Below are positions 1 to 64,000 of a stretch of DNA of 64,000 nt, one piece after another. The stretch spans positions 1,054,001 to 1,118,000 of the forward strand of contig JBANDB010000015.1 of NCBI GenBank assembly GCA_037576215.1. The letters are read 5' to 3'. This DNA comes from Armillaria gallica (Eukaryota; Basidiomycota; Agaricomycetes; Agaricales; Physalacriaceae). How positions within the stretch are numbered: the stretch's first letter is position 1; the number at the start of each line of letters is the position of its first letter. The notes beneath the pieces are model-generated. The model was not told the DNA's origin, searched no databases, and worked only from the letters and a program-made list of their open reading frames with translations. Made by a program: the position numbers and the translations under genes.

Positions 1-1798
1 GAGACCGCCACATCCTGTGTACACAGCGGACTATGCGACCTACGTACAGATTGTAACATGGTTTCTGGATACACCTGCTCCTGAAGCTCCCTTCAGTGTT
101 CATCGGATGGCGTTGGCGGGTAAGGAATTGGGAAAGGATGTCGGACAGTGGTTCGGGCCCAGTACTGCTGCTGGTGCCATCAAGTACGCGTCATATGCTA
201 TTTTAAACTGTTCAAGCTGTCTGATATATCATGCTATAGGGCTTTAGTTCGGGCATTTCCAGAATCGGGGTTAGGCGTGTCTGTAGCGACCGATGGGGTG
301 CTTTTCCAAAGTGACGTATTCCAGGCATCGTACAGCTCTCGGCAGAGATACCACCATGGGAAGGTCCCTGCGCAGTGGGGTGACAGGCCTGTTTTACTGT
401 TATTGGGTATACGACTCGGATTGGATGGGGTTAATCCTATTTATTATGATACCATAAAAGTATGTTCCCTCTTCCGCTCCCGATTTCGCTACTAACGTCC
501 CGCCTAAGTTACTCTATACTTTCCCCCAATCCGTCGGCATTGCCGGTGGCCGTCCGAGTTCGTCATATTATTTCGTTGGTTCACAGGCCGACAACCTATT
601 TTATCTGGATCCTCATCATGCGAGACCAACTGTCCCTCTGAGACTGCCTGTAGAAGTCGGCTCACCAGACAATGAACCAGATCATCGGAGGAGAACCAAG
701 AGGGGATCATCGTCAACCGCGTCTTCAACGGGCCACCAACGTGCGCCTACGTCACCTTCCTCGTCGATCCGCACCGGATCTTCGACGTTTTCTTATCATG
801 CTCCGACCTCGCCATCACCTCTGCAGCATCAATTCTCGGAGTCCGGATCATCCTCATCATCGTCGAACCAGATTCTGAGTCCGTCAGAAATGGACCAGAG
901 TGAGAATACGACAGAGGGGAATTTGGACCGGCTGCAAGAGCATTTTGTGAATGCTTACAGCGCTGCGGAGCTGAAGACGTTCCACTGCGAACGTGTCCGG
1001 AAGATGCCATTAAGTGGGCTGGACCCGAGCATGCTGATAGGCTTCTTGTGCAGAGATGAGGCTGATTGGATCGACTTTAGGCGCAGAGTTGGTGATGTGA
1101 GTTTGACCTTTTCCGTTTTGGAATATTGTCTCTGATGTCAGATGCAGCTACCGCGCACGATATTTTCTGTCCAAGATGAGCCACCCACATGGCCCGCTGA
1201 TTCCGATGATAACATGGGATTGGAGAGTATCTCAGATCCGGACGATTTGGACATGGATATGGAGGAGGAGGGCGACGATGAGGACCGGGAGCTGGACGCA
1301 CGGTCCGCGTCGACCTCCAGTGCACATCTCAGTAGTGCCTCAACCTCGAGGACCAAGAGCTCAGAGCTGGATACTGAGGAGGATCCTGTTGATCCAATAA
1401 CGCCTGGTCCTGGATCGAAGTTTGAGTTTCCCGATCCCCCAGGTTCGAATAAACCGCACCACCGGCCCAAGGCGGAGGAGGGAGGTGTGTTTGTTGAAGC
1501 GCTCGACGACATGGAGGATGATGACGAGTGGGTGGATCCAGTGCTTACGCCGACGGCCGTGCCGCCTCCTCCGCCACCAAAGAAGAAGAAGGGAAAGAAG
1601 AAGCAGGTTCCCGTACCTGTCCCGATGGTGAACTTCCCGTCGGCGCCTGGCGGAGAGGATGGCGGGCGAGGGGATGTATCGCATGAGCGGCAGAGGAGGC
1701 AGTCTATGGGTTTGAGCCTGAAGATGAACAACAGTCGGGGAAGAGATGGAGGGAGGACTCAGAGCGGTGGGGTGAAGGGTGTGTTAACAGGGGATTAG
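1..1798 (+). CDS. ATG4: Autophagy cysteine protease ATG4, 5'-partial
   Basis: ATG4 cleaves the C-terminal tail of Atg8 and later releases Atg8 from phosphatidylethanolamine on autophagosome membranes. The window starts inside the gene, so the N-terminus and the catalytic Cys are missing. Four exons join in frame: 1-183, 240-459, 509-1096, 1142-1798; introns are 45-56 nt with GT..AG ends. Visible family signatures are [18 protein letters not shown] in exon 1, [21 protein letters not shown] in exon 2 and LDPHHARP in exon 3, which holds the catalytic Asp and His. Exon 4 is an acidic, Ser/Pro/Lys-rich tail, common in basidiomycete ATG4. It contains DDEWVDP, which resembles an Atg8-interacting (LIR) segment; that role is inference. 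The frame is open with no disruption, so the gene looks functional. Only the left boundary is undefined. Confidence 0.93.
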
Positions 1799-2981
1799 GT
1801 TTATGGATGGATCGCCTTCGTCTTCGTCTTCGTCTTCTTTTTTGATATGTTGTGACTTATGTTTGAACATTTATTGTAATCATATGACCAGGCTTATAGG
1901 TCTTACAAGCTCAAGATTAAATCCAGTGCTCTTATTTGTGCGCACTACGGAAGGAAATCGACACGCATGGGCGACTGGGAATATTTTCGCTAAAAGGTCG
2001 GGTCGTGGAAGCCTTTTTCGGAGGTTGGATGGGCTGACGGTTGGCTTGGTGGTGAGAAATAGAAACGAAGCGATCACGTGTTGGACGGCAACGCGTCGTA
2101 ATTTTATCCGTTCAAAGGCCGAAAAACAGTCTAGGCATGCTTCTAGAGGACATTCCGGACTGCGTCTAACATCTTGTGATAGTACACATTCAAGCGGAAA
2201 ATGACTGTAACGTTGAAGGTCTGAAACACAATACATACACATGGAAAGGCAACATTATGCATATAGCAGAATCATTTTCAGAAAGGATGGTAATACAACA
2301 ACACCGCTGGACATTCCTGCGTTAGGGAGTTTGGACCATGTAATTAGGTGGTGCAGGCGAAGTGTTTTTTGACTTTTATTGACAGCTAGGTTATGAAACG
2401 CTTCAAAAACGACCAAAGTATAAGTACTCGTTACGGCGTGTCGTAAGGAGATTGTTATGCGTCGTTCCGAGACGGCTTTCTTCGAGGTACATAGTACCTC
2501 GAAGAAACACCGGAGAAACCCAGAGCCTCGGTCGCGAGGATGTCGCCCGAAGCATGAAATCTTCCTAACATGAATGAGGCTACCTTCAACTTTCCTCAGC
2601 CATCTCCTACAAGTTCCAGTATTGATTGTGTCAGGACTCTGTAGAAGACACTCTGACTGACGAAGGATTCACTCCACATGATAAATGCACCAGATACGAA
2701 CTTGAAGTTGAAATACTTAAACGTTCGTCCTTCCTATTCAGTCTATTCCATCACAAACGGCATGTTTCAGCACAGGGTGTTGATGGGAAATAGACGTTTA
2801 ACATGCCCTGATTCTCCACTTATGTTATTTATCATTCAATGATAGTCATCTTTATGAATTGCGTCTCCAGGGGGAGCGTGAGCTTTTCCACAGTGATCGC
2901 CGAGCCCTGTATTAGTTTTCCAATTTTAGTCTCTCCCGTCTAATAAGTAGACGCCCAATCTGTCCTCTACCTACAGCTGTC
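1799..2981. other. Intergenic, no gene recognised
   Basis: About 1.2 kb between ATG4 and a small secreted-protein gene. Open frames here are short, overlap on both strands and match nothing I recognise. The one structured feature is the perfect hairpin at 2478-2506. The right end should hold the promoter of the gene starting at 2982. Confidence 0.5.
2478..2506. repeat. Perfect 13-bp inverted repeat with 3-nt loop
   Basis: The left arm TTCTTCGAGGTAC at 2478-2490 is exactly complementary to 2494-2506, with ATA as the loop. It lies about 475 bp upstream of the small secreted-protein gene and 680 bp downstream of ATG4. No T-tract or transposon feature was seen beside it. Confidence 0.8.
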
Positions 2982-3393
2982 ATGCTTCTTCGACTCCTCC
3001 CCTCGCTCCTTGCCCTCCTCGCACTCTTGTTCTTAGAAGCATCAGCGTGGCCTACACCCAGCCACCTTCGCGTTAAACCAGCTGGCTTGATACCATTAAA
3101 GGCGGAGATTCATGATGGAGCACAACGGGAAGAGTACGTCTCCGCAGGGAGCGGGCCTCTCGGGTATGTCGTGCTACTCTGTCTCGTGCTCGCCGTCAAT
3201 TTTAAGTGCTCCACAGGACATACTCTGACAAAGTGTTAGTGGAAGAATATGGAAACGACCTTGCTGTGTCACAATCAAACTATGACTCGCAACCATGGCA
3301 TAACGTCGTACGTTTCCTTGTCTTTTCATGGTCATTCGTACTTATCGGGGTGACCAGGAAGCAGTAGAAGGTCCGGGAGAGGGGTACCTCTGA
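2982..3393 (+). CDS. Small secreted protein, three exons (predicted)
   Basis: The ATG at 2982 opens a strong signal peptide: MLLRLLP, then a Leu/Ala-rich core ending near ASA-W at residue 22. Read without splicing the frame is 85 codons. A GTATGT donor at 3164 and CAG at 3216 give a 53-nt intron, and GTACGT at 3308 with CCAG at 3357 gives a 50-nt intron. Both sizes are typical of this window and both keep the frame. The spliced product is 102 aa, and the mature part of about 80 aa ends in an acidic, Gly-rich tail (VEAVEGPGEGYL). No cysteine pattern or known domain is seen. If the second intron were retained, translation would stop at 3367 after a hydrophobic stretch. Role unknown; a secreted effector-like or wall protein is only a guess. 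Confidence 0.5.
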
Positions 3394-4689
3394 CCTTTCG
3401 TTCAGTTCTTGGGCTGGGTTCCAGAAGAGGATGATTTTGGGAGAGAACCCGTAGCGGTTGGATCTTCAGAGAGGGATACATAAGTCGCAAGCGTGACAGA
3501 TGCGAAATTGGGGTGTAGGGGACCTTTTTTGCGGATTCCTAAAATCGAGCATTGCTCGAATGGAGCTAAACGTATTTCGCTGATCACGTCATATACTTAG
3601 AGAGTAATGACAGTGGCGCTGCGCGCTATACCATTGACAATGACTTGTCCCAAAACTGTTGTCGTTATATCTAGTTTGAAAATCTATCAAGTTCAAGGGG
3701 CGGACGCTTGCGGTACATGTAGCCCTCCGATCCTGCCCGACGAGCTGCGAATTCGAAAACGACACTTTTTTCATGGCAAATTGTACTATGATATATGCTG
3801 ATTTCATCGACGCTTCTTTTTCTATATGCATGAAAGACCTTAGACTCTTACACTTGGGACTGGTAGGTCAGTTTGATGGCACCGAACCCTGGTGTTACTG
3901 GGTCCGTCTTTAGGATCTCAATTGGTTTCCCATCTTGACCTGACGAGGGTAAATATATCAAGCCATCAATAAAGGAAATGCCTCCATAGCACTCACCTCG
4001 ATAGATGACTACGATCACATTTAAAGCACCAGCCCTTACGAACGAAACGTAGCGCGAAGTCAACACTATTTCTTATCTTCATCGATTACTTGCTGACGTC
4101 TTGTACAACTGATACAATATGGACTTTCCGTGCCTTTCTTCAAGCTGGGAGGACGCGCCGGAATTACAGACACTCGTTGATACGGAGCCCATGGGAAAGT
4201 CTGTCGATGCTCTTCTGGGGAAAAAGAAGAGAGTGCATCTCTTCAACGCCTACGAGTTGGATATCGCCGACGTTCGCGAAGGCGTCCTCGAGTGTGGCCA
4301 GGCGCATCTGCTAGGACGTTACTTCGCCAACACAGCAGGGAAGACGATGATGAGGTTGCAGGAAAGGTTACGAGAAGTACCCATGCTCATGCTGTATGCT
4401 GCCAGTAGTATCCGGTTACAGATGTCCTGGCTTTGTCCCGGCCCCAGTGTGCCGGACGCCCATCGGGGCCGCTTCTATGGCGCTGAACGTCGAAAACATA
4501 TGACAACCGAGAGCGCACTGAGTTTTTGAGCTTCATAGGTTGCTTGAGGCTAGACTGTAGCTAGAACGTCGCAGCTGAAGGTGTTTGTCGACGCGTAGGC
4601 TTTGAAGCGTACCGTCGGCGTCATGTACCATCACGTGCGGTGCACCTTTCCGCCACGGGTTAGGAGTCTTTTTTCTTTGCTCTACATTC
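3394..4689. other. Intergenic; one weak 136-codon frame
   Basis: No family was recognised in this 1.3 kb. The frame at 4119-4529 (+) starts with ATG and codes for an unremarkable 136-aa chain. A 72-codon minus frame at 3848-4066 has protein-like composition (GGISFIDGLIYLP). Either may be a remnant or chance; neither shows a domain, signal peptide or splice structure that I could confirm. Confidence 0.35.
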
Positions 4690-6078
4690 ATGTCCGCCCC
4701 AGAAAATTCCGAACACGCCATTCTGACCTATATAAAAGTCAGCAAGAGCATCGAAAAACTGACAGAACGCCACAAAAGCCTCGTGGTGAAACGCGACTCA
4801 CCGGTTTCAAAAGCCCTGGACAGCGTCGTCTCCTATCCATTCGTCTCCTTCACCCTTGATTACCTCAACGGGGACTGCGACTTCGGCGGCCCGAATAAAA
4901 CGCCCTTTGGCACACTCGGCTCCCCGAACATCGATGCCATTCGTGCCCAGAGCCAACCGTCTTCCTTCGGCAAGGGCGACCAGACCGTCACAGACCCTGC
5001 GTACCGCGACGGCCGCGAGATCCTTGGAAAGGAGATTACCTGTCCGTCCGACTCGGACTACACCGCCTCTCTCCTCTTCCTCCGCCTCGACCTCAAGACG
5101 GTCCTCGAAGCGACCCTATTCGTCGGCAAGGAGGTCGATGTCAGGCTTCACAAGCTCGCAATGTACGACAAGGGCGGGCACTTTGACTGGCACCGCAACT
5201 CGACCCACGGGAAGAACCACCATGCGACTGTCCTAGTCGCGCTCAACACCTCCTGGTCAGGCGGCGCGTTTCATCTCCGGCACGACGGTAACGAGATGGC
5301 CGTGGACATGCATTCCAAAATCACCGGCGCCTCCGAACCCCAGCCTTACATCAACCTCAAAGCCGTAGCATTCTACACTGACATCGAGCACAAAGTCGAG
5401 CCTGTCACGTCGGGCACGCGGTTGGTCCTCCAATACGACGTGTTCGTATGTACGGGCCCATCACCCCTTGCTTATACTCCTGGGGAGTACGAATTCACGA
5501 CCCTCGATGTCGTGAGAGGAAAATCGCGCATGGATTTCATGGGGGAAGACTATCGGCCCGGGCCGTCACACGATAACGAGCTTCAGTTCCCATCGTCCTC
5601 TCCTGGCGACGTCCAGGCTCTGGTTGCTGCAACCCAGAAAGTTGTTTCCAGTGGTACAGAAGAGATAGGCGTCCCGCTTCGCCACCTCTACCGGCAATCC
5701 AGCATCTGCAAGGAGTACCTGAAAGGGGTTGATGCTGTCATATACGCTGCGCTGAGTGCTGTATTCGACATATCGCTGGTCCCAGTGATCCTGCACGAAA
5801 ACTCGGACCATTCTTCATGCGGTGAGTGGTCCGATTCCGAACCCAAGTCAGTTATATCGGCGTACAAGGTCATCGAGGGAGAGGAGGACGAGGATGAGGA
5901 CGAGGACGAGGGTGCCAGGAAGAGGGTAAAACGATCCACCGAGTTCCATTTGAGCAGTGTTTCAGACCTCGTGGAGATAAGCAGGAAGGACTACATCGAT
6001 CACACGGGTAATGAGGCGCAGGAAGCGGAGTGTAGGTATTTTGGAGGAGGCATGTTCCTCAGGGCTAAGAACGCGTAG
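4690..6078 (+). CDS. 2-oxoglutarate/Fe(II)-dependent oxygenase, prolyl-4-hydroxylase-like
   Basis: A single-exon frame of 462 codons. The double-stranded beta-helix iron site is visible: HFD (His164, Asp166) in GGHFDWHRNS, the distal His234 in DIEHKVEP, and the 2-oxoglutarate-binding Arg244 in GTRLVLQY. The spacing between the HxD and the distal His is normal for P4H-like fungal oxygenases, so catalysis (hydroxylation of a protein side chain or small molecule with O2 and 2-oxoglutarate) is plausible; the substrate is unknown. There is no signal peptide or membrane segment. A run of Glu/Asp followed by RKRVKR near residues 398-416 looks like an acidic patch plus a basic nuclear-type signal. 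Degraded pieces of a related gene occur at about 24325-24485 and 28120-28405, so the family has been copied around this region. Confidence 0.85.
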   Translation: MSAPENSEHAILTYIKVSKSIEKLTERHKSLVVKRDSPVSKALDSVVSYPFVSFTLDYLNGDCDFGGPNKTPFGTLGSPNIDAIRAQSQPSSFGKGDQTVTDPAYRDGREILGKEITCPSDSDYTASLLFLRLDLKTVLEATLFVGKEVDVRLHKLAMYDKGGHFDWHRNSTHGKNHHATVLVALNTSWSGGAFHLRHDGNEMAVDMHSKITGASEPQPYINLKAVAFYTDIEHKVEPVTSGTRLVLQYDVFVCTGPSPLAYTPGEYEFTTLDVVRGKSRMDFMGEDYRPGPSHDNELQFPSSSPGDVQALVAATQKVVSSGTEEIGVPLRHLYRQSSICKEYLKGVDAVIYAALSAVFDISLVPVILHENSDHSSCGEWSDSEPKSVISAYKVIEGEEDEDEDEDEGARKRVKRSTEFHLSSVSDLVEISRKDYIDHTGNEAQEAECRYFGGGMFLRAKNA

Positions 6079-6349
6079 ACGGTCAAAATGTAATTCTTCT
6101 TCCTATGTGGGGGAGTACCACCACGGCTCGCATGGTTTCTGGTTGCGGTTAACACTAGACCCCGACAGTCACTGGGCCTGTGTAAGCAGCGAAGTGATAA
6201 TTTGTATCGCTCGAAGTCGAAAGGTAACTTCAACAGGTAGTGCAATGTTTTATTCGCTACCGCCTACAAAGCCATCAATCCATGTTTTGAAACGGGTAAC
6301 CAAGTTCACGTACGCAGTCAAAGGCCCAAATTAAAATGCACGAACCTGG

Positions 6350-6680
6350 GGGCGTTTCCCCTTGCAATCAAAACGTTGCTCCTCCCCAGGATCATCGGAT
6401 CAATATCTTCATAGGCTTCGACAGTGACACGCCACACTGCTTGTCTCAATCAAACGGACGAGCAAGACGATGTCTCGTTCTGTACACTTCCAAAAACTGA
6501 ATATTCTGCATAACTCATGAGGCAGAGTCTGGATGATGAAGAACGATAGAGTTAGGCTATCGATAGCGAGGGATACGAGGGGAGCCGTTGCAAGCTGGAA
6601 AGCGGTGATAGGCATTCGTCCTTTCGCCGGGGTCCTTCGTCAGAGTGTGAGCTCGTGGGGCATCGCATGCGGAGACAGAT
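6350..6680 (-). pseudogene. Truncated copy of the neighbouring F-box gene (C-terminal part)
   Basis: The minus strand around 6409-6615 reads ITAFQLATAPLVSLAIDSLTL.., matching IAAFQLATAPLTSLSIDDLSL in the intact gene at 7126-8082. The flanking DNA also aligns, including the stretch ending in the 3' coding part. The copy lacks the F-box and most of the leucine-rich part and is frame-broken. It lies about 0.8 kb downstream, in the same orientation, as expected of a partial tandem duplication. Confidence 0.75.
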
Positions 6681-7125
6681 GTTTGCAAACTTCGATATTC
6701 AGAGAGGAGTTGTGGCTTCCACGGTGCAATGGTAGTCTTGGTCCTCTTCGAAATACTTGGCACATTATTGGTCGCTGCTAACATGAAGTCAGACCTACGT
6801 AGCCGAGAATCAGCAACGAAACAGGTCGGACAGTGATGGTTATGCACCGCTGTGTTCGAAGTCGGCGCCGAAACTCCCCCAAGATACGCCGAACAGAAAA
6901 GGAAAGTGACACCCACTAAAATATTAAACAATCGCATCGCTCTGTTTTACCGAAATAGACCAGCCGGCACATAAGAATTGTCGTACACGACCACGGAGTA
7001 GTCCTGAAACATGCCATACACTCGGAGTGAAAAGCGAAATTCAAAACGATGTTCGTTCGACTATGCAGAAGCTCATCAGTACATGTTATTGAATGTGAAC
7101 CGAACTCACCTACAAAGTCAAGGAC

Positions 7126-8082
7126 TCATTTGATAGACGTGAGCGTGAAGGTAACCTCTTTCCTTGCGTTTAAAGCGTCTATCCTTCCCCAGAACACCAG
7201 ATCATAGGGTTCGTAAATATATCCACTGAAAGTGACATGTCGCATTATGCCACAGTCCAAACGATGCTCTATTAACTGGATGAGCGAGCTAATGGATTTT
7301 TTCGAAAACATCTTGCGAGTCATGATATACAGCTTCTGTGCTTGAGGAAGAGTCTGAATGATGGAGGGAGGGAGACTCAGGTCGTCGATGCTGAGGGATG
7401 TGAGAGGAGCCGTTGCAAGCTGAAAAGCAGCGATAGGTACTTGGCTGATTCCGGTGGCCCTGCCTTTAAGTATGAGCTCGCGCAAATTGATGGGGCATTG
7501 TACGGGAGGGTGTTGGTTAGGCGAATAGTAGTCGTCAAAACTGATACAACAAGTCTCTAGCGAGGGCGTGGAAAACAAAGAGAAAGGGAAGGAAGTAGGC
7601 AATGTAATCGTGAGATGCCTGAGGTTTGGGAAGTCGAAAACATCTGGCAATGTCAACATCCTCATTGTCTCGGGAGTGCAGTGGGAAAGTGACGCGAAAC
7701 GATGTGATTGTGCGTAAAGCGTTTGGTAGAACACTTTGGTGCTGAGATCACTACCCACCAATGCATGCGCGTGATCGATGGTGATGTGAAGAGAGAGGTT
7801 GGCAGACCTCGAGAGGTATTCAGAAAGGGCTTGTACACTCCACGGGTAATGACTGCACAGGTAGTCCTGCTGGGCCGGAGTACAGGCGGGCGGGCTACCC
7901 GAGATGTTGAGATGAGTCCATGATGTTGGATCCGACAAAATAATTGAGCGCCAGAAGCTGCACACACGACCAAGGAGCCAAAGGCCTTGAGTAACGTTTA
8001 ACGAGTAGTCGTTTGGTACCAGAGAAAATATCGCGGAGAAGATCTCCGGCGGTATTCGGGCGATTACTTTCTGAGTGTCCAT
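7126..8082 (-). CDS. F-box protein with leucine-rich C-terminal region
   Basis: Intact single-exon gene of 318 codons. Residues about 5-50 (IARIPPEIFSAIFSLVP..., GLWLLGRVCSFWRSIIL...PTSW) match the F-box-like domain of Agaricomycete proteins. Such proteins recruit targets to SCF ubiquitin ligases by binding Skp1. The rest carries degenerate leucine-rich segments (LRHLTITLP, LETCCISFDD, LRELILKG) typical of the substrate-binding half; the target is unknown. The family is strongly expanded in Agaricomycetes. A truncated tandem copy lies at 6350-6680. A central fragment (residues about 110-185, FYQTLYAQSHRFASLS..) recurs almost unchanged at 38068-38278 beside a dispersed repeat, so parts of this gene have been mobilised. 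Confidence 0.85.
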   Translation of the reverse strand: MDTQKVIARIPPEIFSAIFSLVPNDYSLNVTQGLWLLGRVCSFWRSIILSDPTSWTHLNISGSPPACTPAQQDYLCSHYPWSVQALSEYLSRSANLSLHITIDHAHALVGSDLSTKVFYQTLYAQSHRFASLSHCTPETMRMLTLPDVFDFPNLRHLTITLPTSFPFSLFSTPSLETCCISFDDYYSPNQHPPVQCPINLRELILKGRATGISQVPIAAFQLATAPLTSLSIDDLSLPPSIIQTLPQAQKLYIMTRKMFSKKSISSLIQLIEHRLDCGIMRHVTFSGYIYEPYDLVFWGRIDALNARKEVTFTLTSIK

Positions 8083-8579
8083 GCTGGTCCTGTCACTTGG
8101 TAGCGTGTTCGATGATTATTTGGGCGGGCAGCGAAAGCCTGGATGTGGAGACGAGAACGACGACGTTGCGGTCGGGAGGACCACTGGTATTTGTGCATGT
8201 TGGGATCTATGGACAACTATGAGTCCAAACTTCTCAGGAGAACCGGACCGAAGGACCGGGACGTTCGTTTCCTTTCCCGCAATCACCACCACCAACACCT
8301 CTATCTGTACAATCCTTCGACGCCAGTGAGTTTCTTCTCCTACACTTATCTGCAACTCTGAAAAGGGTTCAGACACGAGGTTAGTTTGCGACCACCATCA
8401 AGTGTTCAAATTCGGAACGTCCAAAGTTCGGATAATTTTCGCCTATGCTCATCACGCGTCTATACATTGGCTTCTGTGGTGGTCGCTTTATACGACCATA
8501 ACTCTTCAAGTCGGCTCTACCTCGCTGATGTATGTTCCAGCGGGCCGCAATCACGAAACTTATCGGTCCGGCGCTTTGG

Positions 8580-8586
8580 TATATAA
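8580..8586 (+). promoter_or_regulatory. Possible TATA box of the mannanase gene
   Basis: TATATAA lies 40 bp upstream of the mannanase ATG at 8626. Position and sequence suit a core promoter with a very short leader; there is no independent support. Confidence 0.35.
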
Positions 8587-8625
8587 CTCCTGGCACTACG
8601 GGCAGCGAATGTTGACTTGGAGAGG

Positions 8626-10672
8626 ATGCATCTGCTCGCTTTTCTGTCTCTGGGCATATTCCTGCGCTCTGTGTTCGCTGCTGTTCCTGAGTGGGACCAA
8701 TGTGGTGGCATTGGATGGACAGGACAGACCAGTTCGTAACTTCACAACAATTCAGAATGCCGATCATAAGCTGATTCTATAATGGCAGCTTGCGATAGTG
8801 GTTCTGTTTGCATAGTTCTCAATGATTATTATTATCAGTGTCTCCCTGGAACGGCCGCGTCAACAACCGTTTCTTCCACCTCTTCCGCTACTTCAACTAC
8901 GGTCCCCGTGCCGTCTCCTACTAGTTCCAGTGGTTTTGTGACAACCTCAGGCACAGAGTTCCGACTCAATAGTTCCAAATTCACTGTTTTTGGGTATGAC
9001 ATTTGCATCGCCATGCCGTGATCAATATGATGTTCTGACGAACATCCTGACAGTTCCAACGCGTACTGGGTCGGGCTGATGGGCTATAGTACCTCTGATA
9101 TGAATGCAGCTTTTGCAGACATCGCAGCTACAGGTGCCACCGTCGTCCGTACATTGTAAGCTTTCGTACAGAATTTTACGGTGTTCTTATCTCAATGGGC
9201 GTTGCGTTTCTAGGGGCTTCAATGAGGTGACGAGTCCTAACGGGATTTATTACCAGAGTTGGTCCGGAAGTACGCCAACCGTCAACTTTGGTCCTACAGG
9301 TCTTCAAAACTTTGGTACGCTCAAAGCGTGGCCATGAAAATAAAGTAAATCTAACCTGTGGTCTACTTAGATGCCGTCGTTGCTGGTGCTGCTGCGCACG
9401 GATTACGGCTTATTGTTTCCTTGTCTGTGTCTATTTCTTCTGATAAAAAGAATATCACGCTGACTCTGTTTATCAGAACGAACAACTGGTAAAATGGTGC
9501 TGGACTCTTAGCCCTTCCATATTGACGGTGCGTCTTAGGTCTGACTACGGCGGAATGGACGTATACGTTAACCAAATTATCGGACCTGGCTCTGCGCATG
9601 ATTTATTCTATACCGATCCTGAGGTCATAGTAAGTGGTCTCAGAACTGCCGTTTCCTATTGTCACTGGTTGAACATGTATCTGTAGTCCGCTTATATGAA
9701 CTATGTCAAGGCATTCGTCTCGCGCTACGTGAACGAACCTACTATTTTAGGCTGGGAGCTCGCAAATGAACCTAGGTGCAGGGGAAGTACCGGGTAAGTA
9801 TACTATGAACTTAAGTCGAACCTCCCGGAATTCTGGCGCTGAATATCTATGTTGTGAACAGGACGGCCTCTGGCACGTGTACTACATCGACAATTACAAA
9901 ATGGGCCGCGGCGATTTCAGTGTACATCAAGTCGATCGATTCCAACCATCTAGTCGCGATAGGAGACGAGGGATTCTACAACGAACCCAGTGCACCGACT
10001 TATCCATACCAGTAAGCATTTTTGCCGAATTACGCGCTTATGCAAGCTAAACTAATACTTTCGGATTCAGAGGTAGCGAAGGTATCGACTTTGATGCAAA
10101 TCTCGCCATCAGTAGCATCGATTTTGGTACATTCCATGTGTGTGTCTTTATTGAGACTGAATTCCCGCTGAATCGTCACATTTACAGTCCTATCCTGTGC
10201 GTCTACTTCCTCCACAGAAATGAATAATCGATCTTATATGATTACAGGCCAGCTGGGGTCAAACCGGCGACCCTCAGGGATGGGGCGTACAATGGATCGC
10301 TGATCATGCAACTTCAATGAAGACTGCGGGAAAGCCCGTACTCATGGAGGAGTTTGGAGTCACCACTGGCAATCAAACTGCTGTTTATCAAGCCTGGTAC
10401 GAGGAAGTCGTCTCTTCGGGTCTCACCGGTGCTCTTATCTGGTAAGAAACAGTCTCGTTTACATTGTTGGTTTGGAGAAATTGAATTCTTTGTAGGCAAG
10501 CTGGTTCTTATTTATCATCGTACGTTCTGCGTTTGATTGTTTCGATGGAATTATCTGAGCTAAAGTCTATCCCAGTGGGGCGACTCCGGACGATGGATAC
10601 GCAATTTATCCCGACGATCCTGTATATGCCCTGGAAACCTCCTATGCGGCTATATTGAAAGCGCGAGCGTAG
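8626..10672 (+). CDS. Secreted endo-1,4-beta-mannanase, GH5 (subfamily 7 type) with N-terminal CBM1
   Basis: Hydrolyses internal beta-1,4-mannosidic bonds of mannans outside the cell. Fourteen exons join in frame: 8626-8731, 8789-8993, 9054-9155, 9214-9314, 9371-9422, 9477-9488, 9539-9629, 9687-9793, 9862-10011, 10071-10137, 10188-10196, 10248-10441, 10496-10519, 10576-10672, giving 438 aa. Order: signal peptide ([18 protein letters not shown]), CBM1 with four Cys ([16 protein letters not shown]), a Ser/Thr-rich linker, then the (beta/alpha)8 GH5 domain. Glu251 in WELANEPRC is the expected acid/base and Glu369 in VLMEEFG the nucleophile. Exons of 12 nt and 9 nt restore the conserved LTNNW and HSYPASWG segments, so they are required. 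No frame is broken. A mannanase with a cellulose-anchoring module suits a wood or litter decomposer. Confidence 0.93.
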
Positions 10673-12238
10673 GATACGGTAAATAATCTTTGTTCCAATA
10701 ACTACAGACAACCATGAGACCAAACTTCTCTTTCTTCCTTCCATCTAGGTCCCTTGTTGGACTGCGTACTTATTCGATGGACGGAGAGGATGATGAAGAT
10801 GGCGAAGATGTCGATTTGATCTAAGCAGCTGATATTTGTGATGAAAAGATCTGCTTACGCTCCCGTACAATGCCGCAACTAAGCTTCTCTGTGTTTCTCT
10901 CATTGTTTGCTCACCACTCCAAGTACTCTGCAATGTATGCTTTGGTATATGTCTTCTTGGTCACTTTTCTCGTCGCTAATACACGCGTAGGTCAATCATG
11001 CACCCCTCGAGACCATCTTTCAGCAGTTATGCTATAGTACTTTCAGTCTTTTATCCCTACGACTGCGTACCACCCAATTCTTTTGTAACCAAGAACTGAA
11101 CAATGAAATTGCGCATACAGCTCCGATTCATCTCAAAACCGCCGGAATATAACCTCCCTCCGTGGTCTCCGAACGCGCCTGCATCGAGTCTCTGCTGTTG
11201 CCTTTGGATCCAGACACATTGCGTGTACTTTCGAAACGCGTCACTGGAAATACACCCCGGTATTTCGTACAACTTCAACATCGTTAGAAGCACATTCCTT
11301 CGTTTCCTTCCCCTGGGACTGACAACACTTAGCAATGCCATACAATTTCCGAGGAGATTTCGTCTGGTAAACCACTCTAATGCATGATCGGAGCCTCTCT
11401 GCATCGTCTCCTGAATATCTGTGTTCCACGTTGTCAAGACTTGAATCTTATTTTCTGGATATGGACTGTCTTTCTGCGACCTCGATAACATTTGTGTCTT
11501 TCAATGTTCGAAATTTAGCCCTTGCAACACTGTTATACGGTTATCCTGGAATGCCTTCGACCTTGAACTCCGCCACCTGCGTCCTGGAAAGATAATTTCA
11601 GAACCGTCAGCAGGTCCTTGCGATTCAGTCAGAAGACACCCTTGCTTCCTCCCATGAGCAAGACGGAACGCAGCAGGCTCTTCCATTCTCTGCGCCTAAC
11701 GCACACCATGTGGATGTAAAGAGAAGGGGTGGCGCCCTGGACCCATACGTGCGTCTTCTAGATGTTTAAAGGATCCGAAGGCTCATATACGCGTGTCGAC
11801 GGCAGATTCAGGAAGATACGGAATGGCTATAAATTAGTGACTAGGATCAGTCCCACAACGGGGTTTTCTGCTTTCAACACAGTAGTCTAAACTCTTACGC
11901 GAGAACTCACGGCCAGAAATGCCTCAGTCACCCTTCTGTTCTCTTCGGGGGAAGCTCCAGTTACACATGTCACACACGCGTTTGTGTCATTGTTGCACCC
12001 TGCCTCATGATTCTTATCCTCTCCTCAAGTATGTGGACCGAGGTTGGAATTCATCCTGTTATAGACATACCCGTGGACTCCACTACACGACATCGTGTCC
12101 AACACATGTATACGATATACGAATATAAGATATCATAGCCTCGAGTATTCTCTCTCTTCCTCACTTCCCACTATCGTCAACACAAAGTAAGCATCTCTTT
12201 CTCGTATTAGTGCTGTCTCATTGAGTTGTTGCATCAGG
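10673..12238. other. Intergenic, no gene recognised
   Basis: Only overlapping short frames are seen, for example a 144-codon minus frame at 11057-11491 with no recognisable domain. The last 50 bp (12187-12238) look like a 5'-UTR intron of the next gene: AAAGTAAGC donor, and CAG followed one base later by its ATG. Confidence 0.45.
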
Positions 12239-12955
12239 ATGAGCATGCGCCCGAGACTGCCAAAACCGTTTGACGGACGACGCACAGAATCTAGAAAGTT
12301 TCGACAAAGCGTGCGGTTGTGTCTAGCTGCACATAAGGGATCTATGGATGATGAATCCAAGATCTTGTTCATTCTATCCTACATGCGAGAAGGATTAGCT
12401 GGAATGTGGGCCGAAACCTATATGGGCGATCACTTTGATGGTGACCAGTTCAATGTCGGAACATATGCTGAATTTATCAAGGAGCTCGATCTGGCATTTT
12501 TGGACCCGACCTTGGAGAGGTACGCCAAAGCCAAGCTAGAGACACTTCGACAAAGGAGAAGGCCTGCACGGGAGTTTTTCATCGAGTTTGACCGCCTTCG
12601 GCAAGATGCCGGATGGAGTGATGGCTATGTGGCTATGGCACTGTTTCCCAGGGCGCTCAATAATCGTCTCGTCGAAAAGATCTACCTCTCCCTCCGAGAG
12701 GTGCCGACGACTTACCAAGGCTGGAAAGAAAGGGCTATAGAACTGGATGACCGATACTGGCAGAGTCGGGTCATGAGTGCTGCGCGGAGCGATGGGAGTA
12801 GTGGAAAGGGAACCCCTCGAGAAGGGTCAATTGTTGATGGGGAAGTCGCGACCAGTGACAAAGGGATGGATTCTGCAGAGATGCGCAGACGGGGCCTCTG
12901 CTTCAACTGCGGAAAACACGGCCACTTGGCGCGCAACTGCCGCAATATTCGCTGA
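12239..12955 (+). CDS. Retrotransposon gag-like protein with CCHC zinc knuckle, no pol partner
   Basis: The ATG at 12239 follows a probable 5'-UTR splice acceptor and opens 238 codons. The body (PKPFDGRRTESRKFRQSVRL, LREVPTTYQGWKERAIELDD) is the alpha-helical capsid-like region of Ty3-type gag as found in basidiomycetes. The C-terminus carries a complete knuckle CFNCGKHGHLARNC with C-x2-C-x4-H-x4-C spacing, which binds nucleic acid. The frame is uninterrupted, yet no protease, RT, integrase or LTR is seen before the next gene. The upstream intron is unlike a plain retroelement leader. It is therefore either the surviving 5' third of a dead element or a gag gene kept by the host; its sequence is unlike the gag at 54.6 kb. 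Confidence 0.7.
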   Translation: MSMRPRLPKPFDGRRTESRKFRQSVRLCLAAHKGSMDDESKILFILSYMREGLAGMWAETYMGDHFDGDQFNVGTYAEFIKELDLAFLDPTLERYAKAKLETLRQRRRPAREFFIEFDRLRQDAGWSDGYVAMALFPRALNNRLVEKIYLSLREVPTTYQGWKERAIELDDRYWQSRVMSAARSDGSSGKGTPREGSIVDGEVATSDKGMDSAEMRRRGLCFNCGKHGHLARNCRNIR

Positions 12956-13777
12956 AGCATTGGACATTGAGAATGATTCCGACAGTGGGTAAAGAAGGGG
13001 AAGACATCCGTGAGATGTCGTGGCATATCGGACTCTCATCTATTACTACTATCAGGCTGGTCCATTAAGTACAGTAGATATGAGATGCTACGAACCAGGT
13101 GCAGCTTTAAAATAGTCGACGCTACTTAGTACTAGGATATTATGGACTTGCGTTCAGAGCAAAGTGTCCTGCCCAACGGGGTATGGGCCAGAGTAGCGAT
13201 CTATAAAACAAACCTTGTTCGATCTGCAAGTGCGTCTTCAGATCAAGCGGAAATAATTTGCGTCCTTTATAATACCTCTTTTTGCGTCGTTGATTAGCTT
13301 GTAGACATTCACCTTATGGTAAGTTCAGCCAAACGCCGAAGAGAGTCCGTCACTGAATATTATTGACTTGAATTATCAACAATAGTTTCTGCGAATCCCC
13401 GCCGTTGTTGTTTCGGAACACGTTCAAGTGGTCGATGAAGCAGTCCACCCTCGGTCTACATCTAGAGTTAACCCTCTTAAAGTTCTTGCGTCTATCCCAG
13501 TTTCGCAATAACTCCTGTTCACTCCGATGAGTCGCTATTACTCGGTGACCCCGCCGATGCAACGGAAGACTCTGCATATACTATGTTCTCTTGTGACAGA
13601 CGACGACAATGCAAGAATTCTAGGAATTTTGGATGTGCCGCAATCTATCTTCAATGAGCCTGGGAGGTCAACCGTGATGTCAAACTTCAACGTACCCGTG
13701 AATATTCCAATGCGTTGGGCGCTTCGTCACTATGACATTGTTAGAGCGGGAACATGGATCAACAAAGAAGATCCGGC
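12956..13777. other. Intergenic; right part is the duplicated 3' flank of the DUF6535 gene
   Basis: 13600-13777 aligns with about 32440-32565, the sequence just downstream of the intact DUF6535 paralogue. The duplication that made the two copies therefore included at least 180 bp of 3' flank. Nothing else recognised. Confidence 0.6.
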
Positions 13778-16363
13778 TCACCTAGACGAGCCAGGAGAAT
13801 ATATATCAAGCAGCCACGGTAGCTGGTCTACTTCCCTATGCACCCCATAATCATACTCTGGTAGAGACACATTGACATTGGTGCAACGCAACATCCCCTG
13901 CAGCTCCCTGATTACAACAACGGCCAGAACACGTTTGAGAAAGGCCCATTGGCAGAATCTCTCTCCTGATGCCCACCGTATTAATCGCGAAACACACTCT
14001 CGCCAATACATAAAATTGGAATGGCCCTCCACCCACGCATAGAGGATGCGTTCACGGTGTCTGTTAATAAGAAGCAACATAAAATCAACGAGTGCGTTGA
14101 TCTCCCATATATAACTGATGTGTGTTGTTGAGAAGTTCGTATCCACCTGTCGCGCATTTGCCAATACATGTTGAATCCACTGAGATTGGTCCTTGTTGAA
14201 AAGCATTGATATCCCGCATGCAAATATTTCAATGTCGGCATCGACATCAGAAGCCTCGGGTTCAGAGAGAAGCAAGGAAAAAAGCCCAGTAAAGGTATCC
14301 AGAATCGGTTCCGTCTCAAAAATATAATGACGGACAACGACGACAATGCGGTTGATGATAGCGAGAGCAGTTTCGATTACCTCTGTTCGATCTGAGGCAT
14401 GCGATGAGTCAAGCAATCTCTGATGTATCCGGGGGATAAGTGAAAGCAAGATGTCAAGGCGAATAGTGCTGATACTAGAGTGTTGAGTCAGGTCATAGCC
14501 CCGGCAAGCCAATAATTTGTCGCAAATGTGCCTCCTCGTCTCATCTGTAAGGTTGTCGATAGTTGTAGGGTCGTCGCTCTCACTTGTAGTCAACGGACTC
14601 GCAAGGCTTTGCAGAATCTCAAACTCTAGTGCCAGAGCACTATGACCGAGGGGTAGGGAGGAGATGGTGATATCAACTGGTATCTTCCACATCACTTGGT
14701 GCAAGGGGAGGAAACAGCGTTGCGGGCCTTGAAGTATTTCCAGAAAAATAGCTGACGCCTTCTCGCTACTTGTGGAGTACAGCATCCCTTTTAGCTGCTC
14801 ATGGAAAGATTCATCCATCGGATGACCACAAAGGAGGATCCAGGCTCTACAGTAGAGCTTCAATTCGTCTAATTCACTGTCGGCGCCAGGAGACAGCGCA
14901 AGTGATTCTATGTGCTCTATCTGCCGGTGCAGAGATCTCACCAACGTAGATACATCTTCACCTGGAAGATATCTCGTAGGACTGGAAGTCATTCCAGAAA
15001 TGGCTTGCAGTATACTTTGGTGCACCGATGCGTTAGAGGTGGAAGAATGGAGCCGTAGTAGCGAATGGAGATCCGTCATCATGGCATGTTGCTGAATGTA
15101 ATTGTGCTCGATTTCTTTCAGAGTGGGAAATTTTTGGGGTAAAGGGATTAAACTCTCCTGCCGTTCCTGCCGTTCCTGACTTTTCCACTCTTTCCGCTTC
15201 TCCTGATGCTTGTCGAGTCAATCAAGGTGGTCATGGCCAAAGATGTGGGTATACGGATGGTGTCGCATGAAGACGACACAGTATCGTATACGTGGAATAA
15301 GATAGATGTGGCCGTATCGATATAGACGAGGAGCATATTGATACAGACGATGGACATAAAGTGTTAACGGAACCTTGTACGGGCAGTAGGGATCCATGAG
15401 GGGGAGGATCAGTGCTATGACGTAGGCCATGTATGTCGCTGCACCGATAATAGATACCAACCAGGCCACTTTCATGCTCAAAGAGAAGAGGAAGATAACA
15501 AGGCCAGCGAAAAAGAGTGCTAACGAAACATGAAGAAGGACTGGAAGCAAGCCAATGATCATCGGCATCTGCCACCTCTGCAGTCCAGCGTACCGCATCT
15601 GTCGAATTCTTGCACGATCGCGTGTGGAGCTGTCAGAAACGATGGCAACATATTGGTGAAGCCATTGCTTGACCAGAACGGCAACGAGAGCAGTGATGAG
15701 GCTGAGAGTCAGACTCACGAACCACAAACTATTCAACCACTCGTCGGAAGGGCTGGGAGAAAAGAAGGACGTAGGGGAGGAAGGGATAGAGGGTTGGGAG
15801 CCGTTCGATGCCGTGGCCTTGAGGATTTCAAAGAGAAGGAACATCGATGCCTGGTTGTAATCTGGTTGCATATTTTGCGACGTTTGTACCACGAATGTTG
15901 TAAGAACCGCAGAGAAAAGACCAGCCTATGTTATTATCATTAGACTTGAGCCCGACTTTGAAAGGTAACCTGAAACGCACAAAAACAAATAGGACATCAA
16001 TAGTATCCTGCCATTCCGCCAACATATTGGCATCGAAATCGGCTGCTTCTTCCAGGTAGATGGGCCAAATTCGTGCATTTTTGGACATTTCTTGGCCATG
16101 AGGATCGGGAGGGTAGCGCGCCTTATAGTTGCGCGGAGTAGCGCCTAAAGCCATTTGATTATCACAGCGGAAAAGTCGAAATAAGCAGGTGCACCGACTC
16201 CCCACGAATGCAGGTGGCTCCTGTTCAGCCCAAAAAACGTCGTGATTGGAACGTTGTTTTGGGAATGAGCGAATTCAGCAGCAGCTGCTGCCGTTGCAGG
16301 GGTAGAAGTCCCACCCGCTGGTGGACGAGGCGGGTCCCCAGTACGATTCTCAGACGGGTCCAT
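13778..16363 (-). pseudogene. DUF6535 membrane protein, copy 1, interrupted by one TGA
   Basis: Three exons on the minus strand (16195-16363, 15981-16144, 13778-15925) have the same structure and splice sites as the intact paralogue at 32566-35335. The DUF6535 segment is clear: ARIWPIYLEEAADFD, TIDVLFVFAGLFSAVLTTF, then three or four hydrophobic stretches (WFVSLTLSLITALVAVLVKQW; MIIGLLPVLLHVSLALFFAG). The only disruption is a TGA at 15218-15220 after FGHDHLD. The same frame continues for 480 more codons that align with the paralogue. A TGG or CGA to TGA transition explains it. The truncated product would keep the whole membrane domain, so it might still be made. Family function is unknown; it is highly expanded in Agaricomycetes. 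Confidence 0.8.
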
Positions 16364-17216
16364 AGTTTTCAGCTGCGAAGTCAGGCTGTTAAGTTGGTAT
16401 CTAGAATTTGAGGGAATACAGCTCACTGTCAATGGCGATGGTAGCTGTCAAGGAAGAACCTGTGCTCGTTGCATGTTGGAATTCAGCTGTGTTGGTATCA
16501 TGCCGAAGAGATCCGTCACTAATCCGAGTCCTTCGAAAGACAACTAAAGATGCTCAAAAGTATCCGGTTGTGGGGAGTGCCATTCATGAGATTATCTCTG
16601 GATATAATTCACTACAGAAGCGAGTCGATGGGCGGTCGTCGAATCATTTCCAGGCACCAGGGAACCAAAGCAAAACTGGAAAAAAGTAAGTAGAACGGAA
16701 GACTCGGAAGAGTAGCAGCCAAAGAAGAAAGAACTCAGGTGGTAAGTAATAAACTTAAGTAGACTTGCGTGTCTCACAAGCAAGAATTTGAAGAAAGTAG
16801 TAGTAGAAAGGGAGTCGAAGCGAGTGCGGTCCGAGGCCTCCGGGCGATTCACCGCTGACCTCGGGTCATCTTCTTGCTTATGATTTCCACCACCTCCTAA
16901 AGGTACCGCGTTCTGCGCTTGACCACCATCGTGGCCACAGCACATGGTTCACCATGTCAGGGTTGTGGGTCTGGCCGTTCCTTATTGGTACATTGTGCCG
17001 GTAACAACACCAACAGCATCATTTCCTAACCGTACTTGATTTTTCGCTGCGACGATATCGAGACCTGGAGCCCTCAGGTGTGCATTAACATTGCCGGAAT
17101 ACCTTTCCTTCCAGCTGCCCGAAACTTCAAGATCAAGACCACACTGACAAGGAGGACATTAATGTGGTATCGATGCGGCTTCCCCAGCCAATCTGCCTAC
17201 GACTCTCCAACGTCGC
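16364..17216. other. Intergenic, no gene recognised
   Basis: About 850 bp between two minus-strand genes. Small overlapping frames only; it should contain the promoter of the DUF6535 copy. Confidence 0.4.
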
Positions 17217-18342
17217 CTAACGAAAATCTTTAGGCATACTCTCCACATATTCATTGAATGTCCAAGGCATTTTATAATACCAGTCCGACATCTCGTAGGG
17301 CGTCACAGTCCTCTTCCAGCGTCTATTCCTGGGATCTACCAGAAGCCGCCTCATGTAACGCGTATCCGGACCTCTGTCGACAATCCTTCTTCTGCAATCT
17401 TCATCGCTAGCTCCAGGCTCCCTGATGTTGGCCTCTCCAAAGTCGATGATGACGGGAGACCAATCCCCTTCTCGTAGAACGGAGTTTCCTGGTGTGTGGA
17501 AGTCGTTGTGCAGCAAGCAGTTCTCCACCTCGATAGTATGGAGCCCTGCCATCACATCGTTGGGAATACTCTCGGCTTCTTGTTCTGAGGAGTCGACACC
17601 CGGTTTGGGCTTCTCCATACTAATACCGGGGATATAGTCGAGGGTGAGTCCTTGGACAACATCAGTCATGGGATGAAGAGGAGTGGGTTCCGGGGTAATG
17701 TAAAGACGAATGATGCCGAAAAGACGGGGAATATACTGGCCTTGCAGACAATACAAAAGCCAATACGCAGCGAGCTCCATGTCGTAGGACCCCATCCTCT
17801 CAAACCAATCCGAGACCTCCTACATCCAATCCTCCCAAAGCTCCTCGTCAGGTCGGTTATCAAAATCACTGATGACCTCAAACTAGTCTGGAATGGCACC
17901 CGCTTGGATATTATGGACGGCGCGTCGTAGGTGGTTATCGATGGAAGGCGACAGTATCCAACTTTTCTTTATTAGAACAACAGCCGAGCTTGAGGATAAC
18001 CTTTTCGTGGTCAACGTGTCGCTGAACTAATAGGACCGTCGCAGCTGTGAAAGGTTCGAAGCATTTGACCACCGTGACTGAGAGGTTCGATAGCGCTCGG
18101 ACCTTGCACTTGGAATTGAAAGTGAAGGGTCGATCCGGGGAGATACAGATTGTTACCGCTGGAATATCACATTCAACAGGAATGCAAAGAAAACCAGTCG
18201 ATTGACGTACCTCCGAACTGAAATCCAGCGTCGTGCATGGTTCACTCGGGTAAAAAGTCTTGCATGTCGTGTTAGACAACAAAGTATATCGTGTCAGACG
18301 TGCAAGTCGAGGGTCGTCGTCGTAGCACAAGAACCGCGCCAC
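17217..18342 (-). pseudogene. Basidiomycete protein-kinase-like gene, copy 1, with Trp-to-stop changes
   Basis: The minus strand begins near 18342 (ARFLCYDDDPRLARL...) and runs through an N-terminal region (SVTVVKCFEPFTAATVLLVQ), a linker, and a kinase-like C-lobe at 17217-17795: LQGQYIPRLFG, LTLDYIPGISME, LLHNDFHTPGN as the catalytic loop, and VIIDFGEANIREPG as the DFG region. At least one intron lies after residue about 45 (GTACGT donor near 18208). Between 17800 and 17940 the frame holds two TAG codons where copy 3 has Trp (PDxFEVISDFDNRPD; EDWMxEVSDW). Catalytic Asp, Asn and DFG are kept. The family appears as multigene sets in polypore-type genomes; substrate and activity are unknown. 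Copies 2 and 3 lie at 22641-23720 and 39020-40232. Confidence 0.65.
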
Positions 18343-18689
18343 CGCCGTGTGTAAGGGAATCCAGTCTCATTTGCGAGGAATGAATACGCGGGTCACTACC
18401 ATTATGCACGCATCAGCACACACGTACAAACGTATGAAAGGAAAGCAGACGTACCTGGAACAAAGCCTCGCCCGCCTTCATCGAACTCGTGACTATGATC
18501 CTTGGACAACCTGCTTAACGGAATTCGGAGTCGTCGGGCGAAGACGAGATTATTGCTCAGTCTCGCCTTCACCTCCCTCGAAATTGTTGACAGAGTCGAA
18601 CAGGCATGTCGGCATTCAGCCAGCTCTGTGGTAAGGAACGTTTGTGAGCATTCGTCTACAGTGAGATGATACTGTAACTCACATTGTCA

Positions 18690-18965
18690 CCGTCTTCAAA
18701 ACCCCCTTGCAACGGGGTCAAAAATGGCGCCCAGATTCAGGAGATACCAACGTTGGAAGAAGCCCAGGGAAAGCTCAAAGGTAATGCATACGCACGGACC
18801 ACGCGGGAAGTAGCGACCCAAAGTAGGCGGGGCAGGGTGGGAACAACGGACACGAAACGCAAGCAACGAGACAGCGCTCCGTCGCAACACACCATCAAAA
18901 ATGGTGCGGCGGCAGGAGCCATACTCATTGCCACAACAAAAACCAAAACAACAGGAAACAAATTT
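18690..18965 (-). repeat. Dispersed low-complexity repeat, inverted copy of part of 31480-31900
   Basis: The minus strand of this segment (TTTGGTTTTGTTGTGGCAAT.. through GTGGTCCGTGCGTATG) follows the same order of words as 31700-31880 on the plus strand, including CTTGCGTTT..GTTCCC.CCCTGCC and GTGGTCCGTGCGTATG. It codes for no convincing protein. Confidence 0.55.
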
Positions 18966-19146
18966 GCATGACGGTGGTGGAGGTGTAACATGGTGGCCAT
19001 GGAAATACCAGGAGATGCCGATTCGGCGTAGAGTGCAAGCTGACCTGCTGTCAACGTGCTGTACGCACTTCCTCCCATCACGTCAGCCTTTCGACTCTCG
19101 ACTCTCGACTCTGGCATAAATTCAGCCATAGATTTTTCTGTCGCCT

Positions 19147-21475
19147 ATGATGAATATACTCACAGACTTGCCAGGACGGGTAGCAGGCTCACTGGCCGTA
19201 CGATCTTTTCAATTACTCGCAAAGTCACAATCCTGAATGACTTCCCCCAGACTCTGCGCTTCCCGGAATTTCAACATGAAGTTCTGAAGTACAAGAAGTC
19301 AACACGACTTGTAGCTATCCAGCCACCTACCATCGACCATCTACTTCACTGCTCAGTGGAGGAAGTGATTCTGGATCCTGCGCAGAATCCCAACCTGGAA
19401 TATGAAGCATTGTCCTATACCTGGTTCATCGACCGCTGCATCGGGAGCCCTATCAAAGGAACCATGAAAACCATCGTATGCAACGGCGCGACGCTTGAGG
19501 TACATCAGAACCTTTACAACGGCCTTTTGCAGCTGCGCGAGCTCAAGAGAGGTTTGCGCATCTGGATCGATGCAATTTGCATTAATCAGAGCGACGACGA
19601 CGAGAAGGGCGCCCAGGTAAGTAGATGTTGTCCGTCTGCCCAGCGTTGGTAGATTCTGACGTGGCCTTGTAGGTCAACATGATGGGTGAGATCTTTGGGG
19701 GCGCGAAGACCGTGCTCGTGTGGTTGGGAACGAAAACTCTTGTGACAGCTCTCGCTTTGATGAAGATCCGTTGGCTGCTTGAAACCGGATCCATATTCCA
19801 GGAGAATGCTCAGACGCTAAAGGATGGTGTTGAACAATTCCGTTTGTCCACTCTTATCAGTTTTGGCATTGACATGATGGCGTTGCGCTGGATCCTAGGC
19901 CGAGGGTTTTTCGAGCGTGTATGGACATTGCAAGAAGTTGTTCTCGCAAAAGATATCATATTCTATCTCGGAGATGAGCCCGTTCCCCTCGACCGACTTG
20001 TCAACAACTTCCCTTACATGGAAACGGAGAATATTCACAACCCGACAATGACAGGAGATCAATACTCCGTCCCACTGGTAGCGATGCTCCGCCGCCTTAT
20101 ATTCATGCACAAAACAAGGATGCAACGCATCAAAGGCAAGCTCTGCACCTTAGAGGTAGCAGTGGCCGAGGCTCGTCGCCGAAAAACCACCAAGCCTGCA
20201 GACAAAGTCTTTGCCATCCTTTCAATATGCGACTCGGTTTCAGATGCGGGAGAACTCAGAGCAAACTACCGAAAGCGAGTAGACAAAGTGTACTGTGAAT
20301 GTGCCAAGACGCTCCTCACAGGTCCTACTAGCCTACGATTGCTCTCCCTTGTTGGACAACTGCGCCATGGAGCCATGGATCACCCTTCATTCCCGTCCGT
20401 CTCTACCAAGGATTTAATCCAAGACATCGAGTTCGTGGCAGGATTGCCGTCTTGGGTTCCAGACCTCAGCACACAGGTTCGGGCGCCTTTATTTTCCAAA
20501 ACTCAGTTGATCTCATTGACAATGTAGGTGCGACCGCATCCTTTGCACAGTCTGACGCAGACTGTTGATTACATGGCTGCTACTTCAATCAACCCTTCCT
20601 TCAAGGTCCTTGACAACTATAAGCTACATTTGAGAGCGGCGCTTGTGGACGTCATCACGGACATCGGGGATGGCATCGACCTCGCGGGTACTATACACAA
20701 ACCATGGAAATTCATCGAGATTCCAACACGTTTAGGCACCAAGTACGGGCCTACCGGGGAGCCAGTCATCTCTGCGTTTCGCAAGACTTTGGTGGTGGGA
20801 GAAATTGCTATTGCCAATCCTATCCATGGCACTACAGTTGAGATCAATGAATCTCATTTTGCGGACTGGTTTTGTGCCATAGCGGACACCCTTGTGCTCA
20901 CTCAGCCTGCGGTCCAATACATTCTTCAAGACCAAGAAATCGAGCTAACGGATGAGGAGCTCAAGGTTGATGTCTTCGAGCGGAAGACCTCTTACACGGT
21001 TATCGAGAACCTCGCCAGAGCAAAGCGTAGGATCAAAGCTATCCGGAAATTCATTGCGATGTACGATGGGCCTGAATACCAACTTCGAGAGAAGTTGTAC
21101 ACAAGGTATTGCGCTCATAAGTCAGCGACGGGCCTAAAGGCTGCAGGGGCCAGAGTGGGCTTCCAAACTCAACCTGAAGCCAGGAACCCACCCCCATACA
21201 TGATCATGTTCGACAAATTTTATTTGCACCGTCACTTGTTCATCACGGGAAAAGGCTACATGGGTACTGGGCCTTGGACCATTGCGAAAGGAGACGTCGT
21301 TATGCTTGTCGCAGGTGCTCCAGTGCCTTATATCTTTCGGAGCAAAGGAGATGGGACTTGGGAGCTAGTTGGAGAAGCTTATTGCCATGGAATGATGGGT
21401 GGTAGTAACTTGAGAGAAACGGTACCAGGTCTTGATCTCGATACTCTTAACTTCGACATGATCACGGTCGTGTAA
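19147..21475 (+). CDS. HET-domain (heterokaryon incompatibility type) protein
   Basis: Exons 19251-19616, 19673-20476 and 20528-21475 join in frame; a first exon 19147-19179 (MMNILTDLPGR, intron 19180-19250) is tentative and gives a total of about 716 aa. The 51-nt intron at 20477-20527 ends in TAG. Reading through it would stop translation, so its removal matters; its donor is GTTCGG. HET landmarks in order: YEALSYTW, then CNGATLEVHQNLYNGLLQLR, IWIDAICINQSDDDEKGAQ and MMGEIFGGAKTVLVWLG, followed by ILGRGFFERVWTLQEV. In fungi HET domains trigger cell death on recognising non-self; whether this member acts so is inference. The C-terminal half has no recognised domain beyond GKGYMGTGP..GDVVMLVAG, a segment common at the end of HET proteins. 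No disruption. Confidence 0.85.
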
Positions 21476-21527
21476 GGTAGAGGGAGACATTTTTTCTTCA
21501 CGATACATGTAACTACTGTACAATTAG

Positions 21528-22061
21528 TCATTCCATATTGCACTTACTTATCGATTCCTTGTTGTATCTTGCCTGAATACCTCCAATATAATTCTTGAAG
21601 TTTCCTATCTTGACCGACGATGAACGTGCATAGAAAACAGAGTGGACTGCAATGGGACTCTTTCCGGAACAGAATGATGACTGCTTTTCTTCCCAGTCCT
21701 CCACCACTGCCATCCCTTCCTTCTTTATCCTCACACGCTGTCTCATGTCGCCACATTTGCATATGCATATTCCAAGAATGATGCACATCTCTATACCTCT
21801 CTGTATCAATCTTCGGGTCTTATGATAAATTTGATGACAACCGTCTAATGACTGGAGCGCGCTCAGATACGGACTCGTGTCGCCTAACACATTTTCAGCA
21901 CTCACTGTCATACACGAGTGCAGCAGCGGCGACAAATTAGAGCTCTGGAGATAGTTCATGTGCTTTTGGCACTCTTGGATGACAAACAGTGGGACTGAAA
22001 AGATGTTGAAGGACGGTCGCAGCGAGGAAATCAATCGAGCTGCATGTTGGCGATACGAGTC
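21528..22061 (-). other. Unrecognised long minus-strand exon-like frame
   Basis: A minus frame stays open from a CAG acceptor at 22062-22064 to the stop at 21528, about 177 codons. It has balanced composition (SFNIFSVPLFVIQECQKHM, ENVLGDTSPYLSALQSL) but no in-frame ATG near its start, so it would need an upstream exon. It converges with the HET gene, ending 52 bp from its stop. I cannot name it; it could be the last exon of an unknown gene or chance. Confidence 0.3.
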
Positions 22062-22410
22062 CTGCGAGTATACAATAAAGTCAGGCTAGCTGGCGATGGA
22101 AAAGAGCAAGCAAAGAGGGGGTTGGGGTGGGCGGCAAATGCGGCAAAGAGTGATCCTTAGGAGGAGGCCGTGGTTAATCACATCGTTGCCTCTTGTATTG
22201 CACAATTTAGTAAGAAATGTTGCTTGTGCACGTACTACCATCCTTCAGGCCACTGGTGCCAGACTAATCTGACCATAGAAAGAAGTTCTCTCAAGACAAC
22301 CTAGGCATAGCGTACATGAAAAATGCAATCGTTATAATTTGGCCGTACAGATCGTCAGTCCGAAAGAAACACGAGCAAGCAAGAGAAGAGGTCCAGCAGC
22401 ATCGACAGAT

Positions 22411-22640
22411 TTAGTCAACTTCCTCCACGCTGGGACCATCCTCGTGCGCGCCGCCAAGGAAGCCGCCGGAAACACCGCAAGGAGCACCTCCTGCAGCACC
22501 GTAGAGTTCCTGCATGATAAGGCTGGGAAAACGAACAGTAAGGAAACGGCGGAACAAAGTATGGAGACAATGGTACTCACTTGTCAACGACCTCGAGCTC
22601 TTTCTGCTTCTTCTCATAATCCTCTTGACAAAAATCCTCA
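22411..22640 (-). pseudogene. HSP70 C-terminal fragment (EEVD tail)
   Basis: The minus strand reads QEDYEKKQKELEVVDN, a 58-nt intron (22523-22580, GTGAGT..CAG), then LIMQELYGAAGGAP..DGPSVEEVD and stop at 22411. This is the extreme C-terminus of cytosolic HSP70: the end of the lid helix, the Gly-rich tail and the terminal EEVD that binds TPR co-chaperones. Nothing of the ATPase or substrate-binding domains is present. Upstream the frame runs without a break into NEYVEIMCEDF, the end of the kinase-like copy, so the two are fused. It appears to be a captured gene end rather than a gene. Confidence 0.8.
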
Positions 22641-23720
22641 CACATAATCTCCACGTATTCATTGGGCGTTGAACGCAACGTTCGAACACCGGAGGCTTTT
22701 TATAGAGCCAGTACGACATCTTGATATCCTCTTCCAACGTCCGCTCTCGGGATCCACCAGAAGCCGCCTCATGTAACGCGTATCCGATCTCCAATCTTCA
22801 TTGCTAGCTCCAGGTTGTCTAATGTTGGCCTCTTCAAAGTTGATGATGACAGGAGGCCAGTTCCCTTGCCGCACAATGACCTGCCGTTGTGCAGCAAGCA
22901 GTACTCAGCCTCGATGTCACGGAGCCCTGCCATCACGGACCTGGATATCCTCTCGGTCTCTTGTTCTGAGATGTGGTTGGAGTTCCTCCATGCTAACGCC
23001 AGGGATATACTCGAGAGCGAATCCTTGCGCGACGTCCGGGATGGAATGAAGAGGAGGGGGCTCCGCAGTAATGCAGAGACGAACGACGCTGAAAAGACGG
23101 GGAATATGCCGGCCTTGCAGACGCAAAAGCCGATACGTGTTGTAGGACCCCTCTTCCCAAACCACATCGAGACCTCTCAAATTCAATCGTCCGAAAGCTC
23201 CGTGTCAGGTCGGTTATCAAAATCGCTTATGACCTCGAATTAGTAGGGAATGGCACCAGTTTGGATATCACGGACGGCGCGTTGTAGGTGATCAGTGATG
23301 AAGACGTCCACGGTACCGTATGCAACTTGTCCTCATCGCAATGATAGCCGAGCCTGCGCTTGCGGATAACCTTTTCGCGGTCAAGGTGTCGCTGAACTAG
23401 TAAGACCATGGCAGATGTGAAAGGTTCGTAGCGTTTGACCACCGTGACTGCGAGAGGTTTGAAAGTATCGGAGTCTTGCGCTTGGAATTGGAAGTGAAGG
23501 ATTGATCCGGGGAGATACACCGCTGGAATATCACAATTCAACAGGAATGCAAAGAAAATCAGCCGATTAGCGTACCTAAATCCAGCGTCGCCCACGGTTC
23601 ACTCGAGTATAAAGTCTGGCATGTCGTGCTAGACAATGAAGCATGCCTAGTCAGACGGGTACATCAATGGTCGTCGTCGTGGTGCAAGAACCGTGCTACC
23701 GCCGTGTGTAGGGGATCCTA
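22641..23720 (-). pseudogene. Protein-kinase-like gene, copy 2, heavily broken
   Basis: The order of segments matches copy 1: ARFLHHDDD.., LTRHASLSSTTCQTLYSSEP, then VTVVKRYEPFTSAMVLLVQRHLDREKVI, RDIQTGAIP, FEVISDFDNRPD, HIPRLFSVVRL, EYIPGVSMEEL, LLHN, INFEEANIRQPGASNED and MRRLLVDPESGRWKR. Stops replace expected Trp codons (PYxFEV as TAA; DDxIxEV as TGA and TGA). The frame shifts around the catalytic loop, which has lost Asp and Asn. It is non-functional as a kinase. The 3' end runs into the HSP70 tail at 22411-22640. Confidence 0.65.
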
Positions 23721-24324
23721 CAGTCTCCTTTGCGCTACAATGGACACCATGCTTAACGGAATTCGGAGTCGTCGGGTAAAGACGGGAGTGCGCAACGACC
23801 ATTGTCTCGTCTGTTTGCAGTCTCGCCTTTACCTTCCTCGTTACTTTTGGTGCAGTCGAACAGGCACGTTGACCGCACGGTATTCAACCAGCTCTGTGGT
23901 TAAGAAACATGTGTGAGCATTCGTCTACAATAAGACAATGATACCGTATCTCACATCGTCAACGTCTCTATTGAAACACCCTTACAACAGAGTCAAAAAT
24001 GGCTTGCTGATTCAGGAAATATCAATGATGAACTGGGGCCTATTACGAGAAAGGTAACGATGGTGTCTGTGGTGTCGCCGAGAGGTCACGGTGTTGGCGT
24101 TGGTGTTCACTAGCTGTTCAAGTCGTGCCCGGGCCATTCGGCGGTCTATCTTCATGTCGTTTGTGCTTGTACGTTGTCCTCATAAATTGTAGAAGGTATG
24201 GCTTGAGGGACGTTAGATGGCCAGAGAAAGACCCAAGTTCGCGTCGTTAGACAAAGCCTTCCCGGGCCAGTATTCCATTGCTTGCCGAGCCGCGGCTGAC
24301 CACGTGTAGCGAGCAGTCTCAATC

Positions 24325-24485
24325 CACCCTCTTGGCTCCCTGAACACTGATCCCATCCGCGCCCAATCCCAGCCATCTTCGTTCAGCACGGACAATCAGA
24401 TTGTCACAGACCCTGCCTATCGTGATGGCTGCGAGATCCCTGAAAGACAGGACCTATGCCTCAAACCAGTCCTAGCAGCCGTCCT
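24325..24485 (+). pseudogene. Fragment of a 2OG/Fe(II) oxygenase gene
   Basis: Plus-strand words IRAQSQPSS.., QIVTDPAYRDGCEIPE match IRAQSQPSSFGKGDQTVTDPAYRDGREI in the intact gene at 4690. The part with the iron ligands is absent. The tail LKPVLAA.. is shared with the fragment at 28120, not with the intact gene, so both fragments come from another family member. It abuts the dispersed repeat at 24585. Confidence 0.7.
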
Positions 24486-24584
24486 CCGCCAAAACACCCT
24501 TGTCCCGCATCCTTCGCGACTGCTCGACCTCCCATCCGACGTCCGCAAACCACTTCCGTCGACAAGCTAGCATGCATCCGAGTC

Positions 24585-25815
24585 GCGAAATTCACTTCTG
24601 CGACCATCCCTTCATCTAACCGACACCTGCCAAGATGTCCCTCCCTCCGCCCAAACGTGAGAGCACTCCCGACCATGCAACCGTCCCCCCTCCTTGCATG
24701 CTATTAATAGAAACACCCTCCCTCCTTCCCGTCTACCCCTCCCTCCGCATGCATGCCCGTCCATGCTAATAATAGATTAGGTCCCTCCCTCCACATCCAC
24801 GCCTGCACTCCGTCCACTCCCTCCTCCGCAGATGATCCCGTCTCCGCACCGACCCTCAACGCGTCCTCCGCTACTCGTGCACGTCTGCCATCCACGTGTT
24901 AGCTAATTCAAAGGTTATGTCGAGTGCACGTACCATTCCGTTCCGTTTGCTGTACCCCTTCAAGTCTTGGTATCATTGCTCCCGCTTCACACTCTCGCCG
25001 TGTTGAGAATATATAAACTTTTTATTTCACTACCTGCGCGAGTCCCGATTAGCAAAAAGTAAGCAAAAAGATGAGAAAACTCTCACCCTGGTACATGTAT
25101 CTCGCACTATCTGTAGTCTTGGGGGCGCCGTTAGTATCAAATAGAGGTGTCATCAAAGATGCCATACCTTATTAACCCTAAAATCCCTCCGCGCATCCAA
25201 CGAAACCCTACAAAGTCACGAGTCAGCCGTGCAAAAACCCTACAAGGTCAATATACGTACCCTGGTGGTGCCCCCACCCGTCGATCCTGCTCGCCAGCCG
25301 TTTCAGTGAATAAATAGTCGATGCCAGGCGATCCTAACCCCCAACGGGCGCCTCGAACTCGGTGACCTGCCCGATAGGAAGGTGCCGTCAGCGAGAGCCA
25401 AGTCGTAGGGAGGATCACATACCCTTTGCTCGTCGTCTGCTCGTTCCAGTGAGGATGGAATGACCCAATCCGCCGTTATCCTGCCCGTACCTTCAGCCGC
25501 AAAGCTGATCATGTCGTTCATGTCGTGTCAGTAGGGAAAGGATCCATGAAACAGCCATGCGTGCGTACCTTATACCTTCCTGACATCGTCATTTCCCAAA
25601 GCAGCCTCACTGAATCTAACCGTTAGCTTCTAGTCACGGATTGAGGGTCAAGGCCTCACCGACAGAATCAAACCCGTTGTGCCAGTATCACGCTGTATCC
25701 ATCCTCGACCTCCGTTATCGACCTCTCCCTCCCTCTAGAAATGCGGCAACAAAACGTGGATTGATTGGACGAGAGGGCACACTGTTGGATGTGCGGAGCA
25801 ACTTGTCCGGCTCGC
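24585..25815. repeat. Dispersed repeat, copy A (about 1.2 kb)
   Basis: Long stretches match 37105-38060 in the same orientation: GCGAAATTCACTTC.., CCAAGATGTCCCTCCCTCCG, CTCTCGCCGTGTT..ATATAAAC, CTTGGGGGCGCCGTTAGTAT, CCTCCGCGCATCCAACGAAA, and the block ending AAATGCGGC.ACAAAACGTGG. Copy A has insertions relative to copy B between 25450 and 25700. No transposase, LTR or clear terminal repeat was seen. It sits against an oxygenase fragment, as copy B sits against an F-box fragment. Confidence 0.75.
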
Positions 25816-27200
25816 CGTCACTGTGTTCGCCGTGCCGCAAAGGGGATCGAGAGAATTCTAGACAAGGTTAGCAAGGAGAAAATGGACAATAGTCAGCATA
25901 CTCACCTCCAGCCAGTTTCCAACTCCCCGTGAATTCAATGGGCTTTAAACTTTGAGTTACCCTGCAAGAAATTTCGTTAGCAAACGTTTACAATACCGAG
26001 ATACAAAAGGCTTGCCTCATTGATTTTTCCCACACAGAACAAGTCCAGCATTAGTGAGTCAGCGACTACGAGAAGACTGAGGGAAAAAATGAATAAGGGG
26101 GCGTCAAAGAAGAAATGAGCTCACTATTGAGCTTGATGGCCAACAACGTGGTGGTGAAGATACTCATAGATAATCAGATCCTGCCCAAACGAGCACGATT
26201 TACGTCACGGGACCACGACGCGCCGAAGACGCGAGTTGGGCTCCAGGTGAGAAACTCGTCATGCAAAACGAGCATGCCATACTCGCCATCCAGCATAACG
26301 AGCAGACAATATTTACATGGCTCGGCGCGCCACCGAGGTCGCCGTACTTTTGAATTTGGGAAGATGTTAAGGAATCCAGATTTATCATCCTTGGTAGTGC
26401 GTAGATTTCCCCCAGACTCAGGACTAAGCAACATACCTTTGACATCTCAGTCAGTATACAAACAAACACTGAGAGCTTACCAGGCTCGAACAAACTACGA
26501 GGTCGAATACGAGCCCGCCGACAAAGATTTGAGACAGAGTCGGCAGAGTGCAGATCGGCCCGAAGATGGAATTCGTTTGCGAACGTCTTTTGGGGGAGAC
26601 GTCATTTAAAATGAATTGATTTTGAAACATATTGTACACCTACAGATGTTCGCACAATCAACAGGAACAGCTGAGTGAAATGACCTACCTTCCAGATTGG
26701 CTTTGGGAGACGGTTTGACGTCCTCCTTCGATGCTATCCTTTCGTGAACCTAATTCCTCCCTTAATCTTGCAAGTATTCCTCCAGATCTTCGTCACATTG
26801 AATTTTGAGGGCGAGGACATTCGTGTATTCAGTTGATTCCATCAAATCTGTCAGTCGCATGCACTATCGGGCTCAAATCCATCTCGTAATTCTGAAGGAA
26901 ACATTTTGATAGGTGTCGTATTTTCGTGCGGTTCGAAAGAATGAGCCTAGCTGCTCTTACGAGCGCCAGTAGATTACTAGATAATGCCCGATGAGTATAA
27001 AGGTGTGTTCATTCGGCAGCCTTTCTTACCATTTCCATTTCCTTCTCACTTCCTCCCCTCCCAAAATAACCAATCCCATCGTGTGCAGAGCGGGGGGTAT
27101 CGAGTGTCTTGTTGAAATAGGCGTTCATGTCCAAAACAGCCAAGTCCGGCTTCCAGTTCAAGTTGCCAGCGGCAACTCTGCTCTGCTCTCGCCATGATGC
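25816..27200. other. No gene recognised; possible decayed minus-strand gene
   Basis: Several frames of 60-160 codons overlap on both strands (for example 26115-26609 plus). The minus strand has splice-like signals and short coding-like words (LREELGSRKDSIEGG near 26700-26790) that do not join into one frame. I see no domain. Confidence 0.35.
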
Positions 27201-28032
27201 CGCTATATCCTTCACCTCTCCTTTCGTCCCTCAACGCTCATTCTCGACCCTTCAAGACGATTCCAGTGTACTCTCAAGAGATTTGAACATTCTGTGAGTC
27301 CAAATCAACGTTGATTTCGATGATATTTACCTTTCTTTCCAGCCTACTTTTCCAAACACGCAGGAGCTCAAGATCAAGACCGGGGTTCCAGAAAATTTTT
27401 CCCTGCGGCGAGCGAAATCACACTGAAGGGGAGGAGCTCGATGTCAGTGCGGGCGTCCCCCGCAGATCCAATGTAAGTTTGTGTGCATGCGACATGATAC
27501 ATCTCACACAAGCCCTTGTCCATCAGCGCGGCTCCGCCGCTGCCTTCTTTTAACGCTGATTCTCCCAACGATCGTCCTACCTCCGCGAACGAAGACGACG
27601 ACTCCGTTCAATTGGAGGCCCCGATTTTGCGCCAAGACGATGTATCGACTCCCGCCGAGCAGGGTCGTGGACGCATAGAATGCTCGTTGGACGGCGATGG
27701 AGGATGGGCGAAGACCGAGAAGCATGCAGTGAGTACGTCTATTCACTCCTTGCATGTATTGTGGGGCCATAGCCCGAATCCCTCCAAATGCCGCGACATC
27801 TGACTATCCTCACAGAACTATGACTTCTTTACACGCCGTCGCGTTGAAGGACCCAATTTTGCTCAAAGACGACGTCTCGCCGTCCGGCGAACAGGATTTC
27901 TTGACACGTAGGGAGCATGCGACGACGGCGGGCAGAGGGGTATGGGGCTGTAGGTCCCTTCACACCTTGTGCGCATTCAGGGGTACTCAATCCCCGCAAA
28001 GATTGACTCCCTCCATCCGCCTCATCGATTAA
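27201..28032 (+). other. Possible spliced unknown gene with an internal duplication
   Basis: Plus-strand donors and acceptors (GTGAGT near 27296 to TTCCAG near 27340; GTAAGT near 27474 to CAAG near 27512) suggest a spliced transcript. A 96-codon frame at 27516-27803 holds LEAPILRQDDVSTPAEQ, and the frame at 27754-28032 holds LKDPILLKDDVSPSGEQ, an imperfect repeat of the same module 240 bp apart. No family recognised; likely a relic. Confidence 0.3.
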
Positions 28033-28119
28033 CACGTGAAAGTACACCCATGAGGGTCCCGCACTTGGAAGAATGAGTGTTTTGTGAATAAGGCGATGAG
28101 GCCCGTCTTCGACATTCAG

Positions 28120-28405
28120 TAAGGACAACCAGATGATCACAAACCCTCCCTACCGCGACGGCCGCGAGATCCCTGAAAGACATTACCTGTACCTCAAACC
28201 AGTCCTAGCGGCGTCGATGTCCGGCTTCACAGGCTCGCGAGGGCAGACACTTTGACTGGCACCGCAACTCGATCCCACGGGAAGAAACAGCATCCTAGTC
28301 ACGCGCAACACATCCTGGTCCGGCAGCGTATTTTATCTCCGCTACGAAGGTAACGAGATGGCCGTGGACATGCATCCCAAAATCACCGGCGCCAAATACA
28401 ATGAT
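28120..28405 (+). pseudogene. Second fragment of a 2OG/Fe(II) oxygenase gene
   Basis: DNA matches 4690-6078 in pieces: PPYRDGREIPE, then a deletion, then DNA equivalent to GGHFDWHRNS, NTSWSGSVFYLRYEGNEMAV and DMHPKITGA. Frames shift between pieces and the HxD iron site is out of frame. The distal His region is missing. It shares ERxxLxLKPVLAA with the fragment at 24325. Confidence 0.75.
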
Positions 28406-29999
28406 GCGTACGTGCGTTGGTTTTGGTGGCTTTTTTATATGTCTGAAATTGTGGATACAGGTGTAGCGTGAATTGGACTACAACCTTTTATTGCCTTCAC
28501 TGTCGTCCTTTTCCAAATAGGAATGATGCTCGCGTTTCTACAGCCAAGTAACCTGCGCTGTGTAGCGAGCAAAGACTTGAGTTCTATGTTCCTTATACAA
28601 ATGCTCTGGCTCTGGTTTCCGACGAAATGGCAATGACGGGTCGGTGGTATAAATACTGCATGCTCGACTTCAGGACTGCGGGTATGTATGCAGTCATTTC
28701 GCGTATAGTTGAGATTTCTGATGTGGTTTTCGCCCCATTAGTATCCGGTCCAGGCGTAGTAAGCTGACAAGGAGGCCTTTCTGCGAATTCCACCTCAACA
28801 ATCTTCGCGTCGGTACCCAAGGTTCTCTGAGAATGCCTTCAACCTTGAACCACAGTCAAAACGCTGGTCATGCATACCAGCAAGATGTTGAGAGAACGTT
28901 GGATAATGGTTGATGTAACACTGTCCAGAAACTTAGGCGGTGTCGCTCTCTTTCTTTGGGTTTACCGACGAAAACATGTTTGTCTTGTTTTTGGTTGAGG
29001 CGATAGAGGTCTAGTGGGCGAATGTGGTGGCTCTCGAGTAGCAGCTCCGACTATCGCCAGATATATTCCCGCGGTAACAGTTGGCGTGCTACGGCGCCCT
29101 CAGTCTCCGGCATCGGGCATCTCGAACGTTGCGCGTGGAGATCAGGAGATGTCGGCCAAGGGAGACAATTGATCTGCGGTTGGGCTGCCTTGCCAGTCCT
29201 GCGATCGATATATGCGCACAGACACCAGCGTAGCGTGCCCTGGTCCACAGGCGATCATACCGTGCCGTGTATCCATCATGGGTGAGCAGTCGATGTCAAA
29301 TATACATGTATGAGGGTGATTGAATCAGCTGATTGAAACAACAGTAGCTGTGACATCTCCTGATCAGATGGTCGAAAGAGGTAGCGTCTGCGCGGTTCTT
29401 CTGGTTTGCTGTTGTTGGAACGTACGAAGTGGCCTCGCAGAGAGATGTAGGAAGGTAATAGTGCACTTGAAGAACGGCAGTTCTTGTCGGCGTTGATTTT
29501 GGTGCCGTTCAATTTGGAATAGCCGTTTGCCTGCGACATCGTTATTCAACGTTGCTGGGCTTCTTTGCGACTGCTGGCATGGGTCGGGAGAATTGGCGAT
29601 AAAATTCAGGATATTACGACTGATGCTTGGGCGAAACAGAAAGTTAAGCGATGGAGATACGACGACAAAGGAGTGTCCATGGCCGCACAGACTGTTTTTG
29701 GAGATAGCAGAGCAAAGGGAAAAAGGCGGCGCGATCGTGGATCTTGCGATTTGGAGGATTCGATGATCGTCTACGAATAGACGAATAGCGACTGAATAAA
29801 GGGTCTTTGTTGGGGGTGCTATGCCACTGGGAGCGCGATTGAGTCCGCCATGGATTCGTCCCGGATATTTTTCAAGGTGGGATCCACGCGGCTTTCTCTC
29901 TCGTTTGTTTCTCAGCTTTGTTGGTCTCTAGCTCGTCAAATCAGTGCACGTCTCAACGCTAAAGCTGAAGGCTTCGAGCGTTTCTCAGGAGGGTGGAGC
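28406..29999. other. No gene recognised
   Basis: Short overlapping frames only (for example 29022-29285 and 29565-29780, plus strand). No domain, repeat copy or RNA gene identified. Confidence 0.4.
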
Positions 30000-31293
30000 G
30001 TCGAGCCTTGTCTTGCCCTGTCTCCCAATGAACTTCTTCAAGAAACATCATGCTTTGTAAGTCGATTCATCTTTCCACCAGTATCCTATCTCATCAATCA
30101 CCTCCAGCTCTCCGAACGCAACCAGAAAGCAATCCGTTCTATATGTCATCGAGCGGACGTCGTATCATGCACTACCGTGCTCTCGGCTATATTACCCTTC
30201 CCTTCCACCACCTTAACCAAGACATCCTCAAATACCTAGCTAGCCATGGACCTGCAGGCTACGTCCACGAGCTGAGAGTTCGTATATGGGGCTCGCATTC
30301 CGAACAACACGCTCCGACCGACCAGTGGGGTGTAGCTGAGGGTGGTAATTTAGAAACCAAGCCTCATCCGTCCCGTTCCTGTCTCGAGACGAAGGCTAGC
30401 ACGGACGTGTTTCGCGCCCTACATAATGCAGCGTTCACGCTGTTGCCAGCTGATTTCTTCTCAAAATACCAAAAGATGCATAAGGACCCGAACTGTGATA
30501 TATGTGATACCATACTTATTCTTACGGATGCTCTTCTCCTCCTGCAATGTACTTGATTTAACTCAATGTCGCCTTTTGACGCTTGACATGTCGATGGCCA
30601 ACGCGTAATATTACCGCACCACAATTTACCTCGCTTCCTCCACCTAAAAGGGCGGTTTGATTCAATAGTGATATAGATCATAGCTCGCTGCTGTTTATCC
30701 ATACACCTCGGAGGCTCGACCGCCTGCCTCACCTTCGCCTTTTCAGTACAAGATTTGTAACGGATGTTCAGCTTCCCTTAGCACAGATACGCACACTCTA
30801 GCTTCAACAGTACGAAGTTCTGGGGGGGCCATCATGGAAACTACTTCCACCATCAGCTATTTCCCTCGTTTGGGGACGCTGGTGCCACGGTCCCCGGAAG
30901 GTCTATCAGATGTCCTCCCTCCCCGACCTACGCTGTCTTGAGATCATTGACGATGACAATAGAGAGGGACCTACCCCGGATGTCGATACTATATTCCCTT
31001 TCCTTGCCAGCTTGCCAGTCCTTACCGAGATCCGTTTCGACATCCTAGCCATCCACGACACGGACCTCCTGCGGATCCTTGACAAGACACCTGAGTTGAA
31101 GAGGCTGGCTATCGTAGAGTGTAAAAAGGATCCGAGATGTTTCACCATCATTGAGCGGCGTCTGAAGCAAACGTCCGTGTTCCTGATCAAGTTGGGGCAC
31201 GTATGGGCGGAGAACAACATCGAGGAAGGGAACACGTTGAATGTCCTTGGACTGCGAAGCCTCGACGTCTACAATCATTGGCGTGAGAGGTAG
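30000..31293 (+). pseudogene. F-box/LRR-type gene remnant
   Basis: Plus-strand frames at 30050-30556 (LGYITLPFHHLNQDILKYLASHGPAGYVHELRV..) and 30910-31293 (LPDLRCLEIIDDDNREGPTPDVDTIFPFLASLPVLTEIRF..LKRLAIVECKKDPR) resemble the middle and the leucine-rich end of Agaricomycete F-box proteins. The stretch between them has stops in all frames, although single words still align with a leucine-rich protein (NLPRFLHLKGRFDS near 30630). No F-box motif is seen. The 3' part is open for 127 codons and could be the last exon of a functional gene, but the whole is more likely degraded. Confidence 0.45.
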
Positions 31294-31479
31294 AGGAGGC
31301 CTTAAGGAGGGTGTGACATTGTCCGGAATTCAGAGCCCGCGAGAGCAGGAGATTTTCGGTGTACTTGTACTAGAATCTGCGAGACTTGACTCAATGCTAT
31401 GTGATCATGTAAACAGGTTGTTTCTTCGCTCGTCTTAGTACAACCACCATCATCCTCACGAGTCACCGTTCTTCGGGCT

Positions 31480-31900
31480 CCTCTTTGCCTTTCTTGTGCT
31501 CTTGGGTGTTCGTTGTTCCCGTTTCCGTGTTCGTTATTTCATGGGCCCGAGCTCCGTTGCTGATGCCGCACTGTTTCTCGAAATGGTGTGCAGCACTGTT
31601 GCACTTGTTCGGTGCCTGCGCTTTGTTGTTTCCATGGGCCCACGTTCTGCTGCTCTTGCTGCAGCATTTTTTCTTGGATGGCGGCGTGCTTGACTTGGTG
31701 TTTGCGTTTTGTTGGTTCCGTTCCATAGGCCCTCCCATTCCTGCTGCCGCGCTGTTCTTCGAAATTGTGTGCTGCAACATTGCGCGTGCTTGGTGCTTGC
31801 GTTTGGTTTCGGTCGTTCCCGCCCTGCCAGTTTTTCGGTCCTCTATGTTGCTTGTGGTCCGTGCGTATGACTGTATGTTTCACAGTGTCTCACCTTACAT
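31480..31900 (+). repeat. Imperfect tandem array of a ~100-bp GC-rich unit
   Basis: A unit of the form GTGCxTGCGTTT.TTG.TTCC.T.GGCCC..C.CTGCTGC.GC.CTGTT.CTCGAAATGGTGTGC recurs about four times with 75-85% similarity. It gives a spurious 169-codon hydrophobic frame at 31485-31994. Part of the unit recurs inverted at 18690-18965. Confidence 0.55.
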
Positions 31901-32565
31901 GACCACATCCACTTATGACGTGTTACTTCGGAATGCGTCGCTGGTTCTTTGTGTGTGTGTGTTTTTTTTTTCACTTGTCCCTATAACACTTTAAATCCGT
32001 GAGATGTCCTTGGATGGCAACTGAGGGTATCACAGCGGCATGGAGTGTTGTAGTCCGTGACACGTTTAGTGGCGGCACAGAATCCCGGCGTTCCTTTTTG
32101 GGACATTGTCCGGTTATCTATCTATCTATCTTTGCCGTTGAACGAGCATACACTGCCATACAGCCCATGTTTTGGTTACGATCGCCCCTGCTGTCTTCAA
32201 CTTTGTGCGCAAATGGTTCTTACACTCTGTTATAAACATGATAGGGATTATAGTAATAACAAGACTTCGTAATACATAACTTCGTTAACTGATTAATGGT
32301 ACTGTTGGTATTTTTCTAATGGTCCGGCAGATTTGCTTGCATTCTACAGCTCGTACCACCTCGATTCTCTCAGCGCATATGAGAATATGCATTTGGTGCT
32401 GGTGTTGGTGTTGTTACATCTTCTTGTGATGGACCCTGAACAGTATACAGGAATTTTGGGTGTGCTGCAATCTATGCTCAATGAGCCTAGGAAGATGACC
32501 ATTTTGTGAAACTCCATACCGGTGAACACTCCAATGTGTTGGGCTCCTCGTTGCTATAGTGAATG
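31901..32565. other. Intergenic with short (TATC) run
   Basis: Contains TATCTATCTATCTATC at about 32116-32131. From about 32440 it aligns with 13600-13777, the 3' flank of the other DUF6535 copy. No gene seen. Confidence 0.5.
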
Positions 32566-35335
32566 CTACGTTAGAGTGGAAACATGAATCAGCAATAAAC
32601 AATGGGCACACCTAGATGAACCAGGAGAATTTGAAACATCATGCAGGCAAAGCGGCTGGTCTACATCTGCATGTGCCTCATCATCGCCTTGTGGCAGAGA
32701 CTCCTTGACACCACCATAGTCTAGTATATTCTGCAGCTCCCCAACCACTACAACGGCCTGGCCACGTTTGGGAATGGCCCTTTGGTGGAATTGTTTTCCG
32801 TTTGCCCACTGTACTAACTGCGAAAGACACTCAGGCCACACATGACACATGTCGGGACGTCGTGCCCACTCATAGAGGATGCTCTCATTATGGGACATAA
32901 TGAGAAGCCGCATAATCTCGACAAGTGAGTCCATCCGAAAGAGCACCTGAAACTGTTCGTCTGACACCTGTTCGTTTCGATGATGTAACAAGGCGAGAGG
33001 GTAAACCTCGGAGAAAGCGAGTATTTTACTGGCCGTGACAGTGGGGGGCCTCGGTCTAGTGGGGTGGAGGCTGTCCTCGTCGCGCGCACGCGGATACATG
33101 TCCAAACAGCATGATAACAGGTGTTCCAGAATGGGAGCTAGTGAACGTAGGTAGCATTGATAAACAACGGAATAGAATCGCATATTTCCGTAATGGAACC
33201 GCCGCAAGATCACATCACTAATCAAAGGTCGGTTCTCATCAAAAATTATGAATATCCTGCGCGCAAGTGGCTCAAGATCTCCAACGACAGCAAAAGCGTC
33301 AGAGCAGATCAGGGTGTATAACGTATCCAGAACTGTGATGACGTCCTCCCGGTCAAAAGTAGAGATTCGAAGGCCCTGTATGTGTTTGATGACAGTGAGG
33401 GAAGTCTCAATGACCCGCTTTCGATCTGAGGTATGTGACAAGTCGCAAAATAGCTGCTGTATCCGGAGGATAAATGCAAGAATGGTATCGAGTTGGACAG
33501 AGTAGACAGTGGCAGGGATTTGAGTGCGATCATGGCCCCAGCTCGTCAATAATTTGTGAAGAATGTGCCCCCTCATCCCGTTTGTAGGCTTCTCAATTGT
33601 GGTGGTGACATACTCAGTAGTCAATGGATTTGCAAGGACTGTCATGAGCTCAAGCTCAAGCTCTAATTCCGGAGCATCAGTGCGGGCAGGTGGGGAGGAG
33701 ATGGTGGCATCAATTAGTATCTTCCATACCACTGAGTGCAAGGTGAGGGAAGAGCGTTGCGGGCCTCGGAAGATTGCGAGAAAAGCAGCTGATGCTTTCT
33801 CGGTACTTGTGGGGTACAGTAACATTTTTAGCTGCTCATTGAAACACCCATCTATCGAATGACCACAAAGGAGCGACCATGCTCTACAATAGAGCTTCAA
33901 TTCGTCCAATTCACTGTTGGCGCCAGGAGATAGCGCAAGTGATTCTACGTGCTCTATCTGCTGGTGCAGAGATAGCACGAATGCGGATACATATTCATCT
34001 GGAAGATATCTCGTACTACTGGAAGTCATTCCAGATATAGCTTGAAGCACACTTTGGTGCACCGACGCGTTAGATGTAGAGGAGTGCAGCCATAGTAGCG
34101 ATTGCACATCCACTTTCTCGGCACATTCATGAATGTGCGTGTGCTCGATTTCCTTCAGAGTGGAAAATCTTGGGCGGTTTTGGATAAAATCCTCACGCCA
34201 TTCCTGGTACCTCTCCAAGCTAATACAGCCATTGCGCCACCCAAACACATGGGTATACGGATAGTGTTGCATGAGGATGATGCGCGGAGTAAGATAGTCA
34301 TTGAAGAATTGATACAGACGATGGACGTAAAGTGTTAATGGAACCTTGTATGGACAGTAGGGGTGGATGAGGGGGAGGATGAGGGCAATAACGTAGGCCA
34401 TGTATGTCACTGCACAGATAATAAATACTAGCCAGGCCACCTTCATGCCCAAAGAGAAGAGGAAGATAGCAAGGCCAGCGAAAAAGAGTGCCAACGAAAC
34501 ATGAAGGAGGACCGGAAGCAAGCCGATGATCATTGGCACCTGCCACGTCTGTAGTCCAGCGTACCGCATTTGTCGTATTCTTGCACGATCACGCGCAGAG
34601 CTGTCAGAGACGATGGCGACGTATTGGTAAAGCCATTGTTTGACCAAAACGGCGACTAGGGCAGTGATGAGACTGAGAGTCAGACTCACGAACCACAAAC
34701 TGTTTATCCACTCGTCGGAACGGCTGGGAGAGAAGAATGCAGTAGGGGAGGAAGGAATAGAGATTTCGGAGCCGTTCGACGCGGTAGCCTTGAGGATTTC
34801 GAAGAGAAGGAGCATGGATGCCTCGTCGTAATCTGGCTGCATATTTTGCGACGTTTGTACTACAAATGTTGTAAGAACTGCAGAGAAAAGACCAGCCTAT
34901 GTTATTATCATTAGACTTGAGCCCGACTTTGAAAGGTAACCCGAAACGCACAAAAACGAGTAGGACATCAATGGTATCCCGCCACTCTGCCAACATATTG
35001 GCGTCGAAATCGGCCGCTTCTTCGTTGTAGATGGGCCATATTCGTGCCTTGTCCGACATCTCTTGGCCATAAGGATCGGGAGGGTAGTGCGCCTTATAGT
35101 CGCGTGGAGCAGCACCTGATACCATTTAAAATTAAATACCATCGTAGCAGAACAGTCGGAGCAAATTGAACATACCGACTCCCCACGAATGCAGCTGATT
35201 CTTGCTCAGTCCAAAAAACGTCCCGCTTGGAGGGTTTGTCTGAGCTCCAAGGTCGGGTGCGGGAACACGACTACCGGTTGCAGCTGAAGGTTGGTTTGGT
35301 GGTGATTCTGCGCCATTCCCATCAGTGTCAGCCAT
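32566..35335 (-). CDS. DUF6535 domain membrane protein, copy 2 (intact)
   Basis: Three exons on the minus strand: 35176-35335, 34952-35115 and 32566-34896; introns are 60 and 55 nt (GTATGT..CAG, GTGCGT..TAG). The product is about 884 aa. Residues about 55-240 are the DUF6535 region: ARIWPIYNEEAADFDANML, TIDVLLVFAGLFSAVLTTF, VQTSQNMQPDYDEASM, then hydrophobic stretches WFVSLTLSLITALVAVLVKQW, MIIGLLPVLLHVSLALFFAG and MKVAWLVFIICAVTYMAYVIA. The remaining 600 residues are soluble, Leu-rich and helical, without a known domain. The protein is probably anchored in an internal or plasma membrane with a large soluble tail. Copy 1 at 13778-16363 shares exon structure, splice sites and 3' flank, so this is a segmental duplication. 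Function of the family is not established. Confidence 0.85.
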
Positions 35336-35569
35336 GCTTGAAAATCGATAGAGATCAAGTTAGTATCATTGACATCCAAAGCACAAAGGACTCACTTGGG
35401 AGAATGTAGTCGCTGTCAAGAACAAAAAGGCGCCAAGTGCTTGTTGGTGCCGTTTGATTGAACCTTATCGCCGTCAAAGCGCTGTATGCTCGTATTGTGC
35501 TGTCCCGGAAACACATCCAAGTTCGTAACTGGTGACACCAACACGTACGGTAATTGTTTGTGCCAAGAG
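35336..35569. other. Upstream region of DUF6535 copy 2
   Basis: Short gap that should include the promoter of the gene on its left. Nothing else seen. Confidence 0.4.
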
Positions 35570-36480
35570 CGGCCTAGTGGTATTCTCAGTCTGGCTTATC
35601 ACACGGAGAGAACTACCACTTTGCGCTCGAGTCCAGATACATAATCTAGATGAGACGAAGGTAGTTGCAGTGGGAGTACAGTTTATGATATTTGTACACA
35701 CCATATTATTGTATTATAATGATAGCACGGGTATCATTGTAAACTATGGTTGAAATTGAGGACGCGTGGAATGGACGGTACGTTATGATGGATAGTGGTA
35801 TTTGATGCCGAGAAAGCGTACAGCAAATGGAGGTATACTAAAGGTAAGGAGCTTGGATGCGCCAATTGGGAGTACGGTACTAACTGCTTCGGGCTCTGAT
35901 GCGAGCAATTCGGAGAGGCTGACATAGTATGCGATGAAGGCGGCGATGATACCAAACGCGAGCATTGCGAAGCTGGGAAAGTGTGAGCTAAGGGAGAGAA
36001 GGAGGAGAGAAAAAACATACTCGGTGCGGATGATAGCCTTGTGGACAGAGGACAACTCCTAACAGGCGGGAAGCATAGACGTGACAGGAAGACAGCCGAA
36101 GAAGACGATGAACGAGGCAGACTTGCAAGCTGTGGAGCGAGGTGATGTTATGTACACCGGGGTTAGCGATAAGCAGTGAGGCAAATGAATGGGACGAACA
36201 AGAATAGAACTGTGACTATCATACATGTAGAGGTATACGGCTGCATCAGTGCCGTATGCGTCCTGTATGTATGCTGCATCTCACATCCCAGGTCCGAAAA
36301 CTGTCGCCGTCGACGTGCTCATCCGAGTCGCGTCTCCCTAACGAGCATTCCTAGCTAAGAATAGAAGACACCAGTACCCCCTGCATCTCTACCCACCGTA
36401 ACATATTCTGCACACGCTCGAGTCAGTGATGAAAACGTTACAGGAAGTAAGCCTACCCTAGCGAGCCCGTCTCAAATCCC
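35570..36480 (-). repeat. Duplicated fragment of an unidentified membrane-protein gene
   Basis: 35570-36130 aligns along its length with 44822-45390. On the minus strand a spliced frame gives SSVHKAIIRTD (intron with GTATGT..CAG), then FAMLAFGIIAAFIAYYVSLS and LPIGASKLLTFSIPPFAVRF, a probable membrane helix followed by a short tail. An in-frame TAG precedes this in both copies. The adjoining part to 36480 recurs at 38280-38650 and 45390-45640. I do not recognise the parent family. Confidence 0.55.
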
Positions 36481-37104
36481 GCCCGAGCTCCTGCCTGTCG
36501 TACCGAGCTCCCATCACCCTTATCGATGGCACAACACACGTAGACTGTCCTTCTGAAAAGACGGCCTAAGTGGAGGTAAAACTATGTGGAATGCTACGTA
36601 CCGTGAGGGATGTTGACGCGCCATTGACGCAGAATGCAACAATCGAGAGGGGACTTGATCAATATTAGCAAGGCCGAATCTCATTCACAAAGCAATACAC
36701 GCACCTCCGCCCATACATCTAGCGCTCCCTCGGGAATATCGTCCGCCATCTCCCTTGAAATCCTGAGTGGTGGGCCAGAGGATTGGTTAGTCGCATTCAA
36801 GTCAACTTGGGGAATGGCTCACCGGGCCTAACGCCCCGCTCCCAGTAATCTCTTCGAGTTGTGCACGTCTGTTGCCATCCGACAGAACTCGACATTATCG
36901 CCAGCGTACGGGGCCCTTCTGATGAATGCTGCATGAGCAGAACGTGAGAAAAATAGAGACATTCGCGTACCGTTGCGTAGGCGATGTGAACGAACAAGCT
37001 ATGGAAGAAATCATCGGCGGCGGGTTGCAGGGCAAGCCTAGGGAAAGAAAAGGAACGCTAAGCCATGTAGAACGAGTCGGTGCACATTCCCTTACCCGGT
37101 AATC
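36481..37104. other. No gene recognised
   Basis: Only short frames. 36634-36831 and 36797-36997 overlap on opposite strands and match nothing known. Confidence 0.4.
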
Positions 37105-38060
37105 AAATCATGGCGAAATTCACTTCCGTGACCATCCCTTCATTCAGCTGATGCCTGCCAAGATGTCCCTCCCTCCGCCAAAAGTTGAGGGCACTCCCGA
37201 CCATGCGACCGTCCCCCACCCTTGCATGCTATTATTAGAAACACCCTCCCTCGTTCCCATCGACCCCTCCGCAAGCACGCCCGTCCATGCTAATAATAGA
37301 TTACGCCCCTCCTATCCCGTTCCCGCATCGACCCTCAACGCGTCCTCCGCTACTTGTGAACACCTGCCATCCACGTGTTAGCTACATTCAAAGGATATGT
37401 CCAAGGACCATTCCATTTGCTGTACTCCTTCCAGTCTTCGTATCGTCACTCTCGCTTCACACTCTCGCCGTGTTAACAAAATATAAACATTTATTTCACT
37501 ACCTGCGCGAGTTCCAATTAGCTAAACGTAAGCAAAACCGACGAGAAAACTCTTACCTGGTACATCTATCTCGCACTATCCGTAGTCTTGGGGGCGCCGT
37601 TAGTATCAAAGAGGTGTCATCAAAGATACCTTACCTTATTAAACCAAAAATCCCTCCGCGCATCCAACGAAACCCTACAAAGACACGAGTCAGCCGTGCA
37701 AGAAGCCTACAAGGTCAATATACGTACCCTGGTGGTGCCCCCACCCATCGATCCTGCTCGCCAGCCGTCTCAGTGGTGAAATATTCGATGCCAGACTGTC
37801 CCAACACCCCAACGAGCGCCTCAAACCTGGTGACCCGCCCTCTGAAAAGGTGCCGTCAGCGAGAGCCAAGTCGTAGGAAGGATCACACACCTTTGCCCTT
37901 CATCTGCTCAGTGCCTGTTCCAGCTTCCAGCCAAGCGTCGCCTGCTTGATCTCCGTTATCAATCCCACCCTCCCTCTAGAAATGCGGCGACAAAACGTGG
38001 ATTGGTTGGAGGAGAGGGCGGACTGTTGGATGCGCGGAGCAACTTGTTGAGCTCGCCGGG
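37105..38060. repeat. Dispersed repeat, copy B
   Basis: Same-orientation copy of 24585-25815 with the landmarks listed there. Its right end, after GAGCTCGCCGG near 38060, passes directly into an F-box gene fragment. Confidence 0.75.
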
Positions 38061-38067
38061 GGAGGCA

Positions 38068-38278
38068 GGCGAATAGTCGTCAAAACTGATACAGCAAGTC
38101 TCGAGTGTGGGCGTGGAAAACAAATGGAAATTGAAGGAAGCAGGCAATGTAATTGTGAGATGCCTGAGGTTCGGGAAGTTGAAAACATCTGGCAATGTCA
38201 ACATCCTCATTGTTTCGGGAGTGCATAGGGAAAGTGATGCGAAACGATGTGACTGTGCGTAAAGCGTTCTGTAGAACT
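38068..38278 (-). pseudogene. Central fragment of the F-box gene
   Basis: The minus strand reads FYRTLYAQSHRFASLSLCTP, MRMLTLPDVFNFPNLRHLT, LETCCISFDDY, nearly identical to residues about 110-185 of the gene at 7126-8082. Both ends are abrupt: repeat copy B on one side, another repeat (38280-38650) on the other. It is a captured internal fragment, not a gene. Confidence 0.85.
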
Positions 38279-38650
38279 TCCTGACAATGACGAAAGGCAG
38301 CCGAAGAGTGCGATGAACGAGGCGGACTTGCGGAGTGAGGTGATGCTGCATACATCGGGGTTAGCAATCATCGATAAGAGGAAGGGAAGGGACGAACAAA
38401 AATAGAACCGTGTATCATCCAGTACACAGCGAGGGCAGAGGAGAGCTCGGACGCAGCAGAACAGTATGCGTCCAGAGTTGCGAACGCGCCCGTCGAGTGC
38501 ATATCCATCCCATAAACACATCCCTCGGCGTCCCTCCCGTCCCTTCCGCTCGTCGTTTCCCGTTCCTATGCTTGTCTGCTATGCAAGCCCGAGTCAGTGA
38601 CGAAAACACCGCAAGAAGCAAGCCTACGTACCCTAGCGAGTCTGTCCCGA
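38279..38650. repeat. Third partial copy of the 36054-36480 / 45330-45640 repeat
   Basis: Shares AACGAGGCGGACTTG.G.., GTACACAGCGAGGGCAGAGG and GAGTCAGTGACGAAAAC with the other two copies. Overlapping frames here are by-products. Confidence 0.55.
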
Positions 38651-39019
38651 ACCCCGTCTGAGTCCCTGCCTACCAAATTGAGCCTCCATCCACTATTACA
38701 CATGGGAATAGGAGAGCGAGTCTGGAGATGGCGCGTTGCTGCTGCCTATCGACTCTGCATACACAGGGAGGTCAATGAATACGAAGAAGAATATACATAT
38801 ACAACGCACATTGACTACTAGTCGCATGTCTCCCAGATCACAGAAGCCGTCGCTCGAGTTAATCCTTGCACTGTTATGCAGAAACGTGAGCTAGCATTTA
38901 TGCAGATTTTCGATTTGAACCCGTCTTGGACCCCAAAAAGGTACGAATCCCCGCGTCAAACCTCTTGAAACCGTGGCACTGAGAGGGAATGGCAGAAATG
39001 AGCATTGTTGAAGGGTAGC
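38651..39019. other. No gene recognised
   Basis: Short frames only; precedes the third kinase-like copy. Confidence 0.4.
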
Positions 39020-40232
39020 AGAGCAAGGAATCAACAGAGTAGGTCGCGGTCATGGTCGATCCCGAACACGTGCCACTCTTGCACCGCGACGGCGACCATC
39101 AAGCGGCGTCGATAACACTAGCTTGGCGGACCCTCGTCCACACTGACGCCATCATCGACACGCACCTCTTAACTTCATGCTTTGTTGTCTGACACGGCAT
39201 GCAAGGCTTTTTTCTCGAGAGAATCATGGGCGACGTTGGATTTCCGTTCAGAGGTACGGCAGTACGCCAATTTTCTTTCCATACTCGTGTTGATTTGCGT
39301 TTTACAGTAGCGATGAACTGTACCTACCAGAACGACTGTCGACCTTCAATTCCAAGCAGAAGACTTTGAACCTCTAGCCGTCACGGTGGTCAAACGCTTC
39401 GGGCCTTTCACACCTGCGGCGGTTCTCCTAGTTCAACGACTCTTCGATAACGAGAAGACTATTCTAAAGCTCGCAGGTTGTAGACTGGGATATCGTGGTG
39501 GTAAAGGCGGACCGGTGTCGTGGTCACCTTCCCTCGAAGATCATCTGCAACACACCGTACGTGAAATCCAGGAGGGCATGGCGTCTAATTGGTTCGAGCT
39601 TATATGCGGCGACGAGAACCGACCTGACATCAAGGTTTGGGAGGGCTGGATGTGGAGGGTCTCCACTTAGCGTTACAAGCCATCGAACCACAACACGATA
39701 CCGCCCTTTGCACCAGCTGCAAGACCGGTATGTCCCCCGTCTTTTTGGCGTTGTTCGTCTTCGTATCACCCCCGAGTCTATCACCCTTCATCCTATCACC
39801 GACGTCGATTAAAGACTCGTTTTCGACTATATCCCCGGTGTTAGCATGGCGAAGCTCAAGCCTGGCGTTGACGTCTCCGAGCAAGAAGCACAACGGATCT
39901 CCAGCCAAGTCATGGAGGCTTTCCGTGCTATCGAGGCCGAGAACTGCATCTTGCACAGTGACATTCTCGTCGGGAATGTCGTTCTGCGAGACGGGAACCG
40001 TTCTCCAGTCAGCATTGGCTTTGGACAGGCAGACATCAGGGAGCCTGAACTCGGCGATGAAGAGCGGTCGAGTGACATCGGGGCGTCTCCAGATACACGT
40101 CGCATGAGAAACCTTCCGGTGAGTCCTGACAGCACATTTCTGTCAGGGTTCGTCCTCTGGTCTTGTTTTGATACAATCTATTCAGTTTTGACAGGCGGTA
40201 GGGATCCGGTTGGAGAAAATCGCCCACTTTGA
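39020..40232 (+). pseudogene. Protein-kinase-like gene, copy 3
   Basis: Plus strand, opposite to copies 1 and 2. Segments in order: LLSDTACKAFFSRESWATLDF (39180-39245), an intron-like gap, VTVVKRFGPFTPAAVLLVQRLF, LEDHLQHTVREIQEGMASNWFEL, DENRPDIKVWEGWMW, then a TAG (39668) where Trp is expected. A one-base shift follows near 39690, then LHQLQDRYVPRLFGVVRL, a TAA in TDVDxRLVFDYIPGVS where copies 1 and 2 have Gln (CAA), and an open frame 39846-40232. The catalytic loop is HSDILVGNVVL and the DFG region has become SIGFGQAD, so metal binding is probably lost. Confidence 0.65.
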
Positions 40233-41000
40233 CGTTTTGATATTCCGATCTGCTCTTGGATCCGGCGGTTTTGGATGAGGGCTTACAGCATAATTGTATA
40301 GCTTTCAATTGTGCGTGTTGAGTGAGGTGACACCTGTCGAGACACTCGCTCCCAAGCTATGTGAGGCACACATGTGAGTGACACTGCTCGAGCTGTATCC
40401 TTCATTGATGCCAACCTCGTCAAGATTTAGACATATGTAAATGCGTGTTGATCTTACCTGTATCACCTTCAATGTATGCTTTTGAATTGCTAGCTCAAAC
40501 CCAAAGCGAAGAATGAACATACAAGACCAGACGGTATTTGGGGATGGCATCGAACTCGGAAGCACGTCTATTTGATAGGCGAACCGAGGCTACAGCAAGA
40601 TTTGGTTCATACATCAGTTCGACGACCAAAAAGAGAACACCTGTTTATGAGACTCAAAAAACCTATGTCCAGTATCTTCAAGGATTTGCATGGATGATGT
40701 GGAGAGCGTAGCGAATCTAGTAGGCATGAACTGAAGTCGTACGATGTCGGGTGTTTACTCTTCTGGCACAGGCTCATCCAAGGAACCCGGTAGACGATAT
40801 CCCCTTGCTTACAGCAGCGGGATTCGAATGATGGCATATGTTATCTCCACCGTGTTCCTGTGCAACGAGAAGACTCGTATTGTTCTCATGAATTCTTACA
40901 GCAGCTTTGACCATGCATCGTGTATTGGTGCCGCGATGGTATTATAAAGTTGTACATATACGATGCAGCGCTTATCTGTGCGTTCTCTTGTTCCACCACT
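40233..41000. other. No gene recognised
   Basis: Short frames only between the kinase-like copy and the MLKL-like gene. Confidence 0.4.
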
Positions 41001-44000
41001 ATGTCTGGTATCGACTCATGTCTCAAGATCGCAAAATTGACTGCTGCAGCAGGCGAGATGGCCCCATTTCCTTTTATCAAGGGTGCTGCCCAGTGTGTCG
41101 TAGTTGTTCTCGAGACCATTGAGGTATGTCTTTATTCTCCCCTGTTCTCTACACTAACGAGAGCCACAGAGCGCCACAAAGAATGGAAAGGATCTGCAAG
41201 AATTAGCTGAGAAGACCGTCGCTACACTGGTTGTTGTAAGGGACACCATCATTGACCACGGTCCAACTAGCGCCTCGTGCTTTAAAGATATCCGTCTCGA
41301 TTTTCAGACATAAGTTGCCAACCAACATTATCTATCTATGCCTTTCACAAGCCTTTGTTCTCAGATACCTGAACAATTTACTTTCAAAGTTAAACAAGGA
41401 AGGCAAACCGCGCGGGATCCGGCGTTTTTTGAAAGTCAAGAAGATTTCGGAGGACATCAGTGCTTACAGACAACGAGTACAGGCGGCTAAAGAAGATTTC
41501 CTGGTAGGTGGCTCCCTATCATCATTATCGTTCACTCTTGAATGAGCAGCAGATCTGTACGACGACCATGACACGACTAGCACTCTCCGATGTCCATGAT
41601 GAAGTTACCACGGGATTCAGCACTTTGACTGGTTCCGTGGAGACATCGGAGAGGAATATCACATCAACCATCAAGGACAATATCGAAGAAATACGCACCT
41701 GGGGTGCTCGGCAGAGCAAGGACATGCAGAATCTATCTGCAAGATTACAAGGTTCTCTACGATGGGGTCTTTATAAGGGATCGGTATGTGATTTTCAATC
41801 ATTCCACTCCTGTCATTCAACATTTACAGGTATGGGATATCATTCCAGGTGACATCCACATAATTGCACCAGTGACTAGTTCATTGACAAAGTACCGTAC
41901 CGTTAGATACCAAGACAGTTATTGCACCATCGAGAACAGTGATACACAGAAAGTCATTCGCAAATATCAAACTTCTGACGATCACAGAGAGAACGCAATG
42001 AAGGTGAGTGTATCCTACCCTGTGTCGTCAGCAAGGTCCCCATGCTCTGTATTCTAGCAACTGGATGAGGCCCTTGATTTTTTCATGAAACAAAGGTTCG
42101 GCTTGCCATCTCGTGTAGCTGACTGAATTGCACCCTTCTCAACAATAGGCACCCAAACCTTCCCCAAATTTTTGGTGTTTGCAGATCACCTGATCTTCCT
42201 GCGATCATATTTCTTCTTCATGGTAAGGTGTTGCTCCTTCCATCTGTCCTCTAGCGCTAATTCCTGTGGACAGGCACAGATCGAATCCCTTTTCACCATT
42301 ATCTCCATAGCTTGCCTGTGACATGGTTCACACAATTCTTTTCTGAATTGGTAAAGACTATTCTTCTGTGTTTTTGAGTAAAGCAGCTGATCTCCCAGTG
42401 TATCATCATTCAGTTTCAAGATCTACAGGTACGTCCCCCAAGAGTTACCCTTAGCCAAAGGTCAATACCCAGTCCTACAGTCGATCTCTGAGGTTTTGCC
42501 GATGGAAAGCTATAGATATTCAGGTGATAGATTTTGCAATGTATTGACAGTCAGTGAAATCGTGAATGATTTCCTTTGTGTAATAATCGTTTTGAAGGAT
42601 GACAAAGAAGAACAAGTCTATGTCAACAAGTATGGAAAACTTGTGTTTGGAGACCTACTATGCTATGCTTGTTACAACCTGGGCCCATTTGACTTGTCCT
42701 ATACACAGGAAGATGGCAAATATAGCCTCAGTCATGGTATCAGGTCACATGCATCAGGCAATCCACTTCACAGTCAAGTCAGCAGATGGAAGTCGTCTTC
42801 AAGTTTGCGGAAGGGGGATTTACAATATCGTTATGAAGCTATTATCTTTTGTCACAGAAAAACTTTGACTGATGGCATGATACGGTGGACTCAAACCTTC
42901 AACCGGTACCGACTCCAACCCCCACAATACGAGCTAAATGATCGGTCCGACTCTGTCTACAGCCGCCCATACCCAAAGTCCAAATATGTGCCGGGCAGTA
43001 TATTACTGTGTAGTCTGCAGGATTTCCTTTCACCACTCCGAGCTTTGGTCAGGAGAGCCTGGCCCTGGCCATATGGGTGGGACATTTCTTGGCAAAAAGG
43101 GCCATCGATGGAAGTTGTTAATCCATCATTTGACAAGTTTGTCATTCAGTCAACCAACTTTTGATGCTGCTAATTGTTGACTGTCAGTGGGTCGGTGTCC
43201 ATCGAGCTTTCATGGGACGATGTTATCAGAAACCCTATCATTAGCATCTATACACATTGGGATGATTCTGATGAGATTCTGAAATTGTGGATTGCACAGA
43301 CTTCCAAGCTGGACTCATGTCTCCGCTCTAGGGATTATGGTGACAATCTTGAAGCATATGTCATTGCAGGTGGGCAGCTAGTTCAGCTTGAAACAGCTGC
43401 TGACTGTATTGTACACACTTAGGTGTGGGATTTTCCATCAAAAATTTGCCAGAGCACAACGAAAACTGCTGTCATATCTGCAATGCGAAAGACCAGTATC
43501 GTCATGCACTCTCATTGTCAATAACTGCCCCTGCCATTGACTATGATACCAATACAATCAAATCCTGGCCCATCGTATCTTGTTCCTGAGTTTGTGGCAT
43601 GGACTTGTTGAAGGAGGAAAATATTTTTACTATCGAAGTCACAGGTTATGAGCAGCAGACACAATGGAGGCAGCTCCTTGAGTGCATGGTACATTCAACC
43701 ATACCTGAGTTAAATGCCAAGCATGGATTCAATCCTGTGCGCAACGGTGCTGATGTATGTGAGTATTTTGGATGGCCACTCCTCGAGATCCTTGACTCTT
43801 CCACAGGAGGTGAGTAGATCTTTGTATGCTGCAGGTTTTTTGCTGAGAAGCATGCAACAGAATGGATGTTAAATGGTACAACATCCCAGTCCCAGTCCTC
43901 GGGGCCCGCATCAGTCATATCGGACAATACAGGTCAAATATTGAACAAAGAGCATGACTCTGCACCATGCAGTACTGTGGACGTGGCTACAGGAAGCATC

Positions 44001-44153
44001 GCTGTGGAAATGCAGGCTAGCGAGGTGCCGGTGATTGAGACAAGAATGGTTCCCGTTGTGCAGCATGACATCAGTACATGGGCACTCGTTATCATATTCA
44101 TTGCTATCAGCATTCAGGTTATTTTTCTGACATCCTTCAAGAACTACTTGTAA
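41001..44153 (+). pseudogene. Decayed gene with MLKL/HeLo-like N-terminal helical domain and C-terminal membrane anchor
   Basis: Exon-like pieces in order: 41001-41123 (CLKIAKLTAAAGEMAPFPFI, GAAQCVVVVLETIE), from 41170 (NGKDLQELAEKTVATLVVVR), YLNNLLSKLNKEGKPRGIRR, ISEDISAYRQRVQAAKEDFL, LALSDVHDEVTTGFSTLTGS, DIIPGDIHI.., QLDEALDFFMKQRHPNLPQI, FGVCRSPDLPAII, FHHYLHSLPVTWFTQFF, then 42496-43164, 43174-43422 and 43599-44153, ending in a hydrophobic stretch (TWALVIIFIAISIQVIFLTS). The N-terminal 170 residues resemble the four-helix domain of MLKL/HeLo-type proteins of basidiomycetes; the middle resembles a kinase-like or ligand region. Signs of decay are a donor reading CAGACATAAGT (GT lost) near 41308, stops and shifts in the middle, and missing sequence after FQDLQ near 42430. 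Family assignment is from memory. Confidence 0.55.
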
Positions 44154-44821
44154 ATATAGATACCGACAACAAGTTATTTAATGTCTCTTCCATCATGGCA
44201 ATTTGTGGAAATAGGGTCAACAATACCAGTTAGTAATGAAAATTATGACAACCCTCTCTTGCTAAAAATAAAATAAGCCCCCTCCCATCCGTTTGTCCAA
44301 GCACCCCCATCCTCCGTGCTAATAATCAGAACACAGCGACCCTCCCAACCCCCATTCCACTCCTCCACTCTCCACTCACTGAGGAGGGCGTCTCTGTCAT
44401 TCTCTCCCTTCCTCCTACCTCTGACATTGAATGTCATGCCCGGCCTCCGGCGCTGACTCAAACACGACATTCCCTCATCCAAGGACCGCCATGTGTCTTG
44501 TCAGTGCCAGGTAAGGAGGCCCAGAAAGGACAGGACAAACAGTGGGGATCATGGGCAACGGACGCAAAAGCTTTGGGTTGCTCCGTGGATGTGGATTTGG
44601 GTGAATTGAAGTCTTGGGAGTCTTTTTCAGACTCGGGTTGTCAAACTCGCCATGGATGCAGATCCACATGCTACCTACACTATATGTAGTTAGATTGATG
44701 AGGAATGTATAGTCTTGTAAATGTACCCTTGATTCCTCTATCTGGACACCATAAACATATCTTACCCTTTGTCCAAGCCCTGCCAGAAAAGGATATATCC
44801 AATACTAACACCTGGCAGTGC
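44154..44821. other. No gene recognised
   Basis: Pyrimidine-rich on part of its length, with words (GTGCTAATAATC, CCCTCCC) like the start of the dispersed repeat at 24720 and 37270. No coding feature. Confidence 0.4.
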
Positions 44822-45640
44822 CCCTCGTGGCATTCTCAGTCTGGCTTATAGCACGGAGAGAATTACCAGCTTACTTGTCCTCGAGTCGAGATACATAATC
44901 TAGATGAGACAAAGGTAGTTGCAGAGGGAGTACAATGCTTATGATATTTGTACACACCATATCATTGGATTATAATGATAGCATGGGCATAATTGTAAAC
45001 TCCAGTTGAAATTGAGGACGCATGGAATGGACAATACATTATGATAGGTTGTGGTATTTGATGCTGAGAAAGTGTACAACAAATGAGGTATAGTAAAATT
45101 AAGGGGCTAGAATGTGCCAATTGGGAGTATGGTAACTGCTTTGGCCTCTGATGTGAGCAACTCGGAGAGGCCAACGTAGTAAGCGATGAAGGCAGTGATG
45201 ATACTGAATGCACCTCCTGATTTTGCAAGACTGGGAAATCATAAGTTAATGGGGTGAAGGAGGGGAGAGAAGATGTATGCAGTGTGGATGGTAGCCTTGT
45301 GGATAACATGGACAACTCCTAACAGGTGGGAAGCATAGATGTGACAGGAAGCCAGCTGAAGCAGACGATGAACGAGGCAGACTTGTGGCGGGAAGAGACG
45401 GACAAGAGTGGAGTGGTGACAATTATCCGGTACACAGTGAGGGCAGAAGAGAGCTCAGATGCATCAGTGCAGTACTGCGAACACGCCATATGAGGGTTAT
45501 GGGATACATGTCTCATGGCCTTCATGTAAGCTGCATCTCACACCCAAGGTCCAAAACCCATCGCCGTCGACTGGCTCACCGTACTCCCTGCATCTCTATG
45601 CCACATCCATCTCATAGACACCTCCCTTGATGTGCACATG
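44822..45640 (-). repeat. Second copy of the membrane-protein gene fragment repeat
   Basis: Aligns with 35570-36130 (CATTCTCAGTCTGGCTTAT.., GATACATAATCTAGATGAGA, AATTGGGAGTA.GGTA, CAACTCCTAACAGG.GGGAAG) and then with the 36130-36480 and 38280-38650 family. The spliced frame is broken here (the second part reads SMLSTRLPSTLHTS), so this copy is more degraded than the first. Confidence 0.6.
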
Positions 45641-45799
45641 TCCTCCCATTTTGTCTGCTCATGGTTTCCCATTCATATGCATGTCTGTTCTGCACGCACG
45701 AAGCTCCAAACACCATCCAGGTTCCTGCTCCTGAAAAGATGGCCTAAAGGAAGATACAGCTATGTAGAATGACATGTACCATGGGGGATGTCGCATGGT

Positions 45800-45935
45800 T
45801 CCCTACCCAGGTGCACCTGGACCTGCCGGGTCCAGGGTACCAAAATGCCTGACCCAGGACCTGTACCTGGACCCGGGTCTTAAAAACCCAGGTGTTTCAG
45901 GTGCAGGTCCCAGGTTTTCCATGGGTGCATATGGG
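45800..45935. repeat. CCAGGT/ACCTGG cluster at the left flank of the Helitron
   Basis: Within 135 bp there are at least eight CCAGG or CCTGG words, including the perfect 14-bp palindrome CCAGGTGCACCTGG at 45807-45820. The same word class fills 51620-52630 on the other side of the Helitron. Confidence 0.6.
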
Positions 45936-46072
45936 TCTTATACATATAGCATATGTCTGTGGGGGTTTTTGAGGTTGCTGAATCCAAATATCTTATTAGA
46001 ATTTTGGTTGGACATCTCCCTGATCCAAAATAGCCATTGTAAACTATTATTATATTCAAGGGGGCCTGAGGA

Positions 46073-46130
46073 TTGCAAAAAAATACATCCACTCAACTTT
46101 TTTTTAAGGCCCCAGCCAGCCGACCAACTG
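46073..46130. repeat. Subterminal module of the Helitron, left copy
   Basis: TTGCAAAAAAA..TTTTTTTTAAGGCCCCAG..GCCGACCAACTG aligns in direct orientation with 52748-52812 (TTGTAAAAAAA..TTTTTTTAAAGACCCCAT..GCCGGCCAACTG), about 70% alike by eye. Confidence 0.55.
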
Positions 46131-46372
46131 CCATGGGAATAACATACTAAGTTGGTGCAAAACATACCATATTGGTAAGCACACCGCCACTGGCAAGTTG
46201 ACATTACTGGTACAAGCCTATGCCCTGTGTCTTTGTCATGATTGCTGGACCCTCGTACCTTGGGTCCCGGCAACTTGACTATGACACAAGACTTCAGCTT
46301 GTTGGGGCCCACCCCAAACCCAGCTTATTACTTGGGAGTGTCAGTTATTAGTTCAGAAACAAATATCTATTA

Positions 46373-49300
46373 TCAATGTAATAGAGCCTCAGGGTATACA
46401 ATATTCAAAGTATTTGTACCTTTTTCTGTATCTGGAAAGAGAACTCAAATCCGTTATCCAGAAGTGCAACGGCTAAGTGCTACATACAGTTGTCCATGAG
46501 AAAAAACAGGAGTATGTAAATCTAATCCAACATAAGTAACTGACTGTCCTTGAGACTTGTTGATTGTCATTGCAAAGGCCAACCTGACTGGAAATTGACG
46601 ACATGAAAATGCAATAGGAAGTTCAGCTGTATCTGCATTGATTGTGATGTGTGGAATGAAAACAGTCTTGCCTGCATTATTACCACTGAGAAGATGACAT
46701 TCTAATACATGAGGACAGAAATGTGTGAGAATCATCTGTGTCCCATTGCATAGGCCATTTGCTGGATCCAGATTGTGGAGAAGCATAAGAGGACATCCAA
46801 CTTTGAGAGCCAGCTTTGCACGTGGCAATCCAGAGGCATTGAAACTTTGAAGAAACTCCACTGGATAAAGAGTAGCAGGATCATCCAACTTATCCTCTAT
46901 TGTCTTGTCTGTACTCCAATAAACTGTCTCTTGTCCTGGAAACATATCTAGAACCTGTTGATTGATTTCATCAACATCATCATTGCATCCAGAGAGAATT
47001 GTTCGTTCTAAAAAGAAGCGGTCTTGGAAGTGGCCAGCTTGAATGTTTGGATAGATATATTTAATGAGTTCAGAGAGTGAATTGTTGGCCAGACGCATAG
47101 AAGCAGGAAGGGTGATAGTACGATCATCAGTAAGTCCTTCACCTGCACCAACAGTAAGTAGCCAACAGACAAACTCTACATTTTCAGGAGTCTGATCCAG
47201 GTGCATGTTTTTCTTCAAATGAATGACTTCAATGTGAGGCCATAAAGGTGAATGGTGAAATGAAGCTGCAACAATCTGCTCTTGTGATCCTCATGAAACA
47301 ACTGGCAATGTCTGACGAAAGTCTCCTAAAATAAATAATTAGAAATGACAATCTATAGTGACGCAGGATAAACACACATACCACCAAAAAGTACAGTTTT
47401 TCCACCAAAAGGAACATCCTTATTGCAGACATCATGAAGAGTATGATCAACAGTCTCAATATCATGTTGGTTCTGCATAGGAACTTCATCCCAAATGATG
47501 AGAGAAGTTCTACAAAGAAGTTCAGCTAAGTGAGTCCCTCTACGAATGCTGCATGTTGTATCATCACGTGAGGGAATTGGAATTTTGAAGGTGCTGTGGC
47601 TGGTATGCCCTCCAACTAAGAGAATTGCTGATATACTGGAGGAGGCACAGGTCAATGCAATCTTTCCTTCAGCACGAACAGCAGCAGCAATAGTATTGCA
47701 CACAAGTCTTTCCACCACCTCCAGCACTATGCAAAAATACCAATTTCCCTCGTTCATTCATAGCAGAGTCAAACACAATATTATAAGCAGTCTTTTGCTC
47801 TTCATTGAATGTTTGAAGATTGTTAGCAACCAATTGCTGCAGAGATGGGATATCATAGGCCAGCTGTGCAGCCAGAAGAGGATTATCTTCATAAGCAGCC
47901 CAGTCCATGATAGAGGCTGGCATCTCATTCCACTCAGAGAGACAACGACCATGAGATTGAAGAAGCTTATTGATAAGATGGAGACCAAAATCATAAAGCT
48001 GAGCATCTGTTGGATTTGGAACATCACGTTGGCGGAGCTTATGTGCCAAATCATCACAAATATTCTCCTTGAACTCCTCCCACAGCTCATGTGGCTTTGC
48101 TGGCTGGCAGAAGAGAAGAAAGGTTACAAATAGTGATTGCAACTGTGCTCCTGACTGCATAATAGCTGCCTCCTGTAAGCATTGTCTCCATTCATTATCA
48201 TTTTCCAGCAATCCCATAGCAATGCATGCTTCTTTAAAAGTAGCACACTCCACATTGTTGACAGTGCGTAAGTGTTGGAAGGATTGAGCACCAGTAACAG
48301 CAGTCAAAAGAAGCCACAGATAGAATCATTCACCAGATGAGGGGGCAGCTTGATACATTTGGCCAATAGTAATGCCAATAGTAGTATATTTTTGGCATAG
48401 ATTCCACTTCCTCTTGTTTCAGGTATAGTGAGCAGGAGTCTCCTGATATAGATATTGGCATGCATTTGGATCCCTCTTATTGAGCTCAAACCATTGTAAC
48501 AGAGTAGTTGTCTTTGCCTCTGCAGCTGCTAACACCTCTTCTGGACTGTCATTCTCATCATATGTGATAAGCTGTTCATCAGGGAGATGGACCTGAAGAT
48601 GGACAACATTTAGCTCCTCCTGATGTAGCCAAAATGAAAAGATCCTCCAGCATGATTCAATAGCAGAGATGTAGTGTGCATCCAGAAACTCCTTGATCTC
48701 ATCATGATCCTGAACCTCTAATGTAGTCCTGTCATGGCCCTTGTAGATATATTTATGGATATATTTGATGGCCTTGACAGAAACACAAACCTCCACATTG
48801 ATGTGACAGTTATATTTTGCACTGAGATAAGGATTGTATGGAACAATATCATGGTTGGTATAGACAGTACGGGTTTCACCATGGATTTAAACATACTCAC
48901 AACCATTGTTAGGACATGCCAAATTGGGATATCCATCATTGGTGAATTCAGTGTGCTCATTGAAGTCTTTTGGAAAGTTTTTTGAACAGCAGCCATCAGG
49001 CTTCTTGCAGCGATGATCACATGGACCATGAACCATGCATCTGGTGACAATCTCATAAAGAATTGGTTGAGTAACAGGATCAGGAATCTGAGCACATGAG
49101 ACTGAATCAGCATCAGCAGGTGTGCGAATCTTGTCTTCAGGATCCAGAAAAATCAAAAGATGCATATGAGGGAGTCCACGCTTCTGAAATTCAATAGTAT
49201 GCACCATAGCCCTGACTTTTCCAAATATTCCACCCTTCTTAATTTCTTCCAGTAAGGCCTCCTTCTTCAACTGGAAAACCTTAGCTACAATATCTGGTCG

Positions 49301-51224
49301 ATCCTCCACCTTCTGATCTGGTCCATCTGTACACTTCAGAGCCTCTACAATTTCTGGCCACTGTGGGTTTGCTGTCATTGTAAGAAAGATATCTGGCTTC
49401 TGTAAGGCTCTACAGATTGCCATAGAGTCTTGGTACAGCTGGTACATTACACGTGGACTTCCAGAGTGTGATGATGGTAAGACAATACGCTGGCCAGAGT
49501 TTTCCAATCCATCTGCATTGGTTGTTGCATCAACCAATCCTTTATACACATCTGCATGGATAGTTTTCTGATTGTGTCAAATCCAGTTGAGATTACTTTG
49601 TTTAATTGAAGCCCATGCATCCACAATATATTGTTGGTACAGCCGTCCTCCTCTATACAATGGTGCATTTGGTTCAAATATTGGACAATCCTGTAGGCGA
49701 TAAGCATAATACATATGCTGAGTAATCTTTTTCTGTTCTCTACGTTCACTTGTTTCAGTTTCTTCCAGGAGCATATGTATATTCCAACCTAATTCTCCAT
49801 ATGGAAAAAGAAGAACATAATGAAGAGGTTGATAACTTGGATGAAGTTGGCTAATGCGCTTGAGAGAATGATCATGCATACATAAAACAATATCTCGATC
49901 ATTTTGAACAGGCTCAGATCCATCTCCAGGAATAATAGCAGCCAACTCATCTACTGTTGGAAGATTATATCATCGCCCATCAGTTCCATCACCCACATGC
50001 AATCGCACTTCAATATTTGAATACTCTTCATGGGGTTTGTCTTTCATAATGAGATATGCATGTCAATATAAAGCAACATATGGATTTACATCCTGTATTA
50101 AATCCTGTAATTGGGACATGATTTGTGGATTTAGATTAGGATTGTGATGATTGCACATACTCAATGCCTCTGCTGGATCATGTATATACAGCTGTGCATA
50201 AGGCAATTTCCCTTTTTCCTGAGGCAGCAGGGATCCCATCTGGTGATGAAGCTCTCCAGATACACGGAAGCAGTATGGTCCTGAAGAACTGGTCATTGCC
50301 TGATCAACATTTACAGCTAAAGATGTAAATGCCAATGCTGCATTATACTGTCTGATATCTTGTAAGAAGGCTTTTGACAATGGATTGTTGCCACAAAGAA
50401 GATTTTGAAGAATGGCAGGAGCAGGAAGGAGGTGAGGTAATTTAACCTGCCCTTGTAGACAGCACATTCCAAATTGCGGTGTAACTCTTGACTTACTCTT
50501 AAGTCACTCGTCATACCAATGTAATGCCCCACAATGTTTACAAACATACTTTCTACTTCCAATATTATGCTGAGAGTGCATCTCAGCATATGGACGTCTT
50601 GCCAGAGGAAGTTGTACAGGAATAGCATGTGGTGGTTGATGCTGATGTGGTAGTGGTAATGGTGGCTGTAGAGGTGGTGAAGGTAATGGTGGTGACTCTC
50701 TTATAGGTGATGGTAATTGCTGGTGGTGCTCAGCAGAAGTTGTTTGGTCAATATTTTGTGGTGGCTCAGTGCGTGGAGGATGAATTTCAATAGCTCTCCC
50801 TCGCCCATGTCCTCGACCGCCCCCACATCCATGGCCTTGTGGAACAGAAGTATTATCAAATGCAGATGTCTGTCCTTCAGGAGCACCACCATATAACTGT
50901 CTATGATGTCGACCTCTGGTGGAAAAAACAGGAAGAGCTGGTACTACAGGCATGGGATGTTCATGTGGACGATCCAACTGAGATGAGATATGAGTCTCAG
51001 GTGGTATATTAAAATGTGGAAGTTCAATATTAGGATCAGGACCTGGATGTGGTGATTGATCACAATGGATAGAGGGGGAGGTCATCTGAAGACGTTGAAG
51101 ATGATCCTGCTCCCATTCTGCATGACAATTCTGCTCTGGTGTAACTGGAGCTGAAAAATCAAAATGATCATTCTCTCTGGTAGGAGTAGATGGAGACCTA
51201 TTAACAGAATGCTGTGAGTATTGA
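46373..51224 (-). pseudogene. Helitron Rep-helicase (RepHel)
   Basis: One minus-strand frame of about 1,600 codons encodes, in order: a Pro/His-rich start, a CKHCGALHW zinc motif (about 50520-50555), the Helitron-like N domain (GPYCFRVSGELHH; RDIVLCMHDHSLKRISQLHP), the Rep HUH nuclease (GLPHMHLLIFL, His-Met-His at 49160-49168; YIHKYIYKG with the two Tyr near 48740-48765), and a Pif1-type helicase (SAGGGGKT Walker A near 47710, LIIWDEVPM, FPVRLAFAMTINKSQGQS, GQLYVALSRCTS). A 56-nt intron lies at 47326-47381. The frame is broken by stops at 50504, 50063, 49970, 49577, 48887, 48419, 48326, 47291, 46454 and 46445 (eight TGA, two TAA) and by a one-base shift near 47700 just after Walker A. All catalytic motifs remain readable, so inactivation is recent. 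Confidence 0.85.
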
Positions 51225-51619
51225 TCTTAGAAAAATAAGAGTGGTACACACATCACAGGGTATGGAGAGGTGGAAATAGTAGCAACACTGTGTAAGGAAG
51301 AGGCAAAAACACCTGAAAGAAAATCAGAAATGAAGAGCTTCAATCAAATATTGATAGACAGTACTGTGAGAGATCCCAAAAGTCCTTATTATATGTAAAT
51401 GGGCTGTAATGCTTGCCTGAGATGGTACACTGTGAGGGGAGGATGGAACAGAGCAGAGGGTAAGAAGGAAAGGGGCCAGGCTTGAACCGCACCACAGCAG
51501 CATGGCAAAGTTGAAACTCAGCCGGAATAAGCCATGGTCTGGCAATGGCTGGAAAATTCAAAGTCAGCTTATTTGTCATCATCCACCTCTCTTAATATAT
51601 AGAATATAGATAGCCACTC
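51225..51619. other. Leader side of the Helitron ORF
   Basis: No coding feature; short frames only. A splice-acceptor-like TTTTTCTAAG precedes the open frame near 51225, so an upstream non-coding exon is possible. Confidence 0.4.
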
Positions 51620-52630
51620 AACCTGGTCATAGATGTCGGTGTACCATATCCCCTGACCCTTCCTGGAACCTTTGCATGGGACACAAAATAATCGAGACAC
51701 TTCAAACCCTATATACTGAAAGGTGCTGAGCACCTATATGAATGCAAAGTGCTACACACTAAACACCACACTAACACTCAGTAATTGTGGTTTGAAGGGA
51801 GGTATGTTATACCAGGTTACAACACTTTGTACTGTAGTTTACAAGTTCCGGGTGCAATGAATATGATTTGTATCAAGAATATATTGCAATGTCCACTCTA
51901 AGTTCGACGTGTTACTGAACACAAACTTAAACTGATACAGAATAACTGCCTGGTGCAGGTTCTGAACTTGTGCTGGCTGCCTGGTGCAGTTTCAATACTG
52001 ATACTTTGCACCTGGTTGCAACTTAAAACACTCTGACTGGTTCTGAACTGTTTCTCAGGTCTGACTTTCTGTTTCTAGCTTAATTCTGTTTGCTTGCTTA
52101 TCGGTTCTTGCACACACAGAGTGACCAGGTCACAAACTTTCTATTCCAGGTGAGTCTACGACTTGAAGCTCTTAACCAATTAAACCCATACTATTCACCT
52201 GGTAGCGTTCTGGGGGGTCAGAAACCTGATTCCCCTCTAGATACATGACCTGTATTTATACTATCCTACTGGTACACTATTGCCAATCTTTTTCCTACTG
52301 ACTAATATACTTGCTGACCCAGCCTGGTGAGGATAAACGCTCTACCTGGCAGATATTATCTCATCCGTGGCTACCAGGTTGATCGATCGTACTAGATCAC
52401 CACCAGGTGATCGGATAACTTCTGCTGGAATGCCGAGTGATTACACCATGCGAGGCACAGTTCTGGACTCTCGGTCTGCCAGGTAGAATACCCGATCTTC
52501 TATCCGAGTGTTAGAACAGCTCGTTTCGAAGGTACCAGGTGAACTCTTTATCTTACAATGCGTTACTTTCTTTCTTTATCTTACTTAGTGGTACAATGTA
52601 TTTTGTTTGCACTGCCTGGAAATGTTAAAT
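51620..52630. repeat. Zone saturated with the palindrome ACCWGGT
   Basis: By eye about 15 CCAGGT/ACCTGG-type words occur in 1 kb; perfect ACCAGGT or ACCTGGT examples lie near 51620, 51820, 52018, 52128, 52198, 52375, 52407 and 52535. Spacing is irregular (30-120 bp) and flanks differ, so it is not a tandem repeat. No gene is present. Confidence 0.7.
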
Positions 52631-52747
52631 TACATGCGTTTTTAAGGGTGTACGCCCAGCAGGCATATCAATACCAAGGTCAGAAGCAAGGTTAAATTTA
52701 TTTTACTCAGTTTTTATCATGTACATGACAGCAATTACCCCAAAAAG

Positions 52748-52812
52748 TTGTAAAAAAAATTTTATAGAGAATTTTTTTAAAGACCCCATGGAGCCGGCCA
52801 ACTGACCAACTG
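52748..52812. repeat. Subterminal module of the Helitron, right copy
   Basis: Direct-orientation partner of 46073-46130; it lies just inside the inverted CCCCCTTGA at 52838. Confidence 0.55.
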
Positions 52813-54584
52813 GGTATTCCGGCTTGACGGTCCGGTACCCCCTTGATTATATTAGCTTCAGTTATTTATCTATTTCTTTCTGAGTGCATTTTATCATATA
52901 AATTTTATTTGCATCGGTGGTAAAGTGTTTTTGAGGTCGTAGAATTTGATCATGGCATCCGATCATAAATCAGGAATGATCTTGAGTAATGGTAAGCAAC
53001 CGAAGCCTTTTCTCCATTTTCTTGATCTTTTCCAATTTATTGCAACGAGCTACACATGAGCCAAATTCAAGATGTTGGTGGTGATACGCCGTCTACGCGT
53101 TCACACCTAGATTTTGCGATTTTATACAAATACTATTGCATATCTACCTTACACTAGTGAAACAAAGAGGACTATAGCTGAGGCTTTGAGCTGATAGTTA
53201 GACTAGTGTGTAGCTAGAAGAGCCAGGACTTAGATGCGATACCACTAGTGGGTCAAATCTACCAGCCGGACATACTAGTGACTTGAAAGCTAACAGGACT
53301 ACATAAATGTGGTCACTAGTGGACGAGTAATGCGACTAGCACACCAAACAAGAAGCAGGGGACACAAATCTTGTGAAGTTCAGTCACTAGCGGACCGATC
53401 TGGGCACAAACGCCTAAGTCAGGTTAACTAGTCATGCGGCAATCTTGAAGCAGGACTTAGAAATGAATTTAGCAACGGATTAACCTTGCGGCAGATCCGA
53501 CTAGTGTGATACAGATCTATTACGATCGGCACTAGTATAGCCGGGTTGCACCTTTGATCATGATCGACAGCTGCTACAGGCACATTCGCTGGCCTAGCCG
53601 TTTACCCTTGTCACTAGTGGAGCATTGTTGCACCAAGACTATGGAATACAACCATTAGCGGAGCTCCTAGGCTCACTAGTCAGCGAGCGACCATTTCTAG
53701 ACTGACTATTGCATGATTATTCACCATTACTCGTGACTAGCCAAGAAATCCTTACCAATAATACCCCTCTAGTCAGTTATTTATATCTCGATTGTACCTT
53801 GATTGTTAGTATATAAGTAGTAGAATAGGCTCATGTGCGGCTCCAGGCAAGCCATCCCCGCAATTGTGACCTACTAGTCAGTACCTAGTGCCCCAATTAA
53901 AGGCTTTTGTGCTTAACCTCGACGAAGCGGCTACTAGTCACTAAGTTACCCATAGAATTGAGTGAATTGAAGTGTCTTAGAGCAATCTTTCATGTCCTGT
54001 AAAGGCTAAGAGTGTTTCAAAGTTAGTTCAAGCAAGTTCTTGAAGTTTATAGTATTATTCTTAGGCCAAGAGCGCCATTAGTCAGCCCAGAGTGCAACTA
54101 GTCAAGTGTTTATCACTTGTAGGAAGCAGTATAGGGCCAAGAGAGCCACTAGTTTGAAGCAGTCCCAGTCAGAGCGAGTGCAGTAGCTCAAGTCAAGTCA
54201 CTATTCACCCAGTCGTATCTTACCAACCCCACTAGTGTGAGTCATATGCTTGTATAGCTCACTAGTAACGAATAAAACGTCTTTAAACAACTTTCCTTGA
54301 TTATTGAAGTCTGCAGAGTGCTTCTATCGTACTTGAAATGCCCGAATTCAATACATTGGTGATAAGTGTAGAGTTAGTGTTAGGTTTAGTGTTGTTGGTG
54401 TTCATTGCCATTCACTAGTCCTTTTGCCACTCGCCGTTACCGAGCACATCATCTGGAGCCCACCACGAGGGAGTTTCAGACTTGATAATCTCGTTGAATT
54501 AAGACTTTTATTTGACACTAGTCTTGTTAAATAAACTACTATTCAACCTAGCAGCTTGTACGCAATCTGTCTAACCAAGCCTCA

Positions 54585-56477
54585 GTGAAAGCAAAGGGCA
54601 AAGCTAGAGTCACAGAGCCCACACAAGCATCGTCTTCGAGGCCAGCACCTAATAGTGCTGCCACAAGACCAACCGGAAGATCAACAGCCAATTCAAGAGC
54701 TGCTGGTGTTGGAGCCCCATCTAACTACGACTTATTAAAGAATAAACGAAGTGCAACTGCACCGCCCAATAGCCCACAAGCTAAGACAGAGCAGCGAATC
54801 AACGCGAATCTTAACGTCCAACAGACTAGACCCCTTGCACCATGCCCACAGCCCAGAACTTCCCCCACTAGTGGATCAACCAATCCGCTATTCCCTGGAC
54901 AATCGAACTCCCAGTCCATTCAAACCGCTAGTAGACTGATCATGTCCGCTAGCACCCAAAAGATGCCTAGACCTACGTCTAGGGATGCGCCCAAGTTTGA
55001 TAGCAAAGAGCCTGAGAACTTGCATCATTTCCTTGGGCAGATGGAGGATTTATTCTCTGACTATAGCATCACCGATGACGACGAGAAGAAGAAGAAGCTA
55101 GTGAGGTACATGGATGCGCATACCGAAGAAGAATGGCAAGCGTTAGAGGAGTATGATGGTGGTACCTTCGCCGAGTTCAAGGACGCGATCTTGAAGAACT
55201 ATCCAGAGGCGGCAGATGCAGAGACAGGCACTTGGGAGAGGCTCACGTGTATTTCGTGTAAGTTCTCTAACCTTGGGGCTGACAAGCGCGAGTCGTACCT
55301 GAAATTCAAGCACAGGTTCTTGACGGAAGCCAAGAAACTACAGAAGCCTCCAGTGCTAGTCACAAATCATAAACTAGTGGAAAAATTCACCAAGTCATTG
55401 TCGCCCGCATTTAGAGAAAACATCGTGTCACGATTGAGTATCAAGCGTGGATTCAAAAACGCGACTAGTGCGCCCGCCGCTGCTCCTGCCACCGCTGCTG
55501 CTGCAGCTGGTGGTGCTGCTGCGGGTGCTGCTGCTGCTGTACCTGTAGTCGCGAAACCCATCAAGAGACGTGAAGACATGCACACTCTCGATGAGGTTGT
55601 TGCTGAAGCAGATGATATCGCTCTCAACAGCTCTACTAGTTACCTTCTGTCGGCAACTAGTGGAAGTGTATCATCGACCGGAGCCACTAGTGGTTCTGGA
55701 ATCAAGGCAGAATTTGAAGACATGAAGCAGCAGGTAGCTGCTTTACTAGATCGCATTGACATAAGTGAGAAACAGGTGAAGGAGCGCCAAGAACAAATAT
55801 TGAAAGCCTTTCAACAAGGCAGAAATAATAGCTCCTCGTCTAGGCAATTGCGACCTCAGAATGAACACTCAGGAGCAGGACCAAACAACAACTGCTGGTA
55901 CGACTGGAAACCTGGGCACTACGTAAGAGATTGCCAGAATGTACAGAAGCATGTAGCAGAAGGGTTGTTGAAGCTCGTCGACAGGAAGTTCATGATGATG
56001 GATGGGACACCTATCCCACGCGAACCAGCTCATCTCTGCCCAATGGATCGCATGCTTGCATCGTTGAATAAGAAGCAGGAGCAGATGTTCTGGGAAGACA
56101 TTAGTGGGCCCGCTGGTATATTCAATATCAACATACCTGATAATGCTTCCCTGTATGTGAACAAACCTCGAGACGCTAGAGACGAAGTAATTGACAAACT
56201 TCGCCAAGATCTGCAATATTGGCAGACTAGTACTCATGTTCCAACATCTGTTCAGTCGACTATTCAGCCCCAGTTGTTACAAGCACCTGTACCATCTACT
56301 AGTAGTCAGCCAATGAATCAATCCTTTGACCCTAATGTGTTCTTGAACCAAATGAGGTCACTATTCACTCAGGCCGGTAGTCAGAATGCGACTAGTGGCC
56401 AGAACTTTGAAGGTCAGTATGTTGCCACACGCACTAGCGGTGGTGATTCTTCCCAACAGGGTTTCGAAAGGGTCTGA
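54585..56477 (+). CDS. gag: Ty3-type gag, with degenerate zinc knuckle
   Basis: Open frame of about 630 codons with no ATG until residue about 119. The first base follows a good branch site and acceptor (CTAAC..CCTCAG|TGAAAGC), so an upstream exon ending in A would create the start codon at the junction; the start is therefore unresolved. Residues about 130-290 (APKFDSKEPENLHHFLGQME, EEWQALEEYDGGTFAEFKDA) are the capsid-like helical region of basidiomycete Ty3 gag. The knuckle reads CWYDWKPGHYVRDC: the second Cys is Asp and the Gly is Trp, so zinc binding is doubtful. An Ala-rich block and Thr-Ser pairs encoded ACT AGT stand out. The stop TGA at 56475 overlaps the next ATG. Confidence 0.8.
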   Translation: MKAKGKARVTEPTQASSSRPAPNSAATRPTGRSTANSRAAGVGAPSNYDLLKNKRSATAPPNSPQAKTEQRINANLNVQQTRPLAPCPQPRTSPTSGSTNPLFPGQSNSQSIQTASRLIMSASTQKMPRPTSRDAPKFDSKEPENLHHFLGQMEDLFSDYSITDDDEKKKKLVRYMDAHTEEEWQALEEYDGGTFAEFKDAILKNYPEAADAETGTWERLTCISCKFSNLGADKRESYLKFKHRFLTEAKKLQKPPVLVTNHKLVEKFTKSLSPAFRENIVSRLSIKRGFKNATSAPAAAPATAAAAAGGAAAGAAAAVPVVAKPIKRREDMHTLDEVVAEADDIALNSSTSYLLSATSGSVSSTGATSGSGIKAEFEDMKQQVAALLDRIDISEKQVKERQEQILKAFQQGRNNSSSSRQLRPQNEHSGAGPNNNCWYDWKPGHYVRDCQNVQKHVAEGLLKLVDRKFMMMDGTPIPREPAHLCPMDRMLASLNKKQEQMFWEDISGPAGIFNINIPDNASLYVNKPRDARDEVIDKLRQDLQYWQTSTHVPTSVQSTIQPQLLQAPVPSTSSQPMNQSFDPNVFLNQMRSLFTQAGSQNATSGQNFEGQYVATRTSGGDSSQQGFERV

Positions 56478-56479
56478 TG
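56475..56479 (+). promoter_or_regulatory. TGATG stop-start overlap between gag and the linker ORF
   Basis: The gag stop TGA (56475-56477) shares its A with the ATG (56477-56479) of the next frame. Such overlaps allow terminating ribosomes to restart. There is a second one at 57786-57790. Confidence 0.6.
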
Positions 56480-57154
56480 AAGGCTACAGGGAAGAATACG
56501 TCGATCCCTATGACTATTCCCCATAAACAGCTGGAGGACCATTTTAAAAACCGACCAAAGGGAACTGAAACGAAGAAATATGTAAAGAAAGTGATTAAAC
56601 CAGTGTCTGACGAATCTGATGAATCTGAGAACGAAGTACCAGTACCGCAAGTACCCACTAGTAAGAAGGTTGTGGTGGAAATTCCCACTAGTCGACCTGC
56701 TAGTAAGAAACCAGTTACTGTAGAAGATGCTAGTGATGATGAGGATGAGGCTCCACGTCAAGAACTACCATTTAGGAAAGTTCCGAGTGTAAGTTTCGTG
56801 CCTCTCCCCTCAGATAGCGCAAACAAAAAGAAAACTAAAGTGAGATTCGATGAATCCAAAGCACCAGTGTATAAACATATGGCGCCTATCCATAAGGAAG
56901 GTAGAGTGCAGGACATCACATCTAAAGTATTGAAAACGCCTATTGTCTTAAATGCAGAAGAGCTCATGGATTTGTCGGAGCCATTAAGAAAAGAGATTGC
57001 TAAGTTGATGGCCAAGAAGCGAATTTCGACGCAACCAGTGACAGGACAGATGTATAGTACGAGGGAGACTCAACCCGAGTCCGATCTGTTACCATTTAGC
57101 GAGACTAGTAATGAAGAAGACGCGACTAGTGAGGACTTGTCCTTGGAAGTCTGA
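56477..57154 (+). CDS. Linker ORF between gag and protease (DUF4100-like region)
   Basis: 225 codons in the -1 frame relative to gag, starting at the ATG that overlaps the gag stop. The first half is rich in Lys, Glu, Ser and Pro (KKYVKKVIKP, DESDESENEVP) and low in complexity. The second half (KAPVYKHMAPIHKEGRVQDI, LKTPIVLNAEELMDLSEPLR) matches the conserved segment before the protease in many Agaricomycete Ty3 elements. No catalytic motif. ACTAGT encodes Thr-Ser at PTSKK, PTSRP, ETSNE and ATSED. Confidence 0.65.
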   Translation: MKATGKNTSIPMTIPHKQLEDHFKNRPKGTETKKYVKKVIKPVSDESDESENEVPVPQVPTSKKVVVEIPTSRPASKKPVTVEDASDDEDEAPRQELPFRKVPSVSFVPLPSDSANKKKTKVRFDESKAPVYKHMAPIHKEGRVQDITSKVLKTPIVLNAEELMDLSEPLRKEIAKLMAKKRISTQPVTGQMYSTRETQPESDLLPFSETSNEEDATSEDLSLEV

Positions 57155-57788
57155 CACGATCGACATCCGTGACTTGCCCTCTGGAATGTTTATGGCTGCG
57201 CAGTTCAATGTTGGCTTGATACCAGCTGGCTCTCTAATTATGTCCGACCCATATCTTCAGTATCTCGACTCACTAGCACCAGGAGAAAAGCCTAAGCAGG
57301 TAATAGTCATGAAAGACTCAGCTAGTCTGCAAGCTGTGTATCCAGTTATCAATGGTGCGGGCGAAGAAGAAAGTGTAGTCGACGGAGGCTCACAGATAGT
57401 ATCGATGGCTAGTGCAATAGCAACTAAGCTAGGAGTAGCTTGGGATCCTGACATTACTATCCATATGCAGAGCGCAAATGGTCAACTAGAGAAAACCTTA
57501 GGACTAGCAAGGAATGTTCCGTTCCTTTTCAATGATATCACTGTGTACTTGCAAATACACATTATCGCTACTCCAGCATATAAAGTGTTACTCGGCCGTC
57601 TGTTTGATGTCCTCACCGAGAGTGTAATTAGGAATCATGCAGATGGAGGCCAAATAATTACTATCACTGATCCGAACACTGGTCAAAGGTGCACTATTCC
57701 AACCTTCTTGAGGGGTGCACCTCCTCGGGTTGCGAAGGCAGTTCCTAAGACTACTGCAGAGGGTTTTCATTTGAACTCAATGAATTGA
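57111..57788 (+). CDS. Retroelement aspartic protease ORF
   Basis: 225 codons in the gag frame, starting at the ATG at 57111 and overlapping the linker ORF by 44 nt. VVDGGSQIVSM (GAC at 57381) is the active-site motif of fungal Ty3 retropepsins, in which Asp is followed by x-Gly-Ser/Cys-Gln; one Asp per chain means it acts as a dimer. A second retropepsin hallmark is AYKVLLGRLFDVLT, the LLGRPF-type flap end with Leu for Pro. It would cut the Gag and Pol products. Its stop TGA (57786-57788) overlaps the ATG of the RT frame. No disruption seen. Confidence 0.75.
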   Translation: MKKTRLVRTCPWKSDTIDIRDLPSGMFMAAQFNVGLIPAGSLIMSDPYLQYLDSLAPGEKPKQVIVMKDSASLQAVYPVINGAGEEESVVDGGSQIVSMASAIATKLGVAWDPDITIHMQSANGQLEKTLGLARNVPFLFNDITVYLQIHIIATPAYKVLLGRLFDVLTESVIRNHADGGQIITITDPNTGQRCTIPTFLRGAPPRVAKAVPKTTAEGFHLNSMN

Positions 57789-57790
57789 TG
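57786..57790 (+). promoter_or_regulatory. TGATG stop-start overlap between protease and RT ORFs
   Basis: The stop TGA at 57786-57788 shares its A with ATG 57788-57790. Same arrangement and same frame step as at 56475-56479. Confidence 0.6.
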
Positions 57791-60700
57791 AACGATCAAG
57801 GAGAGTTAGCCCTGCAAATCGTGCAGACTAGTGATGGTAGCTTTGAAATTGAAGGCTATATGAAGCCAACAGAAGGCGCTAGTTTCTCAGAGAAAGAACT
57901 ACGAGACAGCTTTCTCATGGCTTCAATGAATAGCGAAGAAAACCTTTTGCAAGATAAGCAAGCCAAGGGACTATTAAACTCTTACTTTCAAGGTAAGGTA
58001 GTTCCAGAAGGCTATAAAATGCAATATCATGTGTGCGAGCACACTAGTGATGGCTCTCCATTACTAGACGATACTGAAATCCCAATATATAATGTACTAG
58101 TTGATAACCTGCATGCAAAATCGAAGACCAGTCAGCCTACCAAGAAAAAGACGGCACTAGTCCCCGGTTTTGAACACCTTGGTGCATGCATGAAGAGCCC
58201 CGACTTTAAACCAGTCGCAGTGCTCGCTAGTAAGAAATATAAACCTGTAGCATTGAAGGTAAAGCCACTATTAGGCGATCTGCCGGACAAGTTCCGAATA
58301 GTGAGAGACATTAAAGGTGATCCCCTCAAAGACATCCCACTATTGAGCACTAGTCCGCCAGAATACGTTCCTACAGTGCGCTACACCCCTGAAAGAAAAG
58401 CTAAGATTGACGAAAACCATCCAGAAGGATTCCTATGGCCAGAAGAGCGCAAGCTAATGCACCATTTCATGACTATCCAAGAGCAAGCCTTTGCTTGGGA
58501 CGACACTGAACGTGGGCATTTCCAAGAGGACTTCTTCCTGCCAATAGATATTCCTATAGTACCGCACACTCCATGGGTTTTGAAGAATATTCCAATCCCA
58601 CCTGGAATCTATGAGGAAGTCTGTCGGATTATTAAATCCAAGATCAACGCTGGTGTATACGAGCCGTCTAATTCCTCTTATCAATCAAGGTGGTTCTGCA
58701 TAATTAAGAAAGACAGGAAAAGTCTTCGACTAGTACATAGTTTGGAGCCTCTGAATGCAGTGACTATTGCGCATTCTGGGATTCCACCAGCCACAGACGA
58801 ACTATCCAAGCATTTTGCAGGAAGAGCGTGTGGAGGATGTTTGGACTTGTACGTTGGATATGATGAGCGAGATATTGCTGTTGCATCCAGAGATTATACT
58901 ACATTCCAAACCCCATTCGGTTCGATGCGACTAGTGAAATTACCAATGGGTTGGACCAATTCAGTGCCAATATTCCATGAAGATGTAACGCATATCCTAC
59001 GAGAAGAAATCCCGCATGTCACTCGTCCCTATATCAATGATGTACCTGTACGAGGGCCCAAAACTCGCTATGAAACTGAGGGTGGAGGCTTTGAGACTAT
59101 TCCAGAAAACCCTGGGATTCGTCGGTTTGTATGGGAACATATGCAAAACATGAATTGAGTGGTTCAACGGATGAAATATTGTGGAGGGACCTTCTCAGGA
59201 CCTAAGACATTCTTGTGTGTTGAGGAAATGACGGTGGTTGGTCATCTATGCATGTATGAAGGAAGAAAAATTGAACCTGATAGAGTTGGAGTCATCAGTC
59301 GATGGGGTCCTTGCCAGCACCTCACAGATGTATGAGCCTTCTTAGGCACTTGTGGTGTCTGTCGAAAGTTTATAAGGGACTATTCAAAAATAGCAGAACC
59401 ACTAGTCAAGTTGACACGACTCAATGTACCCTTCGAGTGGGAGACTGAACAGCAACTAGCCATGGACAAGCTCAAGCACGCGGTCGTGACTAGTCCAGCG
59501 ATTTGACCGATTGACCTCACTAGTGAAGCGGAAGTAGGTCTATGCATCGATACTTCATATAAAGCTGTTGGGTTCTACATCTATCAAGTCAATGAGAAAG
59601 ATCCTACCAAGCAATATTATGTGCACTTCGGTTTGATCACTATGAACGAGAGAGAAGCACGGTTTTCACAGCCCAAACGCGAGTTGTATGGACTATTGCG
59701 AGCTTTAAAAGCTTGTCAGTATTGGCTTATTGGGATTCGCAACTTAGTGGTTGAGACCGACGCGCAGTACATCAAGGGTATGCTAAGCAACCCAGGAATG
59801 GGACCAAATGCCACGATCAATCGTTGGATAGAGAACATTCTGATGTTTCACTTCACCCTTCGACATGTGAAAGGTAGTACTTTCCCCGCTGATGGACTAT
59901 CGAGGCACGATGCGCAACCTGATGATGAGATCCATCCTGACTTGGAGGATTACGAGCTAGAGGACCATGGCCCTTTGAAGTTTGAAGTAGTGGAAGGCAC
60001 TAGTGAGCTGCCGAAGGAGATAGAAGAATTTAAGAATGAAATAGATAGTCGAGGTGGCTACATGTATACACTAGCCACTAGTATTGATGATTTCGCTGTA
60101 GAATTGGACGAAGCATGCTCTTGTGAACTAGAATTAAGAAATCTCTACTTAGCACAGGAGAAAACCAATGAAATCATATGCCAGTTCTTGAAAGCGACTC
60201 CACTCATTCCAGATCTCGAGTATAAGTTTGATCCTAACAAAAGAGAGGACTACCCAGAGAAACAACGGACTAGTAGTGGACTAGCACAAGATGAATGGCT
60301 ACCACATGTCAGAACTTGGTTGAGGAACCTTAGGCACTGCCCAGAAGGACTTAATGACAAACAATACTTGACTTTCAAGCAATACTGTCGTAACTTCTTC
60401 TTGGACAAGGAAGGCAGACTATATAGATGCAGCACTGAAGGAGACCATAGACTAGTAGTGGATAAAGAGCATCGAATGTATATGATGAGATTGGCACATG
60501 ACTCATTAGGACATAGAGGCTTTTACGCGACTAAGTCACTATTGGAGCAATGGTTTTGGTGGCCAGAGTTGGAACAGGACGTCAGTTGGTATGTCAAGTC
60601 TTGTCATTTATGTCAAGTCAGACAGAAGACGATGATCCATATTCCGCCCTCTGTCACCGAAACACCTCCGCTATTCCAGAAAGTACACTGCGATACTATG

Positions 60701-61845
60701 GTTATGAGCCCGGCGTCTAATAAGTGCAGATACATAGTTCATGCATGCGACTCGTTATCGTCCTGGCCTGAAGCGAGGGCCTTACAACAAGAAAATGCGA
60801 AAGCAATTGCAATTTGGTTCTTTGAGGACGTGATATGCAGGTGGGGCTGTCCCAATGAAATAGTAACTGATAACGGCGGACCTTGGGTCGCAGTTACACA
60901 GTGGCTAAGTGATAAGTATGGCATCACCGGCATAAAGATCACTCCTTACAATTCACAAGCAAATGGAAAAATTGAAAGAGGCCATTGGGACCTTCGTCAA
61001 TCGCTGGTTAAAGTGACTAGTGGCAACTCAAGGAAGTGGTTTTACTTCCTACCGCATGTATTGTGGGCTGACCACATCACCATCAAACGTGGTACCGATT
61101 GCTCGCCGTATTTCATGGCACTAGGCACACATCTGATAATACCCCTTGATGTAGTGGAAGCGACTTGGCTAGTCAACCCACCAAGTGGAGTCTTGAGCAC
61201 CGCAGACCTTATAGGCATGCGAGCGAAAGCACTAGCCAAGCACACCCAACATGTAATGGCCATGCAACAGAAAATTAATAAGAACAAACTTGATACAGTA
61301 CTGCGCTACCAACGTGAGCACAAGGCCACTATTGTGGACTACGACTTCAAACCAGGTCGACTAGTGCTTATGCGAAACACACGGGTCGAAGAAAGTCTTG
61401 ACAGTAAGATGGAGCCAAGGTACATGGGACCACTAGTCGTTATAAGAAGGACTAGAGGCGGTTCTTATGTTTTAGCAGAGTTGGATGGATCAATAGTGGG
61501 TGGCACAGTCGCTCAGTTTAGAGTAATCCCATACCATGCGAGGCATAGTATCAAGTTACCCAAGAAAATCCATGATTTAATCGATATAAGTCCCCAAACT
61601 CTGAAGGAGTTGGTGGCTGGTGACGAGTCTGTCCCAACAGAATACCACTATCGGCCCTTAGGCAAGAAATTATATGGTATAGACTGAGTTAGGCTGCAAC
61701 AGAGCGACACTAGTGGGTCTGACAGTGAAGATTCTGGTTCAGAAGCTGAGGGATACCCTCAGCCTGATGAATATGATAGCAATAGTGATGAAGACGACAA
61801 AGTCCCCATCGCTAGTCGACTCAGAAGCTCAAACACTGCGGTCTA
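57788..61845 (+). pseudogene. pol: Reverse transcriptase - RNase H - integrase polyprotein with four in-frame TGA
   Basis: One frame from ATG 57788 to TAG near 61845, broken only by TGA at 59156, 59333, 59504 and 61685. RT: YQSRWFCIIKKDRKSLRLVH, TPFGSMRLVKLPMGWTNSV and YIND at 59030-59041, where the family has YIDD. RNase H: EVGLCIDTSYKAVGFYIYQ, KRELYGLLRALKACQYWL, VVETDAQ. Integrase: HHCC zinc finger (HDSLGHRGF..CHLCQVRQ, 60500-60625), then DTM..TDNGG..KIERGHWD as the D,D-35-E triad, and a chromatin-side tail (LVLMRNTRVEESLDSKMEPR, YMGPLVVI). After the fourth TGA the frame continues as an acidic tail (TSGSDSEDSGSEAEG). The stops lie where Arg is expected, as if CGA had become TGA. Integrase is otherwise intact. 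Confidence 0.85.
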
Positions 61846-61991
61846 GAATGGTCAAACACACTTTATATTGCTAAGTAACGATGGTGTAAGCTAGGTATTG
61901 TATCTAAGCAGTTGGAAATCATGAGAAACGACAGACTAGTGATTGAAAACTTGTATATATGGCGACTAGTAATGGTTCAGAATGGCTAGTA

Positions 61992-64000
61992 CTAGCCAAG
62001 CTTGGAACTAGAGGCAACCGGAGCAGAAGAACCATCTTCCATAGGAACTGGAAGGCGATTTTTGAGCTGCTTGATGACCTGGCCATGGTGAGCAACCACA
62101 AACTCATGGTACTTGAGCAAGTACTCGATTTTGTGAGTCGTAGCGATCATGTCATTGTGAAGATCGGCCTCTCTAGAGCGCAAGATGCTCTCGGAAGGAT
62201 TGATATGATCTCCAGCACTGACTAGCGTGGCCACGGCGTCAACAGTACTCTGACTAGCCTCGTTATTGATAGCTAAGTCAGCTGCTAGAAAAAGAAAGAA
62301 GGTCAATAGTGCATCAGATAGCTCACTAGTGAGCACATACCAGCAATAGTGAAAGGGGAATCCTTGAAAGCATGGTCAGTAGAGGTACGAGGACGCTTCC
62401 TGGCTTGGATAGCAGCCTCATTGGCCTTCCCTTTGGCGATAATCGCTTCGGCAGCCTGGTATTTGTGAAAAGATGAGTTAAAGTCGGCTACTAGTGATAT
62501 AAATTCACCTGAATCGCCTCCGCATGACGCTCTTCCTTCTCCTTTTCCCTCTGAAAGAAAACTTTAGAAAAGTAAAGAAGAAACCCAACTAGTAGACTAA
62601 CCTGAGCAGCCTGAGCAGCCTTCTTGGTCTTGAGGAACTTGGGGAGGGGAATCTTGTGCCCTTCGACGATGTTGCCGGCAGTAGGGTTGCGATTGACAAT
62701 GACATTGACATCTTCGTCGATATTCATCTGTTCAAAGCGCGAAATGACAGTATCAGCCTTGCAATGAACAGTAGCTAAGGTAAACAATACTGAGTCAGTT
62801 TCCTATGGCGCAAGGGAAGAAAAGCGTACTGGGAGCAGGTTTGTCCTTCACTGAACCAGGCTGGGTCCTTGGGGCCTTTGTAGGCGGACCAATCGGTACA
62901 GTAATCGAAAGGCCGACTTCAGGCTTCTTGGGATTGGTGAACTTCTTCTTAGGCGACGATGCCTTCTGCTTTTGGTTCTTGGAAGTACCTTTAACCTAGC
63001 CGGTACAGTCACCTAAGTGGACGGCAAGCAAGAAAAACAAAAGTACTTACTAGAGGAGTAGGGCCACTAGTGGAAGAAGCCTTACCAGGCGACCAAGCCT
63101 TGGGCTTGGGAGCACCTTTACCACCAGTGTGCTGCATCAAAAGGGGTGAATTGATAAGCGAAGCATGAAAGAGAACGGCGACTGACCTTGGGGAGGACCT
63201 CCCCTTCAGACTCGTCCGTTTCCCCCTCAGCTTCATCACCGGTACGGTTCTCCTCACTGGCGGAGTCGCCCCCTTCTTCCTCATCATTGTCGCCTGAAGC
63301 GTCGGGGTTGCCTGAATCATCAACCGATGAGGCTGGACGTTTATGCCCCTGCGGCTTGGATAATGCTGAAAGGAAAGTGTTGGGGAGCAGAGTATCTTCC
63401 TCGATCTTGACATGCTGGAAAGTACAATTCAACCGAAAGAAATGAAATGAAAGAATATAGCATGCACCCCAGACTGTTTGCTCATCTTTAGCTCCCAGCC
63501 GTCGAAGCTAGGAAGTTGCAAGTTTGCCGGGAGTTCGGTGACGATGGCCTCGCAGGTGTAAAGCAGGTCGTGAGCGAAGGACACAGCAGGATGCGCTTTG
63601 TCCTCATGAGAAAGCTTCAGAATGCTGATCTAAAAAGTTGCAAAAAGGAAAATTTTAGCGAGGAACGACAGCAATAGTAAAGGATTCATGTACCAGGAAG
63701 GGAGTACTATCCTTTAACACCCGAGCAAGTTCCTTCGGCTGGCATTGACCACGCTTGTCTGGGTTGAGAAGGGGACGGAGTCGGTTGACCCCTGTAGCGA
63801 AGTCCTCGAGGTTCATCAGTAAGAAGAAGGAAATACTAGTGAAAAGTAAGGACAACTAGTCGATGGGAGGAGCGAAAGTAAGGAAGTTTTATGGAAGTCG
63901 GACTTAGGTTTGATTCAATACAGTTTTCCAAGCTGAGCTTGAAACGGCTGTACTGGCATTATGGCTAGCAGCCCCTCGATCGCAGTAGTAGCCCATACAC
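61992..64000 (-). CDS. Multi-exon gene antisense to and downstream of the retroelement, 5'-partial
   Basis: Nine minus-strand exons can be joined without breaking the frame: 61992-62284, 62341-62455, 62509-62550, 62602-62774, 62830-62995, 63051-63131, 63187-63414, 63468-63629 and 63694 onward; introns are 51-64 nt with GT..AG ends. More than 440 codons lie in the window; the start is not resolved. The N-terminal part (NLEDFATGVNRLRPLLNPD, HPAVSFAHDLLYTCEAIVT) looks globular, the middle is acidic then basic and Pro-rich (DNDEEEGGDSASEEN; SPKKKFTNPKKPEVG), and the end is helical (ADLAINNEASQSTVDAVATL, YLLKYHEFVVAHHGQVIKQL). No known domain; possibly a nuclear, nucleic-acid-associated protein. 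It carries the same ACTAGT word in exons and in at least three introns as the retroelement beside it, which suggests it belongs to the same mobile unit. Confidence 0.65.

Follow-up and report, generated by a model that had tools for sequence, protein, structure and literature searches.

A helically phased ACTAGT palindrome throughout a Ty3-type LTR retrotransposon of Armillaria gallica, a candidate protein-binding site on nucleosomal DNA

The window analysed here, 64,000 nucleotides of Armillaria gallica contig JBANDB010000015.1, contained most of a Ty3-type LTR element of 12.6 kb (53082–65644), its 3' LTR lying outside the window. The LTR pair (53082–54451 and 64275–65644) was 98.2% identical, had the termini TGATAC...ACATCA and was flanked on both sides by a GTGG target-site duplication. 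Exact 4-bp repeats also bordered four of six other copies examined (CCGG, GCGG, ACGC and CCGG); the repeat was inexact in copy C5 (GCGC/GCGT), and C15 also differed. The preliminary description had recognised a retroelement at 53153..63860, correctly as to its nature, but the LTR pair gave it wider limits. In the window copy, the pol domains ran in the order protease, RNase H, H2C2 and integrase core, the first and last of these below cut-off, and the RT stretch had no Pfam match; the RNase H-integrase ORF showed 90% to an Armillaria ostoyae protein. Between pol and the 3' LTR lay two multi-exon antisense genes, A and B, and a deletion had removed from the window copy both the 5' part of gene B and the gene A exon carrying a cysteine cluster. 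The features are listed in Table 1.

Table 1. Features of the element in the window copy
Feature	Position	Strand	Remarks
5' LTR	53082..54451	+	17 ACTAGT in one phase (period 10.28 bp, R 0.83); TG start, CA end; GTGG before
ACTAGT array	53153..63860	.	57 sites; runs on to 65607, outside the window
gag-like ORF	54552..56477	+	641 aa, stop to stop; named gag by position; Pfam scan: no family above cut-off
ORF between gag and protease	56447..57154	+	235 aa; Pfam scan: no family above cut-off
Aspartic protease region	57042..57788	+	gag-asp_proteas, E 8.5e-5, below curated cut-off
Upstream pol ORF	57749..59158	+	stops short of next ORF (59507) in window copy; no Pfam match in window copy
RNase H - H2C2 zinc finger - integrase ORF	59507..61687	+	Pfam scan
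Antisense gene B, 3' exons	61992..62802	-	ORFs 61992-62375 and 62491-62802; 5' part absent in window copy
Deletion junction	62803	.	~2.5 kb relative to full-length copies, by comparison with them
Antisense gene A, remaining exon (acidic stretch)	63118..63507	-	within ORF; gene truncated in window copy

Full-length copies (n = 4) measured 15 kb and carried 84–88 ACTAGT each, the density of the word starting and stopping at the LTR boundaries. The LTR occurred at 164 places in the genome (<=2 mismatches); those listed, i.e., the first 100 of the 164, among them 96 exact ones, were spread over at least 17 of 28 contigs, and restriction to centromeres was thus unsupported. A search for relatives in viral contigs found none. 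Eleven regions were compared, comprising ten fetched copies and the window; other copy candidates (C3:1506020, C12 and others) lay outside this sample. The region with nested copies (C2:7575079-7595078) was left out of the boundary, period, masking, anchor-word, retention and LTR-phase analyses. Density boundaries were examined in ten regions, the limits of C3:5363669 and C4:3836982 being truncated or set by hand, as was the start of C1 by hand, while the variant, rank, gap, period, masking and retention analyses used between one and seven copies each, and LTR phase was assessed in nine LTRs.

The window held 62 ACTAGT, 57 of them within 53153–63860 and five in bases 1–53152, which agrees exactly with an earlier estimate by eye. 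A first-order Markov model predicted 3.3 in the zone, an enrichment of about 17-fold, and this enrichment was confined to the element. The full hexamer count that the preliminary description had proposed as a check placed ACTAGT first, and the words that followed it (CTAGTG, CACTAG and GACTAG) all overlapped it. A tandem repeat or a shared domain, already discounted in that description, was ruled out as the source, there being no tandem array and the site flanks looking unrelated. Sites were densest in the LTRs and upstream of antisense gene B, where its promoter presumably lies; in copy C6, 28 of 88 lay within gag-pol, the density being higher in non-coding parts.

Words overlapping ACTAGT aside, ACTAGC/GCTAGT and ACTATT/AATAGT took the top two enrichment ranks in C6 and the window copy, and ranked first and third in C13; the enriched signal is therefore a small degenerate motif rather than a single word. 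These were the only two of the nine one-mismatch classes to be enriched, and both were in phase with the sites. Mutational decay was ruled out as the source of the variants, as ACTAAT/ATTAGT, the product of C-to-T change, was depleted. Among ten CTAG contexts compared in C6, ACTAGT occurred 72 times against 3.8 expected and ACTAGC 28 times against 7.8, while GCTAGC was in weak excess (9 against 4.1) and TCTAGA fell short (2 against 5.2). No TTAA context was clearly enriched in that copy.

The sites had been described as irregularly spaced, which did not hold. Distances of up to 130 bp between neighbours were quantised at about 10.25 bp (20/21, 30/31, 41/42, 60–62, 72, 82/83 and so on). The 30 such gaps in the window alone gave R = 0.69 (p about 7e-7 if gaps are independent), and none of 2000 position-jitter nulls reached the observed phasing; the grid of periods was coarser for these nulls than for the observed sites. 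For C6, 39 gaps gave R = 0.76 (p about 2e-10 if independent), a value reached by none of 20000 gap-jitter nulls. The period was estimated at 10.20–10.23 bp, with bootstrap 95% limits over three copies of 10.04–10.30 that excluded 10.5. A single phase extended over more than 1 kb in eight of nine LTRs (R = 0.83–0.91, period 10.24–10.28); out of 300 random nulls for each, none reached the score in six LTRs, one did in one and three did in another. Two observations on spacing count against the explanation preferred below: the 32 neighbour gaps in C6 exceeding 130 bp were unphased as a whole (R = 0.11), and an LTR of 79% identity kept ACTAGT with a single-phase score at chance level (140 of 300 nulls). 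The control word TGATCA yielded 470 pairs against 1210 for ACTAGT; among the first places, to which the listing was limited and many of which for ACTAGT were homologous LTRs, ACTAGT spacings were only 20, 21, 30, 31, 41 and 42, whereas those of TGATCA were scattered.

The sequence between the sites oscillated in phase with them. After the ACTAGT motifs were masked, TA and AA/TT remained in phase with site centres and GC/CG/CC in antiphase (|z| = 4.6–6.7 in C6, the window copy and C13). G-C content was 0.39 at phase zero and climbed steadily to 0.50 at a distance of half a turn. The oscillation was found in the LTR, gag-pol and antisense parts of the element, and no such pattern appeared around eight host anchor words in the host part of the window. 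Degenerate sites were not favoured as the sole cause of this wave, because it survived strict masking of all one-mismatch words plus ACTA, TAGT and CTAG (|z| = 3.4–7.1), and because G/C had no peak 1–2 bp from the phase centre, contrary to what the motif would require. Nucleosomes that ACTAGT had already positioned could have left part of the oscillation as a mutational imprint. Several results sit awkwardly with the preferred explanation: CG antiphase was weak in copy C1 (z = -2.6), masked self-periodicity was at host level (2.3) in L034, a relative of 80% identity, and it was raised (4.7) in the sister locus L032, which is without ACTAGT. L034 did show a clear phase around its 20 ACTAGT (z = 4.5).

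The word was mostly conserved. In most lineage comparisons, ACTAGT was retained above matched CpG-free hexamers (e.g., 48 of 59 against 0.60 expected, and 12 of 17 against 0.36); among the nine comparisons, C6 to C15 showed no excess (55 of 67 against 0.86) and C6 to C13 a weak one. Homogenisation between copies could account for the excess. The word was also imposed on coding sequence. At five pol ACTAGT sites, Thr-Ser was present in 5 of 341 homolog cells while other dipeptides were 31% identical, in a comparison using 69 of the best 120 among 674 pol homologs; pol codons and amino acids alike have been reshaped to fit ACTAGT. The earlier suggestion that the word is selected thus gained support from above-background retention, reshaped pol codons and residues, and helical phasing.

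It had also been supposed that sister elements lacking the word would speak against selection. Three sister-family loci at 65–72% carried 3–4 ACTAGT per 10 kb each, whereas relatives at 79–80% did carry the word; the absence in the former therefore indicates that the word is family-specific, and does not refute selection. The further question raised there, whether each family has its own enriched palindrome, received mixed evidence. In the sister locus L033+L035, ATCTAG ranked first (24 against 7.5 expected) and TCTAGA fourth (13 against 4.2), but neither was self-phased there, ATCTAG was ninth in L032, and both were outside the top 14 of L031. A/T phase around TCTAGA gave z = 2.0, 1.8 and 2.4 in three homologous sister loci. 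That every family may possess its own word is only suggested by these sequences.

Genes A and B are candidates for the factor reading ACTAGT. Gene A encodes a Zn2Cys6-like cysteine cluster, C-x2-C-x8-C-x8-C-x2-C-x7-C, each cysteine being present in at least 90% of 30 homologs, followed by a long predicted helix. The spacing of Zn2Cys6 clusters is C-x2-C-x6-C-x5-12-C-x2-C-x6-8-C, and the first loop of the gene A cluster is two residues longer. A Pfam scan of ten antisense exons from both genes and of 30 gene A homologs found no DNA-binding family above cut-off, and no match to the Zn cluster family, DUF1985, DUF287 or TRP28. Structure searches with models of both gene products returned no solved fold at E <= 0.001, and the cysteine cluster was modelled at low confidence. 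The Pfam, structure and modelling results all count against the preferred explanation. The acidic stretch of gene A weakly matched YL1, a histone-binding subunit, in 8 of 30 homologs (the one shown was below the curated cut-off); this match is probably compositional.

Taking these observations together, we give about an even chance to the explanation that a DNA-binding protein recognises ACTAGT, along with the weaker ACTAGC and ACTATT, as its family-specific site and acts on nucleosomal DNA throughout the element. An antiphase of A/T and G/C steps repeating at about 10.2 bp, as seen in the element, is a feature of the nucleosome rotational code. On histones, the minor groove of the central TA step would face inward; the major groove of the palindrome would therefore face outward, so that along a stretch the sites would be exposed on one side. 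A factor could then bind many sites at once with the nucleosomes in place. It is probably encoded by the element. More speculatively, one of the two antisense genes may encode it, and its binding might open or protect the chromatin of the element, through VANC-like counter-silencing or trans-activation. Put at its fullest, a reading that we hold tentatively, the element would have overlaid its own genes with a second code, a geometric one: a palindrome set on one face of the wrapped helix for 12–15 kb, by which an element protein reads 'self' on intact nucleosomes and keeps or opens chromatin, gag-pol codons and amino acids having changed to fit.

Two other explanations are unlikely, and about equally so. 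The first holds that ACTAGT is purely a nucleosome-positioning signal, promoting tight histone wrapping and read by no sequence-specific factor. The 10.25-bp period and the A/T-G/C antiphase code are in its favour, and CTAG cores are known from high-affinity nucleosome DNA (PMC2880596). However, other CTAG and TTAA contexts were near or below expectation, GCTAGC being the sole other clear excess, and ACTAAT/ATTAGT was depleted. Many different words with a TA step would be expected of a mechanical code. The second supposes that a non-histone element protein coats or wraps the DNA as a continuous filament or superhelix that repeats about every 10.26 bp, ACTAGT being the nucleation site and the A/T-G/C code easing the bend. 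The motif specificity is in its favour, as is the one phase held over more than 1 kb (>100 turns) in eight of nine LTRs, longer than a single nucleosome; but the structure searches with the modelled products of genes A and B offered no candidate of such a fold, and the longer neighbour gaps in C6 lose phase as a whole.

Slightly less probable still is that a transcription factor, of the host or of the element, binds naked DNA cooperatively or loops it, through sites that share one face of free B-DNA. Phasing of a palindromic motif and density peaks in the LTR and upstream of gene B would suit it. The helical repeat of naked DNA was not favoured, the period being 10.20–10.23 over the copies and 10.24–10.28 in the eight LTRs with one phase; R at 10.5 was 0.08–0.37 in nine LTRs, a point weakened by the 30 short gaps of the window, which alone gave R = 0.64 at 10.5 against 0.69 at 10.25. 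Moreover, such binding does not predict the masked A/T-G/C code, and the sites cover gag-pol too. The preliminary description had listed several functions, of which a binding site for an element-encoded factor fits best. The others (a modification, self-recognition or restriction tag, a packaging signal or a recombination hotspot) would spread the word regardless of DNA geometry; an element-wide palindrome is compatible with them, but they are very improbable because they predict neither the 10.25-bp spacing, the two phased variants nor the surrounding code. A counting artefact, tandem duplication or compositional accident has practically no standing, being already refuted by the exact counts, hexamer ranks, unrelated-looking flanks and lack of tandem arrays.

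One close comparison is with VANDAL21 and other VANDAL transposons of Arabidopsis and their VANC anti-silencing proteins, as described in PMC5735166 and PMC10398659. In both systems a short family-specific motif is dense in one transposon family and rare elsewhere, related families have, or in Armillaria may have, other motifs, and the element encodes extra intron-bearing proteins; family-specific motif arrays are thus common to VANC targets and the Armillaria element. VANDAL is a DNA transposon, unlike this Ty3-type LTR retrotransposon, and its motif is described as mainly non-coding, in same-orientation arrays and often in tandem repeats, whereas the Armillaria motif is a palindrome outside tandem repeats, occurs also in gag-pol with altered amino acids, and is helically phased. 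The main text of PMC5735166 contains none of the words 'periodic', 'helical' and 'spacing'. The ten antisense exons and 30 gene A homologs yielded no VANC-type domain. Plant Retand Ty3 elements share a long region between pol and the 3' LTR with antisense ORFs, many predicted to bind DNA (PMC11963269); according to that source most of these contain TRP28, with tandem repeats there in about half of elements, whereas the Armillaria region has multi-exon genes, no tandem repeats and, in the ten exons and 30 gene A homologs scanned, neither TRP28 nor another Pfam family above cut-off. Repeated DNA influencing nucleosome position is known from the maize centromere, where the CentC satellite has a ~10-bp AA/TT periodicity and the retrotransposon CRM2 is reported with phased nucleosomes and no detectable AA/TT periodicity (PMC3053214); the Armillaria LTRs are dispersed, unlike these centromeric sequences. 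High-affinity nucleosome DNA, synthetic and natural, is described with CTAG/TTAA cores, TA steps of CTAG placed minor groove inward and a periodicity of about 10.2 bp (PMC2880596), whereas the Armillaria element has one dominant hexamer context over 12–15 kb of mobile DNA.

If the explanation is true, binding-site choice, DNA wrapping and protein coding would have been selected together, and the element would bear a natural, element-wide chromatin address. It would allow a direct test of a factor recognising its sites on nucleosomes, for which the LTR is a ready natural substrate, as for nucleosome-binding studies in general. Transposon families of fungi, and not of plants alone, might then bear chromatin-readable addresses by which they mark themselves, and such marking might arise by point mutation rather than tandem duplication.

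The preliminary description had counted by eye about 57 copies of the hexamer ACTAGT in a retroelement zone of the window and about five before it, and the exact count agreed: the window held 62, of which 57 started between 53153 and 63855 and five lay upstream of 53153. First-order Markov expectation for the zone (53153–63860) was 3.3, and in a ranking of hexamers against the Markov background ACTAGT came first, the runners-up all overlapping it. A tandem array underlying the sites was looked for in the window and not found, and the site flanks appeared unrelated, both as previously stated. The sites were not irregularly spaced, however; distances between neighbours clustered instead at multiples of approximately 10.25 bp (20/21, 30/31, 41/42, 51, 60–62, 72/73, 82/83, 91–93 and onward), with few falling off these clusters (e.g., 49, 53, 78, 88 and 98).

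Within the window, the 30 neighbour gaps of up to 130 bp gave a phase concentration (R) of 0.69 (p ~ 7e-7 if independent), and none of 2000 position-jitter nulls, for which the period grid was coarser, reached the observed statistic. The genomic copy on contig C6 gave R = 0.76 from 39 neighbour gaps of up to 130 bp (p ~ 2e-10 if independent), while its all-pairs statistic was reached by 0 of 20000 gap-jitter nulls. Phase was absent from C6 gaps above 130 bp (n = 32, R = 0.11) and not significant among longer gaps in the window copy (n = 26, R = 0.28, p = 0.12). The ACTAGT period was 10.20–10.23 bp, with bootstrap limits of 10.04–10.30 (three copies). Phase was also tested in nine LTRs, these tests not being independent because LTRs are homologous; eight showed a single phase over more than 1 kb (11–17 sites, period 10.24–10.28 bp, R = 0.83–0.91), random nulls equalling or exceeding the observed value in 0 of 300 cases for six, 1 of 300 for one and 3 of 300 for another. 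The ninth, a 79% relative, had a single-phase score at chance (R = 0.59, 140 of 300 nulls). At 10.5 bp, R was 0.08–0.37 in all nine.

Features of the ACTAGT element, its surroundings and related loci (window coordinates unless a contig is named)
Feature	Position	Strand	Remarks
LTR pair	53082–54451 and 64275–65644 (second outside window)		1370 bp each; 98.2% identical
Internal regions			In order: gag-like ORF (named by position), protease, RNase H, integrase, antisense part
Second LTR downstream (L009)	equivalent to 65703–67060		79% identical; begins ~60 bp past the element's 3' LTR; 17 ACTAGT
Diverged duplication just downstream (L009/L010)	equivalent to 67572–69107 and 69768–71387		72–81% identity in longer pieces
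Family copy nested in another copy (L029/L030)	C2:7575079–7595078		Internal position ~5484
Sister-family copy (L032)	C13:370146–380145		
ORF	50504–51226	minus	Terminal ...CKHCGALHWYDE, a motif known from Helitron-type proteins

The LTRs of the window copy ended in TG...CA and were flanked by a 4-bp target duplication, GTGG. When the genome (86 Mb in 28 contigs, the window belonging to C15) was searched, ten further copies were fetched with their surroundings, at 90–92% identity in a pol stretch. Four full-length copies of ~15 kb contained 84–88 ACTAGT, and copy C15 contained 68 at equal length. This density was bounded by the LTRs: counts inside and outside, which covered 10 of 11 regions, were 88/3 for C6, 87/0 for C9, 88/4 for C5 and 84/1 for C4. 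The window copy had 75 within the element, the 17 outside belonging to the adjacent 79% LTR; it was short of ~2.5 kb relative to full-length copies, a loss that left antisense gene B without its 5' part and antisense gene A without its cysteine-cluster exon. The closest pol relative was an Armillaria ostoyae protein (90%), most others listed being unnamed metagenome proteins. Since the listed homologs of antisense genes A and B likewise all come from Armillaria or Desarmillaria, the host is regarded as an Armillaria species. Exact 4-bp target duplications of five copies, the window copy included, were G/C-rich (GTGG, CCGG, GCGG, ACGC and CCGG).

After masking of the motif words, the centres of ACTAGT were in phase with TA and AA/TT steps and in antiphase with GC, CG and CC/GG (|z| = 4.6–6.7 in C6, the window copy and C13). 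The wave persisted in these copies under strict masking of all one-mismatch words, ACTA, TAGT and CTAG (|z| = 3.4–7.1), and in the CpG-poor copy C1 (4.2–5.8, except CG at -2.6). GC content, pooled over four copies, was 0.39 at the phase centre and increased smoothly to reach 0.50 half a helical turn away; many kinds of A/T-rich words were phased with ACTAGT, and TGCA, AGCT and GCGA were in antiphase. The signal occurred around LTR, gag-pol and antisense-part sites, fading past ~230 bp, and was not found around eight anchor words in the window's host part (z = -1.3 to 0.3). Masked self-periodicity was 3.9–6.6 units in four copies (for C13, the scanned range peaked at 11.4, and the cosine at 10.25 was 5.6), against 1.2–2.4 in four host stretches. 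Host-level values were seen in sister-family loci L031 (2.5) and L033 (2.2) and in the 80% relative L034 (2.3); L032, a CpG-poor sister copy without ACTAGT, gave 4.7. Despite its host-level value, L034 had A/T phased with its 20 ACTAGT (z = 4.5). In PMC2880596, CTAG is given as a core of high-affinity nucleosome DNA, with its minor groove inward; the major groove of ACTAGT would therefore face outward on a nucleosome.

Only two of nine one-mismatch classes were enriched: ACTATT/AATAGT (24 against 6.7 expected in C6, 26 against 6.4 in the window copy) and ACTAGC/GCTAGT (28 against 7.8 and 25 against 6.6). Both were phased with ACTAGT (cosine 0.46–0.70, four copies), and among hexamers not overlapping it they ranked first and second in C6 and the window copy, and first and third in C13. 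The decay product ACTAAT/ATTAGT was depleted (2 against 6.6 in C6, 2 against 6.3 in the window copy). Among the ten CTAG contexts in C6, ACTAGT (72 against 3.8), ACTAGC (28 against 7.8) and GCTAGC (9 against 4.1) stood out, the remaining seven being near or under expectation; no TTAA context there was clearly enriched. Judged by sequence, ACTAGT and its two variants look like the degenerate recognition site of a protein. A further word, GAAAAC/GTTTTC, was also enriched (25 against 8.3 in C6, 23 against 8.0 in C13) and partly phased with ACTAGT (cosine 0.49 and 0.48).

Retention of ACTAGT was compared with that of CpG-free hexamers of matched composition. It exceeded the control from window to C6 (48/59 against 0.60), C6 to window (48/57 against 0.65), C13 to window (43/51 against 0.60), C6 to C1 (57/67 against 0.62), and from the 79% LTR to window and C6 (12/17 against 0.36 and 0.37). 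The excess was weaker from C13 to C6 (46/52 against 0.77) and C6 to C13 (46/51 against 0.82), and was not found from C6 to C15 (55/67 against 0.86). Single-lineage sites, in which gain and loss are not told apart, were phased with shared sites in seven comparisons (cosine 0.50–0.83, 10–19 pairs each).

The gag-pol frames of C6 contained 30 Thr-Ser against 10.2 expected, 21 of them encoded by ACTAGT against 5.1 from codon usage, and 17 Leu-Val against 11.7, eight with ACTAGT. Of eight ACTAGT sites in the window's RNase H–integrase ORF, five encoded Thr-Ser; 69 homologs (50–56% identity) had Thr-Ser in 5 of 341 aligned cells at these sites, and 31% identity at other dipeptides. Leu-Val replaced Met-Ile at one ACTAGT site, and at two others Leu-Val was also the majority among homologs (63/69 and 64/69). 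Two A. ostoyae homologs had Thr-Ser at four of the five sites, the fifth unaligned (P0042), and at three, with one gap-Asn and one unaligned (P0112). Set against the homologs, the Thr-Ser and Met-Ile pattern suggests that pol residues were altered to accommodate ACTAGT.

Relatives at 79–80% retained the word (17 in the 79% LTR, 20 in L034). Sister elements, raised previously as possibly lacking it, held just 3–4 per 10 kb at three loci of 65–72% identity. The preliminary description had asked whether each family has its own enriched palindrome; at one of these three loci, L033+L035 on C7, ATCTAG headed the hexamer list (24 against 7.5) and TCTAGA was fourth (13 against 4.2), both approximately threefold enriched, and neither was self-phased. 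ATCTAG/TCTAGA is possibly this sister locus's own word. CpG 4-mers were strongly depleted in L032 (CCGG 1, CGCG 1), which fits methylation decay; they were not depleted in L033 of the same family (CCGG 14, CGCG 9).

Between pol and the 3' LTR, full-length copies carried two multi-exon genes on the antisense strand, both modelled on C6 and both candidates for encoding the reader of ACTAGT. Gene A (550 aa) had 41 homologs, every one named Armillaria or Desarmillaria, some groups at 34–45%; gene B (409 aa) had 56, those listed all being from these genera. Gene A homologs shared the pattern C-x2-C-x8-C-x8-C-x2-C-x7-C, which is similar to the fungal Zn2Cys6 cluster, although the first loop of the latter is shorter. 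The gene A structure model placed a long helix after the cluster, its N-terminal helical domain being well predicted and the cluster poorly. A Pfam scan of ten antisense exons and 30 gene A homologs returned no family over the cut-off, and structure searches with both gene models gave no significant match.

The favoured mechanism is a candidate protein that would read ACTAGT while the DNA sits on nucleosomes; the phase, a period near 10.25 rather than 10.5 bp, the antiphase code and the sites within coding sequence argue for it. For the LTRs, the main alternative is a continuous filament, because one phase extends there over many nucleosome lengths. Cooperative binding on free DNA accounts less well for a repeat closer to 10.25 than to 10.5 bp, for the antiphase code and for the sites in coding sequence. 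Among functions proposed in the preliminary description, the best fit is binding by a factor that the element would encode, whereas a restriction or modification tag and a packaging signal are poorer fits to phase, period, antiphase code and coding reach. Arabidopsis VANC proteins (PMC5735166, PMC10398659) offer a likeness in possible mode of action, not in membership; the tandem repeats of those systems were looked for in the Armillaria element and not found, nor were their protein domains in ten antisense exons and 30 gene A homologs. Among the matches listed in a literature search excluding subscription papers and preprints, no retroelement was described as carrying a helically phased word, nor was the Armillaria ACTAGT family described. 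Site density per kb in C6 was highest in the region upstream of gene B (14.9) and in the LTR (11.7), against 3.9 for gag-pol and 1.4 for gene A; though distributed across the whole element, ACTAGT is densest where transcription starts would be expected.
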